A program made the position numbers and the translations under genes. A stretch of DNA of 64,000 bases from Pedococcus aerophilus (GTDB taxonomy: Bacteria > Actinomycetota > Actinomycetes > Actinomycetales > Dermatophilaceae), in assembly GCF_039532215.1 (NCBI RefSeq), contig NZ_BAAARN010000001.1, forward strand, positions 1,845,942 through 1,909,941, written 5' to 3'. Position 1 is the first letter of the stretch; each line of letters opens with the position of its first letter. Below the pieces are notes generated by a model that was not told the origin of the DNA, made no database searches, and saw only the letters and a list, made by a program, of their open reading frames with translations. Below, piece after piece: positions 1-64,000 of this stretch.

Positions 1-555
1 GAGCACACCCACGACTGGGCCGTCGTCGTCTTCTCCGTCCCGGAGTCCGAACGCCGGAAGCGGCACGCGCTGCGCGCACGGTTGTCCTGGTTGGGGTTCG
101 GCACCGTGTCCTCCGGGGTCTGGATCGCCCCGGGACGCCTGGCCGACGACGCCCGGGACGTGCTGCTCGCCGACGGGCTGGACCCCTACGTCGACCTCTT
201 CCGCGCCGAGTACCTCGCCTTCGGCGACCCGGCCGCCAAGATCGCCGAGTGGTGGGACCTCGCCGCACTCGAGCAGCTCTACGCCGACTTCCGCGATGCC
301 CACGAACCCGCTCGCCGGCACTGGGCCGCGCAGGAGCAGGTCCCGCCGGGCGCCGAGGCCTTCTCGGACTACGTCCGCGCCCTCACGTCCTGGCGACGGC
401 TGCCCTACCTCGACCCGGGCCTGCCCACCGACCTGCTGCCCGACTCGTGGGTGGGGACGACGGCGGCCCAGACGTTCTTCGCCCTCCACGGCACGCTCGC
501 CGGCCCGGCCCACGACTTCGTCACCGCCCAGGCCGGAGCCGCTCGTCCGGGATGA
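1..555 (+). CDS. PaaX-family transcriptional regulator, C-terminal part
   Basis: The reading frame is open from the first base, so the N-terminal winged-helix DNA-binding part lies outside the window. The visible 184 residues match the middle and C-terminal domains of PaaX-like repressors: the segment WAVVVFSVPESERRKRHALR, then WLGFGTVSSGVWIAP, then a helical tail. PaaX repressors respond to aryl-CoA thioesters (phenylacetyl-CoA in the archetype). Its position 0.5 kb from a CoA-dependent aromatic operon makes it the likely local repressor, with an aryl-CoA as probable effector; that role is inferred. Its 3' end overlaps the oppositely oriented RidA gene by 35 bases. Confidence 0.85.
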   Translation, partial: EHTHDWAVVVFSVPESERRKRHALRARLSWLGFGTVSSGVWIAPGRLADDARDVLLADGLDPYVDLFRAEYLAFGDPAAKIAEWWDLAALEQLYADFRDAHEPARRHWAAQEQVPPGAEAFSDYVRALTSWRRLPYLDPGLPTDLLPDSWVGTTAAQTFFALHGTLAGPAHDFVTAQAGAARPG

Positions 556-952
556 CCGCGACGCCGACGATCTCGATGAGCGCCTCGGGCTGCCACAGCG
601 CCGTCGTGCCGATGCCGGCCATCGCGGGGTAGACCGGGCCGGCCAGCTCGCGCCAGGCGCGACCGATCTCGCGGCCGTGCGCCTGGTAGTCGGGGATGTC
701 GGTGAGGTAGATCGTGATGCTCACGAGGTCCTCCGGGACGCCACCCGCCTCGGTCAGCGTCGTGAGCACGTTGGAGAAGGCCTGGCGGAACTGCTCGACG
801 ATGCCGCCGGGCACGATCTTCATGTCCGCGTCGAGAGCCGTCTGCCCGCCCAGGTACAGCGTGTTGCCGGACAGCGTGCCGTGCGAGTAGCCGCTCGGCG
901 TCGGCAGCGAGGCCGGGTTGACGGGGACCGGGGACAGCGGGTGGGCGGACAT
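521..952 (-). CDS. RidA/YjgF-family protein
   Basis: This 143-residue protein has the compact RidA fold signature: YSHGTLSGNTLYLGGQTALD near the N terminus, the central EDLVSITIYLTDIPDY and a late PAMAGIGTTALWQPEALIEI. RidA proteins hydrolyse reactive enamines and imines to keto compounds and ammonia; many paralogues sit in catabolic operons. It is divergent from the aromatic-CoA operon that begins 100 bases away and shares its intergenic control region. If the substrate of that operon carries an amino group, as anthranilate does, a deaminase here would make sense. The start is an ATG with a GGAGG four bases upstream. The canonical RidA arginine is less certain (GIGTT rather than a clear R-T), so exact activity is open. 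Confidence 0.85.
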   Translation of the reverse strand: MSAHPLSPVPVNPASLPTPSGYSHGTLSGNTLYLGGQTALDADMKIVPGGIVEQFRQAFSNVLTTLTEAGGVPEDLVSITIYLTDIPDYQAHGREIGRAWRELAGPVYPAMAGIGTTALWQPEALIEIVGVAVIPDERLRPGR

Positions 953-1012
953 CGAACCTCCAGGGTCGCGAGCGGGTCGTCGGTGACACGGGCGTCGGTC
1001 CGAGGGTAGCCC

Positions 1013-1052
1013 ACCTGTTGACGTTTGACGACGATCGTGAAAATCTCGCTAT
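1013..1052 (+). promoter_or_regulatory. Candidate promoter/operator of the aromatic-CoA operon
   Basis: The stretch just before the first operon gene holds two TTGACG-like hexamers in direct repeat (about 1018-1030), an ACGATCGT palindrome (1031-1038) and an unusually A+T-rich segment ending in TATATG at the start codon. This is the least G+C-rich part of the divergent spacer and a natural place for a PaaX-type operator. No match to a known PaaX consensus could be established by eye. Confidence 0.35.
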
Positions 1053-1928
1053 ATGCACTTCGGCACCGTCGCCCATGCAGGGACCACTCGCGCCGCCGCC
1101 CTGACCTGCGACGGCTGGCGCGCCCTCGCGGCGCCGACCGCACGCCACGACGCCGACGCGCCGTATGCAGCTGCGTCGCCCACGGCGGACCTGTCCGCCT
1201 TCCTCGCGGCCGGAGGCACCCTCGGGGCGGACACCCCGCTGGCCGAGGTCCTCGAGGGGGCCACCGTCCGCGCACCACTCCCCCGGCCCGCCAAGGTCAT
1301 CTGCTGCGGCCTCAACTACGGCGAGCACATCCGCGAGACGGGCCGCGACCTGCCCAGCCACCCCACCCTGTTCGTCAAGTACGCCGACAGCCTCGTCGGC
1401 CCGACCGACGACGTGTCGCTGCCCTCCGGCACCGACGTCGACTGGGAGGCCGAGCTGGCCGTGGTCGTCGGCGCGACGATCCGCAGCGCCGACCGCGAGA
1501 CGGCCGCTGCGGCCATCGCCGGCTACACCGTGGCCAACGACGTCTCGGTGCGCGACTGGCAGTACCGCACCCTCCAGTGGTTCCAGGGCAAGGCGTGGGA
1601 CGACTCGACCCCGACCGGCCCGGTCGTCGTCACCCCTGACCAGGTCGACCCCGGCGCCGGGCTCACGATCACCTGCCGCGTCAACGGTGAGGAGGTCCAG
1701 CGCGACAGCACCGTCACCCTGGTCTTCGACTCGGCCGACCTGCTCGCCTATATCTCGACGTTCACCACCCTGCGCCCCGGCGACCTCGTCCTCACCGGGA
1801 CGCCCGGTGGCGTCGGTGTGGCCCGCGACCCCAAGCGGTTCCTCGCCGACGGTGACGTCCTCGAGACCGAGGTTGAGGGAATCGGCCTGTTGCGCAACGT
1901 CATCCGCCTGACCGACCACACCGCCTGA
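1053..1928 (+). CDS. Fumarylacetoacetate hydrolase-family protein
   Basis: This 291-residue protein belongs to the FAH superfamily that cleaves C-C bonds in acylpyruvates or decarboxylates and isomerises related keto acids. Visible marks are KVICCGLNYGEHIRETG at the domain start, the acidic metal-binding segment DWEAELAVVVG, the NDVSVRDWQ segment and the C-terminal LRPGDLVLTGTPGGVG. It opens an operon with a cupin, thioesterases, a CoA ligase and an aromatic monooxygenase. In gentisate-type pathways an FAH enzyme hydrolyses fumarylpyruvate after ring cleavage, so a ring-fission product is the likely substrate here. The ATG at 1053 has no good Shine-Dalgarno, suggesting a very short leader. 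Confidence 0.88.
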   Translation: MHFGTVAHAGTTRAAALTCDGWRALAAPTARHDADAPYAAASPTADLSAFLAAGGTLGADTPLAEVLEGATVRAPLPRPAKVICCGLNYGEHIRETGRDLPSHPTLFVKYADSLVGPTDDVSLPSGTDVDWEAELAVVVGATIRSADRETAAAAIAGYTVANDVSVRDWQYRTLQWFQGKAWDDSTPTGPVVVTPDQVDPGAGLTITCRVNGEEVQRDSTVTLVFDSADLLAYISTFTTLRPGDLVLTGTPGGVGVARDPKRFLADGDVLETEVEGIGLLRNVIRLTDHTA

Positions 1929-1947
1929 CCGACCACACCGCCTGACC
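1905..1947 (+). repeat. 17-bp tandem repeat across the stop codon of the FAH gene
   Basis: The 17-mer CGCCTGACCGACCACAC occurs at 1905-1921 and again at 1922-1938, with a third partial copy at 1939-1947. The stop codon of the hydrolase lies inside the second copy. Because 17 is not a multiple of three, the repeat probably arose by slippage after the stop, not as protein sequence. Confidence 0.9.
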
Positions 1948-1965
1948 CGACCAAGGAGAGCCATC

Positions 1966-2451
1966 GTGGAACCCGACTTCAGCAAGTACCAGCTCATGGG
2001 CGACAACTCGGTCTACGCCAACGAGGCCGGCCTGGTCGTCCCCGTCGTCACCCGGGGCGGCGCCGAGGTCGGCGACACCGGCCAGTCCGGGGGCGCGAGC
2101 CGCATCTCCGGCGTGAGCATCCAGCACACGCCTGCCACTCGGCTGTGGTTCGGCAAGGTGAGCAACGAGGCCGGCTACCGCTCGGTCCCCCACCACCACG
2201 GCGAGGCGGAGACCGGTGGCTACGTCCTGTCCGGTCGCGCCCGCATCTACTTCGGCGAGCGCTTCGAGGACTACCTCGACATGACCGAGGGCGACTGGGT
2301 CTTCGTGCCGCCGTTCATGCCGCACGTCGAGTGCAACCTCGACCGCAACAACCCCCTCACCTGGATGACCACCCGCACGCCCGAGAACATCGTCGTCAAC
2401 CTCGACGAGGTCGCCGACGAGGAGCTCCGCCACTGGACGGACCGCCCGTGA
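1966..2451 (+). CDS. Single-domain cupin protein
   Basis: This 161-residue protein has one cupin barrel. Motif 1 reads as SVPHHHGEAETGGYVLSGR and motif 2 as DWVFVPPFMPHVECN, giving the His/Glu/His set expected to hold a metal ion. It is too short for a classical bicupin gentisate dioxygenase. In this operon it could be a ring-cleaving dioxygenase or an isomerase; the sequence does not decide. The start is GTG with a strong AAGGAG upstream (1953-1958). The stop codon overlaps the GTG of the next gene, so the two are translationally coupled. Confidence 0.85.
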   Translation: MEPDFSKYQLMGDNSVYANEAGLVVPVVTRGGAEVGDTGQSGGASRISGVSIQHTPATRLWFGKVSNEAGYRSVPHHHGEAETGGYVLSGRARIYFGERFEDYLDMTEGDWVFVPPFMPHVECNLDRNNPLTWMTTRTPENIVVNLDEVADEELRHWTDRP

Positions 2452-3395
2452 GCACTCCCACCTCGGAGGTCGTGACGCAGGCGCTGGCACTGAGTCCTGT
2501 TGCGCCACAACACTTCGACGTCGCCTTCACCGCGACGACCCAGCCCTGCCCGTGGCCCAAGGCGTACGGCGGCGACATGGTCGCGCAAGCCGCGGCTGCG
2601 GCGATGCTCACCGTCACCGACGGCAAGACGATGCACTCGACGCACAGCTACTTCATGCGCCCCGTCGACATCGGCGCTCCCGTCACCTACGAGGTCGAGA
2701 TTCTGCGCGACGGCCGCGGCTACGCCACCCGCCAGGTCCGCGCCTTCCAGAACGGCAAGGCCGCCTACACCTGCCTCGCCAGCTTCGCCGCGGGCGAGCA
2801 GGGCGGCCGGTATGCCGCGTCGCCGGCCACGGGCCTGCCCGCACCGGACAGCCTGCCCAGCTCCGCGGCATACCTCGCGGACCGCGAGCCGGGCGCCACG
2901 GGGGCCGACGGGGTCTGGACCTCGACGATGACGGAGGAGTCCAAGGCGTACTGGTCGGGCGGGCGCAGCTTCGACCTGCGGCACGTGCCCGGGCCGGTCT
3001 ACCTCGAGGTGGACGGGGGCCGCACGCCGCACCAGGCGTTGTGGGTCAAGCCGTTCGATGCGCTGCGCCCGGTCGAGGGCCTGACCGACGCCCAACGCGA
3101 CCTGGCCGCGCTGGCATACGTCTGCGACTACACGATCCTCGAGCCGGTGCTGCGGGTGCTCGACCTGCCGTGGGCGCAGCCGGGGCTGGTCACGGCGAGC
3201 CTCGACCACGCGATGTGGTTCCACCGGGCACTGCAGCCCGGTGTCCTCGACGGGTGGCTGCTCTACGCGCAGGAGGCGGTGGCCGCGGACTCCGGTCGCG
3301 GCGTCGGCCTCGGCCGCTTCTTCACCCCTGACGGCGAGCACCTCGCGACCGTCGTCCAGGAAGGCATGATCCGCGCCACCACGGGAGGTCACTGA
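2448..3395 (+). CDS. Acyl-CoA thioesterase, TesB-like double hotdog
   Basis: The GTG at 2448 overlaps the cupin stop (GTGA) and gives a 315-residue protein. It has the two hotdog halves of TesB/acyl-CoA thioesterase II: the early QPCPWPKAYGGDMVAQAAAA and THSYFMRPVDIGAPV segments, and the later SLDHAMWFHRALQPGVLDGW followed by GRGVGLGRFFTPDGE. These enzymes hydrolyse acyl-CoA to free acid and CoA. Here the natural substrate would be a hydroxylated aryl-CoA or a CoA-bound ring-cleavage product. It overlaps the next gene by one base (TGATG). Confidence 0.88.
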   Translation: MSTPTSEVVTQALALSPVAPQHFDVAFTATTQPCPWPKAYGGDMVAQAAAAAMLTVTDGKTMHSTHSYFMRPVDIGAPVTYEVEILRDGRGYATRQVRAFQNGKAAYTCLASFAAGEQGGRYAASPATGLPAPDSLPSSAAYLADREPGATGADGVWTSTMTEESKAYWSGGRSFDLRHVPGPVYLEVDGGRTPHQALWVKPFDALRPVEGLTDAQRDLAALAYVCDYTILEPVLRVLDLPWAQPGLVTASLDHAMWFHRALQPGVLDGWLLYAQEAVAADSGRGVGLGRFFTPDGEHLATVVQEGMIRATTGGH

Positions 3396-5074
3396 TGTCG
3401 CACGCCCCCGATGCCGCCACCGCGGCCGTCGCCCTGTCGCCGAGCGGGTACACCGACACGTTCGCGCGTGACCACCTCCCGCCGACCGCCCAGTGGCCGA
3501 CGCTGGAGTTCACCACGCCGGACCTGCAGTACCCCGAGCGGCTCAATGCTGCCGTCGAGCTGCTGGACGCCACCGTCGCCGAGCACGGGCCCGACCGCCC
3601 GGCCCTGCGCGCGCCCGACGGCACCGTCTGGTCGTACGGCGAGCTGCTGCGGACCGTGAACCAGGTCGCGGCCGTCCTCACCGACGACCTCGGACTCGTC
3701 CCCGGCAACCGCGTGCTGCTGCGCTCCCCCAACAACCCGTGGACCGTGGCCGCCTGGCTGGGGATCCTCAAGGCGGGCGGTGTCGTCGTCACCACGATGG
3801 CGGCGCTCCGGGCGCGTGAGCTCGGCCCGATCGTCGAGAAGACCTGGCCCTCCATCGCCCTGGTCGACCACCGGTTCACCGACGACGTCGAGACCGTCCG
3901 CGACACGGTCGCCCCTGACCTCGTCGTCGTCCCCTACGGTGGCGAAGCCGACGACGACCTGTCCCGTCGCGTGACGGCGAAACCCGGAGAGTTCGACGCG
4001 GTGGACACCGCCGCCGATGACGTCGCCCTCTTCGGGCCGACGTCGGGCAGCACCGGCACCCCGAAGATCACGACCCACTTCCACCGCGACGTCCTGTCCA
4101 TCGACAACACCTTCGGTCGGCACGTCCTGCGCCTCACCGCGGACGACGTCGTCGCCTGCACCGCGCCGTTCGCCTTCACCTTCGGGCTCGGCATGCTCGT
4201 GGTCTTCACCCTGCGGGCCGGTGCCTGTGCGCTCGTCACCGAGCAGGCGACGCCCGCCCAGCTCGCCGAGCTGGTGCAGGAGCACGGGGTGACCGTGCTC
4301 GCCACGGCGCCGACGGCATACAAGCAGATCATCAAGGCCGGCCACCTGCCCCGGCTGGCCGGGCTGCGCACGGCGGTCAGCGCCGGCGAGCACATCCCGC
4401 AGGAGGTCTGGGAGCAGGTCCGCTCCGAGCTCGGGCTCGCGATCGTGGACGGCATCGGCGCCACCGAGATGCTCCACATCTTCATCTCGGCGGCCGGCGA
4501 CGACATCCGACCGGGCAGCACCGGCAAGCCCGTACCCGGTTACCGGGCAACGATCCTCGGTGCGGACGACCAGCCCGTGCCGGTGGGCACCGAGGGCCGG
4601 CTCGCCGTGATCGGACCGGTCGGGTGCCGCTACCTCGACGACGACCGCCAGCTCGGCTACGTCGTCGACGGGTGGAACGTCACCGGCGACACCTTCGTGC
4701 AGGACGAGGACGGCTACTTCTTCTACCGGGCCCGCACCGACAGCATGATCGTCAGCAGCGGCTACAACATCGGCGCCCCCGAGGTGGAGGCCGCGATCGA
4801 CACCCACCCCGACGTGGTCGAGGCAGGCGTCGTGGGCGAGCCCGACCCCGAGCGCGGTTCGGTCGTGAGCGCGTTCGTCGTGCTGCGCGAGGGAGTCGCG
4901 GGCGACGACGCCAAGGCCAAGGAGATCCAGGACCACGTCAAGGCGACGCTGGCCCCCTACAAGTACCCGCGACGGGTGCGCTTCGTCGACCAGCTGCCGC
5001 GCAACACCAGCGGAAAGCTCCAGCACTTCAAGCTGCGCGAGCAGATCGTCCGGAACCCCGAGGAGCCGTCATGA
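3395..5074 (+). CDS. Aromatic acid-CoA ligase (2-aminobenzoate/salicylate/benzoate type)
   Basis: This 559-residue member of the ANL superfamily should adenylate an aromatic carboxylate and transfer it to CoA. The phosphate-binding loop is PTSGSTGTPKIT (about residue 215), the A5 region DGIGATEMLH, the A7/A8 region WNVTGDTFVQDEDGYFFYRAR and the C-terminal catalytic lysine lies in NTSGKLQHFK. Its overall layout resembles benzoate-CoA and 2-aminobenzoate-CoA ligases. It is coupled to the following monooxygenase-reductase, which acts on an aryl-CoA, so ligase and hydroxylase are consecutive steps. The exact aromatic acid is not determinable from sequence alone. Confidence 0.9.
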   Translation: MSHAPDAATAAVALSPSGYTDTFARDHLPPTAQWPTLEFTTPDLQYPERLNAAVELLDATVAEHGPDRPALRAPDGTVWSYGELLRTVNQVAAVLTDDLGLVPGNRVLLRSPNNPWTVAAWLGILKAGGVVVTTMAALRARELGPIVEKTWPSIALVDHRFTDDVETVRDTVAPDLVVVPYGGEADDDLSRRVTAKPGEFDAVDTAADDVALFGPTSGSTGTPKITTHFHRDVLSIDNTFGRHVLRLTADDVVACTAPFAFTFGLGMLVVFTLRAGACALVTEQATPAQLAELVQEHGVTVLATAPTAYKQIIKAGHLPRLAGLRTAVSAGEHIPQEVWEQVRSELGLAIVDGIGATEMLHIFISAAGDDIRPGSTGKPVPGYRATILGADDQPVPVGTEGRLAVIGPVGCRYLDDDRQLGYVVDGWNVTGDTFVQDEDGYFFYRARTDSMIVSSGYNIGAPEVEAAIDTHPDVVEAGVVGEPDPERGSVVSAFVVLREGVAGDDAKAKEIQDHVKATLAPYKYPRRVRFVDQLPRNTSGKLQHFKLREQIVRNPEEPS

Positions 5075-7521
5075 GGATCGCGATCGTGGGAGGCGGGCCC
5101 GGCGGGCTCTACCTCGCCGCCCTGATGAAGCAGCTCGACGCCGGCCACGAGGTGACGGTGTGGGAGCGCAACGCCCCCGACGACACCTTCGGGTTCGGCG
5201 TGGTGTTCTCCGACGAGACCCTCGGCGGGATCGAGAGCGCCGACACCGCCATCTACGGTGCGATGGAGCGCCAGTTCGCGCGGTGGACCGACATCGACGT
5301 CGCCATCGACGGCCGGTCCTCGACCATCGGTGGCCAGGGGTTCGCGGCGATGAGCCGCAAGGAGCTGCTGCGCATCCTCCAGGCCCGCGTCGCCGAGCTC
5401 GGCGTCGAGGTCCACTACCGGACCGACGCGCCCGACACCGACGAGCTCCGCGCGGAGTACGACCTCGTCGTCGCCTCCGACGGCCTCAACTCCCAGGTGC
5501 GGACGCGGTACGCCGACGCGTTCGGCCCCAGCCTCGACCGTCGACACAACAAGTACATCTGGTTCGGCACGGACCTCGTCTTCGAGGCGTTCCAGTTCAT
5601 CGTCCGCAACACCGAGTTCGGGACGATGCAGATCCACGGCTACCCGTACTCCGACAAGGGATCCACCTTCATCGTGGAGATGCACGAGGACGTATGGCGC
5701 CGCGCCGGCCTCGACCGGACCGAGGACGAGGTGTTCCCTCCCGGGGTGTCCGACGAGTACGCCGTCGAGCGCGTCGCCGAGCTGTTCGCCGACGACCTCG
5801 GCGGTCACCACATCCTCACGAACAACTCGAAGTGGCTGAGCTTCACCACGGTGCGCAACGAGCGCTGGCACGACGGCAACGTCGTCCTGCTCGGCGACGC
5901 CGCCCACACCGCGCACTTCTCCATCGGCTCGGGCACCAAGCTCGCGATGGAGGACGCCCTGGCCCTCGCCGCCTGCCTGCACGAGCACCCCTCGGTCGAC
6001 GCGGCGCTGGCCGCCTACCAGGAGGAGCGCAAGCCGGTCGTCGAGTCGACCCAGCGCGCCGCCCAGGCCAGCCTCGAGTGGTTCGAGAACATCGGGATGT
6101 ACGCCGACCAGGACCCCGACGAGTTCGTCTTCAACCTGCTCACCCGCTCGCGCCGCATCACCTTCGAGAACCTCAAGGACCGCGACACCGAGTTCGCCGC
6201 CCGGATCCAGGGGGCCTTCGCCCGCCAGGTCGCCGGCGCGGGCGTCGCAGACGGGGCCGCCTGCGAGGTGGACGAGTCCGCCCCGGCGATGTTCCAGCCG
6301 ACGCAGATCGGCGCGCTGGAGCTGAAGAACCGGATCGTGCTGTCACCCATGGACATGTACTCCGCGGTCGACGGGGTGCCCGGGGAGTTCCACCTCGTGC
6401 ACCTCGGCTCCAAGGCCCTCGGCGGCGCCGGTCTCGTCATGTCGGAGATGGTCTGCGTCTCGCCCGAGGGTCGCATCACCCCCGGCTGCCCCGGCCTGTG
6501 GACCGACGAGCAGCGCGACGCCTGGGCCCGCGTGACGTCGTTCGTCCACGGGCACAGCACCGGGAAGATCGGGCTACAGCTGGGGCACTCCGGGCGCAAG
6601 GGCTCGACCAAGCTCATGTGGGAGGGCATGGACGAGCCGCTCACGCAGGACAACTGGGAGGTCGTCGGTCCCTCGGCCCTCCCCTACGGCGAGGGCTGCC
6701 ACGTCCCGCGGGAGATGACCCGCGCGGACATGGACCAGGTCGTCGGCGACTTCCGCGAGGCCGCCCGCCGCGGTGTCGCGGCAGGCTTCGACCTCGTCGA
6801 GGTGCACGCGGCGCACGGCTACCTGCTGTCGTCGTTCCTCTCGCCGATCTCCAACGTCCGCACCGACGAGTACGGCGGCTCGCTGGAGAACCGCCTGCGC
6901 TTCCCGCTCGAGGTCTTCGACGCGGTGCGCGAGGTCGTCCCGGAGGCGGTGCCGGTCACGGTTCGCATCTCGGCGACGGACTGGATGCCCGACGGCAACA
7001 CCGAGCACGACGCCGTCGAGATCGCCCGGGCCTTCATCGAGCACGGCGCCGCTGCGATCGACGTCTCCTCGGGCCAGGTGAGCAAGGACGAGAAGCCGGC
7101 GTTCGGCCGGTCCTACCAGACGCCGTTCGCCGACCGGATCCGTCACGAGGTGGCCCGCCCCGCCGGTGTGGCGGTCATCGCCGTCGGCGCGATCTCGTCG
7201 CACGACGACGTCAACTCGATCCTGCTCGCCGGTCGCGCGGACCTCTGCGCCCTCGGCCGCACCCACCTCTACGACCCCATGTGGACCCTGCACGCCGCGG
7301 CCGAGCAGGAGCACACCGGCCCCGGCGCGCAGTGGCCCGTGCAGTGGGCTGCCGGACGGCGGCGTCCCCCGACGTCGCGCACCGACAAGATCCCGCCGCG
7401 CCTGGCGCTGCTGCGCGACGGCCAGGACGGCGAGGTCCACCTGCGGTGGCGTCCCGGCGCCAGCGACGCGAGCCGGGTGCCCGACACGTCAGTGGCGGAG
7501 CCTGAGACCGTGTCGGCGTGA
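5071..7521 (+). CDS. Fused aryl-CoA monooxygenase/NADH:flavin oxidoreductase
   Basis: The ATG at 5071 overlaps the ligase stop (ATGA) and gives an 816-residue two-domain protein. Residues 1-400 are a class A flavin monooxygenase: IVGGGPGGLYLA at the N terminus, a DG-type motif near 131 (VVASDGLNSQVR) and the GD motif near 271 (VVLLGDAAHTAHF). From about residue 406 an Old Yellow Enzyme-like domain follows (TQIGALELKNRIVLSPM, LGHSGRKGS, TDEYGGSLENR). This architecture is that of 2-aminobenzoyl-CoA monooxygenase/reductase and of proteins annotated as bifunctional salicylyl-CoA 5-hydroxylase. It should 5-hydroxylate an ortho-substituted benzoyl-CoA and may then reduce the ring. Confidence 0.92.
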   Translation: MRIAIVGGGPGGLYLAALMKQLDAGHEVTVWERNAPDDTFGFGVVFSDETLGGIESADTAIYGAMERQFARWTDIDVAIDGRSSTIGGQGFAAMSRKELLRILQARVAELGVEVHYRTDAPDTDELRAEYDLVVASDGLNSQVRTRYADAFGPSLDRRHNKYIWFGTDLVFEAFQFIVRNTEFGTMQIHGYPYSDKGSTFIVEMHEDVWRRAGLDRTEDEVFPPGVSDEYAVERVAELFADDLGGHHILTNNSKWLSFTTVRNERWHDGNVVLLGDAAHTAHFSIGSGTKLAMEDALALAACLHEHPSVDAALAAYQEERKPVVESTQRAAQASLEWFENIGMYADQDPDEFVFNLLTRSRRITFENLKDRDTEFAARIQGAFARQVAGAGVADGAACEVDESAPAMFQPTQIGALELKNRIVLSPMDMYSAVDGVPGEFHLVHLGSKALGGAGLVMSEMVCVSPEGRITPGCPGLWTDEQRDAWARVTSFVHGHSTGKIGLQLGHSGRKGSTKLMWEGMDEPLTQDNWEVVGPSALPYGEGCHVPREMTRADMDQVVGDFREAARRGVAAGFDLVEVHAAHGYLLSSFLSPISNVRTDEYGGSLENRLRFPLEVFDAVREVVPEAVPVTVRISATDWMPDGNTEHDAVEIARAFIEHGAAAIDVSSGQVSKDEKPAFGRSYQTPFADRIRHEVARPAGVAVIAVGAISSHDDVNSILLAGRADLCALGRTHLYDPMWTLHAAAEQEHTGPGAQWPVQWAAGRRRPPTSRTDKIPPRLALLRDGQDGEVHLRWRPGASDASRVPDTSVAEPETVSA

Positions 7522-7937
7522 CCGACACCCTCGCCAGCGCCACCCTGCGGTCCCGGATCGAGTGGATCGACACCGACGCCGCCGGGATCTACCACAACAG
7601 CACCGTCACCCGGCTGGTCGAGTCGACCGAGGCGGCACTGACCCGCGAGCGCGGCCTGGAGGGTTACTTCCCCGTCGCCCCGCGAGTGCGGTTCGAGGCC
7701 GACTTCGAGGCGCCCCTGTTCTTCGGGCAGGAGGTGACGACGACGGTGTCGGTCGCCGAGCTCGGCACCTCCTCGATGACCTTCACGTTCGAGGTCTGGG
7801 GTGAGGAGTTCGAAGGCGCCCCGAGGGTCCGGGCCGCCAAGGGTCGGTACGTCACGGTGCACCTCGACCGCAGCGGCCCCGGCCGACCGCAGAGCGCCCC
7901 GTGGCCGGCCGACTGGGTCGAACGCCTCCGCTCCTGA
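7518..7937 (+). CDS. 4-hydroxybenzoyl-CoA thioesterase-family hotdog protein
   Basis: A 139-residue single hotdog domain. The N-terminal IEWIDTDAAGIYHNSTVTRL carries the aspartate of 4HBT-type thioesterases (D in DTDAAGIYHN). The GTG start overlaps the stop of the preceding fusion enzyme (GTGA), so it is the last gene of the coupled operon. It is the second thioesterase in the operon; one may act on the pathway intermediate and the other rescue CoA from dead-end thioesters, which is inference. Confidence 0.87.
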   Translation: MTDTLASATLRSRIEWIDTDAAGIYHNSTVTRLVESTEAALTRERGLEGYFPVAPRVRFEADFEAPLFFGQEVTTTVSVAELGTSSMTFTFEVWGEEFEGAPRVRAAKGRYVTVHLDRSGPGRPQSAPWPADWVERLRS

Positions 7938-7954
7938 ACCCCGAGCCGCCGCTC

Positions 7955-7960
7955 TAGGCT
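7955..7960 (+). promoter_or_regulatory. -10 hexamer for a leaderless transcript
   Basis: TAGGCT lies exactly six bases before the ATG at 7967, and no Shine-Dalgarno is present. Transcription would begin at or next to the start codon. Confidence 0.5.
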
Positions 7961-7966
7961 CGCCGC

Positions 7967-8530
7967 ATGGCCCCCGTGCGTGTCTCCGTCGTCATCGCCA
8001 GCACCCGCCCGACCCGCATCGGGCACCACGTCGCCGACTGGGTCCTCGCCGGCCTGCGTGACCTGGCCGCCCCCGCGGGCCGCACTGTCGAGGTCACCGT
8101 CCACGACCTGCGTGAGCTCGCCCTGCCGTTCCTCGACGAACCCGGCCAACCCGCGGACGGCCACTACGTCCACGACCACACCCGCCAGTGGTCGGCAGCC
8201 ATGTCGGCCACCGACGCCCTCGTCCTCGTCATGCCGGAGTACAACCGCGGCTACAACGCGGCGCTCAAGAACGCGATCGACTACCTCTACGCCGAGTGGG
8301 ACGGCCTGCCGGTCGGACTCGTCGGGTACGGCTGGCACGGAGCTTCGTACGCGAAGTCGGCGCTGCAGCAGACGCTCGAGCGCGTGAAGATGACCGTGGT
8401 CGACGGACCCGGTCTCTCCTTCGAGGAGACTCTGACGCAGGAGGGTGAGGTCCGCGCCGACGACGAGGCGCAGGCCGCCCTCGACACGATGCTCGGCGAG
8501 CTCGTCACCACGGCCCGCACACCCGGCTGA
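7967..8530 (+). CDS. NADPH-dependent FMN reductase-family protein
   Basis: This 187-residue flavodoxin-like protein has the FMN phosphate-binding start VVIASTRPTRIGHHVADW and the family hallmark PEYNRGYNAALKNAIDYLY. Members use NAD(P)H to reduce FMN or quinones in the cytoplasm. It is 29 bases beyond the aromatic operon but has its own -10 hexamer, so it is probably a separate unit. A service role for the flavin-dependent enzymes upstream is possible but not shown. Confidence 0.88.
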   Translation: MAPVRVSVVIASTRPTRIGHHVADWVLAGLRDLAAPAGRTVEVTVHDLRELALPFLDEPGQPADGHYVHDHTRQWSAAMSATDALVLVMPEYNRGYNAALKNAIDYLYAEWDGLPVGLVGYGWHGASYAKSALQQTLERVKMTVVDGPGLSFEETLTQEGEVRADDEAQAALDTMLGELVTTARTPG

Positions 8531-8602
8531 CGACGGAGGTCCGCGAGCTGGGACCGCACGTCCCGCGAGCCGGGCAACCCGGCGCCATACCCGCGCGGCC
8601 GC

Positions 8603-8698
8603 TAGCCTTGACCGTGGTGAGCCGGGAAGTCTGGTCGGCGTCGCTGCCCGGGTCCTGCGGCAGCGTCTGATGTCGCTGTCGACCCCGAAAGGCCCCTC
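8603..8698 (+). ncRNA. Candidate structured RNA leader of nhaA
   Basis: A TAGCCT hexamer at 8603-8608 could be a -10 box, which would leave about 80 bases of untranslated leader. The leader begins with GTGAGCCGGGAAGTCTGGTC (8618-8637) and contains a perfect 7-bp stem, CGCTGCC at 8642-8648 pairing with GGCAGCG at 8659-8665, followed by a short tail that ends in GAAAGG six bases before the GTG. Most other first genes in this window are leaderless, so a structured leader here stands out. I do not recognise a named family with certainty. Confidence 0.45.
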
Positions 8699-10111
8699 GT
8701 GAGCCTGAACCCCCTGCGTCCACGCCTGTTCGCCCGCACCACGTGGCACGAGGCCCAGCACGTCGCTGCCGCACTGCGTACCGAGACCGTCGGCGGCGCC
8801 CTCCTGCTCGTCGCCGCCGTCGCGGCGCTGGTGTGGGCGAACTCGCCGTGGTTCGAGGCCTACTCGTCCCTGCGCGACCTCACCGTCGGACCCCACGCGC
8901 TGCACCTCGACCTCACGCTCGGCCAGTGGGCCGCCGACGGGCTGCTCGCGATCTTCTTCTTCGTCGCCGGCCTCGAGCTCAAGCGCGAGTTCCTCGTCGG
9001 CGAGCTGCGCACCCCGGCCAAGGCCGCACTGCCGGTCGCCGCCGCCCTGTGCGGCGTGGCCGTCCCCGCGATCCTGTATGCCGTGACCGTCACGTCCCTG
9101 GGGGCTGAGGGCGATGCCCTGCGGGGCTGGGCGATCCCGACCGCGACCGACATCGCGTTCGCCCTGGCGGTGCTCGCAGTCATCGGCACGCACCTGCCGT
9201 CAGCCCTGCGCAGCTTCCTGCTGACGCTGGCCGTGGTGGATGACCTCGTCGCCATCACGATCATCGCGATCTTCTACACCGAGAGCCTCGACCTGGCCCT
9301 GCTCGGTCTCGCCCTCCTGCCGCTGGCGGGCTTCGCCTGGCTGACGCAGCGCCGCATCGCCCGCTGGTGGTTGTTGATCCCGCTCGCGCTCGCGACCTGG
9401 GCGCTGGTGCACGCCTCCGGCATCCACGCCACGGTCGCCGGGGTGCTGCTCGGCCTCGTCGTGCCGGTCCGCCCGCGGCGCTCCGACTCCCGGCTCAGCA
9501 CCTTGCAGCCGGACGTCGACGTGGCCCAGCGGTTCGAGCACCGGCTGCGGCCGTTGTCCGCCGGTGTCGCGGTGCCGGTGTTCGCCTTCTTCGCCGCCGG
9601 GGTGCGGGTCGTGGGCGGCGGGTTCGGGGAGACGCTGGCCGACGAGGCGGCCCTGGCCGTCGTCCTCGCCCTGGTGCTGGGCAAGCTCATCGGGGTGTTC
9701 GGCGGCACGTGGGCGTTCGCGCGGTTCACCCGCGCCGAGCTCGACGACGACCTCGCCTGGTGGGACGTCGTCGGGCTGTCGCTGCTCGCGGGGATCGGCT
9801 TCACCGTGTCCCTTCTCGTGGGAGAGCTGGCGTTCGGCGCCGGCAGCCCGCGCGACGAGCACGTGAAGCTCGGTGTCCTTGCTGGCTCCCTGCTCGCCGC
9901 GATCCTCGCCACGATCGTGCTGCGGGCGCGCAACCGGGTCTACCGGCGGCTGGAGGAGGTCGAGTCCCGCGACGACGACGGCGACGGTATCCCCGACGCC
10001 TTCCAGGGCGCTGACGTGGGCAGTCACCGACGGGGTGACACGCGCGACGACAGCGGCGACGACACCGGCGGTGACACGGGCGCGGATGTGGGCCGCGCCC
10101 CACGCGGTTAG
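8699..10111 (+). CDS. nhaA: Na+/H+ antiporter NhaA with an acidic C-terminal tail
   Basis: A 470-residue integral membrane antiporter that exchanges sodium for protons across the cytoplasmic membrane. It shows the NhaA start [20 protein letters not shown], the segment [35 protein letters not shown], and the paired ion-binding aspartates in [14 protein letters not shown] (about residue 179). After the last helix the protein continues with [11 protein letters not shown], a DxDxDGxxD calcium-loop-like pattern, then a glycine/aspartate-rich tail of roughly 35 residues. This tail is not part of the ordinary family. GTG start, with GAAAGG six bases before it. Confidence 0.93.
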
Positions 10112-10163
10112 GGTTGGGACCGCCGGGACCCCGGCAGCCACGGAAATCAGAGGTGAGTGCCAC

Positions 10164-10562
10164 ATGGCTACCCAGTCCACCCAGGGAAGCCCCGAGCGCA
10201 CGCTCGGACAGCTGGTGGCCGACGCCACCCACGACATGTCCACGATCGTCCGCAGCGAGATCGCCCTCGCGAAGGCGGAGATCACGACCGAGGCCAAGAC
10301 CGCGGGCAAGAGCGCCGCGATGTTCGGGGCAGCCGCGTTCGTCGGCCTGCTGGGCCTGATCTTCCTGTTCCACACGCTCGTCGCGGTGCTCGACATCTGG
10401 CTGCCCGAGTGGGCCGGCTACCTCATCACGACGGGCCTGCTCTTCGCCGTCGCCGGGGTGCTGGCGCTGATCGGCAAGAAGAACATCGCCAACATCAACG
10501 GCAAGCCCGAGCGCACCATCAAGAACGCCCAGGAGACGGTCCAGGCCCTCAAGGGCGACTGA
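10164..10562 (+). CDS. Actinobacterial holin-X/phage holin-family membrane protein
   Basis: A 132-residue protein with an N-terminal helical segment (RTLGQLVADATHDMSTIVRS, EIALAKAEITTEAKT) and two membrane helices (about residues 48-72 and 84-104). This is the layout of the actinobacterial Holin-X family (PF07332), found widely as a chromosomal gene and not only in phages. In M. tuberculosis the equivalent position upstream of ephE and marP is occupied by Rv3669. Function in the envelope is unknown. Start ATG at 10164, 10 bases after AGAGGTGA. Confidence 0.8.
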   Translation: MATQSTQGSPERTLGQLVADATHDMSTIVRSEIALAKAEITTEAKTAGKSAAMFGAAAFVGLLGLIFLFHTLVAVLDIWLPEWAGYLITTGLLFAVAGVLALIGKKNIANINGKPERTIKNAQETVQALKGD

Positions 10563-10624
10563 CCGCTCCTTCCTGCACCACCGAGGGCCCGCGGACGCGG
10601 TCGTGGGCGGGCCCGGCCGCACGG

Positions 10625-10630
10625 CATACT
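10625..10630 (+). promoter_or_regulatory. -10 hexamer for a leaderless transcript
   Basis: CATACT lies six bases before the ATG at 10637, without a Shine-Dalgarno, in the same geometry as at several other genes in the window. Confidence 0.45.
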
Positions 10631-10636
10631 CCCCGC

Positions 10637-11551
10637 ATGACCAACGATGCCTCGATGGCCCTGATCGACGGGCCCTGGGAGCACCGCTTCGTCGCCGCGA
10701 ACGGCGCCCGCTTCCACGTCGCCGAGCAGGGTGAGGGCCCGGTCGTCCTCCTGCTGCACGGCTTCCCTCAGTTCTGGTGGGCCTGGCGCCACCAGATGCA
10801 GGCGCTCGCGGACGCCGGCTACCGCGCGTGCGCGATGGACCTGCGCGGGTATGGCGCGTCGGACAAGCCCCCTCGCGGGTACGACACCCGGACCTCGGCC
10901 ACCGACGTCGCCAGCGTGCTGCGCTCCCTGGGGGCGTCGCAGGCCGCGGTCGTCGGCCACGGCTGGGGCGGCTGGATCGCGTGGAGCATGCCGGTGCTCC
11001 AGCCGACGGTGACCCGCGCCATCGCCTCGCTGTCGATGCCGCACCCGCTCGTCTTCCGCAAGGCGTCGTTCAGCAGTCCCCGCCAGGCGAAGGCGAACGC
11101 CTACCTCGGCGGGCTGCAGCGGCCGTTCGTCCCCGAGCGCCAGATGACGGTGCACGGCGGCTACGTCCAACGGTTGCTGCGCGAGTGGGCCTCGCCCGAG
11201 GGCATCTGGCCGTCGCCGGAGGAGGCCACGGTCTACGCCGAGGCGATGGCCCTGCCGTTCGTGGCGCACTCCGCCGCCGAGTACTACCGCTGGCTCGTGC
11301 GCAGCCAGGCCCGCCCCGACGGGTGGCGCTTCGCCGCGACGATGAAGAAGCCGATCTCGGTGCCGGTGCTCCAGCTGCACGGCGAGCGGGACGGGGCCGT
11401 CCTGCCGTCGACGGCCGGTGGCTCCCGGGAGTACTGCACCGGGCCCTACGAGGGTTCGCTCGTGCCAGGGGTCGGGCACTTCCTGCCCGAGGAGGCCCCC
11501 GAGCTCGTCAACGAGCGGCTCGTGCGCTGGCTCGACGCGCTGGACGCCTGA
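10637..11551 (+). CDS. Alpha/beta hydrolase, EphE-like, with altered nucleophile elbow
   Basis: A 304-residue alpha/beta hydrolase of the epoxide hydrolase group. It has the oxyanion segment LLLHGFPQFWWAWRHQM, the DLRGYGASDKP motif, a lid with AEYYRWLVRSQ, the acidic LHGERDGAV and the histidine in GVGHFLPEE. The nucleophile elbow reads VVGHGWGGW: glycine stands where epoxide hydrolases have aspartate (GHDWGG) and esterases have serine. Asp and His remain, so the usual catalytic triad is incomplete. It occupies the place of M. tuberculosis ephE (Rv3670) beside marP. Confidence 0.85.
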   Translation: MTNDASMALIDGPWEHRFVAANGARFHVAEQGEGPVVLLLHGFPQFWWAWRHQMQALADAGYRACAMDLRGYGASDKPPRGYDTRTSATDVASVLRSLGASQAAVVGHGWGGWIAWSMPVLQPTVTRAIASLSMPHPLVFRKASFSSPRQAKANAYLGGLQRPFVPERQMTVHGGYVQRLLREWASPEGIWPSPEEATVYAEAMALPFVAHSAAEYYRWLVRSQARPDGWRFAATMKKPISVPVLQLHGERDGAVLPSTAGGSREYCTGPYEGSLVPGVGHFLPEEAPELVNERLVRWLDALDA

Positions 11552-11570
11552 GCCCCGTCCCGAGCGGGGC
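11552..11570 (+). terminator. Small hairpin between convergent genes
   Basis: GCCCCG at 11552-11557 can pair with CGGGGC at 11565-11570, directly after the stop of the hydrolase and before the convergent marP stop. There is no T run, so it is a weak terminator candidate. Confidence 0.35.
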
Positions 11571-11616
11571 GCAGGAGGCGCGAGGGACGGACGGACGCGA
11601 GGGCTGCGGGCTGGCC

Positions 11617-12828
11617 TCAGCCGGCGACGCAAGCGCCGGTGTCGACCGGCGTGCTCGCGCTGGAGGCCGCGTCGAGGACGGGCTGGGCCTCGTCCATCGT
11701 CAGCGCGTAGCCGGTGCTGTCGTCGTCGAGGGACTTGGCGAAGATGACGCCGACGACACGGCCGTCGGTCGACAGCAGCGGTCCACCGGAGTTGCCGGGA
11801 CGGACCTGCGCGTACAGCGAGTAGACCTCGCGGCTGGTGCCGGGGCGACCGTAGATGTCGGAACCGCGGGCGTTGACGACCTCGCGGACCCGGGCGGCGT
11901 CGAGCTGGTACGGACCGTCGAGGGGGAAACCGGCGACGACCCCGCTGTCACCACGGGTGAGGTCGGGACCCTGCGGGAGGGGGTCGGCGGGCAGGCCGGG
12001 GACGGCGAGGACGGCGAGGTCGCGCCGGGCGTCGAACACCACGACCTGGCCGGTGTACGACCGGCCGGTGCCGTGGATGCGCAGCGTGGCGCGCTCCATA
12101 CCGGCCACGACGTGGGCGTTGGTGACGACGCGCTCACGGGCGACGACCCAGCCACTGCCCTCCTGGCCGCGGTTGCACGAGGTGGCCACCCCGGTGATCT
12201 TGATGATCGAGGACGCGGCCGCGCGGACGCCCCGGCTCTGGGCCACGGAGTCGTCAGGCGGGTCGACGGGCGCGATGCGCTCGGCCTCGAGGCCGTCGAA
12301 CACCCGCGGGAAGCCTTCGCGGTCGAGCACCTCGCGGAAGCCGGCGAACAGCCGCGACGTCTCCGGGGGCACGACCGAGTCGATGGTCTGCAGGACCCGG
12401 GACCCACCGATGGCCTTCGCGATCGGGGCAGGGGCACCGCCGCGCAGGGCCCCGGCGATGAACCACACGAGCACCGACGCCGACACGACCACGGCGACCG
12501 CGCCGAGGGCGGAGTCGAAGCGCTGGGCCGGCTTGACCTTGAGCCTGGACCGCAGGCTGCCACCGAGGGTCACGGCGATCGCCTGACCCGCCGAGGCGAG
12601 GATGAACACGCCCGCGATGAGCACGACGGCTCGCAGCAGCGGTGAGCTCTGCAGGTCGTCCCACCCGCCGATCGCGATCGGCAGCAGCCACATGGCAAGG
12701 GCTCCGCCGGTGAGGAAGCCCGCGAGGGACAGCACGCTGACGACCAGGCCCTGGCGGTAGCCGGTGACGGCGTAGCTGAGCAGCAGGACGATGAGGAGCA
12801 GGTCCAGCACGGAGAATCCGAGGAACAT
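11617..12828 (-). CDS. marP: MarP-type periplasmic serine protease (CvpA/colicin V domain + trypsin-like)
   Basis: A 403-residue protein with four N-terminal membrane helices of the CvpA type followed by a chymotrypsin-like domain outside the membrane. The triad is visible: His in VVTNAHVVAG, Asp in ARRDLAVLAV and Ser in VRPGNSGGPLL. Cysteines in ATSCNRGQ and at the C-terminal TGACVAG match the disulfide known in mycobacterial MarP (Rv3671c). MarP protects against acid and oxidative stress through cell-wall substrates. Length is close to the 397 residues of Rv3671c. It is the last gene of a coupled set nth-NUDIX-marP: its ATG overlaps the NUDIX stop. Confidence 0.93.
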   Translation of the reverse strand: MFLGFSVLDLLLIVLLLSYAVTGYRQGLVVSVLSLAGFLTGGALAMWLLPIAIGGWDDLQSSPLLRAVVLIAGVFILASAGQAIAVTLGGSLRSRLKVKPAQRFDSALGAVAVVVSASVLVWFIAGALRGGAPAPIAKAIGGSRVLQTIDSVVPPETSRLFAGFREVLDREGFPRVFDGLEAERIAPVDPPDDSVAQSRGVRAAASSIIKITGVATSCNRGQEGSGWVVARERVVTNAHVVAGMERATLRIHGTGRSYTGQVVVFDARRDLAVLAVPGLPADPLPQGPDLTRGDSGVVAGFPLDGPYQLDAARVREVVNARGSDIYGRPGTSREVYSLYAQVRPGNSGGPLLSTDGRVVGVIFAKSLDDDSTGYALTMDEAQPVLDAASSASTPVDTGACVAG

Positions 12829-13556
12829 CAGGCTCGGCCTTCCGTCGCGGTCTGGGTCAGGGCGTCGCGTCTCCCCCCTGGCTGGTAGCGGTCAGGGAGT
12901 GGACGCTCCACACTACGGTCCCACGGGACGGTCAAACCTCCGAAATCGAGCACGGCGGACAGCAGCCCCGCGGTGAAGCCCCAGACGAACAGACCGTCGA
13001 ACTCGAAGCCCGGGCCGACGTACCCGCTGGGGTGGGTCACCGTGAACCGGGCCGCCGGGTCGAGCAGGTCGGCGAGCGGCGCCCGCACCGCCCGGTGGAC
13101 CTCGGCGGGGTCGATGTCGTCGACGTGCCCCGGCTCGCGCCACCACGCCAGCACCGGGGTGACGACGAACCTGCGGGGGCTGAGGTAGATGTCGGGCAGC
13201 TCGGCGACCACCTCGATGGTGGCCGGGTCGATGCCGACCTCCTCCTGGGTCTCGCGCAGGGCCGCCGCCGCGTCGGAGGCGTCGTGCGGCTCGCGCTTGC
13301 CCCCGGGGAAGGAGATGTCACCGGGCTGGGTGCGCAGGGTGTGCGCCCGCTCGGTGAGCACGACGTCCTCGCCCCCGGCCTCGTTCGGGCCGAAGAGGAT
13401 GAGCACGCTCGAGCGCCGGCCGCCGTCCGGCGGCGGGGCGAACCGGTCGAAGAACCCGCTGTCCGCGCTCGAGATGCGCTCGTGGGCGTGGTCGATCCAC
13501 GCGGGCCGCGGACGGGCGAAGGCCTTCGCACCCGCGGCTGGAGAGCCCTCGCTCAC
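12828..13556 (-). CDS. NUDIX hydrolase, CoA pyrophosphatase type
   Basis: A 242-residue NUDIX protein with the CoA-type box [20 protein letters not shown] continuing as EEVGID, and the upstream [20 protein letters not shown]. These enzymes cleave CoA or its derivatives to phosphopantetheine and 3',5'-ADP. The GTG start overlaps the stop of nth (GTGA), and the stop overlaps the start of marP (ATGA). The order nth-NUDIX-marP is that of M. tuberculosis Rv3674c-Rv3672c-Rv3671c, except that the thioredoxin-like Rv3673c equivalent is absent. Confidence 0.9.
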
Positions 13557-14335
13557 GCCCGGCCGGCTTCCACCACGTCGGCGACCGGCGCGGCATACGG
13601 GTTGTCGGCACCGGGGGCCAGCTCGTACTTGAGCAGCTTCGCGGCCTTGACCGGGTCGGTCTCCCCGCTGCCGTAGGAGGGGCAGAGGCGGGCGATGGGG
13701 CAGGCACCGCAGGCGGGCTTCTTCGCGTGGCAGGTGCGTCGCCCGTGGAAGATCAGGACGTGGGACAGCATCGTCCACTCCTTGCGCGGGATGAGCGCGC
13801 CCACTGCCACCTCGACCTTGACCGGGTCCTCCTCGTCGGTCCAGCCGAACCGGCGCGACAGGCGTCCGAAGTGGGTGTCGACGGTGATGCCGGGGATGCC
13901 GAACGCGTTGCCGAGGACGACGTTGGCGGTCTTGCGGCCCACGCCGGGCAGGGTCACGAGGTCCTTCATGCGCGGCGGGACCTCGCCGTCGAAGCGCTCG
14001 ACGAGCTCGGCACCGAGCTTCATCACCGAGTTGGTCTTGGCCCGGAAGAACCCGGTGGGCTTGAGCAGCGCCTCCATCTCCTCGCGGTCGGCACCGGCGA
14101 GCGCGGCGGCATCGGGGTACCGCGCGAACAGCTGCGGGGTGACCTTGTTGACCATGACGTCGGTGGTCTGCGCCGACAGGACGGTGGCGACGAGGAGCTG
14201 GAGCGGGTTCTCGAAGTCGAGCTCGCAGTGGGCGTACGGGTAGTGCTCGTGGAGCTCGCGGTACATCTTCCGAGCGCGCCGGGTCAGCGCGACCGGAGAC
14301 TCCTCGCGGACAGGCTTGCGGTCGGTGTCGGACAC
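13553..14335 (-). CDS. nth: Endonuclease III (DNA glycosylase/AP lyase)
   Basis: A 260-residue base-excision repair enzyme that removes oxidised pyrimidines and nicks abasic sites. The helix-hairpin-helix [20 protein letters not shown] includes the catalytic lysine, [12 protein letters not shown] carries the catalytic aspartate, and the C-terminal iron-sulfur loop has the C-x6-C-x2-C-x5-C spacing ([17 protein letters not shown]). GTG start at 14335 with a TAGGCT hexamer six bases upstream, so it is probably leaderless and heads the nth-NUDIX-marP unit. Confidence 0.95.
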
Positions 14336-14341
14336 CGGTTC

Positions 14342-14347
14342 AGCCTA
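14342..14347 (-). promoter_or_regulatory. -10 hexamer of the nth-marP unit
   Basis: On the minus strand TAGGCT lies exactly six bases before the GTG of nth. The spacer to the divergent crp gene is only 50 bases, so the two promoters overlap. Confidence 0.5.
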
Positions 14348-14385
14348 CGGGTCGGGGCTGACGGCGACGTGGCACACTGTCGCCC

Positions 14386-15063
14386 GTGGATCACGATGTG
14401 GTGAGAAGAGCCCCGCTGTTCGCAGCCCTCGACGAGGAGGCGTCCTCGACGCTGATGCAGTCGATGACGCAGACGCGCCTCGAGCGCGGCGACGTGCTCT
14501 TCTCCGAGGGCGACCAGGGCGACCGCCTCTACGTCATCCGCGAGGGCAAGGTGAAGCTCGGCCGCCGCAGCAGCGACGGGCGCGAGAACCTCGTCGCCAT
14601 CCTCGGCCCGGGCGAGATGTTCGGTGAGCTGAGCCTGTTCGACCCCGGCCCCCGCACCATGACGGCCACCGCCGTCGCCGAGACGCAGCTGCTCGGCATC
14701 GGCAACGAGGACCTCAACGGCCTGCTCCACGGCCGTCCCGCCGTCGCCAAGGTCCTGCTCGCCGCCCTCGCCCAGCGCCTGCGCCGCACCAACGAGAACC
14801 TCGCCGACCTCGTCTTCACCGACGTCCCCGGCCGCGTGGCCAAGGCCTTGCTCGACCTGTCGGCCCGTTTCGGTCGCCCGGTCGAGGAAGGCATCCTCGT
14901 CGCCCACGACCTCACCCAGGAGGAGCTCGCCCAGCTCGTCGGCGCCTCCCGCGAGACGGTCAACAAGGCGCTCGCCGACTTCGCGACCCGCGGCTGGCTG
15001 CGGCTCGAGGCCCGCGCCGTGCTCATCCTGGACGTCGAACGCCTCAAGCGCCGCGCCCGCTAG
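14386..15063 (+). CDS. crp: Crp/Fnr-family cAMP-responsive regulator
   Basis: A 225-residue regulator highly similar in layout to M. tuberculosis Crp (Rv3676). The cyclic-nucleotide pocket is MFGELSLFDPGPRTMTATAV, the linker LADLVFTDVPGRVAKALLDL, and the helix-turn-helix LTQEELAQLVGASRETVNKA. It should bind cAMP and control central metabolism and stress genes. The start at GTG 14386 aligns with the N terminus of the mycobacterial protein. Its 3' end overlaps the convergent metallo-hydrolase gene by four bases. Confidence 0.95.
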   Translation: MDHDVVRRAPLFAALDEEASSTLMQSMTQTRLERGDVLFSEGDQGDRLYVIREGKVKLGRRSSDGRENLVAILGPGEMFGELSLFDPGPRTMTATAVAETQLLGIGNEDLNGLLHGRPAVAKVLLAALAQRLRRTNENLADLVFTDVPGRVAKALLDLSARFGRPVEEGILVAHDLTQEELAQLVGASRETVNKALADFATRGWLRLEARAVLILDVERLKRRAR

Positions 15064-15944
15064 GACCTCCGAGCGCGCAGGTACTCCACCTGGGCGGCCA
15101 CGCTCTGTCGTGCCGCCGGCCAGACCTCGCGGGGCACGTCGGCATACACCGTCTCGACCACGGCCTGCACCGGGTCGGGGGCCTGCGCGGCCCCGTCGGC
15201 GAGCGCCTGCCGCACCTGTTCGAGGCGCTCGGCGCGGTGCCGCCGGTAGAACGCGACCATCGCCGAGGCGTCGGGCACGACCGGCCCGTGCCCGGGCAGG
15301 ATCGAGGTCACCGTGCCGCCTCCCGTGAGTGCCGCGATCCGCTCCAACGACGCGAGGTATGCCGCCAGCTCACCGTCGGGATGCGCCACCACCGTGGTGC
15401 CGCGGCCGAGGACCGTGTCACCGGTGAGGAGCGCGTGGTCGGCGGGCAGGGCGAAGGACAGCGAGTCGGAGGTGTGGCCCGGGGTCGCCACCACCCGCAG
15501 CTCGAGGCCACCCACCGACACGACGTCACCGTCGCCGAGGTCGTCGTGGCCGCGGCCGACGGCACGGGTCGGGGCGCCGGTCAGCTCCGCGAACCGCGAG
15601 GCTCCCTCGGCGTGGTCGGCGTGGCCGTGGGTGAGGATCGTCTGGGCCACGCGGGCGCCGCGGTCGGTCACGGCGGCGACGACGGCCCGCAGGTGCGACT
15701 CGTGCAACGGGCCAGGGTCGATGACCACGGCCTCGGTGGAGCCGGGCTCCAGCAGCACCCAGGTGTTGGTGCCGTCGAGGGTCATCGGGCTGGGGTTGGG
15801 GCACAGCACGCACAGCGCGCGGTCGGTCACCTGCCCCCCGCGCCAGTCGCCGGGTGCCGCCGACGGCGTCGGGGCGACGGCCGGCACCGGGTCGCTCGCG
15901 GGCACCTGGTCGCTTGCGGGCACCTGGTCGCCGGAGGTGCTCAT
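15060..15944 (-). CDS. Metallo-beta-lactamase-fold hydrolase
   Basis: A 294-residue MBL-fold protein. The zinc motif TILTHGHADHAEGA, the later VVATPGHTSDSLSF, the aspartate in LLTGDTVLGRGTT and the histidine in ILPGHGPVV are present, with a C-terminal winged helix as in the LACTB2/Rv3677c group. The substrate is unknown for most members. The N terminus has a near-perfect six-residue repeat (DQVPAS, DQVPAS, DPVPA). Its ATG overlaps the stop of the upstream NUDIX gene. Confidence 0.88.
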   Translation of the reverse strand: MSTSGDQVPASDQVPASDPVPAVAPTPSAAPGDWRGGQVTDRALCVLCPNPSPMTLDGTNTWVLLEPGSTEAVVIDPGPLHESHLRAVVAAVTDRGARVAQTILTHGHADHAEGASRFAELTGAPTRAVGRGHDDLGDGDVVSVGGLELRVVATPGHTSDSLSFALPADHALLTGDTVLGRGTTVVAHPDGELAAYLASLERIAALTGGGTVTSILPGHGPVVPDASAMVAFYRRHRAERLEQVRQALADGAAQAPDPVQAVVETVYADVPREVWPAARQSVAAQVEYLRARRS

Positions 15945-16798
15945 CGCGGGAGGTCGGCCCGCATGACCAGACCTGAGCCGGTGTCGACGAGCTCGGGCTG
16001 GACGGTCTCGATGACCGGCTGCTCGGCGATGAAGTCGGCTGCCGAGGACGCGGCTGCGACCTCCTCGACCGCCACGACGGTGGGGGGCAGCATCAGCGCC
16101 TCACCGCTCTCCCAGGCCCTCAGCAGCTCGGTCGGCCGCACCCAGGCGGCGAGGTCGGCCTCGGTGGTCTGGTCGTCGGCGCGGTGGCCGGCGGGCACGG
16201 CGGCGGTGAAGAACCGGGTGTCGTAGCGCCGTGACTCGAAGACCGGGGTGACCCAGTGCGCGCGGTAGCCGAGCAGGTCAGAGCGCAGCAGCAGCCCGTG
16301 CTCCTGGAGCACCTGCGACAGCGAGGCCTCACGGTCGAGCAGGCGTCGGCGCTGCTCGCGCCAGTGCTCGCTGGCGACGTCCTCGACGATGGTGTCGGAC
16401 GACGGACCTGCGAGCAGGACGCCGCACTCCTCGAACACCTCGCGCACCGCCGCGGCCACGAGCTCGCGGGCGCGCGCCTCGTCGACGCGGAGCAGGGCCG
16501 CCCAGTCGGCGGGCGAGGGGCCGGCCCACGGCAGGGCCTCCTCGGCGTCACGGCTGTCGACGCCACCGCCGGGGAAGACCATCATCCGCGGGGCGAACGC
16601 CATCGTCGCGACCCGGCGGAGCATGAACACCTCGACCCCGGCAGCACCGTCGCGGACGAACATCACCGTCGCGGCGAGCTTCGGCTCCACCGGCCCGGCG
16701 GGGTCGGGCGACGCCAGCCAGGCGTCGGCCCGAGCCCGCAGCGACGGTGAGTCGGCGATCGGGAACTCGCGGATCACCACAGCTGACTCACTCCCCAC
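15941..16798 (-). CDS. NUDIX hydrolase with an expanded Nudix box (NUDT19-like)
   Basis: A 285-residue NUDIX-fold protein. FAPRMMVFPGGGVDSRD starts the box and AAAVREVFEECGVLLAG ends it, with an insertion of about 35 residues between, as in the NUDT19/RP2 group of CoA-diphosphatases. It is coupled to the MBL-fold gene by ATGA. Mycobacteria lack a gene in this exact spot. GTG start; the 44-bp palindrome lies just upstream. Confidence 0.85.
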   Translation of the reverse strand: MGSESAVVIREFPIADSPSLRARADAWLASPDPAGPVEPKLAATVMFVRDGAAGVEVFMLRRVATMAFAPRMMVFPGGGVDSRDAEEALPWAGPSPADWAALLRVDEARARELVAAAVREVFEECGVLLAGPSSDTIVEDVASEHWREQRRRLLDREASLSQVLQEHGLLLRSDLLGYRAHWVTPVFESRRYDTRFFTAAVPAGHRADDQTTEADLAAWVRPTELLRAWESGEALMLPPTVVAVEEVAAASSAADFIAEQPVIETVQPELVDTGSGLVMRADLPR

Positions 16799-16803
16799 GC
16801 TCG

Positions 16804-16847
16804 TTCGATGTGAACACGCCGGGGATCACCGGCGTGTTCACATCGAA
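16804..16847. repeat. 44-bp intergenic palindrome, copy 1
   Basis: Two perfect 19-base arms (16804-16822 and 16829-16847) begin with TTCGATGT and end with ACATCGAA, separated by six bases. A diverged copy of the same length occurs at 56457-56500. It sits between two co-directional minus-strand genes, 26 bases past the stop of RidA, and could act as a terminator or be a member of a dispersed palindromic family. Confidence 0.85.
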
Positions 16848-16873
16848 TCGGTGGAGGGAGAGGCCCACACCGG

Positions 16874-17350
16874 TCAGTCGTCCGCGAGGGCGACGACGAT
16901 CTCAACCTCGACGGGGGCGTCGAGCGGCAGCACGGCGACGCCGACGGCGGACCGGGCGTGGATGCCCGCGTCGCCGAAGGCCTTGCCCATGAGCTCGCTG
17001 GCGCCGTTGATGACACCGGGCTGGCCGGTGAACGCCGGGTCGGACGCGACGAACCCGACGAGCTTGACCACCTGGGTGACCTTGTCGAGGTCGCCGACGA
17101 GGCCCTTGACGGCGGCGACGGCGTTGAGCGCGCAGATCTGCGCGAGCTCGGCGGCCCGCTCGGGGGACACCAGGCCCTCGCCCTCACCGACCTTGCCGGT
17201 CTCGGCGAGCGCACCGGACACCATGGGCAGCTGCCCGGAGGTGTAGATCCGGCGTCCGTCCTGGATCGCCGGGACGTAGGCGGCCACCGGCTTGGCGACC
17301 TCGGGCACGGTCAGGCCGAGCTCGGCCAGACGGTCTTCGACTGCACTCAT
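16874..17350 (-). CDS. RidA-family protein (Rv3678c-like)
   Basis: A 158-residue protein of the larger RidA subgroup: AAYVPAIQDGRRIYTSGQLP near the start, NAVAAVKGLVGDLDKVTQVV in the middle, and the C-terminal ARSAVGVAVLPLDAPVEVEI with the conserved arginine region. It is encoded one base after the DUF4177 gene and forms a unit with it, as in M. tuberculosis Rv3678A-Rv3678c. Function in this position is unknown; imine or enamine hydrolysis is the family activity. Confidence 0.88.
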   Translation of the reverse strand: MSAVEDRLAELGLTVPEVAKPVAAYVPAIQDGRRIYTSGQLPMVSGALAETGKVGEGEGLVSPERAAELAQICALNAVAAVKGLVGDLDKVTQVVKLVGFVASDPAFTGQPGVINGASELMGKAFGDAGIHARSAVGVAVLPLDAPVEVEIVVALADD

Positions 17351-17351
17351 G

Positions 17352-17507
17352 TCAGGCTTTCTCCCGCTTCAGGTAGGCGACCAGTCCGTTGCCGTCGGGG
17401 CCGGTGAGGACCTGGACGAGCTCCCAGCCGTCCTCACCCCACTGGTCGAGGATCTGCTTGGTCGCGTGCACGATCAGCGGCACGGTCGCGTACTCCCATT
17501 TCTGCAT
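17352..17507 (-). CDS. DUF4177 small protein
   Basis: A 51-residue protein beginning MQKWEYATVPLIVHATKQIL and containing QWGEDGWELVQV, the mark of DUF4177. Its role is unknown. A TAGGCT hexamer on the minus strand, seven bases before the ATG, suggests a leaderless start. It is immediately upstream of RidA, matching the small Rv3678A gene of mycobacteria. Confidence 0.85.
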   Translation of the reverse strand: MQKWEYATVPLIVHATKQILDQWGEDGWELVQVLTGPDGNGLVAYLKREKA

Positions 17508-17543
17508 GGACCGCAGCCTAGCCACCGCTGGCAGGATGGGCGC

Positions 17544-18317
17544 ATGGCCTCTTCCGGCGAGCGCGACCCCAGCCAGGTTCTCGACGAGCGGGCGGCTCCA
17601 CCGACGCGCACGACCCCCTATGGCGACGACGACGCCCAGGTCTACGACGTGCGCCTCCCCGAGCGGGTCACCCGGTCCCTGACCGTCGTCGTCGTCCACG
17701 GCGGGTTCTGGCGCGCCGAGTACGACCGCGCCCACGCCGGCCGGCAGGCCCAGGCCTTCGCCGACGCCGGCTACCCCGTGGCCGTGGTCGAGTACCGCCG
17801 TCCCGGCATGCCCGGCGGCGGTTGGCCCGGCACCGCCCGCGATGTCGCCGCGGCGGTCGCCGCGATCCGCCGCGACCCCGACCTCGCGCACCCAGCCGTC
17901 CTCGTGGGCCACTCCGCCGGCGGCCAGCTCGTCGCCTGGGCAGCCGCCCAGCCCTGGGCCCACGGCCTGCGCGGCGCCGTGAGCCTCGCCGGCGTCGTCG
18001 ACCTCGCCCACGGCGCGGCGACGCAGGTGGGCGGCGACGCCATACCGGCGCTGCTCGGTGGCTCCCCCGAGCAGGTGCCGGACGCGTATGCCGCCGCCGA
18101 CCCCGCCGTGCTCCCCCCGTCCGTTCCGGTGGTGCTCGTGCATGCTCGTGACGACGACGTGGTGCCGTTCGAGCTGAGCGAGCGGTATGCCGCGGCCCAC
18201 CGCGGTCCGTCGGTGCGCCTCACCCCGGTGCCCGGTGGCGGGCACTACGGGCTGATCGACCCGGAGCACCCGGCCTTCGCCGAGGTCGCCGCGGCGGTGG
18301 ACCTGCTGGCCTCCTAG
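17544..18317 (+). CDS. Alpha/beta hydrolase, kynurenine formamidase-like
   Basis: A 257-residue alpha/beta hydrolase. VVVVHGGFWRAEYDR supplies the HGG oxyanion hole, VLVGHSAGGQLVAWA the nucleophile serine, HARDDDVVPFE the acid and PGGGHYGLIDP the histidine. Formamidases and small-ester hydrolases share this pattern. It is inserted between the RidA/DUF4177 unit and the ArsA pair, a place without an equivalent in mycobacteria. Confidence 0.85.
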   Translation: MASSGERDPSQVLDERAAPPTRTTPYGDDDAQVYDVRLPERVTRSLTVVVVHGGFWRAEYDRAHAGRQAQAFADAGYPVAVVEYRRPGMPGGGWPGTARDVAAAVAAIRRDPDLAHPAVLVGHSAGGQLVAWAAAQPWAHGLRGAVSLAGVVDLAHGAATQVGGDAIPALLGGSPEQVPDAYAAADPAVLPPSVPVVLVHARDDDVVPFELSERYAAAHRGPSVRLTPVPGGGHYGLIDPEHPAFAEVAAAVDLLAS

Positions 18318-18320
18318 GCT
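18315..18320 (+). promoter_or_regulatory. -10 hexamer for the ArsA-like pair
   Basis: TAGGCT overlaps the stop codon of the preceding hydrolase and lies six bases before the ATG at 18327. No Shine-Dalgarno is present. Confidence 0.5.
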
Positions 18321-18326
18321 GGCTGC

Positions 18327-19340
18327 ATGCCAGCCCCCCAGCCGGACCCGCTGCCCGACCTGTCCAAGGTCCGCCTGCACGTGGTCACCGGCAAGGGCGG
18401 GACCGGCAAGACGACGGTCGCCGCGGCCCTCGCGCTGGGGCTGTCCCGGCAGGGCAAGCGGGTCCTGCTCGTCGAGGTCGAGGAGCGCCAGGGCATCTCG
18501 CAGACCTTCGACGTGCCGCCCATCGGGCACAGAGAGACCCGCATCGTCCACGACCGCAGCGGCGGCGAGATCTGGGCGATCTCCGTCGACGCGAAGCAGT
18601 CCCTGGGCGAATACCTCCAGAAGTTCTACAAGGTCGGCCGGGCCATGGGGCTGCTCGACAAGTTCGGTGCGGTCGACTTCGCGACGACGATCGCGCCGGG
18701 CCTGCGCGACGTCCTGCTCATCGGCAAGGTCTACGAGGCCGCCGGCCGCCGCGCCGGTCGCTCCGGGGCCCTGGCGTACGACGCGGTCGTCCTCGACGCC
18801 CCACCCACGGGCCGGGTGGTGCGGTTCCTCAACGTGAACGCCGAGGTGGCCGACGTCGCCAAGGTCGGGCCGATCCACAGCCAGGCCGACTCGATCACGC
18901 GGATGGTCCGCAGCCACACGACGGCCGTGCACGTCGTCACCCTCCTCGAGGAGATGCCGGTGCAGGAGACCGTCGACGCGCTGCGCGACCTGCGTGCCGC
19001 CGAGCTGCCCCTCGGCGCGATCGTCGTCAACCAGCTCCGCGACCCACTGCTCAGCGACAAGGCGCTCAGGTCGGTCCGCAGCGGTCGCACCGCCAAGCTC
19101 GCCGAAGGCGTCGCCGCGGACCTCGCGTCGGTCGGCGTCAAGGCCGGGCCCGGGATCGTCGCCGGGCTGCTCCTCGACGCAGGGCAGCACGCGGACCGGG
19201 TGGCGCTCGAGCGCGAGCAGGACGCGATCCTCGCCGAGCAGGGCCGCCTCACCGTCCGGCTGCCGCTGCTCCCCGAGGGCACCGAGGGCGGCGGGATCTC
19301 CGTGCTCGCCGATGCCGTCGCCGAGCAGGGGATGATCTGA
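18327..19340 (+). CDS. ArsA/Get3-like ATPase, first subunit
   Basis: A 337-residue P-loop ATPase of the ArsA family with the deviant Walker A motif VVTGKGGTGKTTVAAALALG and the switch region DAVVLDAPPTGRVVRFL. It overlaps the next gene by one base (TGATG), so the two probably form a heterodimer. The pair corresponds to M. tuberculosis Rv3679-Rv3680, which lie in the same order next to whiB4 and ponA2 and have been described as bacterial Get3-like proteins linked to redox and nitric oxide stress. No arsenite-binding cysteine cluster is apparent. Confidence 0.9.
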   Translation: MPAPQPDPLPDLSKVRLHVVTGKGGTGKTTVAAALALGLSRQGKRVLLVEVEERQGISQTFDVPPIGHRETRIVHDRSGGEIWAISVDAKQSLGEYLQKFYKVGRAMGLLDKFGAVDFATTIAPGLRDVLLIGKVYEAAGRRAGRSGALAYDAVVLDAPPTGRVVRFLNVNAEVADVAKVGPIHSQADSITRMVRSHTTAVHVVTLLEEMPVQETVDALRDLRAAELPLGAIVVNQLRDPLLSDKALRSVRSGRTAKLAEGVAADLASVGVKAGPGIVAGLLLDAGQHADRVALEREQDAILAEQGRLTVRLPLLPEGTEGGGISVLADAVAEQGMI

Positions 19341-20557
19341 TGGCCGCCCGCAGCTCCTCCGCCTCTTCCTCCTCCGCCAAGGCCACGAGGCCCTCCCTCG
19401 ACCTCGCGACGCTGCTCACCGACCCGGCCACCCGCATCGTGGTCTGCTGCGGCGCCGGCGGGGTCGGCAAGACGACCACCGCCGCCGCCATGGGCCTGTG
19501 GGCGGCCGAGCACGGCCGCAAGGTCGTCGTCCTCACCATCGACCCGGCCCGCCGCCTCGCCCAGTCCCTCGGCCTCACCGAGCTCGACAACACCCCTCGC
19601 CCCGTCGAGGGTGCCGGGGCCGACGGCGGGTCGCTCGACGCGATGATGCTCGACATGAAGCGCACCTTCGACGAGGTGGTCGAGCAGCACGCCACCCCCG
19701 AGAAGGCCGCCCAGATCCTGGCCAACCCCTTCTACCAGGCCGTCTCCAGCTCGTTCGCGGGCACGCAGGAGTACATGGCGATGGAGAAGCTCGGCCAGCT
19801 CCGCGCCGAGGCGGACCGCACCGGCCGCTGGGACCTCGTCGTCGTCGACACCCCGCCGTCGCGCTCGGCGCTGGACTTCCTCGACGCTCCCAAGCGGCTC
19901 GGGTCGTTCCTCGACGGCCGGTTCATCCGCCTGATGACCGCTCCCGCGAAGGCCGGCGGCCGGGCCGGGTTCAAGGTGTTCAGCGTCGGCGTGACGATGG
20001 TGACGAGCACGATGTCCAAGCTGCTCGGCGGTCAGCTGCTGCAGGACGTGCAGACGTTCGTCGCCGCGCTCGACACGATGTTCGGCGGGTTCCGCGAGCG
20101 CGCCGACCAGACGTACGCCCTGCTCAAGAACCCCGAGACGGCGTTCGTCGTCGTGGCGGCCCCCGAACGGGACGCGCTGCGGGAGGCGTCCTACTTCGCC
20201 GGTCGGCTCGACGAGGAGCAGATGCCGCTGGCCGGGCTCGTCGTCAACCGCATCCAGCGGGTGGCTGCCCCGTCGCTGCGCGCCTCACGGGCGCTGGCCG
20301 CCGCGGACCAGCTCGCCGACACCGACGGCGCTGACGGCGCTGACGGCGTCGATCGGAGCCCGACCAGTGCCGAGACCGAGGGGCTGCTGCGCCTGCACGC
20401 CGCCCTGGCCGAGACGGCCGAACGGCAGGAGCGACAGGTGAGCCGGTTCACCGCCGGGCACCCCGGCATACCCCTCGTGGAGGTGCCGGCCGCGGCCCAG
20501 GACATCCACGACCTCACGGGGCTGCGGGCCGTCGCGGCGTCCCTCACCGGCGCCTGA
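19340..20557 (+). CDS. ArsA/Get3-like ATPase, second subunit
   Basis: A 405-residue partner ATPase. Walker A is VVCCGAGGVGKTTTAAAMGL, followed by VVLTIDPARRLAQSLGL and the switch region DLVVVDTPPSRSALDFLDAP. The dimer should couple ATP hydrolysis to capture of a membrane-protein or metabolite client; this is inferred from Get3. A low-complexity DGADGADGVD insert sits near residue 330. A terminator follows 19 bases after the stop. Confidence 0.9.
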   Translation: MAARSSSASSSSAKATRPSLDLATLLTDPATRIVVCCGAGGVGKTTTAAAMGLWAAEHGRKVVVLTIDPARRLAQSLGLTELDNTPRPVEGAGADGGSLDAMMLDMKRTFDEVVEQHATPEKAAQILANPFYQAVSSSFAGTQEYMAMEKLGQLRAEADRTGRWDLVVVDTPPSRSALDFLDAPKRLGSFLDGRFIRLMTAPAKAGGRAGFKVFSVGVTMVTSTMSKLLGGQLLQDVQTFVAALDTMFGGFRERADQTYALLKNPETAFVVVAAPERDALREASYFAGRLDEEQMPLAGLVVNRIQRVAAPSLRASRALAAADQLADTDGADGADGVDRSPTSAETEGLLRLHAALAETAERQERQVSRFTAGHPGIPLVEVPAAAQDIHDLTGLRAVAASLTGA

Positions 20558-20576
20558 ACCGCCCCGAAACACCGAC

Positions 20577-20608
20577 GAGCCGGCGCCCTCGTGATGAGGT
20601 GCCGGCTC
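20577..20608. terminator. Bidirectional hairpin between the ArsA pair and whiB
   Basis: GAGCCGGCGCC (20577-20587) pairs with GGTGCCGGCTC (20598-20608) with one wobble, between convergent stops at 20557 and 20647. Confidence 0.7.
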
Positions 20609-20646
20609 GGTCTGGCTCGTGCTGTGCAGCTGCAGAGGCGCTGAGG

Positions 20647-20982
20647 TCAGGCGCTGACCTCGTCGCGGGACTGCCCGCGGGCGGCGGCGAAGAGGTTGGC
20701 CCAGGAGGTGATGTTGGGGCGGCGCTTGAGCAGGGCCCGGCGCTCGCGCTCGGTCATCCCACCCCAGACACCGAACTCGGTGCGGTTGTCGAGGGCGTCG
20801 GCGAGGCACTCGGCGATGACCGGGCACCGCTGGCAGACGACCTTGGCGGTCTGCTGGGCGGCACCCTGGACGAAGAGGGCGTCGGGGTCGGCGGTGGAGC
20901 AGGATCCGAGGGGAGCCCAGTCCTCGACCCATCCAGTACCCGGCGCACCCGAACGGGTGGGTCGCGCTGGTGCGATCGTCAT
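20647..20982 (-). CDS. whiB4: WhiB-family iron-sulfur regulator (WhiB4-like)
   Basis: A 111-residue WhiB protein. Four cysteines for a [4Fe-4S] cluster are seen in APLGSCSTADPD and VVCQRCPVIAEC, followed by the GVWGGMTERERR turn and a basic C terminus. The ATG at 20982 is chosen because GGAGG lies seven bases upstream. Its place between the ArsA pair and ponA2 matches M. tuberculosis whiB4 (Rv3681c), a redox-responsive DNA-binding regulator. The name rests on synteny, not on an alignment. Confidence 0.9.
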   Translation of the reverse strand: MTIAPARPTRSGAPGTGWVEDWAPLGSCSTADPDALFVQGAAQQTAKVVCQRCPVIAECLADALDNRTEFGVWGGMTERERRALLKRRPNITSWANLFAAARGQSRDEVSA

Positions 20983-21268
20983 CTCAGTGCCTCCAGATGG
21001 TGCTGTACACGGCGACTGCGGTGCCGCCATATGAGCGTTCCAATGTTTGAGAAACGATAGGTAGGTGGGAACTGCAACGACATGGCCCATTCGTGTAGTT
21101 CTCTGACGGCCAAAGGGACTAGTCATTCCGAACCATCCCGTAGCGGTGGTCACGGGGTGGTCATTCTGGAGGGCTCGAGGGGGTCACCGACAGGCCCTGG
21201 GATCGCGTGTTCACGCAGGTTTGCGAAGTCCGTCGTCTCGCCACACGGGCCCATCCAGACGAGGCAGT

Positions 21269-21274
21269 TACCCT
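21269..21274 (+). promoter_or_regulatory. -10 hexamer of ponA2
   Basis: TACCCT lies six bases before the ATG at 21281, which supports that start and a leaderless transcript. The remainder of the 298-base whiB-ponA2 spacer shows no other clear element. Confidence 0.45.
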
Positions 21275-21280
21275 GTGGCC

Positions 21281-23698
21281 ATGCATGGTCGCGCCACCAA
21301 CCTCGGTAATGTCGTCAGTTTGCTCGGAGCCTTCGTCGCCACGGCGATGGTGATGGGACTGCTGGCGGCGGGTCTGCTGATCCCCGCAGTGGGCGCCACG
21401 GGCAGTGCGGCGACGGCCAGCGTCACGGCGTTCGACGACCTGCCGGGCGAGTTCACCGCCTCGGCGCTGTCGCAGCAGTCGCAGATCCTCGACTCCCAGG
21501 GCAAGGTCCTCGCGACCCCCCAGGAGGAGAACCGCATCATCGTCAACCTCAAGAACGTCGCGCCGATCATGCAGAAGGCGCAGATCGCGATCGAGGACAG
21601 CCGGTTCTACGAGCACGGTGGCGTCGACCCCCGCGGCATCGCCCGCGCGGCCGTCTCCAACGCGCAGGGTGGCGACACCCAGGGCGCGTCGACGCTGACG
21701 CAGCAGTACGTCAAGCTGACGTTGCAGGAGAACGCGTTGCGCAACAACGACGAGGAGGCCGCCAAGGCCGCCGTCCGCGTCAGCGCCGCCCGCAAGGTCC
21801 AGGAGATCAAGTACGCGGTCACCCTCGAGAAGGAGATGACCAAGGACCAGATCCTCCAGGGCTACCTGAACCTCGCCTACTACGGCGACCTGGCCTACGG
21901 CGTCGAGGCCGCGTCGCAGCACTACTTCAGCATCTCCGCCAAGCAGCTCAACCTGCCCCAGGCAGCACTGCTGGCCGGGCTCGTCCAGAACCCCAGCCGC
22001 ACCGACCCGGTGAACAACCCCGAGCGCGCCCAGGCGCGGCGCGACGTCGTGCTGGACCGCATGCACGACCTGGGCATCATCAACGACAAGGACTGGAAGA
22101 GCGCCAAGGCGATCCCGGTCAAGAAGATGCTCAAGGTGAAGAACCCCCTGAGCAACTGCGCCGCCTCGCGTGAGCCCTACTTCTGCAACTACGTCATGGC
22201 CTACCTCAAGACCATGCCGGAGCTCGGCAAGACCGTCCCGGAGCGCATCAAGAACATCACCCAAGGCGGCCTGACCATCCAGACCACGCTCAACCCGACG
22301 ACGCAGGAGATGGCCCGCAAGCAGCTCACCAAGCGCGTCCCCGTCGGCAACGACGAGGGCATCGGTGCTGCGGCCGCGATCGTCCAGCCGGGCACCGGCA
22401 AGGTCGTCGCGATGGTCCAGAACACCACCTACACGACGGGCAAGGGCAGCCAGACCAAGGGCCTGACCGGCCTCAACTGGAACGTCGACCGTGAGTACGG
22501 CGGGGAGAACGGCTTCCAGTTCGGCTCCACCGCGAAGATGTACGCGATCGTCGAGGCGCTCAAGCGCGGCCAGGCCGTCAACGGCACCATCCCGTCGAAG
22601 TTCGCGACGACGAAGCAGCCGGCGCTCTACTCGCCGCAGGAGCAGGGTCGCTGCGGGTCCCAGCAGGCGTGGCCGGTGCGGAACGACGAGACCATCGGTG
22701 GTCGCCCGATCCCGCTGAAGACCGCCACCGCGAAGTCGGTCAACACCGCGTTCGCGTCCCTCGTGCTCAAGCTCGGCACCCAGAACGTCCGCAACATGAT
22801 GACGACGATGGGCCTGCACAACGGCTACGGCGACCCGGTCGAGTGCACGCCGGCCGCAGTCACCCTGGGCGCCGGCACGGCCACGCCGCTCACCCTCGCC
22901 TCGTCCTACGCGACGCTCGCGGCCAACGGCAAGTACTGCAAGCCCAACCCGATCCTGTCGATCACGACCAACGACAAGAAGGCCCTGAAGATCAAGGGCA
23001 GCGACTGCAAGCAGGTCATCGACCCGGACGTCGCCAAGGGCACCACCGAGCTGCTCACCGGCGTCATCGAGAACGGCACGGGCCGCGGCGCCAGCCTCGG
23101 CTCCCGTCCGGCGGCCGGCAAGACCGGCACCACCGACGAGCACAAGCAGTCGTGGTTCGTCGGCTACACCCCGCAGCTGTCGACCGCCGTCTGGGTCGGC
23201 ACCCCCTACACGCAGTTCCGCATGAAGAACGTCAGCCTGGCCGGCGTCTACTACGGCGAGGTCTTCGGCGGCACCATCTCCGCGCCGACGTGGCAGGCGA
23301 TCATGGAGGGCGCGTCGAAGGGCATGCCCATCCGTGACTTCGACGAGCCCAGCGACAAGATCCAGAACGGTGACAAGGTCGCCGTGCCCTTCGTCGGTGG
23401 GCTCACCATCGACGAGGCGACGGCCCGCCTCAAGGACGCAGGCTTCAAGGTCCAGGTCGCCGGCAACGCCAACAGCGGCTACGGCCGCGGCCGGGTGGTC
23501 TACACCTCTCCCAACGGCACCGCGCTGCGCGGCGACACGATCGGCCTCTACCTGTCGACCGGGTACGTCCCGCAGGCACCGCGCCCCCGGGTGGACAACA
23601 CGCCGAAGCCGAGCTCGAGCTCGTCGAGCAAGCCCGCGCCGAAGCCCAGCTCGACGCCCAAGCCCAAGAAGACGAACCCGCCGAAGCCCAACGGCTGA
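21281..23698 (+). CDS. ponA2: Class A penicillin-binding protein with PASTA domain (PonA2-like)
   Basis: An 805-residue bifunctional peptidoglycan synthase anchored by one N-terminal membrane helix. The glycosyltransferase domain shows IAIEDSRFYEHGGVDPRG and STLTQQYVKL; the transpeptidase domain has the S-x-x-K in FQFGSTAKMYAI, SxN in KSVNTAFAS and KTGTTDEHKQSW. A single PASTA domain (VPFVGGLTIDEATARLKDAG) and a proline/serine/lysine-rich tail end the protein. It polymerises glycan and cross-links stem peptides on the cell surface. Its neighbours on both sides match M. tuberculosis Rv3682. Confidence 0.94.
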   Translation: MHGRATNLGNVVSLLGAFVATAMVMGLLAAGLLIPAVGATGSAATASVTAFDDLPGEFTASALSQQSQILDSQGKVLATPQEENRIIVNLKNVAPIMQKAQIAIEDSRFYEHGGVDPRGIARAAVSNAQGGDTQGASTLTQQYVKLTLQENALRNNDEEAAKAAVRVSAARKVQEIKYAVTLEKEMTKDQILQGYLNLAYYGDLAYGVEAASQHYFSISAKQLNLPQAALLAGLVQNPSRTDPVNNPERAQARRDVVLDRMHDLGIINDKDWKSAKAIPVKKMLKVKNPLSNCAASREPYFCNYVMAYLKTMPELGKTVPERIKNITQGGLTIQTTLNPTTQEMARKQLTKRVPVGNDEGIGAAAAIVQPGTGKVVAMVQNTTYTTGKGSQTKGLTGLNWNVDREYGGENGFQFGSTAKMYAIVEALKRGQAVNGTIPSKFATTKQPALYSPQEQGRCGSQQAWPVRNDETIGGRPIPLKTATAKSVNTAFASLVLKLGTQNVRNMMTTMGLHNGYGDPVECTPAAVTLGAGTATPLTLASSYATLAANGKYCKPNPILSITTNDKKALKIKGSDCKQVIDPDVAKGTTELLTGVIENGTGRGASLGSRPAAGKTGTTDEHKQSWFVGYTPQLSTAVWVGTPYTQFRMKNVSLAGVYYGEVFGGTISAPTWQAIMEGASKGMPIRDFDEPSDKIQNGDKVAVPFVGGLTIDEATARLKDAGFKVQVAGNANSGYGRGRVVYTSPNGTALRGDTIGLYLSTGYVPQAPRPRVDNTPKPSSSSSSKPAPKPSSTPKPKKTNPPKPNG

Positions 23699-23711
23699 CC
23701 TCGGTCATGAC

Positions 23712-23743
23712 GAAGGCCCCTCACCGGACGGTGGGGGGCCTTC
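23712..23743. terminator. Terminator after ponA2
   Basis: GAAGGCCCCTCACC (23712-23725) pairs with GGTGGGGGGCCTTC (23730-23743) with one wobble and a four-base loop, between convergent genes. Confidence 0.85.
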
Positions 23744-23800
23744 GTCGTCAGATGCCTTGCCCCGTATGGCGACTGCTCACCACCGCAGGGCATGCGCGGG

Positions 23801-24265
23801 TCAGCGGGCGGCGAGGGACGCCTTCACCACGGCGGCCACGCGACCGCCGTCGGCACGACCAGCGACCACACCGTTGGCGGCCTTCATGACCTGACCCATC
23901 TGCTGCATACCGGTCGCACCAGTGCTCTCGATCGCGGCAGCGACGATCGTCGCGAGCTCGTCGTCGGAGAGCTGGGCGGGCAGGTAGGCCTCGAGGATCG
24001 CGAGCTCGGCGTCCTCCTTGGCGGCGAGCTCGGGCCGACCGGCGTCGGTGTAGGCGGCCGAGGCCTCCTTGCGCTTCTTGGCCTCCTTGGCCAGCACCCT
24101 GAGCACCTCGTCGTCGGACAGCTCGCGGGCCTCGGTGCCGGAGACCTCCTCGTTGGTCATGGCGGTGAGGGCCATGCGCAGCGTGCCGGAGCGCACCTGG
24201 TCCCGCGCGCGCATGGCGGAGGTGAGGTCGCTCTGGACGGTGGCCTTGAGGCTCGAGACGGTCAT
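23801..24265 (-). CDS. GatB/YqeY-domain protein
   Basis: A 154-residue protein of the YqeY family, related to the C-terminal tRNA-binding region of GatB. It shows LKATVQSDLTSAMRARDQVR, EAKKRKEASAAYTDAGRPEL and GQVMKAANGVVAGRADGGRV near the end. Such proteins have a tRNA-amidotransferase-like tail, but their role is undefined. It is divergent from the metallophosphoesterase, and its ATG lies 62 bases from that start. Confidence 0.9.
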   Translation of the reverse strand: MTVSSLKATVQSDLTSAMRARDQVRSGTLRMALTAMTNEEVSGTEARELSDDEVLRVLAKEAKKRKEASAAYTDAGRPELAAKEDAELAILEAYLPAQLSDDELATIVAAAIESTGATGMQQMGQVMKAANGVVAGRADGGRVAAVVKASLAAR

Positions 24266-24327
24266 GGGGCCAGTGTCGCAGGCGGCGGGTGCGGTCCCCA
24301 ACCGTGTTGTTTGCGAGGATGGGCGTG

Positions 24328-25257
24328 ATGAAGACTCTCGTGCGGACCCTCGGCGGCGCAGCGGCACTCGGGGTGGCCGGCCTCGGCTGGGCCAGCCTCG
24401 TCGAACGCAACTGGTTCGCCCTGCGGCGGTTCACCGTGCCGGTGCTCGCCCCCGGGTCGCGGCCCCTGCGGGTCCTGCAGATCTCTGACCTGCACCTCGT
24501 GCCCCGCCAGCAGCACAAGGTCGAGTGGGTGCGCAGCCTCGCCGCCCTCGAGCCGGACCTCGTCGTCAACACCGGCGACAACCTCGCGGCGCTCGACGCC
24601 GTTCCCGAGGCGCTGCGCGCGATGGAGCCGTTGTTCGCGTTCCCCGGGGCGTTCGTGCTGGGGTCGAACGACTACTACGCGCCGGTTCCCAAGAACCCCG
24701 CCCGCTACCTCACCAAGCGCCATGCGCAGGCGCCTCCCGGCCGCATCCTGCTGCCGGTCGAGGACCTGCGTTCGGGGATGGAGGCCGGCGGGTGGGCCGA
24801 CCTCGACAACGCCCGGACATCCCTGTCCGTGGCAGGCTCGACCATCGAGCTCGTCGGCACCGACGACGCCCACATCCGCCACGACCGGTATGCCGACGTC
24901 GCCGGCCCTGCTTCCCCCACCGCTGCGCTGACCGTGGGAGTCACGCACGCGCCGTACCAACGGGTCCTCGACCCGATGACCGACGACGGGGCGCGGTTGC
25001 TCCTCGCGGGCCACACCCACGGCGGGCAGCTCGCGGTGCCGTTCCACGGCGCCCTCGTCACCAACTGCGACCTGCCGACCGACCGGGCCAAGGGGCTGTC
25101 GCGGTGGTGGCCCGGCGCAGGCTCGGCACCCTCGTCCCTGGCACCGGCCGACGCCGCCTGGCTGCACGTCTCCGCCGGCCTGGGGACGTCGCCCTACGCG
25201 CCGGTGCGGTTCGCCTGCCGCCCCGAGGCGACCCTGCTGACCCTCGTCCCGCGCTAG
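24328..25257 (+). CDS. Membrane-anchored metallophosphoesterase (Rv3683-like)
   Basis: A 309-residue calcineurin-like phosphoesterase. The metal motifs are QISDLHLVPRQ, VVNTGDNLA, a GNHD variant LGSNDYYAP, and LLLAGHTHGGQL. An N-terminal hydrophobic segment (LGGAAALGVAGLGWASLV) may anchor it in the membrane. It follows ponA2 at one gene's distance, as Rv3683 follows ponA2 in M. tuberculosis. The ATG at 24328 is preferred over one at 24319 because AGGA lies upstream at suitable distance. Confidence 0.87.
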   Translation: MKTLVRTLGGAAALGVAGLGWASLVERNWFALRRFTVPVLAPGSRPLRVLQISDLHLVPRQQHKVEWVRSLAALEPDLVVNTGDNLAALDAVPEALRAMEPLFAFPGAFVLGSNDYYAPVPKNPARYLTKRHAQAPPGRILLPVEDLRSGMEAGGWADLDNARTSLSVAGSTIELVGTDDAHIRHDRYADVAGPASPTAALTVGVTHAPYQRVLDPMTDDGARLLLAGHTHGGQLAVPFHGALVTNCDLPTDRAKGLSRWWPGAGSAPSSLAPADAAWLHVSAGLGTSPYAPVRFACRPEATLLTLVPR

Positions 25258-25361
25258 GCGCCGGGCCCGATTGGGAGGCGCGGCAGGCCGTGGGCTATCC
25301 TTCCTTGTCGCTGCCGAATTCAGTGTCTGACCACGTCAGATCTGCTCGGAAGTGACTGCCA

Positions 25362-25438
<77 letters not shown>

Positions 25439-25454
25439 GCAGGACAGCAGTGTC

Positions 25455-25484
25455 GAGGCCACCAACCACCCGGTTGGTGGCCTC
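25455..25484. terminator. Terminator after tRNA-Pro
   Basis: A perfect 13-base inverted repeat (25455-25467 and 25472-25484) with a four-base loop is followed by TTCGTTGTT. It also lies just beyond the stop of the convergent lipoprotein gene. Confidence 0.88.
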
Positions 25485-25509
25485 TTCGTTGTTCCGGCTG
25501 CGCCGGCAG

Positions 25510-26088
25510 TCAGAAGTCCTGCGGCTGCACCGGCGCTCCGGAGCCGTCGAACAGCGACACGGACTCGATGACGACGTCCTTGCCCAGGCCGGCGTAGAAG
25601 AAGCGCCCCCGGGCGACCGAGGCGGGCAGGTCGCCGGTGGCGGACTCGATGGACGCACCGTTGTCGAGGGTGATCCTGACTGTGCGCGTGCTCAAGGGGA
25701 CCGGACCGTAGGCGTAGAGGAAACCGTCGTCCATCCCACCCGTGGCATAGCGGCCGCCGGACGGACGGTCACTGAAACCGCAGGCGCCGCTCCCCGAGGC
25801 TTCGGGGGCTGTGGTGGCCTCGAGGCACAGGCCCTCGCTGGAGCGGTGCGCCACGAGCTCCACGCCTTCAGGGATGAAGTCGGCCTCGAGCACGTACCGC
25901 GACGCCTCGGGCGTGAGACGATCCGGTGGGCCGGTGTCCGCGTCGCAGGCCGCCAGCAGTCCCGCCCCGGTGACGACGAGCGCACCGGCCAATGGCCGCG
26001 AGACGCGCGGTCGGACATTGGCCCACGGCCCCTGGCGGTCCAGAAGGAACCACCAGGCCGGTGGTCCCGACTTCCTCATTCTCGCCAT
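25510..26088 (-). CDS. Putative lipoprotein of unknown function
   Basis: A 192-residue protein with a long N-terminal leader and a lipobox ending in GAGLLAAC (cysteine near residue 48), predicting attachment to the outer face of the membrane. The mature part has no domain I recognise; it contains paired cysteines (GLCLEA and GACGFSD) and a C-terminal region suggestive of a beta sandwich (TVRITLDNGASIESA). The ATG at 26088 is preceded by a CATCAT hexamer at six bases. It ends convergent with tRNA-Pro. Confidence 0.72.
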   Translation of the reverse strand: MARMRKSGPPAWWFLLDRQGPWANVRPRVSRPLAGALVVTGAGLLAACDADTGPPDRLTPEASRYVLEADFIPEGVELVAHRSSEGLCLEATTAPEASGSGACGFSDRPSGGRYATGGMDDGFLYAYGPVPLSTRTVRITLDNGASIESATGDLPASVARGRFFYAGLGKDVVIESVSLFDGSGAPVQPQDF

Positions 26089-26216
26089 GGCCAGATGATG
26101 CCGGACGACCGGGGCCTCTGAAGGCACAACGACACGCATCGGGTGGCCGGCAGACGGGCCGAACCGTCGGGGTGGGCTGGAGCCCGACACCCGTGGCCCA
26201 GAGCCCCCGAAATCCC

Positions 26217-26597
26217 CTACTCGCTCTTGTTCGACCCAGCGCGACCACTGCGACGGCGTAGCGCCAGCACCGCTGTCCGGAGCAGGACCAGCCGCCACGC
26301 GACGAGGACGGCACCCAGAGCTGCCAGCCCGATCCGCGCCAGGACACCGTCGTTGTTCTGCACGAACCCCGCAGTCAGCGCGCCGGCGACGACGAGCAGC
26401 ACGACGACGTGGATGACCACGGCCCAGCGCAGCGTCCCGATCCGCGGTGGCGGCGTGTGGAACGGCGACTCCGGCCCGGGTGCCTCGGCGAACCTCGACT
26501 CCCACGACTCGCGGGCTAGCTCCCCCTGCGCCGCAACCAGGTTCTTCGCCGGTCGCTGCTCGCCACCGTCATTGCTGCGCGGCTCCCCAAGGCCCAT
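26217..26597 (-). CDS. Small membrane protein of unknown function
   Basis: A 126-residue protein with a polar N-terminal half and two membrane helices (WAVVIHVVVLLVVAGALTAG and the following IGLAALGAVLVAWRLVLLRT), then a basic tail. No family is recognised. The start at 26597 is the most likely because longer versions would run into the upstream reductase gene; there is no good ribosome-binding site, so confidence in the start is modest. Confidence 0.55.
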   Translation of the reverse strand: MGLGEPRSNDGGEQRPAKNLVAAQGELARESWESRFAEAPGPESPFHTPPPRIGTLRWAVVIHVVVLLVVAGALTAGFVQNNDGVLARIGLAALGAVLVAWRLVLLRTAVLALRRRSGRAGSNKSE

Positions 26598-26656
26598 TGT
26601 TCGCACACGCGGGCGCGCGCCACCAGACGCCCCACGGCCGTCGCGTGCGGGGCGGC

Positions 26657-27427
26657 CTACCCTCGCGCGACGTCGTACCTCGCCCACGTGCTGCCGTGGT
26701 CACCCCGGACCAACCCTCGCGGTAGCAGCCGCACGGGCGACCCGCCGGGGTCGAGGCCCGCACCGTCGTTGAACGTCGGCGTCGTCAGTCCTCCGATGAG
26801 GACGGGGAACGTGATGACGTGCACCTCGTCGACCAGACCGTCCCCGATCAGCGCACCGTTGACCCCACCCCCGCCATCGGCAACCACCGCGCGAACTCCG
26901 AGCACGGCATACAAGCGCTCCAGCGCGAGCCTGAGGTCCACCCGCTCGACTCCCGCGACGAGGTGACCGACGCCGAGGTCGCGCAGGCGGCGCAGGTATC
27001 CCGCGGGGGTGGCCTCGCACACCAGGACGAGCAGGGCGGTCTCGTCGTCGCCGGTGTAGGTCCAGTCGACCCTTCCGCGCCCGTCCACGACGACGAACCA
27101 GCGAGGCGCCCGTCGCGGCAGGTGGTCGCGGTGGAGCGAGCCACCATGTGCCGAATCGTCTTGCGACCATGGCGATTCCGCTTCTGTGGCCACGAAGGTG
27201 CCACTGCCCTCGAGGACCACAGTCGGGGCGTGGCGGTCCTCGATCCACGTGCGCCGCTGGTCGACCAGATCCTGCACGTCCGCCGGCCAGGCTGCGCCCC
27301 ACCGTGCGCCGACGTCGGGCTCCAGCAGGCGCTCGCCTGCCGAGAGCGTGATCCGCCCGTCCACGCTGGCCGTGGTCGTGAGGATCACGCGCGGACGAAC
27401 CGCTGGCGTCGCATCGGCATCCGGCAT
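26657..27427 (-). CDS. RibD C-terminal/dihydrofolate reductase-fold reductase
   Basis: A 256-residue protein of the RibD_C group. It starts VRPRVILTTTASVDGRITL, has a nucleotide-binding stretch VVADGGGGVNGALIGDGLVD and ends with DEVHVITFPVLIGGLTTPTF. Relatives reduce pyrimidine intermediates of riboflavin biosynthesis or act as NADPH-dependent reductases of unknown substrate. No riboflavin genes are nearby. The ATG at 27427 is chosen over a GTG seven codons upstream. Confidence 0.85.
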   Translation of the reverse strand: MPDADATPAVRPRVILTTTASVDGRITLSAGERLLEPDVGARWGAAWPADVQDLVDQRRTWIEDRHAPTVVLEGSGTFVATEAESPWSQDDSAHGGSLHRDHLPRRAPRWFVVVDGRGRVDWTYTGDDETALLVLVCEATPAGYLRRLRDLGVGHLVAGVERVDLRLALERLYAVLGVRAVVADGGGGVNGALIGDGLVDEVHVITFPVLIGGLTTPTFNDGAGLDPGGSPVRLLPRGLVRGDHGSTWARYDVARG

Positions 27428-27481
27428 GGGTCGGCATGGTGTCAGCACCCACCGACAGCGCCCCTCGTGCCATCATGCGGC

Positions 27482-28144
27482 GTGCCCGAGACCACCCCGG
27501 ACCTGTTCGCACCCGAGCGCATCCGGGCCGCCTACGACGTGGTCGCCGACTCGTACGCCGCCATGCTCCCCGACACCCGGGCCGAGGCGCCGCTCGACCT
27601 CGCCATGGTCGATGCGTTCGTCGCCGCGGTGACCCACGGTGGCGACGCGAGCGTCCTCGACGCGGGGTGCGGCACCGGCCGGATGAGCCGCTACCTCGCC
27701 GACCGGGGCTGCACCGTCCGTGGCGTCGACCTGTCTCCCGGCATGGTCGCCGCGGCCCGACGGTCCCAGCCCGACCTCGGGTTCGCGGTCGCCTCGCTGA
27801 ACGCCCTGCCGTTCGCCGACGCCGAGTTCGCGGGGGTGCTGCTGTGGTACTCGACGATTCACATCCCTCCCGCCGGCCAGCCCACGATCTTCGCCGAGGC
27901 CGCGCGCGTCCTGCGGCCGGGCGGCCACGTGCTCGTCGCCTTCCAGCGTGGCGAGGGGGTGCGCGAGGTCGTCGGCTACCGGCGCCACGGCCACGACGTC
28001 ACCCTCCACCGACACCTCTTCACCGCCGACGAGGTCGCGAACCACCTCGCGAGCGCGGGGCTCACCGAGGTGGCGCGTATGGAGCGCGCAGCCGTGGGCC
28101 CCGAGCGCGAGGGTCAGTTAGTGGTCCTGGCCCGAGTCGACTGA
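27482..28144 (+). CDS. Class I SAM-dependent methyltransferase
   Basis: A 220-residue methyltransferase with motif I VLDAGCGTGRMSRYLADRG, motif II around VRGVDLSPGMVAAAR and the late EAARVLRPGGHVLVAFQ. It starts DLFAPERIRAAYDVVADSYA, a common opening for small-molecule methyltransferases. The GTG at 27482 follows a CATCAT hexamer. The acceptor is unknown and the neighbours give no clue. Confidence 0.87.
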   Translation: MPETTPDLFAPERIRAAYDVVADSYAAMLPDTRAEAPLDLAMVDAFVAAVTHGGDASVLDAGCGTGRMSRYLADRGCTVRGVDLSPGMVAAARRSQPDLGFAVASLNALPFADAEFAGVLLWYSTIHIPPAGQPTIFAEAARVLRPGGHVLVAFQRGEGVREVVGYRRHGHDVTLHRHLFTADEVANHLASAGLTEVARMERAAVGPEREGQLVVLARVD

Positions 28145-28435
28145 CCCCACCAAGCCGGCTGACCCAGCACAGGTTGCTGCCCGGACCACAGGGTGCAACC
28201 TGCCCCTCCGGCAGCACCTTCTGCTAGCAGGGGTTGCTGCACGAGACGTCGAGCGGGCTGTTCAGAGAGGCGGCGCCAGCTCCATGGCCATGCAGACGCC
28301 GTCCGTCGCGCCCCCACGACCCCAGAAGGGGGCGCCGCCGCAGGCGAGCGGTGGAAGGGAGCTGGACGGCGGTCCGGGACATGGGACGACCCTAGGACGG
28401 ATTCGCTCCGAGCCGCCCTGGCCGGGTACCGTGAG
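28145..28435. other. Intergenic stretch without a recognisable gene
   Basis: About 290 bases with no convincing coding frame. CAGGTTGC (28170-28177) can pair with GCAACCTG (28195-28202), giving a possible terminator for the methyltransferase, and further GCAGCA/TTGCTGC segments near 28210-28241 could form a second hairpin. A possible -10 box TACCGT at 28427-28432 precedes the riboswitch. Confidence 0.5.
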
Positions 28436-28540
28436 GGCTCGAAAGGGAGTAGTCCCCAATCGCCGCGTCGACACACTGACCCCCGGGTCCGGTGCGGTGG
28501 GCCACCAGATCTGATCGGTGGCGGACGAGACTTTCGACCA
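28436..28540 (+). ncRNA. yybP-ykoY manganese riboswitch
   Basis: The leader contains the conserved loop GAAAGGGAGTAG (28441-28452), CGTCGACACACTGACC in the middle and GACGAGACTTTCGACC at the 3' side. P1 is formed by TCGAAAG (28439-28445) with CTTTCGA (28531-28537). This is the pattern of the Mn2+-sensing yybP-ykoY class, and the gene downstream encodes a UPF0016/TMEM165-type manganese exporter, a typical target. A T-rich CATTTTTC follows at 28552-28559 and may belong to the expression platform. Confidence 0.85.
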
Positions 28541-28629
28541 GTACACGAACCCATTTTTCGGACGTGCCTGGTCGAAGGGACGTCCCAGACACGCTCTCCT
28601 CGGCCTGGCGGCTAGGAGACGCATCACCC

Positions 28630-29208
28630 ATGGACGCCTTCCTCTTGAGCACTGCGGTCATCTTCGTGGCCGAGCTCGGCGACAAGAGCCAGCTCATGGC
28701 CATGACCTTCGCGACGCGCTATCGCGTGCGCCAGGTCCTCATCGGCATCACCATCGCCACGGCGATCGTCCACCTCGCCTCGGTGGGCATCGGGGCGTGG
28801 GTCGGCAACTCGTTCGCGGACAAGCAGTGGATCATCTCCATCGTCGCGGGGGTGGCCTTCCTCGTCTTCGCGGCCTGGACCCTGCGCGGCGACGAGCTGA
28901 CCGAGGACGAGGCCGACAAGGCCCGACGCAGCACCGGCAAGGCGATCATCGCGGTCGGCATCGCCTTCTTCCTCGCCGAGCTCGGTGACAAGACCATGCT
29001 CGCCACCATCACCCTTGCCACCCAGGAGGGTTGGCTCGGCACCTGGATCGGCAGCACCGTCGGCATGGTCGCGGCCGACGCCCTGGCGATCGGTGTCGGC
29101 GCGGTCCTCGGCAAGAAGCTCCCCGAGCGCGTCATCAAGATCGGCGCGGCGGTGGCGTTCCTCGTGTTCGGCCTGATCCTGATCGCCGAGGGCCTCGGCT
29201 GGTTCTGA
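28630..29208 (+). CDS. UPF0016/TMEM165-family Mn2+ exporter
   Basis: A 192-residue, six-helix membrane protein with the two signature repeats of the family: VAELGDKSQLMAMTFATRYR near the start and LAELGDKTMLATITLATQEG in the second half (E-x-G-D-K/R-S/T). Bacterial members export manganese and protect against its excess. Expression is likely switched on by Mn2+ through the riboswitch directly upstream. The ATG at 28630 begins MDAFLLSTAVIFVAELGD. Confidence 0.93.
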   Translation: MDAFLLSTAVIFVAELGDKSQLMAMTFATRYRVRQVLIGITIATAIVHLASVGIGAWVGNSFADKQWIISIVAGVAFLVFAAWTLRGDELTEDEADKARRSTGKAIIAVGIAFFLAELGDKTMLATITLATQEGWLGTWIGSTVGMVAADALAIGVGAVLGKKLPERVIKIGAAVAFLVFGLILIAEGLGWF

Positions 29209-29216
29209 GCCCGCCG

Positions 29217-32200
29217 TCAGGCGGCTGCGACCTCGACACCCTCGGGCACGACGAACCCTTCGGCCCCCAGGAGCTCCAGGAACTCCTCCGCGGGGATCGG
29301 GTGCCCGAGGTGGTGGCCCTGCGCCAGGTCGACGCCTTCGAGGGCCAGCACATCGAGGACGGCCGGGCTGCTCACGTACTCCGCGACGGTCCGCTTGCCG
29401 AGCTCGTGGGCGACCCGGACGACGGACGCCACGATGGCGCGGTCGGTGGGGTCGACGTCGCACCGGGCGACGAACTCGCCGTCGATCTTCACGTAGTCGA
29501 AGGGCAGGTGCTTGAGGTAGGAGAACGAGCCGAACCCGGCGCCGAAGTCGTCCAGCGCGAACCGGCATCCCTCCTCAGCGAGCCGCTCGGCGAAGACGCG
29601 GGCAGCCACGAGGTCGGGCACGATCGCCGTCTCGGTGATCTCCAGGACCAGCCCGCGCCCGTCGGCGCCGGACCTCAGGAGGGCGGCCTGCACGACCTCC
29701 TCGATCTGGGGGTCGCCGACCGACCGGCCGGAGAGGTTCACCGAGAGCTCGAAGTCCGGGTGCACCGCCTGGAACCGCTGGAGCAGCGGGATCGACCGCT
29801 CGAGGACCCACCGGTCGATGGCCAGCACGAGGCCGGACTTCTCGGCCTGCTGGAGGTACTCACCCGGGGGCAGCGCGTCCCGGCCCTGGCCGAGGCGCAG
29901 CAGCACCTCACCACCGGTGACGCATCCGCGGGCGATGTCCCAGATCGGCTGCAGGTGCAGGCTGAACTCGTCGTTGGCGATGGCGGTCTCGATGCGCTGG
30001 CTCCAGCCCAGCGTCGAGGAGGTGGGTGCTTCCGCGGACTCGCCGGACGTCAGCACGGCCCAGCCGTCGCGGCCGCCCTGCTTCGCCTGGTACATCAGCG
30101 CGTCGGCGCTGGTGAGCAGCTCCTCGGCGCTCTCGAGCCCGGCTTCCTCCCCGCCGATGACGACGGCACCCACGCTCGCGGTCACGGCATCTGCTGCCGC
30201 CCCGAGGGCGGTGCTGTGCGCGCGGACCGCGGTGACGAGGTGCTCCGCGACGAGCTCGGTGCCGGCGCGGTCGGTCTCCAGCAGCAGGACCGCGAACTCG
30301 TCGCCACCCAGTCGCGCCACGACGTCGGTGCTCCGCACGCTCTGGCGCAGGACCTCGGCCAACGACGCGAGGAGGACGTCACCGGCGGCGTGGCCGAGGG
30401 TGTCGTTGACCTCCTTGAAGTGGTCCAGGTCGATGAGGAGCAGGGCCCCGCGGGCTCCATACCGGCGGCAGAAGTCGAGGTGGCGGTCGAGCTCGACCGA
30501 GAAGCGGCGGCGGTTGGCCAGCCCCGTCAACGGGTCGTGGTCGGCGAGGTGGGCGAGCTGCTGCTCGTAGGTGTGCCGCTCCGAGACGTCGGCGACGTTG
30601 ACGAGGAGCTCGTCCTCCTCGGGCGAGCCGCCACCGGCGAGGACCGTGCTCGAGAGGTTGAGGTGGACCTCGACGTCCAGCGGCGTGGTCACGGTCCAGT
30701 CGGTGCGAGCGCCCGCCTCGCGCGTCGTGCACGCGAGCAGGGTCGGTATGCGGTCGTCGTCGACCGCGCCGAGGGTCGCCAACGGGGCCCCCACGAGCTG
30801 GGTCTCCGTGCGACCGAGGAGCAGGCACAGTGAGGGGTTGACCTGGCGGACGATGCCGTCGCGGCCGAGGACGGCGATGCCGTGCGGTGCGTCGACGAAC
30901 AGCCGCTGGATGCGGTCGTGGCTGGCGCGGAGCAGGCGCTCGCGCTCGCGGTCCCGGCTGACGTCGCGCGCCATGATCAGGGCGGCGCCCGAGGTGGTCG
31001 TGGTGCCCGGAAGGGGGCTGACCCAGACCTCGTGCTCGGCCCCGGACTGCGGTGCGATCAGCTCGACGACGCCGTCGCGGCCCTCGAGGGCACCGTCGAT
31101 GAGCGGCTTGAGCAGGGCGAAGCTCCTCGGGGTGAATGCCTCGGAGACGTCCCGGCCGGCTGCCGTGGCCAGACCCTGCCTACGGGCACCGCCGCCGGTG
31201 GAAAGCGACACCTCGAGGGTGCGGTCGAGGACGAGGACAGCGGTGTCGGGGAGGTGGTCCATCGACAGGCGCCAGAGGGCCTGCGCCTCCTTGAGCTCGC
31301 GGCGCATCTCGACGGCGGCGGTCGTGTCGACGGCGACCCCGAGGTACCCGGTCACCTCGCCGGCCTCCGAACGCAGCTCGGTCACGGCCAGGCGGACGGT
31401 GATGCGCCGACCGTCCTTGCGGACGTAGGTCCACTCGCGGCTGGGCATGTGGTTCTCGGCGAGGGTGGCGAACACGGCGATGCCGGGCTCGACGCCGAGC
31501 TGGGAGGCGGCCAGCGCCACCTCGCCCTCGTCGTGGATCAGCTCGTGCGCCTTGCGGCCCACGGCGTCGGCAGCGTCGTACTTGAGCATGTCCTCGGCGC
31601 CGACGTTGAAGTTGGTGATGACGCCGTCGGCATCGGTGCTGATGATGCTCGTCAGGCTGGCGCCACCCATGATGGCGCGCAGCTGGGCGGCGGCCTCGCG
31701 CTCGGCGCGGTTCTGCGCCGTGAGGCCGCGCACCACGCCCTGGATGACGGGGGCGGCGAGCAGGGCCACGGCGGCCCAGAGGACAGCGGGGCGCCACTCC
31801 ACGGGGACGTCCTGCCCGGGCCCGGCCACGAGGTTGGTCGCCAGGGACGGTCCGACGAACGCGAGCACGGAGAGCGCGGCGGCGATCGCGAGGTCACCGA
31901 GCGTGCCGAAGAGCGCGAGCCAGACGATCGGGACGGCGATCAACGGCCCGACGCCGGAGATGGCCCCACCGAGGGCGTCGCGCAGGAAGATGACGGACAC
32001 CATGACGAGCAGCGGTGCGGTGGGGTCGACCCAGGACCGCCGGCGACGCCGCACGGTCAGCCAGCCCAGGCCGAGCCCGCCCGCGAGCAGCGCCAGGGAG
32101 AAGATTGCCCCCGTGTTCAGCTGCGCGGACGGCAGCAGCGTGGCTGCCAACGCGCCGACCACGAGGATGCCGAAGGCCAGCCCCTCGTTCCTGCGCGGCC

Positions 32201-32261
32201 GGGCCCCGGTGGCGGACCTCGCCAGGTGGCGCCCGTTCTGCTGAAGCTCGAGCACGCTCAT
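29217..32261 (-). CDS. Membrane PAS-GGDEF-EAL protein (c-di-GMP turnover)
   Basis: A 1014-residue signalling protein. The first 170 residues carry membrane helices, followed by PAS-type sensor segments (around residues 190-310, 320-440 and 450-570), a GGDEF domain with intact LGGDEF and an inhibitory RxxD (RSTD) five residues before it, and an EAL domain. The EAL signature reads EVL, but the glutamate and the later catalytic set are kept (SVNLSGRS, LEITET, LDDFGAGFGSF, KIDGEFV, VAEYV, AQGHHLGHP). It could both make and break c-di-GMP. Its ATG overlaps the stop of the 2H-family gene. Confidence 0.92.
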   Translation of the reverse strand: MSVLELQQNGRHLARSATGARPRRNEGLAFGILVVGALAATLLPSAQLNTGAIFSLALLAGGLGLGWLTVRRRRRSWVDPTAPLLVMVSVIFLRDALGGAISGVGPLIAVPIVWLALFGTLGDLAIAAALSVLAFVGPSLATNLVAGPGQDVPVEWRPAVLWAAVALLAAPVIQGVVRGLTAQNRAEREAAAQLRAIMGGASLTSIISTDADGVITNFNVGAEDMLKYDAADAVGRKAHELIHDEGEVALAASQLGVEPGIAVFATLAENHMPSREWTYVRKDGRRITVRLAVTELRSEAGEVTGYLGVAVDTTAAVEMRRELKEAQALWRLSMDHLPDTAVLVLDRTLEVSLSTGGGARRQGLATAAGRDVSEAFTPRSFALLKPLIDGALEGRDGVVELIAPQSGAEHEVWVSPLPGTTTTSGAALIMARDVSRDRERERLLRASHDRIQRLFVDAPHGIAVLGRDGIVRQVNPSLCLLLGRTETQLVGAPLATLGAVDDDRIPTLLACTTREAGARTDWTVTTPLDVEVHLNLSSTVLAGGGSPEEDELLVNVADVSERHTYEQQLAHLADHDPLTGLANRRRFSVELDRHLDFCRRYGARGALLLIDLDHFKEVNDTLGHAAGDVLLASLAEVLRQSVRSTDVVARLGGDEFAVLLLETDRAGTELVAEHLVTAVRAHSTALGAAADAVTASVGAVVIGGEEAGLESAEELLTSADALMYQAKQGGRDGWAVLTSGESAEAPTSSTLGWSQRIETAIANDEFSLHLQPIWDIARGCVTGGEVLLRLGQGRDALPPGEYLQQAEKSGLVLAIDRWVLERSIPLLQRFQAVHPDFELSVNLSGRSVGDPQIEEVVQAALLRSGADGRGLVLEITETAIVPDLVAARVFAERLAEEGCRFALDDFGAGFGSFSYLKHLPFDYVKIDGEFVARCDVDPTDRAIVASVVRVAHELGKRTVAEYVSSPAVLDVLALEGVDLAQGHHLGHPIPAEEFLELLGAEGFVVPEGVEVAAA

Positions 32262-32839
32262 GGTGCCTGCGTCCCCACCGGGATCTGGATGAGGGCGTGG
32301 ATGTCGGCGGCGGAGTCGGCTCCCGAGTGGGCCCAGCTCGGCTTCAGCAGGACGAGGTCGGGCATGACCCAGCGCGGTCCGGTGTAGCCCTCGAGGGCGG
32401 CGACGAGGCGTTCGAGGTACGGCAGCGAGGTTTCCGGGGTCACCGTGCCGACGGGCACCTGCGCCTTGAACCGTCGCCGGTCGACGTGCAGACCGAGGGC
32501 CTGGACGATCTCCGGGATGGACCGGGCGATGGACACGAGCCGGTCCACGTCACCGGCGAGCGGCGTCGAGACGGACAGGTCGCCGGGCGCGACGAGCGCG
32601 AGGCAGCCGGCCATCTGCAGGCGCGGCGGGGGCGACCATCCCTTCGCTGCCTCGTTGAGGTGCTCGACGAGGCGCGCCGCGTCGGCGCGGGCGAGGTTGC
32701 CGAAGCTCGTGACGTGCACGTGCATGTCGTCGACGGAGACCGGCGAGAACTCCTCGGGCCGCCCCGGCACGGAGCGGACGAGGTCGACGAGCTCCTCGAC
32801 CGCCTCGCGAGGCGGGAAGAACGCCGCGTGCAGCAGCAC
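32258..32839 (-). CDS. 2'-5' RNA ligase-like (2H phosphoesterase) protein, second motif degenerate
   Basis: A 193-residue protein with the fold of LigT/2H phosphoesterases. The first H-x-T motif is present (MHVHVTSFG), but the second, expected in the form F-x-P-H-x-T, reads RRFKAQVPVGTV, so the second catalytic histidine is missing. GTG start at 32839 with GGAAGGAG nine bases upstream. It is translationally coupled to the c-di-GMP enzyme, which hints at a link to nucleotide signalling, perhaps as a binding protein; that is inference. Confidence 0.72.
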   Translation of the reverse strand: MLLHAAFFPPREAVEELVDLVRSVPGRPEEFSPVSVDDMHVHVTSFGNLARADAARLVEHLNEAAKGWSPPPRLQMAGCLALVAPGDLSVSTPLAGDVDRLVSIARSIPEIVQALGLHVDRRRFKAQVPVGTVTPETSLPYLERLVAALEGYTGPRWVMPDLVLLKPSWAHSGADSAADIHALIQIPVGTQAP

Positions 32840-33019
32840 GGGACCACTCTCCTTCCATCTCTGCGGGACCCGGGGACTCGGTTGCCGATGATAGGCACGC
32901 GGTGCGGTGGTCCAGGGCCGTTTGGCTGCTCGGCGGCGCAGACCCGGCCGATCGGATGAGGCGTATGGAGCGCGGGTTGCCGTGCCGACCCGTCTGTGGC
33001 AGCCGCCTGTCACCGCGCA

Positions 33020-33025
33020 TAGGGT
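33020..33025 (+). promoter_or_regulatory. -10 hexamer of the mycothiol dehydrogenase operon
   Basis: TAGGGT lies six bases before the ATG at 33032, suggesting a leaderless transcript. Confidence 0.5.
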
Positions 33026-33031
33026 CGGTGC

Positions 33032-34117
33032 ATGCCACAGACCGTCAAGGGCGTCATCGCCCGCAGCAAGGGTGCCGACGTCGAGCTCGTCGACATCATC
33101 GTGCCCGACCCGGGCCCCGGTGAGGCCGTCGTCCAGATTCAGTCGTGCGGGGTGTGCCACACCGACCTGCACTACCGCGAGGGCGGGATCAACGACGAGT
33201 TCCCGTTCCTGCTCGGCCACGAGGCCGCGGGTGTCGTCGAGGCCGTCGGCGAGGGCGTCACGGACGTCGCCCCCGGCGACTTCGTGATCCTCAACTGGCG
33301 CGCCGTCTGCGGCCAGTGCCGCGCGTGCGCCAAGGGCAAGCCCTGGTACTGCTTCAACACCCACAACGCGAAGCAGAAGATGACGCTCGAGGACGGCACC
33401 GAGCTGTCCCCGGCGCTCGGCATCGGTGCCTTCATCGAGAAGACCCTCGTGGCCGCCGGCCAGTGCACCAAGGTCGACGCCGAGGCGGACGCCGCCGCGG
33501 TGGGCCTCCTGGGCTGCGGCGTGATGGCCGGCTTCGGTGCCGCCGTCAACACCGGCGGCGTGGGCCGGGGCGACTCCATCGCCGTCATCGGCTGCGGCGG
33601 GGTCGGCAACGCCGCCATCGCCGGCGCCGCGGTGGCCGGTGCGACGACGATCATCGCCGTCGACGTCGACGACCGGAAGCTCGAGGGCGCTCGCGCCTTC
33701 GGTGCCACCCACACCGTGAACGGCAAGGACGAGGACGTCGTCCAGCGCATCCGCGAGCTCACCGGTGGCTTCGGTGCCGACGTGGTCGTCGAGGCGGTCG
33801 GTCGTCCCGAGACCTACGAGCAGGCCTTCTACGCCCGTGACCTCGCCGGCACCGTCGTCCTCGTGGGGGTGCCCACCCCCGACAAGCAGGTCACCCTGCC
33901 CATGATCGAGATCTTCGGTCGCGGCGGTGCCCTCAAGTCGAGCTGGTACGGCGACTGCCTCCCGTCGCGCGACTTCCCGATGCTCGTCGACCTCTACCGC
34001 CAGGGTCGCTTCGACCTCGACGCCTTCGTGTCCGAACGCATCGGCCTGGGCGACATCGAGGGAGCGTTCCACAAGATGGAGCGCGGCGAGGTCCTCCGCT
34101 CGGTCGTGGTCCTGTGA
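33032..34117 (+). CDS. mscR: S-(hydroxymethyl)mycothiol dehydrogenase (zinc alcohol dehydrogenase family)
   Basis: A 361-residue zinc-dependent dehydrogenase. [19 protein letters not shown] carries the catalytic cysteine, [17 protein letters not shown] the conserved His-Glu, [17 protein letters not shown] the structural zinc cysteines and [20 protein letters not shown] the NAD-binding turn. The sequence fits mycothiol-dependent formaldehyde dehydrogenases, which oxidise the formaldehyde-mycothiol adduct and also reduce S-nitrosomycothiol. It is coupled by GTGA to an MBL-fold hydrolase, the same pairing as mscR (Rv2259) with Rv2260. Confidence 0.9.
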
Positions 34118-34791
34118 GCGGGTCGAGCGACTCGGGTATGCCGTCGATCGCCCCGTCTGCGGGGGGCGTACGGGTCGAGCGGCTGGTGACGTCGGGGCAG
34201 TTCGAGCTCGACGGCGGCAGCTGGGACGTCGACAACAACGTCTGGGTCGTCGGCGACGACAAGGAGTGCGTCGTCATCGACGCCGCCCACGACGGCCGCG
34301 CGATCGTGAAGTCGATCGACCGTGAGCGCAAGGTCGTCGGCGTCATCTCCACGCACGCCCACAACGACCACATCAACGCGGTCGGTGAGGTCTGCGACGG
34401 CACGCGCGCGCCGGCATACCTCCACCCGGCGGACCGGATGCTCTGGGACGAGCTCTACCCCGTCACCCCGGACCATGAGCTGGCCGACGGCCAGGTCATC
34501 TCCGTCGGTGACGTCGAGCTCCACGTCATCCACACGCCCGGGCACACCCCGGGCTCGTGCTGCCTCTACGCCCCGGCCCTCGGCGTCCTCTTCACCGGCG
34601 ACACGTTGTTCAAGGGTGGACCGGGCGCGACCGGCCGTTCCTACAGCGACTTCGGCACGATCATCGAGTCGATCCGCGACAAGGTCCTGACGCTGCCCGA
34701 CGAGACCGTCGTGCTCACCGGTCACGGTGACTCGACCGTCATCGGTGCCGAGGCGCCGCACCTGCAGGAGTGGGTCGACCGCGGCCACTGA
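34114..34791 (+). CDS. Metallo-beta-lactamase-fold hydrolase paired with mscR
   Basis: A 225-residue MBL-fold protein with the zinc motif [42 protein letters not shown] and the final histidine in VLTGHGDST. The GTG start overlaps the mscR stop. The fixed pairing suggests that it hydrolyses the S-formylmycothiol made by MscR, releasing formate and regenerating mycothiol, in the way glyoxalase II-type enzymes act on glutathione esters; this is inference. A terminator follows. Confidence 0.87.
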
Positions 34792-34812
34792 GCCGCGTCA
34801 ACCGAGCCATCG

Positions 34813-34848
34813 GATCCCGGCGGGTCGCTTCGGCGGCCCGTCGGGATC
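34813..34848. terminator. Bidirectional terminator hairpin
   Basis: GATCCCGGCGGGTCGC (34813-34828) pairs with GCGGCCCGTCGGGATC (34833-34848) through a TTCG loop with two wobble pairs, between the convergent stops at 34791 and 34855. Confidence 0.85.
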
Positions 34849-34854
34849 GTCGTT

Positions 34855-35001
34855 CTACAGGACGTACAGCCCGGCCATGACGAGCAGCACTGCGGCGACG
34901 TAGAGGACGACCATGGCAGCGGCGACGGCGCTGGCCGTGTGGGTCACCCACCACCGCGAGTTGTGGTGGGGCAGGTGGAGCTGCTGGTGTGTCGTGCGCA
35001 T
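34855..35001 (-). CDS. Small single-helix membrane protein, 48 residues
   Basis: The frame encodes a histidine-rich cytoplasmic start (MRTTHQQLHLPHHNSRWW) and one hydrophobic helix (AAAMVVLYVAAVLLVMAGLY). A purine-rich AGAGGGGG lies about eight bases upstream of the ATG and a strong terminator lies downstream, which together support a real gene. No family is recognised. Confidence 0.6.
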   Translation of the reverse strand: MRTTHQQLHLPHHNSRWWVTHTASAVAAAMVVLYVAAVLLVMAGLYVL

Positions 35002-35152
35002 CGGCGCACCCCCTCTGCTCGGTTCGTGCCTGTTCTCCGAGGCTACGCCCGGTCCCGCCGTGGCCTCCGACCGCCACGCCGCGCACGCTGGTCGGCGCGG
35101 ACGGGGCGGACGGGGCGGGAGTGCAGCGTCCTCCAGCGGTGTCGACCAGCCG

Positions 35153-35401
35153 TCAGCCGCGGTAGCCCTCCACGACCTTGGCGTCGCGGACCTCGGCAGC
35201 GGCGGGGTCCTCGCCGAACTCCCGCTTCGCCCGCCGCTGGCGCAACAGGTCCCAGCACTGGTCGAGCTCGACCTCGATGGCCTTGAGGCGGTGGTTCTCG
35301 TCCTCGACGCTGATCTCGCCGGTCCCGAGCCGCGCCCGGAGTCCGTGTTCCTCATCGATGAGGCCCTTGATGTGCTTCTGGATGTCGATGTCGTCGGTCA
35401 T
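35153..35401 (-). CDS. DUF2630 small helical protein
   Basis: An 82-residue, charged, mostly helical protein: DIQKHIKGLIDEEHGLRARL, then EVELDQCWDLLRQRRAKREF, typical of DUF2630. Function unknown. Its ATG overlaps the stop of the acyl-CoA synthetase (ATGA), so it is translationally coupled to that enzyme; the association may be informative. Confidence 0.85.
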   Translation of the reverse strand: MTDDIDIQKHIKGLIDEEHGLRARLGTGEISVEDENHRLKAIEVELDQCWDLLRQRRAKREFGEDPAAAEVRDAKVVEGYRG

Positions 35402-37125
35402 GACGTGCCACCTTTCAGGTCGGGGAACTGGTCGTCGCGGAACTCTTCGGACAGGGACTGTCCACCGTCGAAGGCGTGCTGCTCCCGGTCGCGCAGCTCG
35501 ACCCGGCGGATCTTGCCCGAGATCGTCTTGGGCAGCTCGAAGAACTCCACCCGCCGCACCCGCAGGTACGGCGCGAGGTGCTCACGGGCATGGGCGAGGA
35601 TCGCCTTGGCCGTCTCAGCATCGGGCTCCCACCCGGCTGCCAGGGCGACATACGCCTTCGGCACGGCGAGCCGCGTCGGGTCCGGCGCGGGCACGACTGC
35701 TGCCTCGGCCACCGCAGGGTGCTCGATGAGGACGCTCTCGAGCTCGAACGGCGAGATCTTGTAGTCGCTGGCCTTGAACACGTCGTCGGTCCGGCCGATG
35801 TAGGTGATGTAGCCGTCGGCATCGCGGGAGGCGACGTCGCCGGTGTGGTACCACCCGTCCGCCATCGCCTCGGCCTGCCGCTCGGCATCACCGAGGTAGC
35901 CGGTCATGAGGTTGACGGGGTGCTTCGACAGGTCGAGGACGATCTCCCCCTCCTCCCCCACCTCACCGGTCAGGGGGTCGACCAGCGCCACGGGCACCCC
36001 CGGCATCGGGCGCCCCATCGAGCCTGGCTTGAGCGGTTCGCCGGCGATGTTGCCGATCTGCAGGGTGGTCTCGGTCTGCCCGTACCCGTCACGGATGGTG
36101 AGGCCCCAGGCCTTCTCGACCTGGCTGATGACCTCGGGGTTCAACGGCTCACCGGCCGCGAGCAGCTCACGCAACGCACCGCTGCCGCCAGTGAGGTCGG
36201 CCTGGATCAGCATGCGCCACACCGTCGGCGGCGCGCAGAACGTCGTCACCCCGGCCCGCCGGATCTGGTCCAGCAGGGCGACGGCATCGAACCGCGCGTA
36301 GTTGTAGACGAAGATCGTCGCCTCGGCGATCCACGGCGCGAAGAAGCAGGACCAGGCGTGCTTGGCCCAGCCGGGCGAGCTGATCGCCAGGTGCACGTCT
36401 CCCGGTCGACCCCCGATCCAGTACATGGTCGACAGGTGTCCCACGGGATAGGAGACCTGGGTGTGCTCGACGAGCTTGGGCTTGCTGGTCGTCCCCGACG
36501 TGAAGTAGACGAGCAACGGGTCCGTCGCGGCGGTGACGCCCTCGAACGGGCGTCCTTGCGCTGCATACGAGTCCGCGTAGTCGTGCCAGCCGTCTCCGCC
36601 ACCCACGGCGATGCGCAGGTAGTCGCCCGGCACCTCCTCGAACTTGACCGTGTCCGCGAGGTTGGCCACCACGACGCCGGCGCCACCGCGGTCGACCCGG
36701 TCGCGAAGGTCCGCGGGCCCGAGCGCTGCCGTGGTGGGCATGATGACGGCGCCGAGCTTGGCGATCGCGAGCATGGTCTCCCACAGCTCGACCTGGTTGC
36801 CCAGCATGAGCAGGACCCGGTCGCCCTTGCCGACGCCGAGACCGGACAACCACACGGCGACCTGGTCCGAACGGGTCGCCATCTCGTCGTAGGTGATCCG
36901 CTGCTCGGATCCGTCCTCCTCGACGACCCAGAGCGCCAGCTGGTCGTTCCCGCGAGCCACGACATCGAACCAGTCGGTGGCCCAGTTGTACCGCTCCCCC
37001 ACGTCGGGCCAACGGAACTCCGCCAGGGCCCGGTCGTGCTGCCCGGAGAGCTCCACGAGCTGGTCACGTGCCGATCGGTAGGCAGCGGTGCCGGGGTTCT
37101 CTGCGTTGGTCGACGTCGTTGTCAT
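35398..37125 (-). CDS. Medium-chain/acetyl-type acyl-CoA synthetase
   Basis: A 575-residue ANL-superfamily enzyme that activates a carboxylate with ATP and CoA. Motifs: VYFTSGTTSKPKLVEHT for the phosphate loop, IRDGYGQTET for A5, DGWYHTGDVASRDADGYITY for A7 and KTISGKIRRVELR with the catalytic lysine. The region SSPGWAKHAWSCFFAPWIA is usual in medium-chain acyl-CoA synthetases. No beta-oxidation genes are adjacent, so the substrate is not indicated. The DUF2630 gene is coupled downstream. Confidence 0.9.
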   Translation of the reverse strand: MTTTSTNAENPGTAAYRSARDQLVELSGQHDRALAEFRWPDVGERYNWATDWFDVVARGNDQLALWVVEEDGSEQRITYDEMATRSDQVAVWLSGLGVGKGDRVLLMLGNQVELWETMLAIAKLGAVIMPTTAALGPADLRDRVDRGGAGVVVANLADTVKFEEVPGDYLRIAVGGGDGWHDYADSYAAQGRPFEGVTAATDPLLVYFTSGTTSKPKLVEHTQVSYPVGHLSTMYWIGGRPGDVHLAISSPGWAKHAWSCFFAPWIAEATIFVYNYARFDAVALLDQIRRAGVTTFCAPPTVWRMLIQADLTGGSGALRELLAAGEPLNPEVISQVEKAWGLTIRDGYGQTETTLQIGNIAGEPLKPGSMGRPMPGVPVALVDPLTGEVGEEGEIVLDLSKHPVNLMTGYLGDAERQAEAMADGWYHTGDVASRDADGYITYIGRTDDVFKASDYKISPFELESVLIEHPAVAEAAVVPAPDPTRLAVPKAYVALAAGWEPDAETAKAILAHAREHLAPYLRVRRVEFFELPKTISGKIRRVELRDREQHAFDGGQSLSEEFRDDQFPDLKGGTS

Positions 37126-37172
37126 CCCTCGACCCTGCTATGCACGAGCACACATCGCAAGGGCACGAGGGG

Positions 37173-37207
37173 GACCCCGCCGGGGTGGCGGGGTGCGGGG
37201 CGGGGTC
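37173..37207 (-). terminator. Possible terminator of the HNH gene
   Basis: GACCCCGCC (37173-37181) can pair with GGCGGGGTC (37199-37207), overlapping the stop codon of the HNH gene. The surroundings are very G-rich and there is no T run, so the call is weak. Confidence 0.35.
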
Positions 37208-38582
37208 ACGCGGGCTCCTGCGCAGCGCGCCGCGCGAGCAGCTGGTCGTAGCTGCCCAGGGTGAGGTCCCACTGCACCCGCTCACCTCCGCCTTGCCCCG
37301 TGCCGGGGTCCGGGTCGGTCACGACCCGGCCGGCGAGGCGGCGGGAATGCACGACCGTGTGGTGCCGCCCGCACAACAACGCCGCGTTGCCCACATCCGT
37401 GACCCCGAAATCTGCCCAGTGCACCAGGTGATGAGCGTCAGCCCACTGCGCCGGCACCGAGCACCCCGGGAACGTGCAACCCCCGTCCCGCAGCCACAAC
37501 CTGCGCGTCTGCGCCGTCGTGAACAACCGCACCGCCCGCCCCTGGTCCAGCACCTCCCCTGCCGATCCCAGCACCACCGGCAGCACCGACGCGTCACACG
37601 CCAACCGTCGCACCGTCTCAGGGGCGAGCAGGGTCCCCGCGTCAACACCACCAACAGTGCTCCCGGCACGCAGACCACCCACGCCCCGGACATCCCTGCC
37701 CAGAGCAGCCCAGTCCACCGACACCACCAGCTGCGTCTTCGCGACCGGACCCACCCCCTGCCCCGACACCACCGCCCGCCGCACCAACTCCACCAACGCT
37801 TCACCGCGGCGCTGGTCACACGACCTCAGGTCCCGCATCCCCTCCACCGGGCGCGGCGCGGACAACGGACCCAACGCCGCCTCCAGCACCGCCCTGCCCT
37901 CCGGATCCAGCACCAGCCGGTACTCCGAGATGCCCGACCCGTCATCCGCCGGCTGGGACAAGGCCACGAACCGGCGTGCCACGTCCTGCTCGACCTGCAG
38001 CTGCCCATCGCGGCCGTACCGGGCCAGCAACGCCGGCCGAACCATCCGACAGCCCCGCGGACCATGCTCGACCGCCATGTCGACCAGACCCGCCAGCACG
38101 TGCGGCTCCGCCCCCTCAGCCAGCAACGGGCGCAACCTGTCCGCCTCCGTCACCACCACCGCCGCCGACCGCACCGGCAACCGCCCCGACTCCACCGCCA
38201 CCCGCACCGGCTCGTTCACCGGCTTCGCGAACGCCGCCGCAACCTCCACCACCGCCCGAGCCCCACCCGCCCGCGTCGACGGCGCATGCTCCCGCACCCA
38301 CTGCACCGCAGTCATCGCCCGCACCCCCGAGCCGGGCTCACCACGGTCGATGGCCTCACCCACCACCGCGACCCGGGCCGCGTCACACACCGACCCCAAC
38401 GCATCGACCTCACCCAACAGCTCCGCCAACCCACCCACACCACCAGCAGTGCCACCACCAGCGGAGCTGCCATCACTGGTGTTGCCAGGTGCCTGCCACA
38501 ACCAGTCACCGATCCCGGTCAGGGCCACCCGGGCAGCCGCGATCGCCTCGCGTCGCTGCACCAACGTCTGACCTTGACCCAT
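37206..38582 (-). CDS. DUF222/13E12-type HNH endonuclease
   Basis: A 458-residue protein with an N-terminal DUF222 region and a C-terminal HNH nuclease domain: RDGGCTFPGCSVPAQWADAH, then HLVHWADFGVTDVGNAALLC and GRHHTVVHS. It is the actinobacterial 13E12-type family, present in many copies in mycobacteria and relatives and thought to behave as a mobile or selfish element. A TAGTGT hexamer lies six bases before its ATG. No terminal repeats or target-site duplication were seen around it. Confidence 0.9.
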   Translation of the reverse strand: MGQGQTLVQRREAIAAARVALTGIGDWLWQAPGNTSDGSSAGGGTAGGVGGLAELLGEVDALGSVCDAARVAVVGEAIDRGEPGSGVRAMTAVQWVREHAPSTRAGGARAVVEVAAAFAKPVNEPVRVAVESGRLPVRSAAVVVTEADRLRPLLAEGAEPHVLAGLVDMAVEHGPRGCRMVRPALLARYGRDGQLQVEQDVARRFVALSQPADDGSGISEYRLVLDPEGRAVLEAALGPLSAPRPVEGMRDLRSCDQRRGEALVELVRRAVVSGQGVGPVAKTQLVVSVDWAALGRDVRGVGGLRAGSTVGGVDAGTLLAPETVRRLACDASVLPVVLGSAGEVLDQGRAVRLFTTAQTRRLWLRDGGCTFPGCSVPAQWADAHHLVHWADFGVTDVGNAALLCGRHHTVVHSRRLAGRVVTDPDPGTGQGGGERVQWDLTLGSYDQLLARRAAQEPA

Positions 38583-38588
38583 ACACCG

Positions 38589-38594
38589 ACACTA
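38589..38594 (-). promoter_or_regulatory. -10 hexamer of the DUF222/HNH gene
   Basis: On the minus strand TAGTGT ends six bases before the ATG at 38582, again the leaderless geometry. Confidence 0.45.
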
Positions 38595-38771
38595 ACGGCG
38601 ACCACCGACAGCCCACCCCACCCGGACCACGACGAAACCCGTTGCCCCGCAACACATCCCACGCCATACCAAGACTGCAGATGTCAACCACAGACCGGCC
38701 ACCTGTGGACGACGTCAGGCCGCAGCATCCCCCTGTGGACAACGCCGGGAGGAGCCGCGGTCAGCAGGGAT

Positions 38772-39971
38772 CTACGCCTGGCCGAGGTCCGCGAGCAGCT
38801 CGGTGAACCAGGGCTGCGACGGGTCGAACGCCTTGCCCCCCGCGATGCGGTCGAACTCGATCGCCCGGAGCTCGTCGCCACGCTCCTCGTCCTGGCCGAC
38901 GACCCCGGAGTCACCGCGCAGGGCTGCGTCTACGGCGAAGTCGGTGCACTGCCGGATCAGCGCGAGGTCGGCATCGTTCGCCGCCGCAGAGCGCGAGAAG
39001 TACCCGCTCTTCTGGACCAGCACCTTGTCGGCACCGAGCAGCTCGGCGAACTGCTTCGCGAACCACTGGCCCGGGTTGATCTTGTCGATCTGCACGTGAC
39101 CGAACGGGTCTCGCGGCACCTCGGCGCCGGACTCCTCCAGCGACGCCACGATCTCGGCCAGTCCGGCGCCCTCGGAGATGAAGAGGTTCACGCCGTCGGA
39201 CTCGTCCATCACCGCACGCAGCCGCTTGGCCTCCTCCGCGATGTCGAACGGTCGCTCCGGCACGAACACCGCGTGCACGTCCCAGCGCTCGGGCGAGTTC
39301 TCGAGCCACCCGGCGAACGACGAACCCTGCACCCAACGGTGGTGCTCGAGCGCTGTTGCCGCCGTGAGCCATCCACAGTTGCGCCCCATGACCTCGTGGA
39401 CGACGAGCATGCGGGGGTTGGACGAGTGCTCGGCGATGATGTTGCGCGCGTAGATCGCCCCCTGCTCCGCCGCGGTCCAGGCGCCGAGGGACTGACGGAT
39501 CGGGACGACGTCGTTGTCGATCGTCTTCGGGAGGCCGACCACGGTGAGCTCGTAGTCGTTGGTGTGCAGGTAGGCGGCGAGGTCAGCAGCGGTGCCGTTG
39601 GTGTCGTCGCCACCGATGGTGTGCAGGACGTCGACACCGTCACGGCTGAGCTGCTCGGCGGCAACGTGCAACGGGTCCTGACCCTCCTGCACCAGGCCGC
39701 GCTTGACGCAGTCCGCGACGTTGGTGAGCTTGACGCGGCTGTTGCCGATGGGGCTGCCACCAAAAGCGTGCAGCTTGTGGGCGTTGGCCCGCACCTCGTC
39801 GGTCACCTCGACCGAGTCGCCCGTGAGCAGACCGGCATACCCGTTGCGGTACGCGAGGATCCGCACGTCGGGAGCCACCTCGGTGTACCGCTCGATCAAC
39901 CCGCCCACGGCGGAGGACAGGCACGGCGCGAGGCCACCGGCGGTCAACATGGCGACGGTCTTCACAGGCAT
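38772..39971 (-). CDS. pfp: Pyrophosphate-type 6-phosphofructokinase
   Basis: A 399-residue phosphofructokinase. The phosphoryl-donor loop is TIGGDDTNGTAAD, and aspartate in GGDDT together with VVGLPKTIDNDVV marks the pyrophosphate-dependent group in place of the ATP type (GGDGS). It interconverts fructose 6-phosphate and fructose 1,6-bisphosphate, reversibly when PPi is used. FGGSPIGNSRVKL and HEVMGRNCGWLTAATAL contribute substrate residues. Monocistronic; a CAGAGT hexamer lies six bases before the ATG. Confidence 0.9.
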   Translation of the reverse strand: MPVKTVAMLTAGGLAPCLSSAVGGLIERYTEVAPDVRILAYRNGYAGLLTGDSVEVTDEVRANAHKLHAFGGSPIGNSRVKLTNVADCVKRGLVQEGQDPLHVAAEQLSRDGVDVLHTIGGDDTNGTAADLAAYLHTNDYELTVVGLPKTIDNDVVPIRQSLGAWTAAEQGAIYARNIIAEHSSNPRMLVVHEVMGRNCGWLTAATALEHHRWVQGSSFAGWLENSPERWDVHAVFVPERPFDIAEEAKRLRAVMDESDGVNLFISEGAGLAEIVASLEESGAEVPRDPFGHVQIDKINPGQWFAKQFAELLGADKVLVQKSGYFSRSAAANDADLALIRQCTDFAVDAALRGDSGVVGQDEERGDELRAIEFDRIAGGKAFDPSQPWFTELLADLGQA

Positions 39972-40014
39972 GCGCCCACTCTGCCGTGTCGCCGCGGGTG
40001 CGACCAGAGCAGCC

Positions 40015-40935
40015 TCAGCGGATGGACATCACGGCGCCCGACCGCTCCCAGCGCAGCACGGCGAGCAGGGCCGAGGTCGGCAGCGAGACGCAGCCCGCCG
40101 TGCCACCACCGGTGTCCACGTGGAAGAAGATCGCCGAACCCTTGCCGGGCGTGCGCGACTCGTTGTAGCCGATCACCTGGGCGTAGGTGTAGGCAGGCGT
40201 GTTGAGCAGGTCCTCTGCTGAGTCCCAGCGGCCGTTCACAGGCTTGCGCTGGTGGGTGTTGTAGAGCGACGACCCGCTGTCGTCGACCCAGACGTCGCTG
40301 CTGTCGACCCTGAACCACCCCTGCGCGAGGCCCGGGTTGCCGCGCGCCCCGAACCCACCCCGCAACGGGTACGTCCCCGCGGGCGTCCTCAGGTCGCCCT
40401 CCCGCTTGGACCAGCTCACCCCGTTGCGACCGACGTGGCCGGAGTAGGGACCGAGGTCGAGCAGGTAGCGACCACCAGAACGACGACAGGCGCGGACGGT
40501 GGCCGACGACCCCGACGAGTCGACGAGCACCACCTGCGGCGCCGTCACGCCGGACGGCACCCTGCACGTCGCAGCAGGCGCCTTGCTGGTGGTCGAGCTG
40601 GGGGTGCGCCGAGGTTTCGGCGTCTTCGTCGGCGCAGGTCGCGCGGTCGGTCGCGCGGTCGGCCGGACCGAGGTGGGCGTGGCCCTGCGGGTCGTCGTCG
40701 TGGCCGGCCGGGACCTCGTCGACGTGGCCGAAGTGGTCGAAGCGGTGGTCGTCGCGGTTGAGGTCGTGGTGGTCGTCGTCGCGGGCACCCGCGTGGACGA
40801 CGGCGCAGTGGTCGAGGGGCTCACCGTCGGCGGCGCCGCCTGCTGCGCGTCGTCGCCGCACGCCGCCAGGGCGAGGGTGACCAGCACGGCGGTCGAGGCG
40901 AGCGCCGCCCGCCGGGTCCGCCGCGTGGCGCTCAT
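40015..40935 (-). CDS. L,D-transpeptidase-family (YkuD) lipoprotein
   Basis: A 306-residue secreted lipoprotein with lipobox TLALAACG, a long Thr/Pro/Ser/Arg-rich linker, and a YkuD-type domain. The active-site segment reads FFHVDTGGGTAGCVSLP: the histidine and the cysteine are there, although the usual S-H-G-C is altered to T-A-G-C. It may form 3-3 cross-links or act on cell-wall stem peptides. The ATG at 40935 overlaps the stop of the VanY-type gene, so the two lipoproteins are made together. Confidence 0.85.
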   Translation of the reverse strand: MSATRRTRRAALASTAVLVTLALAACGDDAQQAAPPTVSPSTTAPSSTRVPATTTTTTSTATTTASTTSATSTRSRPATTTTRRATPTSVRPTARPTARPAPTKTPKPRRTPSSTTSKAPAATCRVPSGVTAPQVVLVDSSGSSATVRACRRSGGRYLLDLGPYSGHVGRNGVSWSKREGDLRTPAGTYPLRGGFGARGNPGLAQGWFRVDSSDVWVDDSGSSLYNTHQRKPVNGRWDSAEDLLNTPAYTYAQVIGYNESRTPGKGSAIFFHVDTGGGTAGCVSLPTSALLAVLRWERSGAVMSIR

Positions 40936-41936
40936 CGGTCGAAGTGCTGGTAGTCGGGGTTGCTCCACAGGCCGCCCCAGCGCAGGCCTTGGCTGGTGAA
41001 CGCCCGCACCGCCGCGCTCCCGCTGGAGGAGAAGACTCCCGGCGCCGGACCGCGTCGGCTCAGCCAGTAGCGGTCCGGGTAGACCCTGCCGTCGTCGGCG
41101 ACGTACGGGTTCTCGAAGTCGTTGACGTCGATCGCCGTGCCGTAGGCGTGCTTGCTGTAGACCTTGCTCGCCTCCTCACCGCCGACGTACCGGCAGTTGA
41201 ACGCCGAGGTGTTGTCGGCCTCCATCGCGGCGTAGTCGTCGGCCCCCGGCCCCTTGGGGTTGTGACCCCAGCTCGAGTCCATCGGCTTCATCTGCCGGAT
41301 GCGGAACTTGAGCTCGTAGAGCCGCGTGAACGCTGCCGCCGTCTCGTCGGCGATCGACGCGTTGACGACGATCGATCCGCGCGATCGCTTCCCGTCGAAA
41401 CCCCAGAAGTTCACGCGCACCCACCGCAGCTGCGAGCGCCCGACCGGACACCCCTTCGTCCACGAGTAGCCGACCATCGAGGCCCACGCCGAGTCGGGGA
41501 TCGCGCCGACCGACGCGTTGGCCCCCGTGCCGACCGCAGCCTCGTTGCGAGGGAACCGCACCGTCGGCTCCGCGCCGGCGCGGGGCACCGGCGACAGTGA
41601 CGTCACCGGCTTCGGCGCCGGCACCCTCGAGGACGAGGACGGGGTATGCCGCGTGGTCGGCTTCCTCGCCGTCGTCGCCGTCGTCGCCGTCGTGCGCCCT
41701 GCCGTGACCGTGGTCGCGCTCGTCGACGGTCGAGCGGTGGTCCTCGTCGATGTCGACGTGGTCGTCGACGAGGGGCTTCCCGGGGTCGTCGACGAGGGGC
41801 TTCCCGGGGTCGTCGCCACCGGCGCCCCGGTCGCAGGAGGCGAACCTGGGGACGACGCCGGAGCACCCCCGCACCCCGCGACGAGGGTCACGGTCAGCGC
41901 GACGACGGGGGCTGCACACCGGTGGAGGGGGCTCAT
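40932..41936 (-). CDS. M15-family (VanY-like) D,D-carboxypeptidase lipoprotein
   Basis: A 334-residue lipoprotein with lipobox LVAGCG, a linker with an exact in-frame duplication (TTPGSPSS twice, 24-bp DNA repeat), and an M15 peptidase domain. Zinc-binding residues are in KVYSKHAYGTAIDVND (S-x-H-x-x-G-x-A-x-D) and the final NPDYQHFD. It should trim the terminal D-alanine of stem peptides, generating the tetrapeptide donors that L,D-transpeptidases use. That fits its coupling to the following L,D-transpeptidase gene. Confidence 0.88.
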   Translation of the reverse strand: MSPLHRCAAPVVALTVTLVAGCGGAPASSPGSPPATGAPVATTPGSPSSTTPGSPSSTTTSTSTRTTARPSTSATTVTAGRTTATTATTARKPTTRHTPSSSSRVPAPKPVTSLSPVPRAGAEPTVRFPRNEAAVGTGANASVGAIPDSAWASMVGYSWTKGCPVGRSQLRWVRVNFWGFDGKRSRGSIVVNASIADETAAAFTRLYELKFRIRQMKPMDSSWGHNPKGPGADDYAAMEADNTSAFNCRYVGGEEASKVYSKHAYGTAIDVNDFENPYVADDGRVYPDRYWLSRRGPAPGVFSSSGSAAVRAFTSQGLRWGGLWSNPDYQHFDR

Positions 41937-41996
41937 CGGGGCACCACTGTGCCCGTTTCGTCCGAACCGGACAACCAGGCGTCCGCGGTGGTGGGG

Positions 41997-42857
41997 TCAG
42001 CTGTCCTTGCAGGGACGCGAGACGGTGGGCACGACGTCCTTGGGTCGCTCGGGAAGCGGCGGGACGTCGGCCTCGGGCACGAGCTCGGTGTAGGCGTTGC
42101 CGATGACGAGGTCGAGGCGGGTGCCCTTGCGGTCGATCTTGAGCAGCTCGGCGCCGGGCACGTGCTGCTTGAGCAGTGCCGCGGCGAGGTCGCCGTCCTC
42201 GCCGTACCGGATGACCGCGGTCCCGAGCTGCATGGTCTGCAGCGGGTCGTTGGACACGTCCTTGATCTTGAAGCCGCGGGCCTTGACGTCGTCGGCGACG
42301 ACCTTGGCGAGCCCGGTCTTGTAGGTCGTGTTGTAGACGTTGACCGAGACCTCGGAGGGGATCGGCTTGAGCCGCTCGGGCATCGCCACCAGGTCCTGGT
42401 AGCCGATGCCGACGACGACGTCGACCGAGGTGCCCTTGCGGACGTCGGCGAAGAGCTTGGCGCCGGGGATCTGCGAGGCGACGAGCAGCGCCTGGTCCAG
42501 GCCGGCCGGACCGTGGTGGACCACGGCGGACTGCGTGACGTACCAGGACTCGGGGGCGTTGCTGATGCCGCCGACCTTGAACGTGCGCTTGGCCAGACCG
42601 GTCGCCACCTTGGCCGCCGTGCCGTCGACGCCGGTGGCGTTCATGACGTTGACGGTGAACGAACCGCGGGCCGGGGCGGGGACGACGGTGGGCTGGCACG
42701 CCGCCTTGGGCGGGGCCGGGGTCATCCAGCCGCTCGAGTAGGCCGCGGTCATGCTCGCCGTGCCGAGGAGCACCCCGGGGATGGTCACGAACAGCATGAT
42801 CTGGCGCAGGCGGTGCGTGCGCCACACCTGCGTCGGCGTGCGGTCCTCGTCCTTCAT
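41997..42857 (-). CDS. Membrane-anchored protein with two LytR_C domains
   Basis: A 286-residue protein with one N-terminal membrane helix (QIMLFVTIPGVLLGTASMTA) and two successive LytR_cpsA_psr C-terminal domains: SFTVNVMNATGVDGTAAKVA and EVSVNVYNTTYKTGLAKVVA, each ending with a VVVG/LVIGxxY strand. It lacks the LCP catalytic domain, so it may assist wall-polymer ligation or act as a binding module. The ATG at 42857 has AGGGGGTA upstream. Confidence 0.82.
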   Translation of the reverse strand: MKDEDRTPTQVWRTHRLRQIMLFVTIPGVLLGTASMTAAYSSGWMTPAPPKAACQPTVVPAPARGSFTVNVMNATGVDGTAAKVATGLAKRTFKVGGISNAPESWYVTQSAVVHHGPAGLDQALLVASQIPGAKLFADVRKGTSVDVVVGIGYQDLVAMPERLKPIPSEVSVNVYNTTYKTGLAKVVADDVKARGFKIKDVSNDPLQTMQLGTAVIRYGEDGDLAAALLKQHVPGAELLKIDRKGTRLDLVIGNAYTELVPEADVPPLPERPKDVVPTVSRPCKDS

Positions 42858-42993
42858 CACTACCCCCTGGCTCCTGCTCCGGCTCTTTCCCAATGGTCAC
42901 ATCAGTCACACGAGTCACATGTCAAGCGACACGCTCACCACGGCATTCGTCACCGAGACGTGACGATCCGCGGCAGTGCGAGGATGGCGGCCC

Positions 42994-43488
42994 ATGACCC
43001 CCTTGCCGCGCTTCCTCCGCGCCCCCGCCCGCCGGGTCCGCGCCGGCCTCGCTGCCGGTACGGTCCTGCTGCTCGTCGTCACCGGGTGCGGCGGGCCGGA
43101 CGAGCTCGAGGGAACGGTCGTCACCGTGGGCACCGACGACAAGGACGACCAACCCCTGGGCGGGGGTCGGCTGGCGGTGCTCGACGGCGACGGCCTGCGC
43201 GACTTCCTCGGCGCGGCAGGGATCGACACTCCCCCCGAGGCAGAGATTCCCTACCTCGGTGGCCGGGTGCGGCGCGACGACGTCGCGCGCGCCGGCGGCT
43301 CACTGGTGACGATCGACGACGAGGGCAAGTTTACGCTGACGACGACGGGTCGCCGGACCATCTGCCTGCTCCTCGAGACCCCTCAGGTCGACGTGCTCCG
43401 CGGCTGCGTCGCCGTCGACCTTCCGGCCTCGGGCACCCTGACCCTGACCATGAGCAGCGACGAGCTGAAGGCCGCCCTCGAGGACTGA
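42994..43488 (+). CDS. Small putative lipoprotein
   Basis: A 164-residue protein with a basic start, hydrophobic helix and lipobox LLLVVTGCGG. The mature part (GTVVTVGTDDKDDQPLGGGR, then GSLVTIDDEGKFTLTTTG) resembles a small beta-sandwich of the carboxypeptidase-regulatory type, with two cysteines (RTICLLLE, RGCVAVD). Function unknown. GAGGAT eight bases before the ATG may be a -10 box. It is divergent from the LytR_C gene. Confidence 0.7.
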   Translation: MTPLPRFLRAPARRVRAGLAAGTVLLLVVTGCGGPDELEGTVVTVGTDDKDDQPLGGGRLAVLDGDGLRDFLGAAGIDTPPEAEIPYLGGRVRRDDVARAGGSLVTIDDEGKFTLTTTGRRTICLLLETPQVDVLRGCVAVDLPASGTLTLTMSSDELKAALED

Positions 43489-43548
43489 CCCGGGTGCTCG
43501 TGCGGGTCACTCGTCCGGGGGCTCGTGCGCGCGCTCGTCCGGGGCTCC
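43489..43548. repeat. Short imperfect tandem repeat between convergent genes
   Basis: The spacer between the lipoprotein and the asd-like gene holds repeated units of GCTCGTGCG and CTCGTCCGGG, two imperfect copies of about 24 bases. No hairpin with a T run is present. Confidence 0.55.
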
Positions 43549-44639
43549 TCAGACGGCGGCGACCGCCAGGTCCTTGGCCACCAGCTCGGCGACCTGCACC
43601 ATGTTGAGCGCCCCGCCCTTGCGCAGGTTGTCGCCGCAGATGAAGAAGTCGAGGGTGTTGGGGAAGTCCAGCGCCTGGCGCAGCCGCCCGGCGAACCTCG
43701 GGTCGGACCCCACCGTGTCGTTGGGCGTCGGGAACTCGAAGGTCTCGGGGTCGTCGAGGACCACCACCGCCGGGGCCTCGACGAGCGCCTGGCGCGCCTC
43801 GTCGACGTCGATGGGCCGGGCGAACGTGGCGTGCACCGCCACCGAGTGGGTCGAGATCACCGGCACCCGTACACAGGTCGCCGAGACGCGCAGGTCCGGC
43901 AGTCCCAGCACCTTGCGGGTCTCGTTGCGGATCTTGAGCTCCTCGGACGTCCAGCCGTCCTCGGCCGCGGTGCCGATCCACGGGAGGACGTTCATGGCCA
44001 GCGGCGCCGGGAACGGCGAGTCGGTGCCGAGCTCGAACTCGATGAGCCGGCGCACGTCGCCGGGGGCGTGACCCAGCTCGCGGTGTCCGGCGACCACCTC
44101 GATCTCGTCGTGCAGGCGCGCCATACCGGCTCGTCCCGCACCCGAGGCGGCCTGGTAGGTGGCGACGACGAGCTCGGTGAGCTCCCACCCGGCGTGGAGC
44201 ACGCCGAGGGCATCGATGATCGTCAGCGTCGTCGCGCCCGGGTTGGCGAGGATCCCCTTGGGGCGGTTGCGCACCTGGTGGGGGTTGACCTCGGGGACGA
44301 CGAGCGGGATGTCGGGGTCGCCGCGCAGTGCCGAGCTGTTGTCGATGACGACCGTGCCGCGTGCTGCCGCGATCGGGGCCCAGTGGGCGGCGACCGGAGA
44401 GGGGAGGTCGACCAGCGCGATGTCGACCCCGTCGAAGAACTCCGGGGTGAGCTCCTGGACGACGACCTCACGACCGCACACCGTGAGCACCGTGCCGGCG
44501 TCCTCGGACGCTGCGGCAGCCCGGATCTCGCCCCAGATGTCGGCCCGCATCGCGAGCACCTGCTGCGTGACCCGCCCCACGGCTCCCGTGGCACCGACCA
44601 GGGCGAGGGTCGGCCGAGGAGCGCGGGAGGCGAGGGAGG

Positions 44640-44643
<4 letters not shown>
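43549..44643 (-). CDS. asd: Aspartate-semialdehyde dehydrogenase homologue lacking the catalytic cysteine
   Basis: A 364-residue protein that follows the whole ASADH fold: [18 protein letters not shown] for NADP binding, [39 protein letters not shown] with the conserved Gln, [18 protein letters not shown] with the His, and [20 protein letters not shown]. The active-site loop reads [11 protein letters not shown] where functional enzymes have N-P-N-C-T-T, so residue 137 is Ala (codon 44233-44235) in place of Cys. The GTG start overlaps the lysC stop. It may be an inactive or repurposed paralogue; a true asd would then lie elsewhere. Confidence 0.88.
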
Positions 44644-45923
<1,280 letters not shown>

Positions 45924-46107
45924 GGTGGAACTCCTGGGGACCAGACGACGGTGCAGGGCGCGTGCGTGGGGGCCACGCGCGCGTAGCGTGCAGTCTATCG
46001 ACGGTCCTCATGGTGGGACGCGGCAACCGTATGGCGGACGGGAACGAGCGCGGGCGCGGCGCCGTCAAACCGCGGTCACCGGCTCCACTGGAGGGATACC
46101 GTCAACC

Positions 46108-47022
46108 ATGACCATCGAGGTTCAGGGGGTCCGCCGAGCGTTCGGCGACGTCCTCGCGGTCGACAGCATCAGCCTCACCGCTGCACCGGGTGAGGTCACC
46201 GCGCTGATCGGCCCCAACGGCTCCGGCAAGACCACGCTGCTCCTCATGCTCGCGACGCTGCTCGTCCCCGACCAGGGCGCGATCCGCATCGACGGCCTCG
46301 ACCCGGTCGCCCAGCCGACCGAGGTGCGCTCGCGGATCGGGTGGATGCCCGACGGGTTCGGCACCTGGGACGCGCTCACGGTGAGGGAGGTCCTGCACAC
46401 CGTCGCCGCGGCATACCGGATCTCCCCGGACCGGGCCCGCGCCCGCACGGACGAGCTCCTCGCCACCGTCCACCTCGAGGACCTCGGTGACCGGCGGGCC
46501 CGGGTCCTGTCGCGGGGGCAGAAGCAGCGCCTCGGCCTGGCTCGCGCCCTCATCAACGACCCGAGCGTCCTGCTCCTCGACGAACCCGCCTCCGGCCTGG
46601 ACCCCCGCAGCCGCATCGAGCTGCGCGACATCCTGAGGTCGCTCGCCGCGCAGGGCAGGACGGTCGTCGTGTCGAGCCACATCCTCACCGAGCTCCAAGA
46701 GGTGGCCGACCGGGCTGTCATCATCGCCCGGGGCCGCAGCCTGGAGACGCAGCGACTCGACGCCGAGTTCGTCTCGACCGGCCCCGCCTCGTGGCGGATC
46801 GACTCCCTCGACCTCACCCGCCTCACCGACTGGCTCGCCGAGCACCACGTCCCCGCACGACGGGTCGGAGGTGGCCTCACCGAGGTGGAGGTGTCCGGCG
46901 AGGAGAACGCCGCGCGGCTGCTCGCCGACCTCGTCCGCGACGGCATCCGGGTCACGGCCTACGCCCCCAGCCAGGGCGCCCTCGAGTCCGCCTACCTCGC
47001 AGCGACGGAGGACCGGCGATGA
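46108..47022 (+). CDS. ABC transporter ATP-binding protein
   Basis: A 304-residue ATPase of the drug/lipid exporter type (CcmA/DrrA-like). Walker A is ALIGPNGSGKTTLLLMLATL, the signature VLSRGQKQRLGLARALIND, Walker B VLLLDEPASGLDPRS and the switch SSHILTELQEV. A C-terminal extension of about 90 residues follows. It overlaps its permease by ATGA. Substrate unknown. Confidence 0.92.
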   Translation: MTIEVQGVRRAFGDVLAVDSISLTAAPGEVTALIGPNGSGKTTLLLMLATLLVPDQGAIRIDGLDPVAQPTEVRSRIGWMPDGFGTWDALTVREVLHTVAAAYRISPDRARARTDELLATVHLEDLGDRRARVLSRGQKQRLGLARALINDPSVLLLDEPASGLDPRSRIELRDILRSLAAQGRTVVVSSHILTELQEVADRAVIIARGRSLETQRLDAEFVSTGPASWRIDSLDLTRLTDWLAEHHVPARRVGGGLTEVEVSGEENAARLLADLVRDGIRVTAYAPSQGALESAYLAATEDRR

Positions 47023-48152
47023 GCTGGCACGGGATCAGGACGGTCGCGACCCTCGAGCTGCAGCAGCGGGTTCGCACCTCGAAGTGGCCCATCGTCCTCG
47101 GGGTGTGGGTCGCCCTCATCGCCCTCGTGGCGTTCCTGTCCTACTGGGCCACCAACGACGAGCAGCTGCGAGCCGGCGAGGCGATGTACGACATCGTCAT
47201 CTTCTTCGTCCTCGGCCTGGCCATGCTCATCGTGCCCTCGCTCACCGCGACGTCGGTCAACGGGGACCGCGAGCACGGGGTGCTGGCCACGCTCCAGACG
47301 ACCCTGCTCTCGCACTGGGACATCGCCCTCGGCAAGCTCGCAGCGGCCTGGCTCATCTCCATGGCGTTCCTCGTCAGCGCGATGCCGTTCATGGCGTGGG
47401 CGTGGTTCGAGGGTGGGGTGTCCGGCGGCCGGATCGTGCTGTCGCTGCTCGTGCTCGTGCTGGTGCTCGCCGTCGTGTGCACGCTCGGACTGATGTTCTC
47501 GGCGCTCACCGCCCGACCGATCGCCTCCGCCGTCCTCACCTACCTCGCCCTGGGCGCCCTGGTCTTCGGGACGACGATCGGCTTCGCCCTGTCCGCCTTC
47601 CTCGTCACCGAGACCGAGCAGCAGAAGGTCTTCGGCATCCCGGACAACTGGTGGGAGACGCACCAGCCCCCGGCCATCGACCCCGCCGACCCCACCATGA
47701 CGCAGGACCAGCTCGACGAGCTGATGAAGTCGAGCCAGCCCACCCGGGCGGACTGCACGACGTTCACCCGCGAGACGCAGGTCGCCCACACGGAGCGGAT
47801 CTGGTGGATGCTCCCGCTCAACCCGTTCGTCGTGGTCGCCGACGCCGCTCCCTCGGTGCCGCGGGAGCGCGGCAACGAGTACTCCTCCGGGTTCACCCCG
47901 ATGCGGTGGATCAGCGGAGGAGCCCGTATGGCGCGCAACGGCCCCGAGGACGTGGTGGACGAGTGCGCGATGCAGACGCAGATGGACTCAGGCGGCTACG
48001 TCGACCCGATGGAGTCCGCGCTGAAGACGGCGCCGGTCTGGCCGTACGGGCTGGTGTTCCTGCTGCTCGCCGGGACGGGTGCAGCGGTCGTCGCCGGACA
48101 GCGGCTCCGGACGCCGATCCGCCGCCTGCCGAACGGCACCCGTATCGCCTGA
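47019..48152 (+). CDS. ABC exporter permease (ABC-2 type)
   Basis: A 377-residue permease with six membrane helices, including IVLGVWVALIALVAFLSYW near the N terminus and VWPYGLVFLLLAGTGAAVVA at the end. SLTATSVNGDREHGVLATLQ is the usual ABC-2 segment after the second helix. A large extracellular loop of about 110 residues, with two cysteines (RADCTTF and DECAMQ), lies before the last helix. It pairs with the ATPase directly upstream. Confidence 0.88.
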   Translation: MSWHGIRTVATLELQQRVRTSKWPIVLGVWVALIALVAFLSYWATNDEQLRAGEAMYDIVIFFVLGLAMLIVPSLTATSVNGDREHGVLATLQTTLLSHWDIALGKLAAAWLISMAFLVSAMPFMAWAWFEGGVSGGRIVLSLLVLVLVLAVVCTLGLMFSALTARPIASAVLTYLALGALVFGTTIGFALSAFLVTETEQQKVFGIPDNWWETHQPPAIDPADPTMTQDQLDELMKSSQPTRADCTTFTRETQVAHTERIWWMLPLNPFVVVADAAPSVPRERGNEYSSGFTPMRWISGGARMARNGPEDVVDECAMQTQMDSGGYVDPMESALKTAPVWPYGLVFLLLAGTGAAVVAGQRLRTPIRRLPNGTRIA

Positions 48153-48159
48153 GTGTCAC

Positions 48160-48191
48160 TCAGGGGTGCAGCGCGTCGAACTCGGCTTCGG
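48160..48191. repeat. Duplicated 3' end of the DUF5063 gene (orphan copy)
   Basis: This 32-base segment repeats 48216-48247 with a single mismatch. On the minus strand both copies encode EAEFDALHP followed by a stop. The copy here lies 56 bases further downstream and is not attached to a gene. Confidence 0.9.
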
Positions 48192-48209
48192 GGACCAGCT
48201 CCGAAGCCG
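48183..48209. terminator. Hairpin between convergent genes, formed within the duplication
   Basis: CGGCTTCGG (48183-48191) and CCGAAGCCG (48201-48209) form a perfect 9-bp stem with a nine-base loop between the stops at 48152 and 48216. One arm belongs to the duplicated DUF5063 tail. Confidence 0.65.
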
Positions 48210-48215
48210 GGGGCC

Positions 48216-48767
48216 TCAGGGGTGCAGCGCGTCGAACTCTGCTTCGGAGATGGTCTCCTCGTCGGCATCGAGCCGGATGTGGCCGAGCAGGGACTGGAGC
48301 ACCCGCAGGGCGGAGGCGGCCCGCTCGCCCCAGTCGGACAGGTAGCTGAACTGCCACCACCACAGGGCCTCGGACAACCGGCCCTCGTCGTGGTGGCGCA
48401 GGCCGTGGGCCAGGGCGCCGGCCACGACCGCAATGTCGTTGGACAGCGATCCGGTGGTCAGCTCGGCCGAGGTGACCGGGTCGACGAGGTCGGCGTACTC
48501 GTCCAGGCCCTCGAAGAGGTTGGCGAAGCCGGTGCGCAGCGGGTCGAGCTCGGGGTCGGTCGTGTCGGCCTCGAAGCGCTCTGCGGGGACGATGTCCTGG
48601 ATCGCGGCGAGCCTCGTGCCCATGACCAGCGCCTGCGAGAGCGCGAGCAGCGTCATCGGGATGGCCGAGTCGGGCGCCGAGCCCGAGGCGACCTCGGTGA
48701 CCGTCGCGAGGTAGTGCCGCGCGTCGTTGGCCGACTCGTCGGCCAGCATCCGCAGGTCGTCAGACAT
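48216..48767 (-). CDS. DUF5063-family protein
   Basis: A 183-residue, mostly helical protein of the DUF5063 type, found next to recR in many actinobacteria. Visible features are [20 protein letters not shown] at the start, [20 protein letters not shown] and [20 protein letters not shown] at the end. Function is unknown. Its ATG overlaps the recR stop by eight bases, so it is probably co-transcribed with recR. The last ten codons are duplicated downstream. Confidence 0.82.
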
Positions 48768-49359
48768 CGAGCAACCGCCTTCCTTCGAACGCCCGACCGA
48801 GGGTGACCTCGTCGGCATACTCCAGGTCGCCACCGACGGGCAGGCCCGAGGCGAGACGGGTGACCTTCAGGCCCATCGGCCGCAGGAAGCGGGCGAGGTA
48901 GCTCGCGGTCGCCTCGCCCTCGAGGTTGGGGTCGGTGGCGATGATGACCTCGGTGACCTCGCCGGACGCGAGGCGGGTCATGAGCTCCTTGATCCGCAGG
49001 TCGTCAGGACCCACGCCCTCGATCGGGCTGATCGCCCCGCCGAGCACGTGGTAGCGACCACGGAACTCGCGGGTGCGCTCGACGGCGACGACGTCCTTGG
49101 GCTCCTCGACGACGCAGATCGCGGTGCCGTCGCGGCGCGGGTCGGCGCAGATCCGGCACTGCTCGCCCTCTGCGACGTTGCCGCAGGTGGTGCAGAAGCG
49201 GACGCGGGCCTTGACCTCGGTGATCGAGTCGACCAGTCGCGTCACGTCGACGGCGTCGGACTGGAGCAGGTGGAAGGCGATTCGCTGAGCACTCTTGGGG
49301 CCCACGCCGGGAAGCCGGCCGAGCTCGTCGATCAGGTCCTGGACCACGCCTTCGTACAC
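48760..49359 (-). CDS. recR: Recombination mediator RecR
   Basis: A 199-residue protein of the RecFOR pathway that helps load RecA at gaps. The N terminus has the helix-hairpin-helix [20 protein letters not shown], the zinc finger [16 protein letters not shown] and a Toprim domain ([35 protein letters not shown]). GTG start at 49359. The dnaX-recR neighbourhood is standard in bacteria, here with an SRPBCC gene between. Confidence 0.96.
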
Positions 49360-49385
49360 ACCGGTGAGCCTATGCCCTGCCGGTG

Positions 49386-49916
49386 TCAGCCACCCGACCG
49401 GACGCGCTCACGCAGGCCGGCCGCGAGCCCCATCACGGTCAGCTGGTCGAACAGCCCGCCGAGCCGCTCAGCCAGCAGGCGGTGCTTGACCGGCGCCATC
49501 CGCAGCCGCAGGTGCAGCCGGCTGCCACTGCCCTGCGGCGTCAGCTGCAGACACCACGTGAGGTGGGTGCGACCCCGTGTGGAGGTGTGCAGGAGGTGCT
49601 GGCCCGGCGCGAGCTCGGCGACGGTGAAGGTCGCGTCCCGCCCGCCCCAGTCGGGGATCACGTCCCCCACGGCCAGGTCGAGGTGTCGTGCGTCGAGCCG
49701 GCGCAGCCCGCGCCGAGACCCGGGGACGAACCGCTCCACCCACCGGGGGAAGTACCAGCCCGCACGGCGCTTGCCCAGCTGCACCAGCCACGGCCAGACC
49801 TGCTCGGGCGGGGCGGGGAGGCTGAAGGCGCGGTCCATGACGACGTCCGCCGGAGCGACTAGCTCGTCACCGGGCAGGGTCGCCCGGAGCTCGGCAGCGG
49901 TCGGTCGGGTCAGCAC
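49386..49916 (-). CDS. SRPBCC-family protein
   Basis: A 176-residue START/SRPBCC-fold protein, a ligand-binding helix-grip domain. It begins with a helical part and then [20 protein letters not shown], the typical first strand and helix, followed by [15 protein letters not shown] and the late helix [20 protein letters not shown]. Ligand and role unknown. It lies nine bases beyond the dnaX stop and 26 bases before recR, so it is likely in the dnaX-recR transcription unit. Confidence 0.8.
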
Positions 49917-49925
49917 GGCTGGCCG

Positions 49926-52334
49926 TCAGCCTTCGTCGATGACCTTGCCGCCGAGGAGTCGCTCGATGACGGGGCGACCCACGTCGCCGACGGCCTCGAT
50001 GTCCTCGTCGTCGTCGCTCGCGGCGCTGTCGTCGGCGATGTAGGTGTCGGGGGTGCGCTCGGGCTCCTCTGCCGCCACCTCGGCCTTGGCCCGGGCGAGC
50101 AGCGATCCCGGAGCGGGTGGGGCTGCGGGAGCGACGGCGATCGGTGCAGCACCCCCCGCCGGCTCCGTCGCCCAGCTCGGACCACTGCCGGGGGCAGCCG
50201 GTGCGCTGGCCCACCCGCCGTCGCCGGACTCAGGAGCAGGTGAGGGTGCGACGGCGCCGCTCGCGGCGTAGGCGGTGGCTGCCCGTCCCGCAGCATCGGC
50301 GCCGCCCGAGCGCGTTCCGGCGCCTGCGCCCGGCGCGGAGCCCTGTCCCGAGCCCTGACCCGGGCCCTGGCTGGTCGAGCCGCCGGCAGCGCCGGCTCCA
50401 GCGCCACCGCCCGAGGGATCGTTCGACCCCTGGTCGTGGAACCCGCGCGAGGTCTCTGCCGCCGTGACCACGGGGTGCGACTCGCCGCTCGGCGCTGCCA
50501 GGCGCGCGTCGGGCACCGGGATGCCCTCGACCCGCGCGTCCACGCCGAGGACGTCGATGAGGGCCTGGCGGACGAGGTCGGCGTGCGGTCCGTGGCGGAA
50601 GGTGTTGGCGATACCGACCGTCGAGATGCCGAGCACGACCTTGCGCCCGTCGAACTCGTGCACGGTGGCGTGCTCGGACAGCAGCGTCCACGTCGTGCGC
50701 TTGTGCTTGAAGATCCAGCCCAGGATGTCCGGCCAGGCTCGTCGGATCGCCGCCGTGTCCATGCCTCCGGGAGTCGACCGCTCAGTGGCCACCGACTGGG
50801 ACTCGGGCCGGGACTCCTGCTGGTGCTGCTGAGCCTCCTCCTGGTGCTGCTGCTCGGGCTCGGGCGCCGCCGGCTCGGGCCGAGCCGCAGAGGTCGGCTC
50901 GGGTCCGGCGTCCGGAACAGGAGAGGACGAGGGGGCGGGAGACGGCGCCGGGCGCTCGACGACCGGCGTCGCTCCGGTCGGCGGCGCGTAGAGCGGGGTC
51001 TCCGGGCGCTGGGTCGGGGCGTCGGACGTACCGGTGGTGGCGGCACTGGCAGCGTCGGTCGCGGCACGGGGTTCGGCGGCCGCGGTTGCCGCCGGAGCCA
51101 TCGGTGCCACAGGAGCTGCCGAGGCGACCGGCTGGACCGGGGCCTGTGCCCGCGCAGCCTGCGAGGGAACGCCCTCGACGTCGAGGCGACGCTCGAGGCG
51201 GTCCAGCCTCGCTGCATACCCGCTCTCGCCGGAGGCACCCGGGAGCAGGACGCGCGCGCAGATGAGCTCGAGCTGCAGGCGCGGCGCGGTGGCACCGGTC
51301 ATCTCGGTGAGGCCGGCGTTGACGATGTCGGCCGCGCGGGACAGGGCTCCACCACCGAAGGCGGCGGACTGCTCACGCATGCGTTCGAGCTGGTCCTCCG
51401 GGAGTCCGCGCAGGACCGAGGAGGCGCCGTCGGGGATCGCGGCGACGACGATGAGGTCACGCAACCGCTCGAGCAGGTCCTCGACGAAGCGGCGCGGGTC
51501 GAGCCCGGTCTCGATGACCCGGTCGACCTGGTGGAACACCCCGGCTGCGTCGCCGACGGCGAAGGCGTCGATGGTCGCGTCGAGCAGCTCGCCGTCGGTG
51601 AACCCGAGCAGCGCCGCGGCGCTCTCGTAGGTGAGCCCGTCGTCGCCGGACCCCGCGATCAGCTGGTCGAGCACGGAGAGGGAGTCACGCACCGAGCCGC
51701 CGCCGGCCCGCGTCACGAAGGACAGGACGCCCGGGGCGACGGCGACGTCCTCCTGCGCGCAGAGCTTCTGCATGTAGTCGGACAGCTGGCCCGGCGGCAC
51801 GAGGCGGAAGGGGTAGTGGTGCGTCCGGCTGCGGATCGTGCCGATGACCTTCTCGGGCTCGGTCGTCGCGAAGACGAACTTCACGTGCTCCGGCGGCTCC
51901 TCGACGATCTTGAGCAGGGCATTGAAGCCCTGCGGCGTGACCATGTGGGCCTCGTCGATGATGTAGATCTTGTAGCGGCTCTGGGCGGGGCCGTAGGACG
52001 CGCGCTCGCGCAGGTCACGGGCGTCGTCGACACCACCGTGGCTGGCTGCGTCGATCTCGATGACGTCGACCGAGCCGCTGCCACCGCGGGCGAGCGCCAC
52101 GCAGGAGTCGCACACCCCGCACGGGTCGGGTGTCGGGCCCTGCTCGCAGTTGAGGCAGCGGGCCAGGATGCGGGCACTGGTCGTCTTGCCGCAGCCGCGC
52201 GGGCCGGAGAAGAGGTAGGCGTGGTTGACGCGCCCCGTGCGCAGCGCCTGCATGAGCGGCTCGGTGACGTGCTCCTGGCCGATGACGTCGGCGAAGGACT
52301 CGGGCCGGTAGCGGCGGTACAGGGCGGTGCTCAC
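49926..52334 (-). CDS. dnaX: DNA polymerase III gamma/tau subunit
   Basis: An 802-residue clamp-loader ATPase. GTG start at 52334 (STALYRRYRPESFADVIGQE), Walker A LFSGPRGCGKTTSARILARC, four zinc cysteines (CLNCEQGPTPDPCGVCDSC), Walker B YIIDEAHMVTPQGF and sensor ATTEPEKVIGTIRSR. After residue 370 comes a long Ala/Pro/Glu-rich linker, a tau-like domain (RRAWPDILGWIFKHKRTTWT) and a low-complexity Gly/Ala/Pro tail. I see no A-rich slippery site for a shorter gamma form. A TAGGGT hexamer lies seven bases before the start. Confidence 0.95.
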   Translation of the reverse strand: MSTALYRRYRPESFADVIGQEHVTEPLMQALRTGRVNHAYLFSGPRGCGKTTSARILARCLNCEQGPTPDPCGVCDSCVALARGGSGSVDVIEIDAASHGGVDDARDLRERASYGPAQSRYKIYIIDEAHMVTPQGFNALLKIVEEPPEHVKFVFATTEPEKVIGTIRSRTHHYPFRLVPPGQLSDYMQKLCAQEDVAVAPGVLSFVTRAGGGSVRDSLSVLDQLIAGSGDDGLTYESAAALLGFTDGELLDATIDAFAVGDAAGVFHQVDRVIETGLDPRRFVEDLLERLRDLIVVAAIPDGASSVLRGLPEDQLERMREQSAAFGGGALSRAADIVNAGLTEMTGATAPRLQLELICARVLLPGASGESGYAARLDRLERRLDVEGVPSQAARAQAPVQPVASAAPVAPMAPAATAAAEPRAATDAASAATTGTSDAPTQRPETPLYAPPTGATPVVERPAPSPAPSSSPVPDAGPEPTSAARPEPAAPEPEQQHQEEAQQHQQESRPESQSVATERSTPGGMDTAAIRRAWPDILGWIFKHKRTTWTLLSEHATVHEFDGRKVVLGISTVGIANTFRHGPHADLVRQALIDVLGVDARVEGIPVPDARLAAPSGESHPVVTAAETSRGFHDQGSNDPSGGGAGAGAAGGSTSQGPGQGSGQGSAPGAGAGTRSGGADAAGRAATAYAASGAVAPSPAPESGDGGWASAPAAPGSGPSWATEPAGGAAPIAVAPAAPPAPGSLLARAKAEVAAEEPERTPDTYIADDSAASDDDEDIEAVGDVGRPVIERLLGGKVIDEG

Positions 52335-52341
52335 GATCGGA

Positions 52342-52347
52342 ACCCTA
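52342..52347 (-). promoter_or_regulatory. -10 hexamer of dnaX
   Basis: On the minus strand TAGGGT lies seven bases before the GTG of dnaX, in the 103-base spacer to the divergent ABC gene. Confidence 0.4.
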
Positions 52348-52437
52348 GTCGGCCCACCTGACACGGCACAGCCACTGCCGAGGCGGTGCTGCGCCCCCAG
52401 ATCGCGGTGCCAGACTGTCGGCGACGACAGGAGATCC

Positions 52438-53121
52438 ATGGCCGGGCGACGCAAGCAGGGCAGCACCACGGAGAAGACCAGGGCGAGCCAGCTCGTGCTC
52501 GAGGTCAAGGGTGCCGGCAAGGACATCGAGGGCTCGGTGCTGCTGGCGCCGATCGACCTCAAGGCCAAGGCCGGGCAGTGCATCGTGCTCCGAGGGGAGA
52601 ACGGCAGCGGCAAGACCACCCTCCTGCGCATCCTCGCCGGAGCCCTCGAGCCCTCGGTCGGGTCGGCGACCTTCAACGGCGCGCCCCTCGACGAGCGCGA
52701 CCCGGCCACCCGCGCCGGGGTGGCGTCCCTCGTGGGTGCTCCCACGGCATACCGGGACCTCACGGTGATCGACCACCTCGTCCTCATCGACTCCACGTGG
52801 GGCGGTGACATCTCCACCGCCGACGAGCGGGCCGACGACCTGCTCGTGACCTTGGAGATCGACCACCTGTCGGAGCGGTTCCCGCACGAGCTGTCGTCGG
52901 GGCAGCAGCAGCTGTTCCACCTGGCGATGGTGCTGTTCCGGCCGTCGACGGTCCTGCTGCTCGACGAGCCCGAGCAGCGGCTCGACACCCACAAGCGTGG
53001 GCTGCTCACCCGCCTGCTCGTCGAGCGCAAGGCGGCCGGCAGCACCCTCGTCATCGCCTGCCACGACCCCGTCATGACCGAGGCCATCGCCGACCGCGTC
53101 GTCGACGTCGCGGGCGCATGA
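52438..53121 (+). CDS. ABC transporter ATP-binding protein, heme-exporter (CcmA)-like
   Basis: A 227-residue ATPase with Walker A VLRGENGSGKTTLLRILAGA, signature LSSGQQQLFHLAMVLF, Walker B VLLLDEPEQRLD and the switch histidine in VIACHDP. AGGAG lies five bases before the ATG at 52438. It overlaps the following membrane gene by ATGA. The pair forms an export system of unknown substrate. Confidence 0.9.
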   Translation: MAGRRKQGSTTEKTRASQLVLEVKGAGKDIEGSVLLAPIDLKAKAGQCIVLRGENGSGKTTLLRILAGALEPSVGSATFNGAPLDERDPATRAGVASLVGAPTAYRDLTVIDHLVLIDSTWGGDISTADERADDLLVTLEIDHLSERFPHELSSGQQQLFHLAMVLFRPSTVLLLDEPEQRLDTHKRGLLTRLLVERKAAGSTLVIACHDPVMTEAIADRVVDVAGA

Positions 53122-54578
53122 GCACCCCGCACGAACCCGCCCCGCACGAACCCGCAACGGACGGAAGCGCAACGGACGGACCGGCCACGGACACCCCCAC
53201 CGGGCCGACCCGCGACCGCGACCGCCTGGCGCAGGCGCGCAGGGTCATCCGCGGCGGCCTGCCCGAGCAGGGCAACGGCAACGCCATCTACGCCGCGTAC
53301 GTCGCCGTCATCGCCTCGCTCGTCTACGGCGTCCCCGCGTCCCGGGCGTTCTTCACGTTCGTCGACCCGGAGTGGATCTCGCGGCACCTCACCGGGCTGC
53401 AGGGGGTCCTCGTCATCGGCGCGGCCGTCGCGGGAGTGCTGCTGCTGGGGTTCCGGCTCGGCTCGGTCCGTGGGCCCGTCGTCCCCGACCTCCCTTACCT
53501 CGACCACGTCGCGACCAGCGCCCTCGACCGGGCCGTCGTCCTGCGCCGGTGGTGGCGGATCAGCCTCGTGGGCTGCCTCGTCGCCGGCCTGCTGACGGGC
53601 GCCGTCGTGGGCACCGGCATGGTCGCTGCCGGGGTCGCCTCCCTGGTCGTCCTGCTCCCCACGACGCTCGGTGGGCTCCTGGTCGGGTTGGCCCTGGGCG
53701 GTGCGTGGTTGTGGGGCCAGGTCCGCTCGTGGCCCACCGGCGACCGTGGTCCGGGCACGGTGCTGCGCGGACGGCGTTCGCTGCGAGCGCTGCACCACGT
53801 GGGCCTGCGGACCCAGTCCGCCCGGGCCGTGACCATGGGCGGTGCGGTCCTCGCGGGCGACCTGCGTGCCGCTCGGCTCGACGTCGCCGCACCCGGCACC
53901 CGCCTGCGCCGCACCCGGCTGCGCGCCCGCGGGCGGATCGCCGTCGTCGCCGAACGCGACCTGCTCGGCCTGCGCCGCACGCCCGGCGCGTTCGCCGTGG
54001 GCCTGGTCCTGTCGGCCGCCGGCTGCTGGGCGCTGGCCCACTCCACGACGCCCGGGGTCCCCAACATCGTCGCCTTCGTGGGCGTGGTCGCCGCCTACCT
54101 CGGGTATGGCGCGTGGTCCGAGGGCCTGCGCCTGCAGGGCGACAACGCCGGGACGCCTGCGCTGATCGGGCTGCCGTTCGCGGAGGAGTCGCTGGCCCAC
54201 CTCATCGCGCCGTCGGCGCTGTTCGCCGTCGTCGCCGTCGTCTCCGGAGCGGTCGTGGCGACGACGTCCGGCGCCGGGGTGGCCGCGGTCTTCTGGCCGG
54301 TCGCGATGACGGCCCTGGTGGCCGGGACGCACCTGATGGCAGCCTTTCGCGGGCTGCCGCCCGTCTCGTTGTTCTCCCCCGGCTCTGCCGTCATCTCGGT
54401 CGGCTTCTGGTACTCCCGTCCGCTGCTGCTCGCCCTCATCGGCGGGGTCGCCGCGACCGCCCTGCTCACGCGGTCCAGCACGAGCAACGCCCTGCTGGTG
54501 CTGGCGCTCGCGTCCTACGCCGCGGTGATGTTCGGTCGTCGCAGGGTCCGTCTCCTCGACGAGGCCCACCGCGCCTGA
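53118..54578 (+). CDS. Multi-helix membrane protein partnered with the ABC ATPase (DUF6297-like)
   Basis: A 486-residue protein with a repetitive acidic N terminus (HEPAPHEPATDGSATDGPAT), then about ten membrane helices. The spacing and the coupling to the ATPase point to a large permease. The middle cytoplasmic loop (GRRSLRALHHVGLRTQSARA) is arginine-rich. I cannot assign a substrate. It ends convergent with the next gene without an obvious terminator. Confidence 0.78.
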   Translation: MSTPHEPAPHEPATDGSATDGPATDTPTGPTRDRDRLAQARRVIRGGLPEQGNGNAIYAAYVAVIASLVYGVPASRAFFTFVDPEWISRHLTGLQGVLVIGAAVAGVLLLGFRLGSVRGPVVPDLPYLDHVATSALDRAVVLRRWWRISLVGCLVAGLLTGAVVGTGMVAAGVASLVVLLPTTLGGLLVGLALGGAWLWGQVRSWPTGDRGPGTVLRGRRSLRALHHVGLRTQSARAVTMGGAVLAGDLRAARLDVAAPGTRLRRTRLRARGRIAVVAERDLLGLRRTPGAFAVGLVLSAAGCWALAHSTTPGVPNIVAFVGVVAAYLGYGAWSEGLRLQGDNAGTPALIGLPFAEESLAHLIAPSALFAVVAVVSGAVVATTSGAGVAAVFWPVAMTALVAGTHLMAAFRGLPPVSLFSPGSAVISVGFWYSRPLLLALIGGVAATALLTRSSTSNALLVLALASYAAVMFGRRRVRLLDEAHRA

Positions 54579-54610
54579 CCGTTTCCGCCCCCGCGTGCCG
54601 CACCGGTGCG

Positions 54611-55474
54611 TCAGGGGATCCAGAGGGAGCTGGTACCGCGGGAGATCTCTCCTGCCGTCACGCCGATGAGCAGCGCCAGGACCACGCCCAGCAAGAAGGC
54701 CCGGCCTCCTCGCAGGCGGTCCTCGACAGGCTTCTCCTGGAGCATCCCCTCGTCGAGCATCTTGTCGTCAGCGGGCCCGACGGTCACCGGGGCAGACCGG
54801 GGCCTGATGAGGTCGGACACGGCGAGGGCCACCAGCCCCAGGCCGGCGGGCACCATATAGACCAGCCAGAACCAACCCCAACGGGTCGCACGGGTGGGGC
54901 GGTAGCCCAGCAGGATGCTGCCGACCCCGAGCAGCAGGGCCGCCCAGCCCGGCCAGAACGGCAGGTCGAGGTTGGGCACCTGGTCCGGCCCCACAGTGGT
55001 CAGCGGGACCCCACCAGCGCGCATCTCCTGGACGAGGCCCCGGTACGACACCGAGGGGTCTGCGCGCAGACCCGGGCTCTGGAGGTCGTTGGCGTCGAAG
55101 TGACGGGTCTGGGCGAACGGGGCGTCGACCCAGTAGAGGATCCCCGTGGCCGGCTGCTGGTACCGCTGCTCGTCGGGCAGACCGGTCGTCTCGTCGAGAC
55201 CGAGCGTGTCCCAGCCGTCGCCGGCGGCCGAGGGGAGCCAGGCGTCGTCGTGGTGCGACAACCCAGTGACCCGGTACGTCAGGATCTGACCCGAGGCGAT
55301 GTCGGCTCGGACCTGGTCGGCGGTGACCGAACGCGGCTCGAGCGCCCAAGCGAGGACCCCCCAGACGATCCACAGCAGGACGACGAGCACGCCGACGAAC
55401 GGTCGGGCAGCCACGCCCCATACCCGGATCCGCGGTCCCCACCCGGTCCGGTCCTCGACCCCCACCACCGTCAT
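54611..55474 (-). CDS. Membrane protein of unknown function
   Basis: A 287-residue protein with a membrane helix near residues 24-46, an extracellular domain of about 115 residues, three more helices (around 168-190, 200-222 and 257-277) and a short tail. The soluble part has no motif I recognise. CACCAT lies six bases before the ATG. Neighbours (ABC system, SRP RNA) do not indicate its role. Confidence 0.68.
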   Translation of the reverse strand: MTVVGVEDRTGWGPRIRVWGVAARPFVGVLVVLLWIVWGVLAWALEPRSVTADQVRADIASGQILTYRVTGLSHHDDAWLPSAAGDGWDTLGLDETTGLPDEQRYQQPATGILYWVDAPFAQTRHFDANDLQSPGLRADPSVSYRGLVQEMRAGGVPLTTVGPDQVPNLDLPFWPGWAALLLGVGSILLGYRPTRATRWGWFWLVYMVPAGLGLVALAVSDLIRPRSAPVTVGPADDKMLDEGMLQEKPVEDRLRGGRAFLLGVVLALLIGVTAGEISRGTSSLWIP

Positions 55475-55534
55475 GCCTGCATGGTGGCAGGCCGCCGCAC
55501 CGCCGGGCGGGCACTTGCGTGTGCAGGCAGAAAA

Positions 55535-55624
55535 GGGACACCCCGCGTACCTGGAAGAGCTCTCCTACCCTTGCTGCATTCCTGCCCTGGGGGAGTTCGG
55601 AGAGGTACCACCACGCGGGGTGCC
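55535..55624 (-). ncRNA. ffs: Signal recognition particle RNA, small (4.5S) type
   Basis: On the minus strand the RNA starts GGCACCCCGCGT and ends ACGCGGGGTGTC, which pair as the long closing helix. The central domain IV is CCCAGGGCAGGAATGCAGCA followed by AGGGTAGG, with the conserved GGAA-type tetraloop side and A-rich bulge that bind Ffh. A TTTT run (transcript sense) follows immediately, giving a terminator. Its location a few kb from dnaX is usual in actinobacteria. The RNA works with Ffh to target membrane proteins. Confidence 0.9.
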
Positions 55625-55631
55625 TGCGAGA

Positions 55632-55662
55632 AGTGTAGACGGGGCCGTGCCGTGGCAGCCAA
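55632..55662 (-). promoter_or_regulatory. Promoter of the SRP RNA
   Basis: On the minus strand TTGGCT (55657-55662) and TACACT (55632-55637) are separated by 19 bases, with the RNA start about seven bases after the -10 hexamer. Confidence 0.6.
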
Positions 55663-55685
55663 TCCCCTCTTGCGACACTGAGGGC

Positions 55686-56147
55686 ATGACTCCGCTCGTA
55701 CTGTTCCGCCGTCTCGCCGTCGCCGAGGCCACCACCTGGGCCCTGCTGCTGATCGGCATGGTCCTCAAGTACGTCACGAAGACCACCGAGCTCGGCGTCC
55801 AGGTCTTCGGCATGGTTCACGGGGTCGTCTTCATCGCCTACTGCCTCACCACCGTCTTCGTCGCGGTCAACCAGCGCTGGTCCGCGGGAGTCACCCTGCT
55901 CGGCCTCGTCAGTGCGATCCCGCCGTTCATGACGGTGTGGTTCGACCGCTGGGCCGAGAAGCGCCGCCTCCTCGACGGTGGCTGGCGGCTCACCTCTGGT
56001 GGCGAGACCCCGCGTTCGCTGCCCGAGAAGGTGCAGGCCTGGATGCTCGCGCGACCGGTCGCGGCGGTGGCCGTGGCGCTGCTCGCGGTGGCTGCGCTGA
56101 CCACCGTGGCGCTGCTCGTCGGGCCCCCTGCGAGCTCCTCCACCTGA
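55686..56147 (+). CDS. DUF3817-family membrane protein
   Basis: A 153-residue protein with four membrane helices. RRLAVAEATTWALLLIGMVL, then KYVTKTTELGVQVFGMVHGV are typical of DUF3817. The family is widespread in actinobacteria and of unknown function. GACACT lies six bases before the ATG, and the start region overlaps the divergent SRP RNA promoter. Confidence 0.85.
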   Translation: MTPLVLFRRLAVAEATTWALLLIGMVLKYVTKTTELGVQVFGMVHGVVFIAYCLTTVFVAVNQRWSAGVTLLGLVSAIPPFMTVWFDRWAEKRRLLDGGWRLTSGGETPRSLPEKVQAWMLARPVAAVAVALLAVAALTTVALLVGPPASSST

Positions 56148-56188
56148 CGATTTCAGGACAAGGCCCCTGCCCGTGTAGCCTCGCCCGC

Positions 56189-56276
56189 GGAGGATTCGCA
56201 TAGTGGCCTAGTGCGCACGCTTGGAAAGCGTGTTGAGTGAAAGCTCTCAGGGGTTCGAATCCCCTATCCTCCGCCA
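56189..56276 (+). tRNA. tRNA-Ser (GGA)
   Basis: An 88-base tRNA with a long variable arm, as expected for serine. GGAGGAT pairs with ATCCTCC, the anticodon stem CACGC/GCGTG encloses TTGGAAA with anticodon GGA, the T arm is AGGGG-TTCGAAT-CCCCT, the discriminator is G, and CCA is encoded. Confidence 0.97.
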
Positions 56277-56289
56277 CAGAGATGGCCCC
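56260..56289 (+). repeat. Direct repeat at the tRNA-Ser 3' end, copy 1
   Basis: Thirty bases covering the last 17 bases of tRNA-Ser and the next 13 are identical to 56383-56412. The copies are offset by 123 bases. Confidence 0.95.
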
Positions 56290-56316
56290 CAAGCTTGCGC
56301 GGGGGCCTTTCTCTTT
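56284..56316 (+). terminator. Terminator of tRNA-Ser
   Basis: GGCCCCC (56284-56290) pairs with GGGGGCC (56301-56307), followed by TTTCTCTTT. Confidence 0.9.
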
Positions 56317-56382
56317 GGTGGTGGGTAGGTGATGACGGGAGCCTGAGCGGGCGGCGAGGAACGAGCCGGCCGCCAAGGCGGC

Positions 56383-56412
56383 TCCCCTATCCTCCGCCAC
56401 AGAGATGGCCCC
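56383..56412 (+). repeat. Direct repeat of the tRNA-Ser 3' end, copy 2
   Basis: Exact second copy of the 30-base segment, including the CCA end and the start of the terminator, but without the 5' part of a tRNA. It may be an attachment-site scar or what is left of a tandem tRNA gene. Confidence 0.9.
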
Positions 56413-56440
56413 AGCGTCCAGACGCAGGGGCCTTTCTCAT
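56407..56440 (+). terminator. Second terminator after the duplicated tRNA end
   Basis: GGCCCC (56407-56412) pairs with GGGGCC (56427-56432), followed by TTTCTCAT. The loop sequence differs from the first terminator. Confidence 0.75.
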
Positions 56441-56456
56441 GTCCCGTGTCCCTTGG

Positions 56457-56500
56457 TTCGATGTGGACGCGCCGGGATGTCCCGGCGTTTTTACATCGAA
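56457..56500. repeat. 44-bp intergenic palindrome, copy 2
   Basis: It has the same length and the same ends (TTCGATGT and ACATCGAA) as the element at 16804-16847, with nine differences, five of them in the central loop. Several arm differences give G-U pairs, so the hairpin is kept at RNA level. It lies 43 bases beyond the stop of the minus-strand kinase gene. Confidence 0.85.
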
Positions 56501-56543
56501 CCGCGGGGAGGGTGCGGCTGCGGGGTCCGCGCTGGGGGTGCGG

Positions 56544-57482
56544 TCAGTCGACGAGCAGGTATGCCGCGTGGGCGGGCAGGGTGCCCGTCTCCAGCAGGTG
56601 CGTGCCGAGGAGCCGGGCTCCGTCGAGCGCGCCTCCCGCGGGCGCAGCGAGCCGGTGCCCGTCCCGGGCGAGCCGCTGCTCCAACGCGGTGCGCACCGGT
56701 GCCGCCCCGAGGACTCCCCCGGTGGCGGCAAGGACCGGGTCGGGCAGGCCTGCGGCAGCCGCGAGCAACGCCTCGGCCAACCCCTCCCCCGCGGCGGCGC
56801 AGAGTGCGGCTGCCAGGGGGTCGAGAGCAGCGGCGCCAGTGACAGCCGGGGCGAAGCCGGCGATGCGCTCAGGCGCGTCGGGGGCGTTCATCACCTGGCG
56901 CGGCCACGTCGCCGGCTCTCCGAACACGGCGCGGCCAGCGTCGAGCAGGGACTTCGAGCCGTGGGGCAGCCCGTCGTGTGCCCGCAGGGCCGCTCGCAGC
57001 CCCTCGAGCCCGAGCCACGCCCCCGAACCCACGTCACCGAGCACGTGCCCCCAGCCGTCGACCCGGCGCCAGGTGTCGACGAAGTCGGTGCCGAACGCGA
57101 CTGCCCCGGTCCCGGCTGCCACCACGGCTCCGGGGCGCAGGCCACCGAGCGCGCCGACGAGGTTCGCGACCGCGTCGCTGACCACGACGGTGCGCCGCGC
57201 CCCCAGCGAGGTCCGGACGATCCGCATCACCTCGGCCCGGTCGGCGAGGAAGAGCAGTCCCCGCATCGACCAGACGACGACCTCGGGTTCGGCGCAGTCC
57301 AGCTCGTCGAGCAACGACCGCGCTGCCCGCGCGAGCGCCTCGACGTCGATCCCGCCCGGCTGGATCCGCACCCCGGGTGCGGTGCGAACCGGCCCTGGCT
57401 GGGCGCCGTACGTGACCTGGACGCGCAGGCCGGAACCCCCGATGTCCACGGCCGCGACGACCGGAGGGGACGCTGCGCTCAC
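56544..57482 (-). CDS. BadF/BcrA-type amino-sugar kinase (GlcNAc/MurNAc kinase)
   Basis: A 312-residue ASKHA-fold kinase related to N-acetylglucosamine kinases. VVAAVDIGGSGLRVQVTYG is phosphate-1, AVVAAGTGAVAFGTDF phosphate-2 and GWGHVLGDVGSGAWLGLEG the following substrate loop. It ends an operon with an ABC sugar importer and murQ. Because MurQ needs MurNAc 6-phosphate and there is no PTS gene, this enzyme is the likely source, phosphorylating imported MurNAc and perhaps GlcNAc as MurK-type kinases do; that assignment is inferred. GTG start, 13 bases after the permease stop. Confidence 0.85.
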   Translation of the reverse strand: MSAASPPVVAAVDIGGSGLRVQVTYGAQPGPVRTAPGVRIQPGGIDVEALARAARSLLDELDCAEPEVVVWSMRGLLFLADRAEVMRIVRTSLGARRTVVVSDAVANLVGALGGLRPGAVVAAGTGAVAFGTDFVDTWRRVDGWGHVLGDVGSGAWLGLEGLRAALRAHDGLPHGSKSLLDAGRAVFGEPATWPRQVMNAPDAPERIAGFAPAVTGAAALDPLAAALCAAAGEGLAEALLAAAAGLPDPVLAATGGVLGAAPVRTALEQRLARDGHRLAAPAGGALDGARLLGTHLLETGTLPAHAAYLLVD

Positions 57483-57495
57483 GGACGCGATGGGA

Positions 57496-58413
57496 TCACT
57501 TGGACATGCCGGCGGTCAATCCGGCGACGATCTGCTTGGTGGCCAGCAGGAAGAGCACGATCAGCGGGATCGTCGTGATGACGAGCCCGGCGAACACGGC
57601 CGAGTAGTTCGTGGCGTTCTCGCCGAAGAACGTCGTCAGGCCGACGGGTAGCGTGTACTTGTCCTGGTTGCGCAGCAGCACCAAGGGAAAGAGGAAGTCG
57701 TTCCAGATCGGCACGAAGCGGAAGACCGCCACCGTGGCCAGGGCCGGGCGCACCAGCGGCACCATCACGCGCCAGAACGTCTGCCACGGCGTCGCCCCGT
57801 CCAGGGCTGCGGCCTCCTCGAGCTCCTCGGGCAGCTGCCTGAAGAACGTCGTGAGGACGAAGATCGAGAACGGCACGCCGGAGGCGCCGTACATCAGCGC
57901 CAGACCCAGCCGCGAGTCGATCAGGCCGAGGCCGTCGAACAGGTAGAAGATCGGCAGGATCGCCAGGTGGATCGGCAGCATCAGGCCGGACAGGAACAGC
58001 GACTCCAGCCACCGGAACGCCCGCGAGCTGACCCGGGCCAAGGCGTAGGCCGCCATCGTCGAGACCGTGGTCGACAGGACCACCGCACCGACGGTGACGA
58101 GCAGCGAGTTGCCGAAGTAGGTGGCGAAGTTCCCGGTGGTCCATGCCTCTTGGTAGCTCGTGGTCGACAGCGGCCACGGCACACCGAGCGGGTCGCTGAT
58201 GAGCTCCGCGTTGGTGCGGAACGAGCTGAGGACCATGAGCAGCAACGGGACCAGCGCCACGGCGGCATACAGCCACAGCAGGATGCTGGCACCGGCGCCA
58301 CCGACCGGCTTCGTGCCGGAGCCGGCACCCGACCCGCGGCGGGGACCGCGGGGTTGGGCCAGCACCGGCTCCTCGGAACGGGTGGAGGTCGCTGGGGGGA
58401 CGACGACACTCAT
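57496..58413 (-). CDS. Carbohydrate ABC transporter permease (MalG type)
   Basis: A 305-residue permease with six membrane helices and the EAA loop EELEEAAALDGATPWQTFWR. The N terminus is extended and proline/glycine-rich. The ATG at 58413 overlaps the stop of the other permease. The importer should bring in an amino sugar released from peptidoglycan, judging from murQ and the kinase. No ATPase gene is present in the operon, so a shared MsiK-type ATPase is expected to energise it. Confidence 0.92.
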   Translation of the reverse strand: MSVVVPPATSTRSEEPVLAQPRGPRRGSGAGSGTKPVGGAGASILLWLYAAVALVPLLLMVLSSFRTNAELISDPLGVPWPLSTTSYQEAWTTGNFATYFGNSLLVTVGAVVLSTTVSTMAAYALARVSSRAFRWLESLFLSGLMLPIHLAILPIFYLFDGLGLIDSRLGLALMYGASGVPFSIFVLTTFFRQLPEELEEAAALDGATPWQTFWRVMVPLVRPALATVAVFRFVPIWNDFLFPLVLLRNQDKYTLPVGLTTFFGENATNYSAVFAGLVITTIPLIVLFLLATKQIVAGLTAGMSK

Positions 58414-59309
58414 GCGGTGATCCTCCGCTCGTGGCGACGCAGCACCGAGGTGGCACCGATCGCACCGCCGAAGATGACGAGGAAGAGCAGGGTGGCCAGG
58501 GCCGACGAGCTGCCGATCGCGTCGATCGAGCCCGAGTCGAAGGCCGTGCGGTAGAACAGCAGCGACACGAAGTCGGTTGACCCCGCAGGGTTTCCGGTGG
58601 AACCACCGAACGCGTACGGCAGGGCGAACGCCTCCATCGCGAAGATGAATGTCAGCACCGACACCGTGCCGATGGCCGGGACGAGCAACGGCAGGGTGAC
58701 CTTGAAGAACGCCTGGCGGTGGCTGGCACCGTCGACGCGGGCAGCCTCGGTCAGCTCCTCCGGCACCCCGCCCAGCGCAGCGCCGTACAGGAGGACGGGG
58801 AAACCGATCCACTGCCACACGCTCACGAGCACGACGACCCACAACGCGGTCTTGGGGTCACCCAGCCACGGCAGGGCCCAGGACTCGAGGCCGACCTTGG
58901 TGAGCAGCTGGTTGACCGGGCCGAACGTCGGCGAGAGCAGCAGCGTCCACAGGTAGCCGATGACGATGGGGCTGACGAGGTACGGCATGGCGTAGAGGGT
59001 CTGCAGCAGCCGGCGCGTGCGCGCCCTGCGGTGCAGCAGGAACGCGACGCCGAGGCCGATGGTGTTCTGGAAGACCATCGTCCCGGCGAAGAACAGCACG
59101 TTGTGCAGCAGCGCCCGGGGCAGGTCCGTCGTGAAGGGTGCGCGGGTGAAGAGCGTGCGGAAGTTCTCCAGGCCCGCGAACGCACCACGGTTCGTGCCAC
59201 GCCACTCGAAGAACGCGTAGGAGAACGCCGTCCCCATCGGGTAGAGCACGAACACGCCGAACAGCAGCAGGGCCGGGAGGACGAACAACAGCCCGGTGCG
59301 GCGCCTCAC
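58410..59309 (-). CDS. Carbohydrate ABC transporter permease (MalF type)
   Basis: A 299-residue permease with six helices (first at LLFVLPALLLFGVFVLYPMG) and the EAA loop EELTEAARVDGASHRQAFFK. GTG start. It forms the membrane channel with the MalG-type partner. The gap to the upstream binding-protein gene is 61 bases. Confidence 0.92.
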   Translation of the reverse strand: MRRRTGLLFVLPALLLFGVFVLYPMGTAFSYAFFEWRGTNRGAFAGLENFRTLFTRAPFTTDLPRALLHNVLFFAGTMVFQNTIGLGVAFLLHRRARTRRLLQTLYAMPYLVSPIVIGYLWTLLLSPTFGPVNQLLTKVGLESWALPWLGDPKTALWVVVLVSVWQWIGFPVLLYGAALGGVPEELTEAARVDGASHRQAFFKVTLPLLVPAIGTVSVLTFIFAMEAFALPYAFGGSTGNPAGSTDFVSLLFYRTAFDSGSIDAIGSSSALATLLFLVIFGGAIGATSVLRRHERRITA

Positions 59310-59370
59310 GACCGAGGCCTTTCCAAGGACCCGTCAGGGGACGGCCCCGGTCGCGAGGTGGAGGTCGTCG

Positions 59371-60663
59371 TCACGCGGCCGGCTTGAACCAGGTCTTGAC
59401 GCCGGTGTCGAGCTCCTTGCTCACCGCCGTCGCGTCCTTGCCACCGAGCAGGAGCTGCTGGATGCCCTTGCCCAGCAGGTCGGTGCCGGACGGTGCGCCG
59501 TAACGGAAGTCGGTGAGGAGCAGGTACGGCGAGCCGGCGTTCACGTAGTTGTCGCTCATCTGCTTGAGCAGCGGGTCCTTGTACTCGACACCGGGGACGG
59601 CAGAGATCTGCTTGACCTCGTCGGCGACCATCTGGCCGAACTCCTTGGTCGACATCCAGGTGACGAGCTCGGTGGCGGCCTCCTGGTTCTTCGACTTCTT
59701 GGAGACGGCGAAGTTGCCGTCGGCCCAGCCGGCCGTCGTCGCGGCGGAACCACTGGGCGACCCGGGCGGCGGCGGCACCTGGAAGACGCCGATCTTCATG
59801 TCGGGCGCGGCCTTCTGCAGCACCGCGAGGTCGTAGGAGCCACCCGGCAGCATCGCGGCCTTGCCCGCGGAGAAGAGCGTCTGGGCGTCGGTGATCGCGA
59901 CACCGGTGACGTTCTTGGGCATGAACTTCTCGAGGTCCTTGACGACCTTCACCGAGGCCACCCAGTCGGGGTCGGTGAAGTCCTTGTCGCCGGAGTTCAC
60001 GGCCTCCTGGAACGCCTTGCCCCCGAAGCGGGGCGCGGCGAGGACCTCGTGCACGATCGGCAGGGTCCAGTCGTCCTTGGCGCCCACGGCGATCGGCGTC
60101 ATGCCGTCCGCGGCGAACTTCTCGTTGGCAGCCATGAACTCGTCCCACGTGGTCGGCGCCTTGAGCCCGGCCTTGTCGAACGCGTCCTGGTTGTAGAACA
60201 TCACGGTCGTCTGGCGGGCCAGGGGCACCGAGTAGATCTTGCCGTCCTCCTTGCCCTTGGCGCTGGCGACGACGTTCTCGTCCCAGCCGGCGAGGTCGAC
60301 CTTGCCGTCGAGCGGCACGAGCGAGTCGGAGGCGACGGTGGTCTGGAGCTGGCCGTAGGAGCGGACCTGCGGGACGTCCGGCCCGGCGGACCCGGCGAGG
60401 CCGGTCGCGAGGATCTTGTTGTACTCGGTGGCCTTGAACGCCTTGAAGTCGACGTTCACCCCGGGGTGCGCCTTCTCGTAGGCGGCGAAGATCTTGTCGT
60501 ACGCGGCCTTGTCCTCGACGCGCCACGACCACACGGTGAGCGTGGTGTCGCCGTCACCGCCGGCGGAGTCGTCCCCACCGCTGGAGGGCGCGCACGCCGT
60601 GAGGGCGAGGGCTGCGCCGAGGGCGACCACGGAGGCGATGGACCTGTGGGTGCGGCGTGTCAT
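59371..60663 (-). CDS. Extracellular sugar-binding lipoprotein
   Basis: A 430-residue solute-binding protein of the carbohydrate type-1 family, with lipobox ALTACAPSSG, then TTLTVWSWRVEDKAAYDKIF and the family stretch YSVPLARQTTVMFYNQDAFD. It is anchored outside the membrane and delivers substrate to the two permeases. Its ATG overlaps the murQ stop (ATGA), so etherase and binding protein are coupled, which supports MurNAc or a MurNAc-containing saccharide as ligand. Confidence 0.92.
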   Translation of the reverse strand: MTRRTHRSIASVVALGAALALTACAPSSGGDDSAGGDGDTTLTVWSWRVEDKAAYDKIFAAYEKAHPGVNVDFKAFKATEYNKILATGLAGSAGPDVPQVRSYGQLQTTVASDSLVPLDGKVDLAGWDENVVASAKGKEDGKIYSVPLARQTTVMFYNQDAFDKAGLKAPTTWDEFMAANEKFAADGMTPIAVGAKDDWTLPIVHEVLAAPRFGGKAFQEAVNSGDKDFTDPDWVASVKVVKDLEKFMPKNVTGVAITDAQTLFSAGKAAMLPGGSYDLAVLQKAAPDMKIGVFQVPPPPGSPSGSAATTAGWADGNFAVSKKSKNQEAATELVTWMSTKEFGQMVADEVKQISAVPGVEYKDPLLKQMSDNYVNAGSPYLLLTDFRYGAPSGTDLLGKGIQQLLLGGKDATAVSKELDTGVKTWFKPAA

Positions 60664-61649
60664 GAACGGTCTCCTGTCAGGGACTGCGGTGCCGGGGATG
60701 CGGCGGCACCGTCTCGCGGGGAAGGGGTGGGTTCGGCAGAAGCAGGTGGGGCGAGGTCGGCAAGGGCCTTGGCCACCGACCCCTGGTGGTCGGCGATGGC
60801 CAGTCGCGCCGTGGCGGCGTCGGTGCCGGCGAGCATCGACAGCAGCGCGGTCTTCAGCTCGCCGTCCGCGGCCTCGAGGGCGAGGCGGGCGTCGGTCTCG
60901 TCGGCGCCGCTGGCCTCCTGCAGGATGCGCAGGACCCGGCCACGGAGCTTGGCGTTGGTGGCGACCACGTCGACCATGAGGTTGGACCAGGTGCGCCCGA
61001 GGCGGATCATCACCGCGGTCGAGAACGAGTTGAGGATGAGCTTCTGGGCCGTCCCCGCCTTGAGCCGGGTCGAGCCGGTGAGCACCTCCGGGCCCGTGCG
61101 GGCCACGAGGAGGTGGTCGGCGTATGGCGCGAGGCCGGCGTCCGGGTTCGACGTCACCAGGGCGGTGACGGCCCCGAGCTCGCGGGCGCGGCGCAGCGCG
61201 CCCCCGACGAACGGGGTGCGGCCCGAGGCGGTGAGGCCGATCGCGATGTCCCCCTCGCGCAGCACGGAGGCCTCGGCCTCGCCGGCCTCCTCGTCGTCCT
61301 CGACGTTCTCCACCGCGCGCAGCAGCGCACCGAGGCCACCGGCGTGGTGGGCGACGAACAGGCCGTCGGGGGCGTTGAAGGTCGGGAGGAGCTCGGCGGC
61401 GTCGAGGACGGCCAGCCGTCCCGAGGTGCCCGCACCGAAGTAGTGGACGGTGCCACCGGCCCGCACCGAGGCGACCGCACGGTCGACCAGCAGGGCCAGC
61501 TCGGGCAGCACCTCGGCCACCGCAGGAGCCACCTTGGCGTCGTCATCGTTGAGCAGCCGCAGGATCTCGAGGGTGGGCTGGGTGTCGATGCCGGTGGTGC
61601 CGGGGTGGCGCTCCTCGGTGGGCGCGCTCACGCTCACGTCGCTGGTCAC
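60660..61649 (-). CDS. murQ: N-acetylmuramic acid 6-phosphate etherase
   Basis: A 329-residue SIS-domain lyase that splits the lactyl ether of MurNAc 6-phosphate to GlcNAc 6-phosphate and D-lactate. TVHYFGAGTSGRLAVLDAAE, AIGLTASGRTPFVGGALRRA and VLTGSTRLKAGTAQKLILNS are diagnostic. A low-complexity Ala/Pro/Ser tail follows residue 300. It heads the operon; its GTG lies six bases after the -10 hexamer, so the message should be leaderless. Confidence 0.94.
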   Translation of the reverse strand: MTSDVSVSAPTEERHPGTTGIDTQPTLEILRLLNDDDAKVAPAVAEVLPELALLVDRAVASVRAGGTVHYFGAGTSGRLAVLDAAELLPTFNAPDGLFVAHHAGGLGALLRAVENVEDDEEAGEAEASVLREGDIAIGLTASGRTPFVGGALRRARELGAVTALVTSNPDAGLAPYADHLLVARTGPEVLTGSTRLKAGTAQKLILNSFSTAVMIRLGRTWSNLMVDVVATNAKLRGRVLRILQEASGADETDARLALEAADGELKTALLSMLAGTDAATARLAIADHQGSVAKALADLAPPASAEPTPSPRDGAAASPAPQSLTGDRS

Positions 61650-61655
61650 ACCGTG

Positions 61656-61684
61656 AGGTTAGTTTCTTACGCTCCGCGCGTCAA
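61656..61684 (-). promoter_or_regulatory. Promoter of the murQ operon
   Basis: On the minus strand TTGACG (61679-61684) and TAACCT (61656-61661) are 17 bases apart, close to consensus, with the GTG of murQ six bases later. Confidence 0.75.
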
Positions 61685-61701
61685 CGATGTAAATGAATAA
61701 C
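61658..61701. promoter_or_regulatory. Candidate MurR operator pair
   Basis: GTTAGTTTCTTAC (61658-61670) overlaps the -10 box and GTAAATGAATAAC (61689-61701) lies just upstream of the -35 box. They are imperfect inverted copies (GTAA-N5-TAAC), 31 bases centre to centre, in an A+T-rich island. MurR is encoded 17 bases away. Confidence 0.45.
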
Positions 61702-61718
61702 TGCCGCCGCCACTGCCG

Positions 61719-62615
61719 TCACTGGGGCAGGTGGTGGCTGGCCACGGCCTGCCGGGTCTCCTTGACCGCCTTGCGGGCCCGCGGCAGGTTGCGCTGCGCG
61801 ACGGCGATGTAGAGGCAGTCGACGACGGTCAGGGCGGCGATGCGGCTCGCCGTCGCGCCGGACCGCAGGCTGGTCTCGCGAGCCGCCGTCGTGAGGACGA
61901 GGTCGGCCCGGGCCGCCAGCAGGGACACCGGGAAGTTCGTGATCGCCATCGTCGTCGCTCCACGGCTGCGGGCCGCGTCGAGCGCCTCGATCGTCTCCGA
62001 CGTCGTGCCGGAGTGCGAGATGCCGATGGCGACGTCGCCCTTGCCCAGCAGGGTCGCGCTCGTCAGGGCGATGTGGGGGTCGTTCCACGCGAAGGCGACG
62101 ACGCCGATGCGGTGCAGCTTCTGCTGGAGGTCGGTGCCGACGATCGCACTGGCACCGATGCCGTAGATGTCGACCCGCTTGGCTGCGGCGACCGCCTCGG
62201 CGGCCGCGGCCAGGCTCGGGCGGTCGAGCTGCTGGGCGGTCTCCTCGACGGCGCTCGCGTCGACGAACGCCACCTTGGCGATGATGTCGTCGATGGTGTC
62301 CTTGGCGCTGATGTCGGTGTCGGTCGCCCCACCGGCGCGCGGCTGGGCGCTCTCCTCGGCGAGGCCGAGGCGCAGCTGCGGGTAGCCGGGCAGACCGAGC
62401 CGACGGCAGAACCGCAGGACCGTCGTCTCCGACGTCGTCGCCGCGACCGCGAGCTCACTGATGGTCAGCGCCGCGGCGGCCCGGGGGTCGGCGAGCACCT
62501 GCTCGGCGACCCGGTCCTCGGCCGGCGAGAGCGAGGGGCGGATCCCGCGCAGCCGCACGAGCAGCGGCACTGTCGGCACGGTCGGCACGGAGGCGTCGGC
62601 AACGCGGGGTGGCAT
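61719..62615 (-). CDS. murR: MurR/RpiR-family regulator
   Basis: A 298-residue regulator with an N-terminal RpiR helix-turn-helix (ALTISELAVAATTSETTVLR, then FCRRLGLPGYPQLRL) and a C-terminal SIS domain that binds sugar phosphates (VDIYGIGASAIVGTDLQQKL, AIGISHSGTTSETIEALDAA). MurNAc 6-phosphate is the natural inducer for MurR in enterobacteria. The ATG at 62615 follows a TACGGT hexamer by six bases. Confidence 0.88.
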   Translation of the reverse strand: MPPRVADASVPTVPTVPLLVRLRGIRPSLSPAEDRVAEQVLADPRAAAALTISELAVAATTSETTVLRFCRRLGLPGYPQLRLGLAEESAQPRAGGATDTDISAKDTIDDIIAKVAFVDASAVEETAQQLDRPSLAAAAEAVAAAKRVDIYGIGASAIVGTDLQQKLHRIGVVAFAWNDPHIALTSATLLGKGDVAIGISHSGTTSETIEALDAARSRGATTMAITNFPVSLLAARADLVLTTAARETSLRSGATASRIAALTVVDCLYIAVAQRNLPRARKAVKETRQAVASHHLPQ

Positions 62616-62621
62616 GGCCTT

Positions 62622-62627
62622 ACCGTA
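62622..62627 (-). promoter_or_regulatory. -10 hexamer of murR
   Basis: On the minus strand TACGGT lies six bases before the ATG of murR, in the 29-base gap after the serine hydrolase gene. Confidence 0.4.
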
Positions 62628-62644
62628 CGGCCTCGCCCCCTGCG

Positions 62645-64000
62645 TCACCGTGACGCCAGGGTCCAGCCCTGCGTGACGAAGTCCCCCGGGGTCTTCTCCC
62701 CGTCGAGCAGGACCCGACCACCCGTGGCGACCCTGACGTCGTCGACGTAGACGCCGCGGCCGAGGTACGCCCCGTCCGTCGTGTAGCGCCATCGCAGGAC
62801 CTGCTCACCGCCGGGCAGGTCGGCGCGGGCCTGCACCCACCTGCGGTCGCCGGCACCCGAGACGACCCCGTCGACGGCGGTGGTCTCGCCCCGGTCGCGC
62901 ACGGTGAAGGGGACCTTCGTCCACGACGCCCCGGCGTCGGTGGACCGCTCCAGCGTGAGCAGGTCGGTCTCCTCGGTGTCGAGGAACAGGTCGAACCCGA
63001 GCCTCGCGCCACGGTCGGGGACGGTGAGCTCCCGCGTGGCGAGGGTGGTCGTCGTCGCGTCCTTCGCGCCGCTGAACCACGCGGTGTCGCCGTGCTTCGG
63101 TCGCACCTTCATGGCCTGCGCAAGGCCTCCGGCCCACTCACGGCGAGCCAGGTTGATGCTGCCCCAGCTGCGCGACGGGTGCACCCGGTTCGTCAGGAGG
63201 ATCGCGAACGACCTCGAGGCGAAGTCGATGACGATCGAGGTGCCCGTGTAGCCGGTGTGCCCCGCGGCTCGGGGACCCGACAACGCATCCATGTACCAGC
63301 GCTGGTTGAGCTCGAAACCAAGGCCGTGGTCGTCCCCGGGGAAGTCGTCGTTGAAGTTGGTGATGAGGGAGGTGACGCTCTTCTTCGACAGGATGCGGTG
63401 ACCGCGGTAGGTGCCGCCGTTGAGCAGCGCCTGGCTGAGCACCGCGAGGTCGTCGGCGGTCGAGAACACGCCGGCGTGTCCCGCGACCCCTCCGAGGGAC
63501 CAGGCGTTCTCGTCGTGGACCTCGCCCCAGACCATGCCGCGCGCCGGGGCCGTCTGGTACTCCGTGGCGGCGGTGCGCGTCCGGTCGGTCGGGTTGTAGC
63601 CGGTGTCGCCCATGCCGAGCGGTCCGGTGATGCGCTCCGCGACGACCTGGTCGAGCGGCTTGCCCCGCAGCTTCTCGACGACGACTCCGAGGGTGATGAG
63701 GTTGAGGTCGCTGTAGAGGTAGGTCGAGCCCGGCGGGTTCGTCGGCGGCTGGTCCATGACGGCCTTGATCCGCGAGGCCTTGTCGGGGTACTTGCTCCAC
63801 AGCGGGAGCCACGACGTGAACCCCGACGTGTGGGTCAGCAGCTGGCGGATGGTGACCGCCTCCTTGCCGCCGGCGGCGAACTCCGGGAGGTAGGTCGCGA
63901 CAGGGGCCTCGAGCGAGACCGCTCCCTCCTCGACGAGCTGCACCACGGCGAGCGAGGTGAACAGCTTGGAGACCGAGGCCAGGTCGAACACCGTGTCGTC
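62645..64000 (-). CDS. Serine hydrolase of the beta-lactamase/AmiE (S12) family, 5' end outside the window
   Basis: The frame is open through base 64000, so the N terminus is missing. The S-x-x-K motif is FDLASVSKLFTSLAVVQLV, Y-x-N equivalent is YLYSDLNLITLG, and the third motif is AGHTGYTGTSIVID. VHDENAWSLGGVAGHAGVFS is typical of the group that contains Bacillus AmiE (YbbE), an exo-acting N-acetylmuramyl-L-alanine amidase encoded with MurNAc-recycling genes. A C-terminal jelly-roll-like domain of about 140 residues is appended. Removal of peptides from MurNAc before import would fit the locus. Confidence 0.85.
   Translation of the reverse strand, partial: DDTVFDLASVSKLFTSLAVVQLVEEGAVSLEAPVATYLPEFAAGGKEAVTIRQLLTHTSGFTSWLPLWSKYPDKASRIKAVMDQPPTNPPGSTYLYSDLNLITLGVVVEKLRGKPLDQVVAERITGPLGMGDTGYNPTDRTRTAATEYQTAPARGMVWGEVHDENAWSLGGVAGHAGVFSTADDLAVLSQALLNGGTYRGHRILSKKSVTSLITNFNDDFPGDDHGLGFELNQRWYMDALSGPRAAGHTGYTGTSIVIDFASRSFAILLTNRVHPSRSWGSINLARREWAGGLAQAMKVRPKHGDTAWFSGAKDATTTTLATRELTVPDRGARLGFDLFLDTEETDLLTLERSTDAGASWTKVPFTVRDRGETTAVDGVVSGAGDRRWVQARADLPGGEQVLRWRYTTDGAYLGRGVYVDDVRVATGGRVLLDGEKTPGDFVTQGWTLASR

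Follow-up and report, generated by a model that had tools for sequence, protein, structure and literature searches.

Introduction

The closest described relatives of the protein reported here are the catalytic aspartate semialdehyde dehydrogenases (ASADHs). According to Viola et al. (PMC3276109), the H. influenzae enzyme employs Cys136 as the nucleophile and His277 as the acid-base residue, binds the carboxyl group of the substrate through Arg270, its amino group through Glu243 and the phosphate through Lys246 and Arg103, and retains less than 0.01% of its activity upon C136S substitution; in the S. pneumoniae enzyme, the same authors describe the adenine as anchored by Ser37 and Arg39. The H. 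influenzae C136S mutant has been deposited, by its title, as a ligand complex (1pqp). Precedents for dead paralogues with regulatory functions are described in a pseudoenzyme review (PMC10211241).

In this study, we analysed a lysC-linked ASADH homologue, AsdB, from a soil actinobacterium, encoded within a 64,000-nucleotide stretch of DNA (hereafter the window). No publication on this protein itself was found in the openly available literature.

Results

As summarized in Table 1, asdB is preceded by the aspartate kinase gene. The junction of the two genes reads ...GGACGGTGACC..., in which lysC terminates with CGG TGA and asdB begins with GTG ACC, in good agreement with the translational coupling to lysC stated in a sequence-only reading of the window. 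That reading had also pointed to an ANPGATT loop in an ASADH homologue, which we located on the minus strand (a strand it had not stated) as A133-N-P-G136-A137-T-T. A Cys codon (TGC or TGT) differs from an Ala codon by at least two bases, and the survey of relatives that it had proposed found ANPGATT in 10 of the 11 genomes of the genus and ANPGATV in the remaining one, so that its argument against a simple read error held. Misreading or a frameshift within this segment was rejected, as the loop recurs within the genus under strong purifying selection.

Table 1. Features of the asdB locus, with positions numbered from the first letter of the window
Feature	Position	Strand	Remarks
asdB, ASADH-fold protein without the catalytic Cys	43549..44643	minus	364 aa, GTG start
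lysC, aspartate kinase with ACT domains	44640..45923	minus	overlaps asdB by GTGA
Gly136-Ala137 codons GGC GCG, replacing Asn-Cys of the catalytic loop	44233..44238	minus	44/44 in clade
Glu47-Asp48 codons, replacing Arg-Ser of the NADP adenine/2'-phosphate loop	44500..44505	minus	Arg and Ser 0/44 in clade
Arg107, retained phosphate-binding Arg (R97 in AsdA)	44323..44325	minus	43/44
Gln164, retained (Q154 in AsdA)	44152..44154	minus	44/44
Glu235 and Lys237, retained amino-group and phosphate binders (E224, K226)	43933..43941	minus	44/44 each
Arg259, retained carboxyl binder (R248)	43867..43869	minus	44/44
His266, retained acid-base His (H255)	43846..43848	minus	44/44

Both Pfam domains, Semialdhyde_dh and Semialdhyde_dhC, matched AsdB, and its AlphaFold2 model (mean pLDDT 94.0) retrieved ASADH entries for all 50 of the PDB matches listed, with query-normalised TM-scores of 0.73-0.88. 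The two domains and the fold thus place AsdB in the ASADH fold superfamily, and the presence of Gln164 and His266 confirmed that the Gln and His segments had been kept together with the fold, as originally noticed. Its nearest solved relatives by sequence, 3vos and 3tz6 (from M. tuberculosis according to their titles), showed ANPNCTT in the alignment, and Ala137 of AsdB occupies the site at which catalytic ASADHs of the asd_B type carry the Cys nucleophile. The closest named loci were those of Phycicoccus sp. Root101 (97%) and of other Phycicoccus, Pedococcus and Knoellia.

On the plus strand, a 378-codon open frame (43525-44661) runs antisense to the entire asdB, probably as an effect of high G+C content, and an ABC transporter ATPase and a membrane protein, read by eye, are encoded at 45454-48152, divergently from lysC.

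The host genome contains a second, unlinked asd gene, asdA (G000:C4:281986-283020), which translates with ANPNCTT and whose product is 43-45% identical to AsdB. The suggestion that another gene makes aspartate semialdehyde (ASA) in this organism was thereby supported. An AsdA match of at least 88% was found in 11 of the 11 genomes of the genus, the motif having been read in the host genome only. All 55 AsdA sequences fetched retained the Cys, and 18 of them had no lysC in the flank. The idea that AsdB replaces a lost homoserine dehydrogenase was rejected upon finding a Homoserine_dh domain.

The residue roles were transferred to the AsdA numbering from motifs and the alignment rather than from structural superposition, with S35 and R37 taken as the counterparts of Ser37 and Arg39. 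The clade of 44 AsdB sequences sharing the Gly-Ala loop was then scored on the 85 columns that are conserved in intact AsdB as well as in AsdA, nine of which were kept in under half of the clade: S35 in 4 rows, R37 in 0, S38 in 0, F68 in 21, N126 in 0, C127 in 0, T129 in 14, Y153 in 12 and A210 in 8. R37 was replaced by Glu in 35 sequences and by Asp in 6, and S38 by Asp in 41 and by Glu in 2; the AsdB of this locus reads A-S-E-D in place of the S-x-R-S of catalytic ASADHs. A change of the NADP loop, which the sequence-only reading had not mentioned, accompanies that of the catalytic loop in this clade. The set for substrate and phosphate binding and acid-base catalysis (R97, Q154, E224, K226, R248 and H255) is complete in AsdB and stands nearly invariant in the clade (Table 1). 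Compared with the 34 intact AsdB of the family and order, the clade shared no residue at columns 33, 38, 59, 126, 127, 231, 299 and 333, of which 33, 38, 126, 127 and 333 lie, by sequence, in or beside the catalytic and cofactor sites, and 59, 231 and 299 elsewhere. Column 333, adjacent to the nicotinamide-site Asn/Gln, has changed from Thr to Met or Leu in all 44.

Other Cys-less groups followed a different pattern. A mixed group of 36 sequences largely kept the cofactor loop (S35 in 33, R37 in 30 and S38 in 28) but kept K226 in only 2 and R248 in 15, and a group of 12 with a PGP loop kept Q154 and R248 in none. In the latter group (L114:3010-4059 and relatives), a hydrophobic residue, in most cases Ile, stands in place of Gln154 and Gln in place of Arg248, as in E. 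coli Usg.

Homologues were gathered by protein similarity, not by linkage, from 58 relatives, 149 genomes of the family, 119 of the order, 296 of the class and 91 of the genus g122 (taken as Streptomyces); the order and class searches took matches at E 1e-80 or better, part of which were fetched. The alignment, built from fetched DNA, comprised 240 AsdB and 55 AsdA sequences, with one AsdB per genome except for G310, which has two. Left out of the 240 were the AsdB of G120, G541, G505, G308, G267, G341 and G456, which were split, incomplete or located at the end of a contig, and the distant matches of G040 and G054; for G005, in which AsdB is broken into two pieces, the longer one was kept. 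No match was obtained in 1 of the 58 relatives (G038), 2 of the 149 family genomes (58 and 75% complete) and 1 of the 91 Streptomyces genomes (G537, 79% complete).

The catalytic Cys was kept in 148 of the 240 AsdB, 102 with NPNC and 46 with a different loop, and was absent from 92, of which 46 have Gly-Ala, 12 Gly-Pro and 34 mixed residues at this site. It was present in all 47 genomes fetched for the class that belong neither to the order nor to Streptomyces, and absent from 85 of the 121 AsdB of the family and order and from 7 of the 76 of Streptomyces, others of which have altered loops such as ASPHC and AGPDC. Among the Streptomyces loci, L149, L148, L281 and others have lysC-linked AsdB with the loops ASPHD, AGPDC and ASPGC, together with a second asd match. 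The altered-loop AsdB of Streptomyces represents the same kind of change in a separate lineage.

In all 240 cases, lysC lay beside AsdB on the same strand, directly adjacent in 219 and separated by one gene, asdA, in 21. Twelve family and Streptomyces genomes (G076, G082, G058, G609, G098, G070, G346, G582, G620, G606, G572 and G586) had lysC without an ASADH-like gene within flanks of about 1.5 kb. Because such lysC-only loci occur, LysC does not require AsdB, and a rule that lysC always needs an ASADH-fold neighbour was rejected; AsdB has been lost in other lineages and is therefore not essential. The survey as a whole shows tolerance and retention without establishing a rule. A second, distant aspartate kinase (39% identity; L320) was seen in the Streptomyces genome G582, which lacks a lysC-linked AsdB, and one genome of the host's family (G084, 99% complete) gave a single asd match and no LysC match at E 1e-60, possibly owing to a gap in the assembly or to replacement of the kinase.

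A tree of 96 rows built without the catalytic and NADP loops grouped the 15 Gly-Ala rows that it contains besides G014 into a single clade (SH-aLRT 91) and implied that the Cys state switched at least five times, including once in Streptomyces (G488). In a FastTree of all 295 rows, nine such switches between presence and absence of the Cys were counted and 44 Gly-Ala rows formed an exact clade (local support 99), the support of the backbones being mixed. The clade counts leave out G014 and G539, which carry a Gly-Ala loop and are placed elsewhere; the loop of the Streptomyces G539 (ANPGAAT, L215) arose independently of the clade of 44, with the NADP-loop Arg still present. Because the Cys is general in the family, its loss is the likely direction. 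The most divergent AsdB, that of G045 (L047/L128), has SVPGGMT and the longest branch on the 96-row tree; no second asd match was found in this genome, which is 91% complete.

In 108 genomes of the family and order, in many of which the second asd match was counted from the match alone with its loop unread, one asd match and more than one were found in 16 and 7 genomes, respectively, when AsdB kept the Cys, and in 4 and 81 when it was lost. The raw Fisher test gave p = 1.7e-10, but only 3 independent pairs lay on supported branches, with a median p of 1; an association of Cys loss with a second asd is thus not significant on independent pairs and is not claimed here, as relatedness can explain the table. 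The four Cys-less genomes with one asd match (G045, G062, G123 and G146) are 91, 84, 94 and 83% complete, respectively. In Streptomyces, the corresponding counts of 1 and 68 with the Cys and 0 and 7 without it showed no association.

The median dN/dS within the genus (Nei-Gojobori, 55 pairs each) was 0.120 for AsdB, 0.113 for AsdA and 0.076 for LysC, and the mean amino-acid identities were 0.892, 0.917 and 0.946, respectively. With a dN/dS near that of AsdA, AsdB therefore looks like a working protein, and it combines the loss of catalytic residues with purifying selection, as expected of a regulatory pseudoenzyme subunit. Split copies were found in G120, G541 and G005; in the last of these, a member of the host's genus, the frame is broken near residue 25, before the loop, which may be real or a read error.

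Discussion

The replacement of the nucleophile strongly suggests that AsdB is inactive as an ASADH; despite its name in databases, it probably serves as a partner protein with a regulatory or carrier role. Since the pocket is retained, the redox chemistry is dead and the place beside lysC is constant, we favour a LysC-linked, ligand-binding partner. The sequence-only reading had offered a regulator or structural partner as one of two possibilities; this part of its interpretation appears to be the best reading, and the interpretation is thus partly supported. That AsdB binds an aspartyl ligand and that LysC is its partner are both suggested with moderate strength, by the conserved pocket and by the linkage, respectively.

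According to the proposed scheme, AsdB would have descended from the lysC-linked ASADH of Actinomycetes. In the clade of 44, Gly-Ala has taken the place of Asn-Cys, which removes the nucleophile, and the Arg-Ser that grips the NADP adenine/2'-phosphate has mostly become Glu/Asp-Asp, while the residues known to bind ASA, β-aspartyl phosphate and phosphate have stayed. Translational coupling would make the output of AsdB proportional to that of LysC, on which AsdB may dock (pairing with AsdA being less likely); it would then bind β-aspartyl phosphate, the labile product of LysC, or ASA without turnover, and the bound form could act as a product sensor, holder or allosteric subunit. We give this explanation as a whole, in which AsdB is a LysC-coupled, redox-dead pseudoenzyme and AsdA, elsewhere in the genome, the true ASADH, about an even chance. 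The 12 genomes with lysC and no AsdB speak against a role as LysC partner, and a pocket-based role is opposed by the other Cys-less groups, which lost substrate residues and still kept the gene. The split copies, the non-significant association of Cys loss with a second asd and the low retention of the intersubunit Tyr153 (12 of 44) also count against the explanation. A more specific form, in which the redox-dead, lysC-bound ASADH of actinomycetes with its acidic cofactor loop is a dedicated receptor of β-aspartyl phosphate or ASA that tunes aspartate kinase, is offered tentatively and is rather unlikely as it stands; if true, such a receptor would have been reached mainly through nucleophile and cofactor-site changes in the next enzyme of the pathway.

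AsdB might instead serve AsdA as a prozyme-like subunit, activating or dampening it in mixed dimers. Both proteins belong to the ASADH family at the identity given above, cross-interface communication in bacterial ASADH dimers is described in PMC3276109, and the trypanosome AdoMetDC and DHS are activated by dead paralogues. Yet 18 of the 55 AsdA have no lysC nearby while all 240 AsdB stay with it, and no more than 12 of the 44 clade members retain Tyr153 of the interface, though it is present in the AsdB of this locus; we consider such a heteromer unlikely, at roughly one chance in five.

Slightly less credit is due to a new activity, in which AsdB would use NAD(H) rather than NADP(H) and convert ASA or a related amino-acid aldehyde directly, with no covalent thiohemiacetal being formed; an aldehyde-alcohol conversion with His266 as the acid-base residue would be one example. 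Among the 46 proteins with the Gly-Ala loop, the Rossmann residues G7 and G10 are kept in 45, S157 in 46, G158 in 45, G160 in 46 and Q335 in 41, and the substrate pocket remains. The change of the NADP-loop Arg and Ser to Glu or Asp follows the usual direction of an NADP-to-NAD switch. Against this stand the substitution at column 333 beside the nicotinamide site and a gene with a homoserine dehydrogenase domain already present in the genome, and no example is known to us.

It is improbable that AsdB is a redundant operon copy under ongoing decay, to be lost with time. The lysC-only genomes, the three split copies and the many different dead loops would fit such a course, but a dN/dS similar to that of active AsdA and a single fixed Gly-Ala loop with an intact pocket across 44 sequences do not. 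That AsdB is still an ASADH through another nucleophile is very improbable, for although the remaining catalytic residues are kept and the NCBIfam equivalog cut-offs are passed, the loop offers no substitute Cys, the NADP grip has changed too and a second, intact asd is present in the genome.

The LysC-linked, ligand-binding reading may finally be set against known systems. AsdB shares with the asd_B ASADHs (TIGR01296, NF011456) the fold, the Pfam domains and the substrate and acid-base residues, and its lysC neighbour is that of other AsdB, but it differs in lacking the catalytic Cys, with Gly-Ala for Asn-Cys and Glu-Asp for the NADP-loop Arg-Ser. It nevertheless scores 329.2 against TIGR01296 (cut-off 324.2) and 361.8 against NF011456 (cut-off 223), and seven other Cys-less proteins scanned all pass NF011456, one by a single bit, and all fall below TIGR01296. 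Cys-less AsdB is thus called ASADH under the NCBIfam cut-offs, a naming trap by which metabolic models would include an enzyme that probably cannot work.

The trypanosomatid prozyme and inactive DHS subunit resemble AsdB as conserved dead paralogues of a biosynthetic enzyme, retained there for its regulation; they differ in belonging to other enzymes and in that their interaction is proven. At one operon position, AsdB forms a natural series that runs from active through partly altered proteins to dead ones, with or without the pocket, and to absence of the gene, which lets a non-catalytic role of a pathway enzyme be tested.

Within the family, E. coli Usg (NP_416822.1; 31% identity) is likewise a Cys-less paralogue, but it has a V-P-D-S loop, lacks the equivalents of Arg97, Gln154 and Arg248, and is encoded in K-12 between pdxB and truA and not beside lysC. 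AsdB stays far below the curated cut-offs of PRK05671 (164 vs 284) and PRK08040 (152.1 vs 273), which we take to be models for Usg-type proteins, and Usg resembles the PGP group more than it does AsdB.
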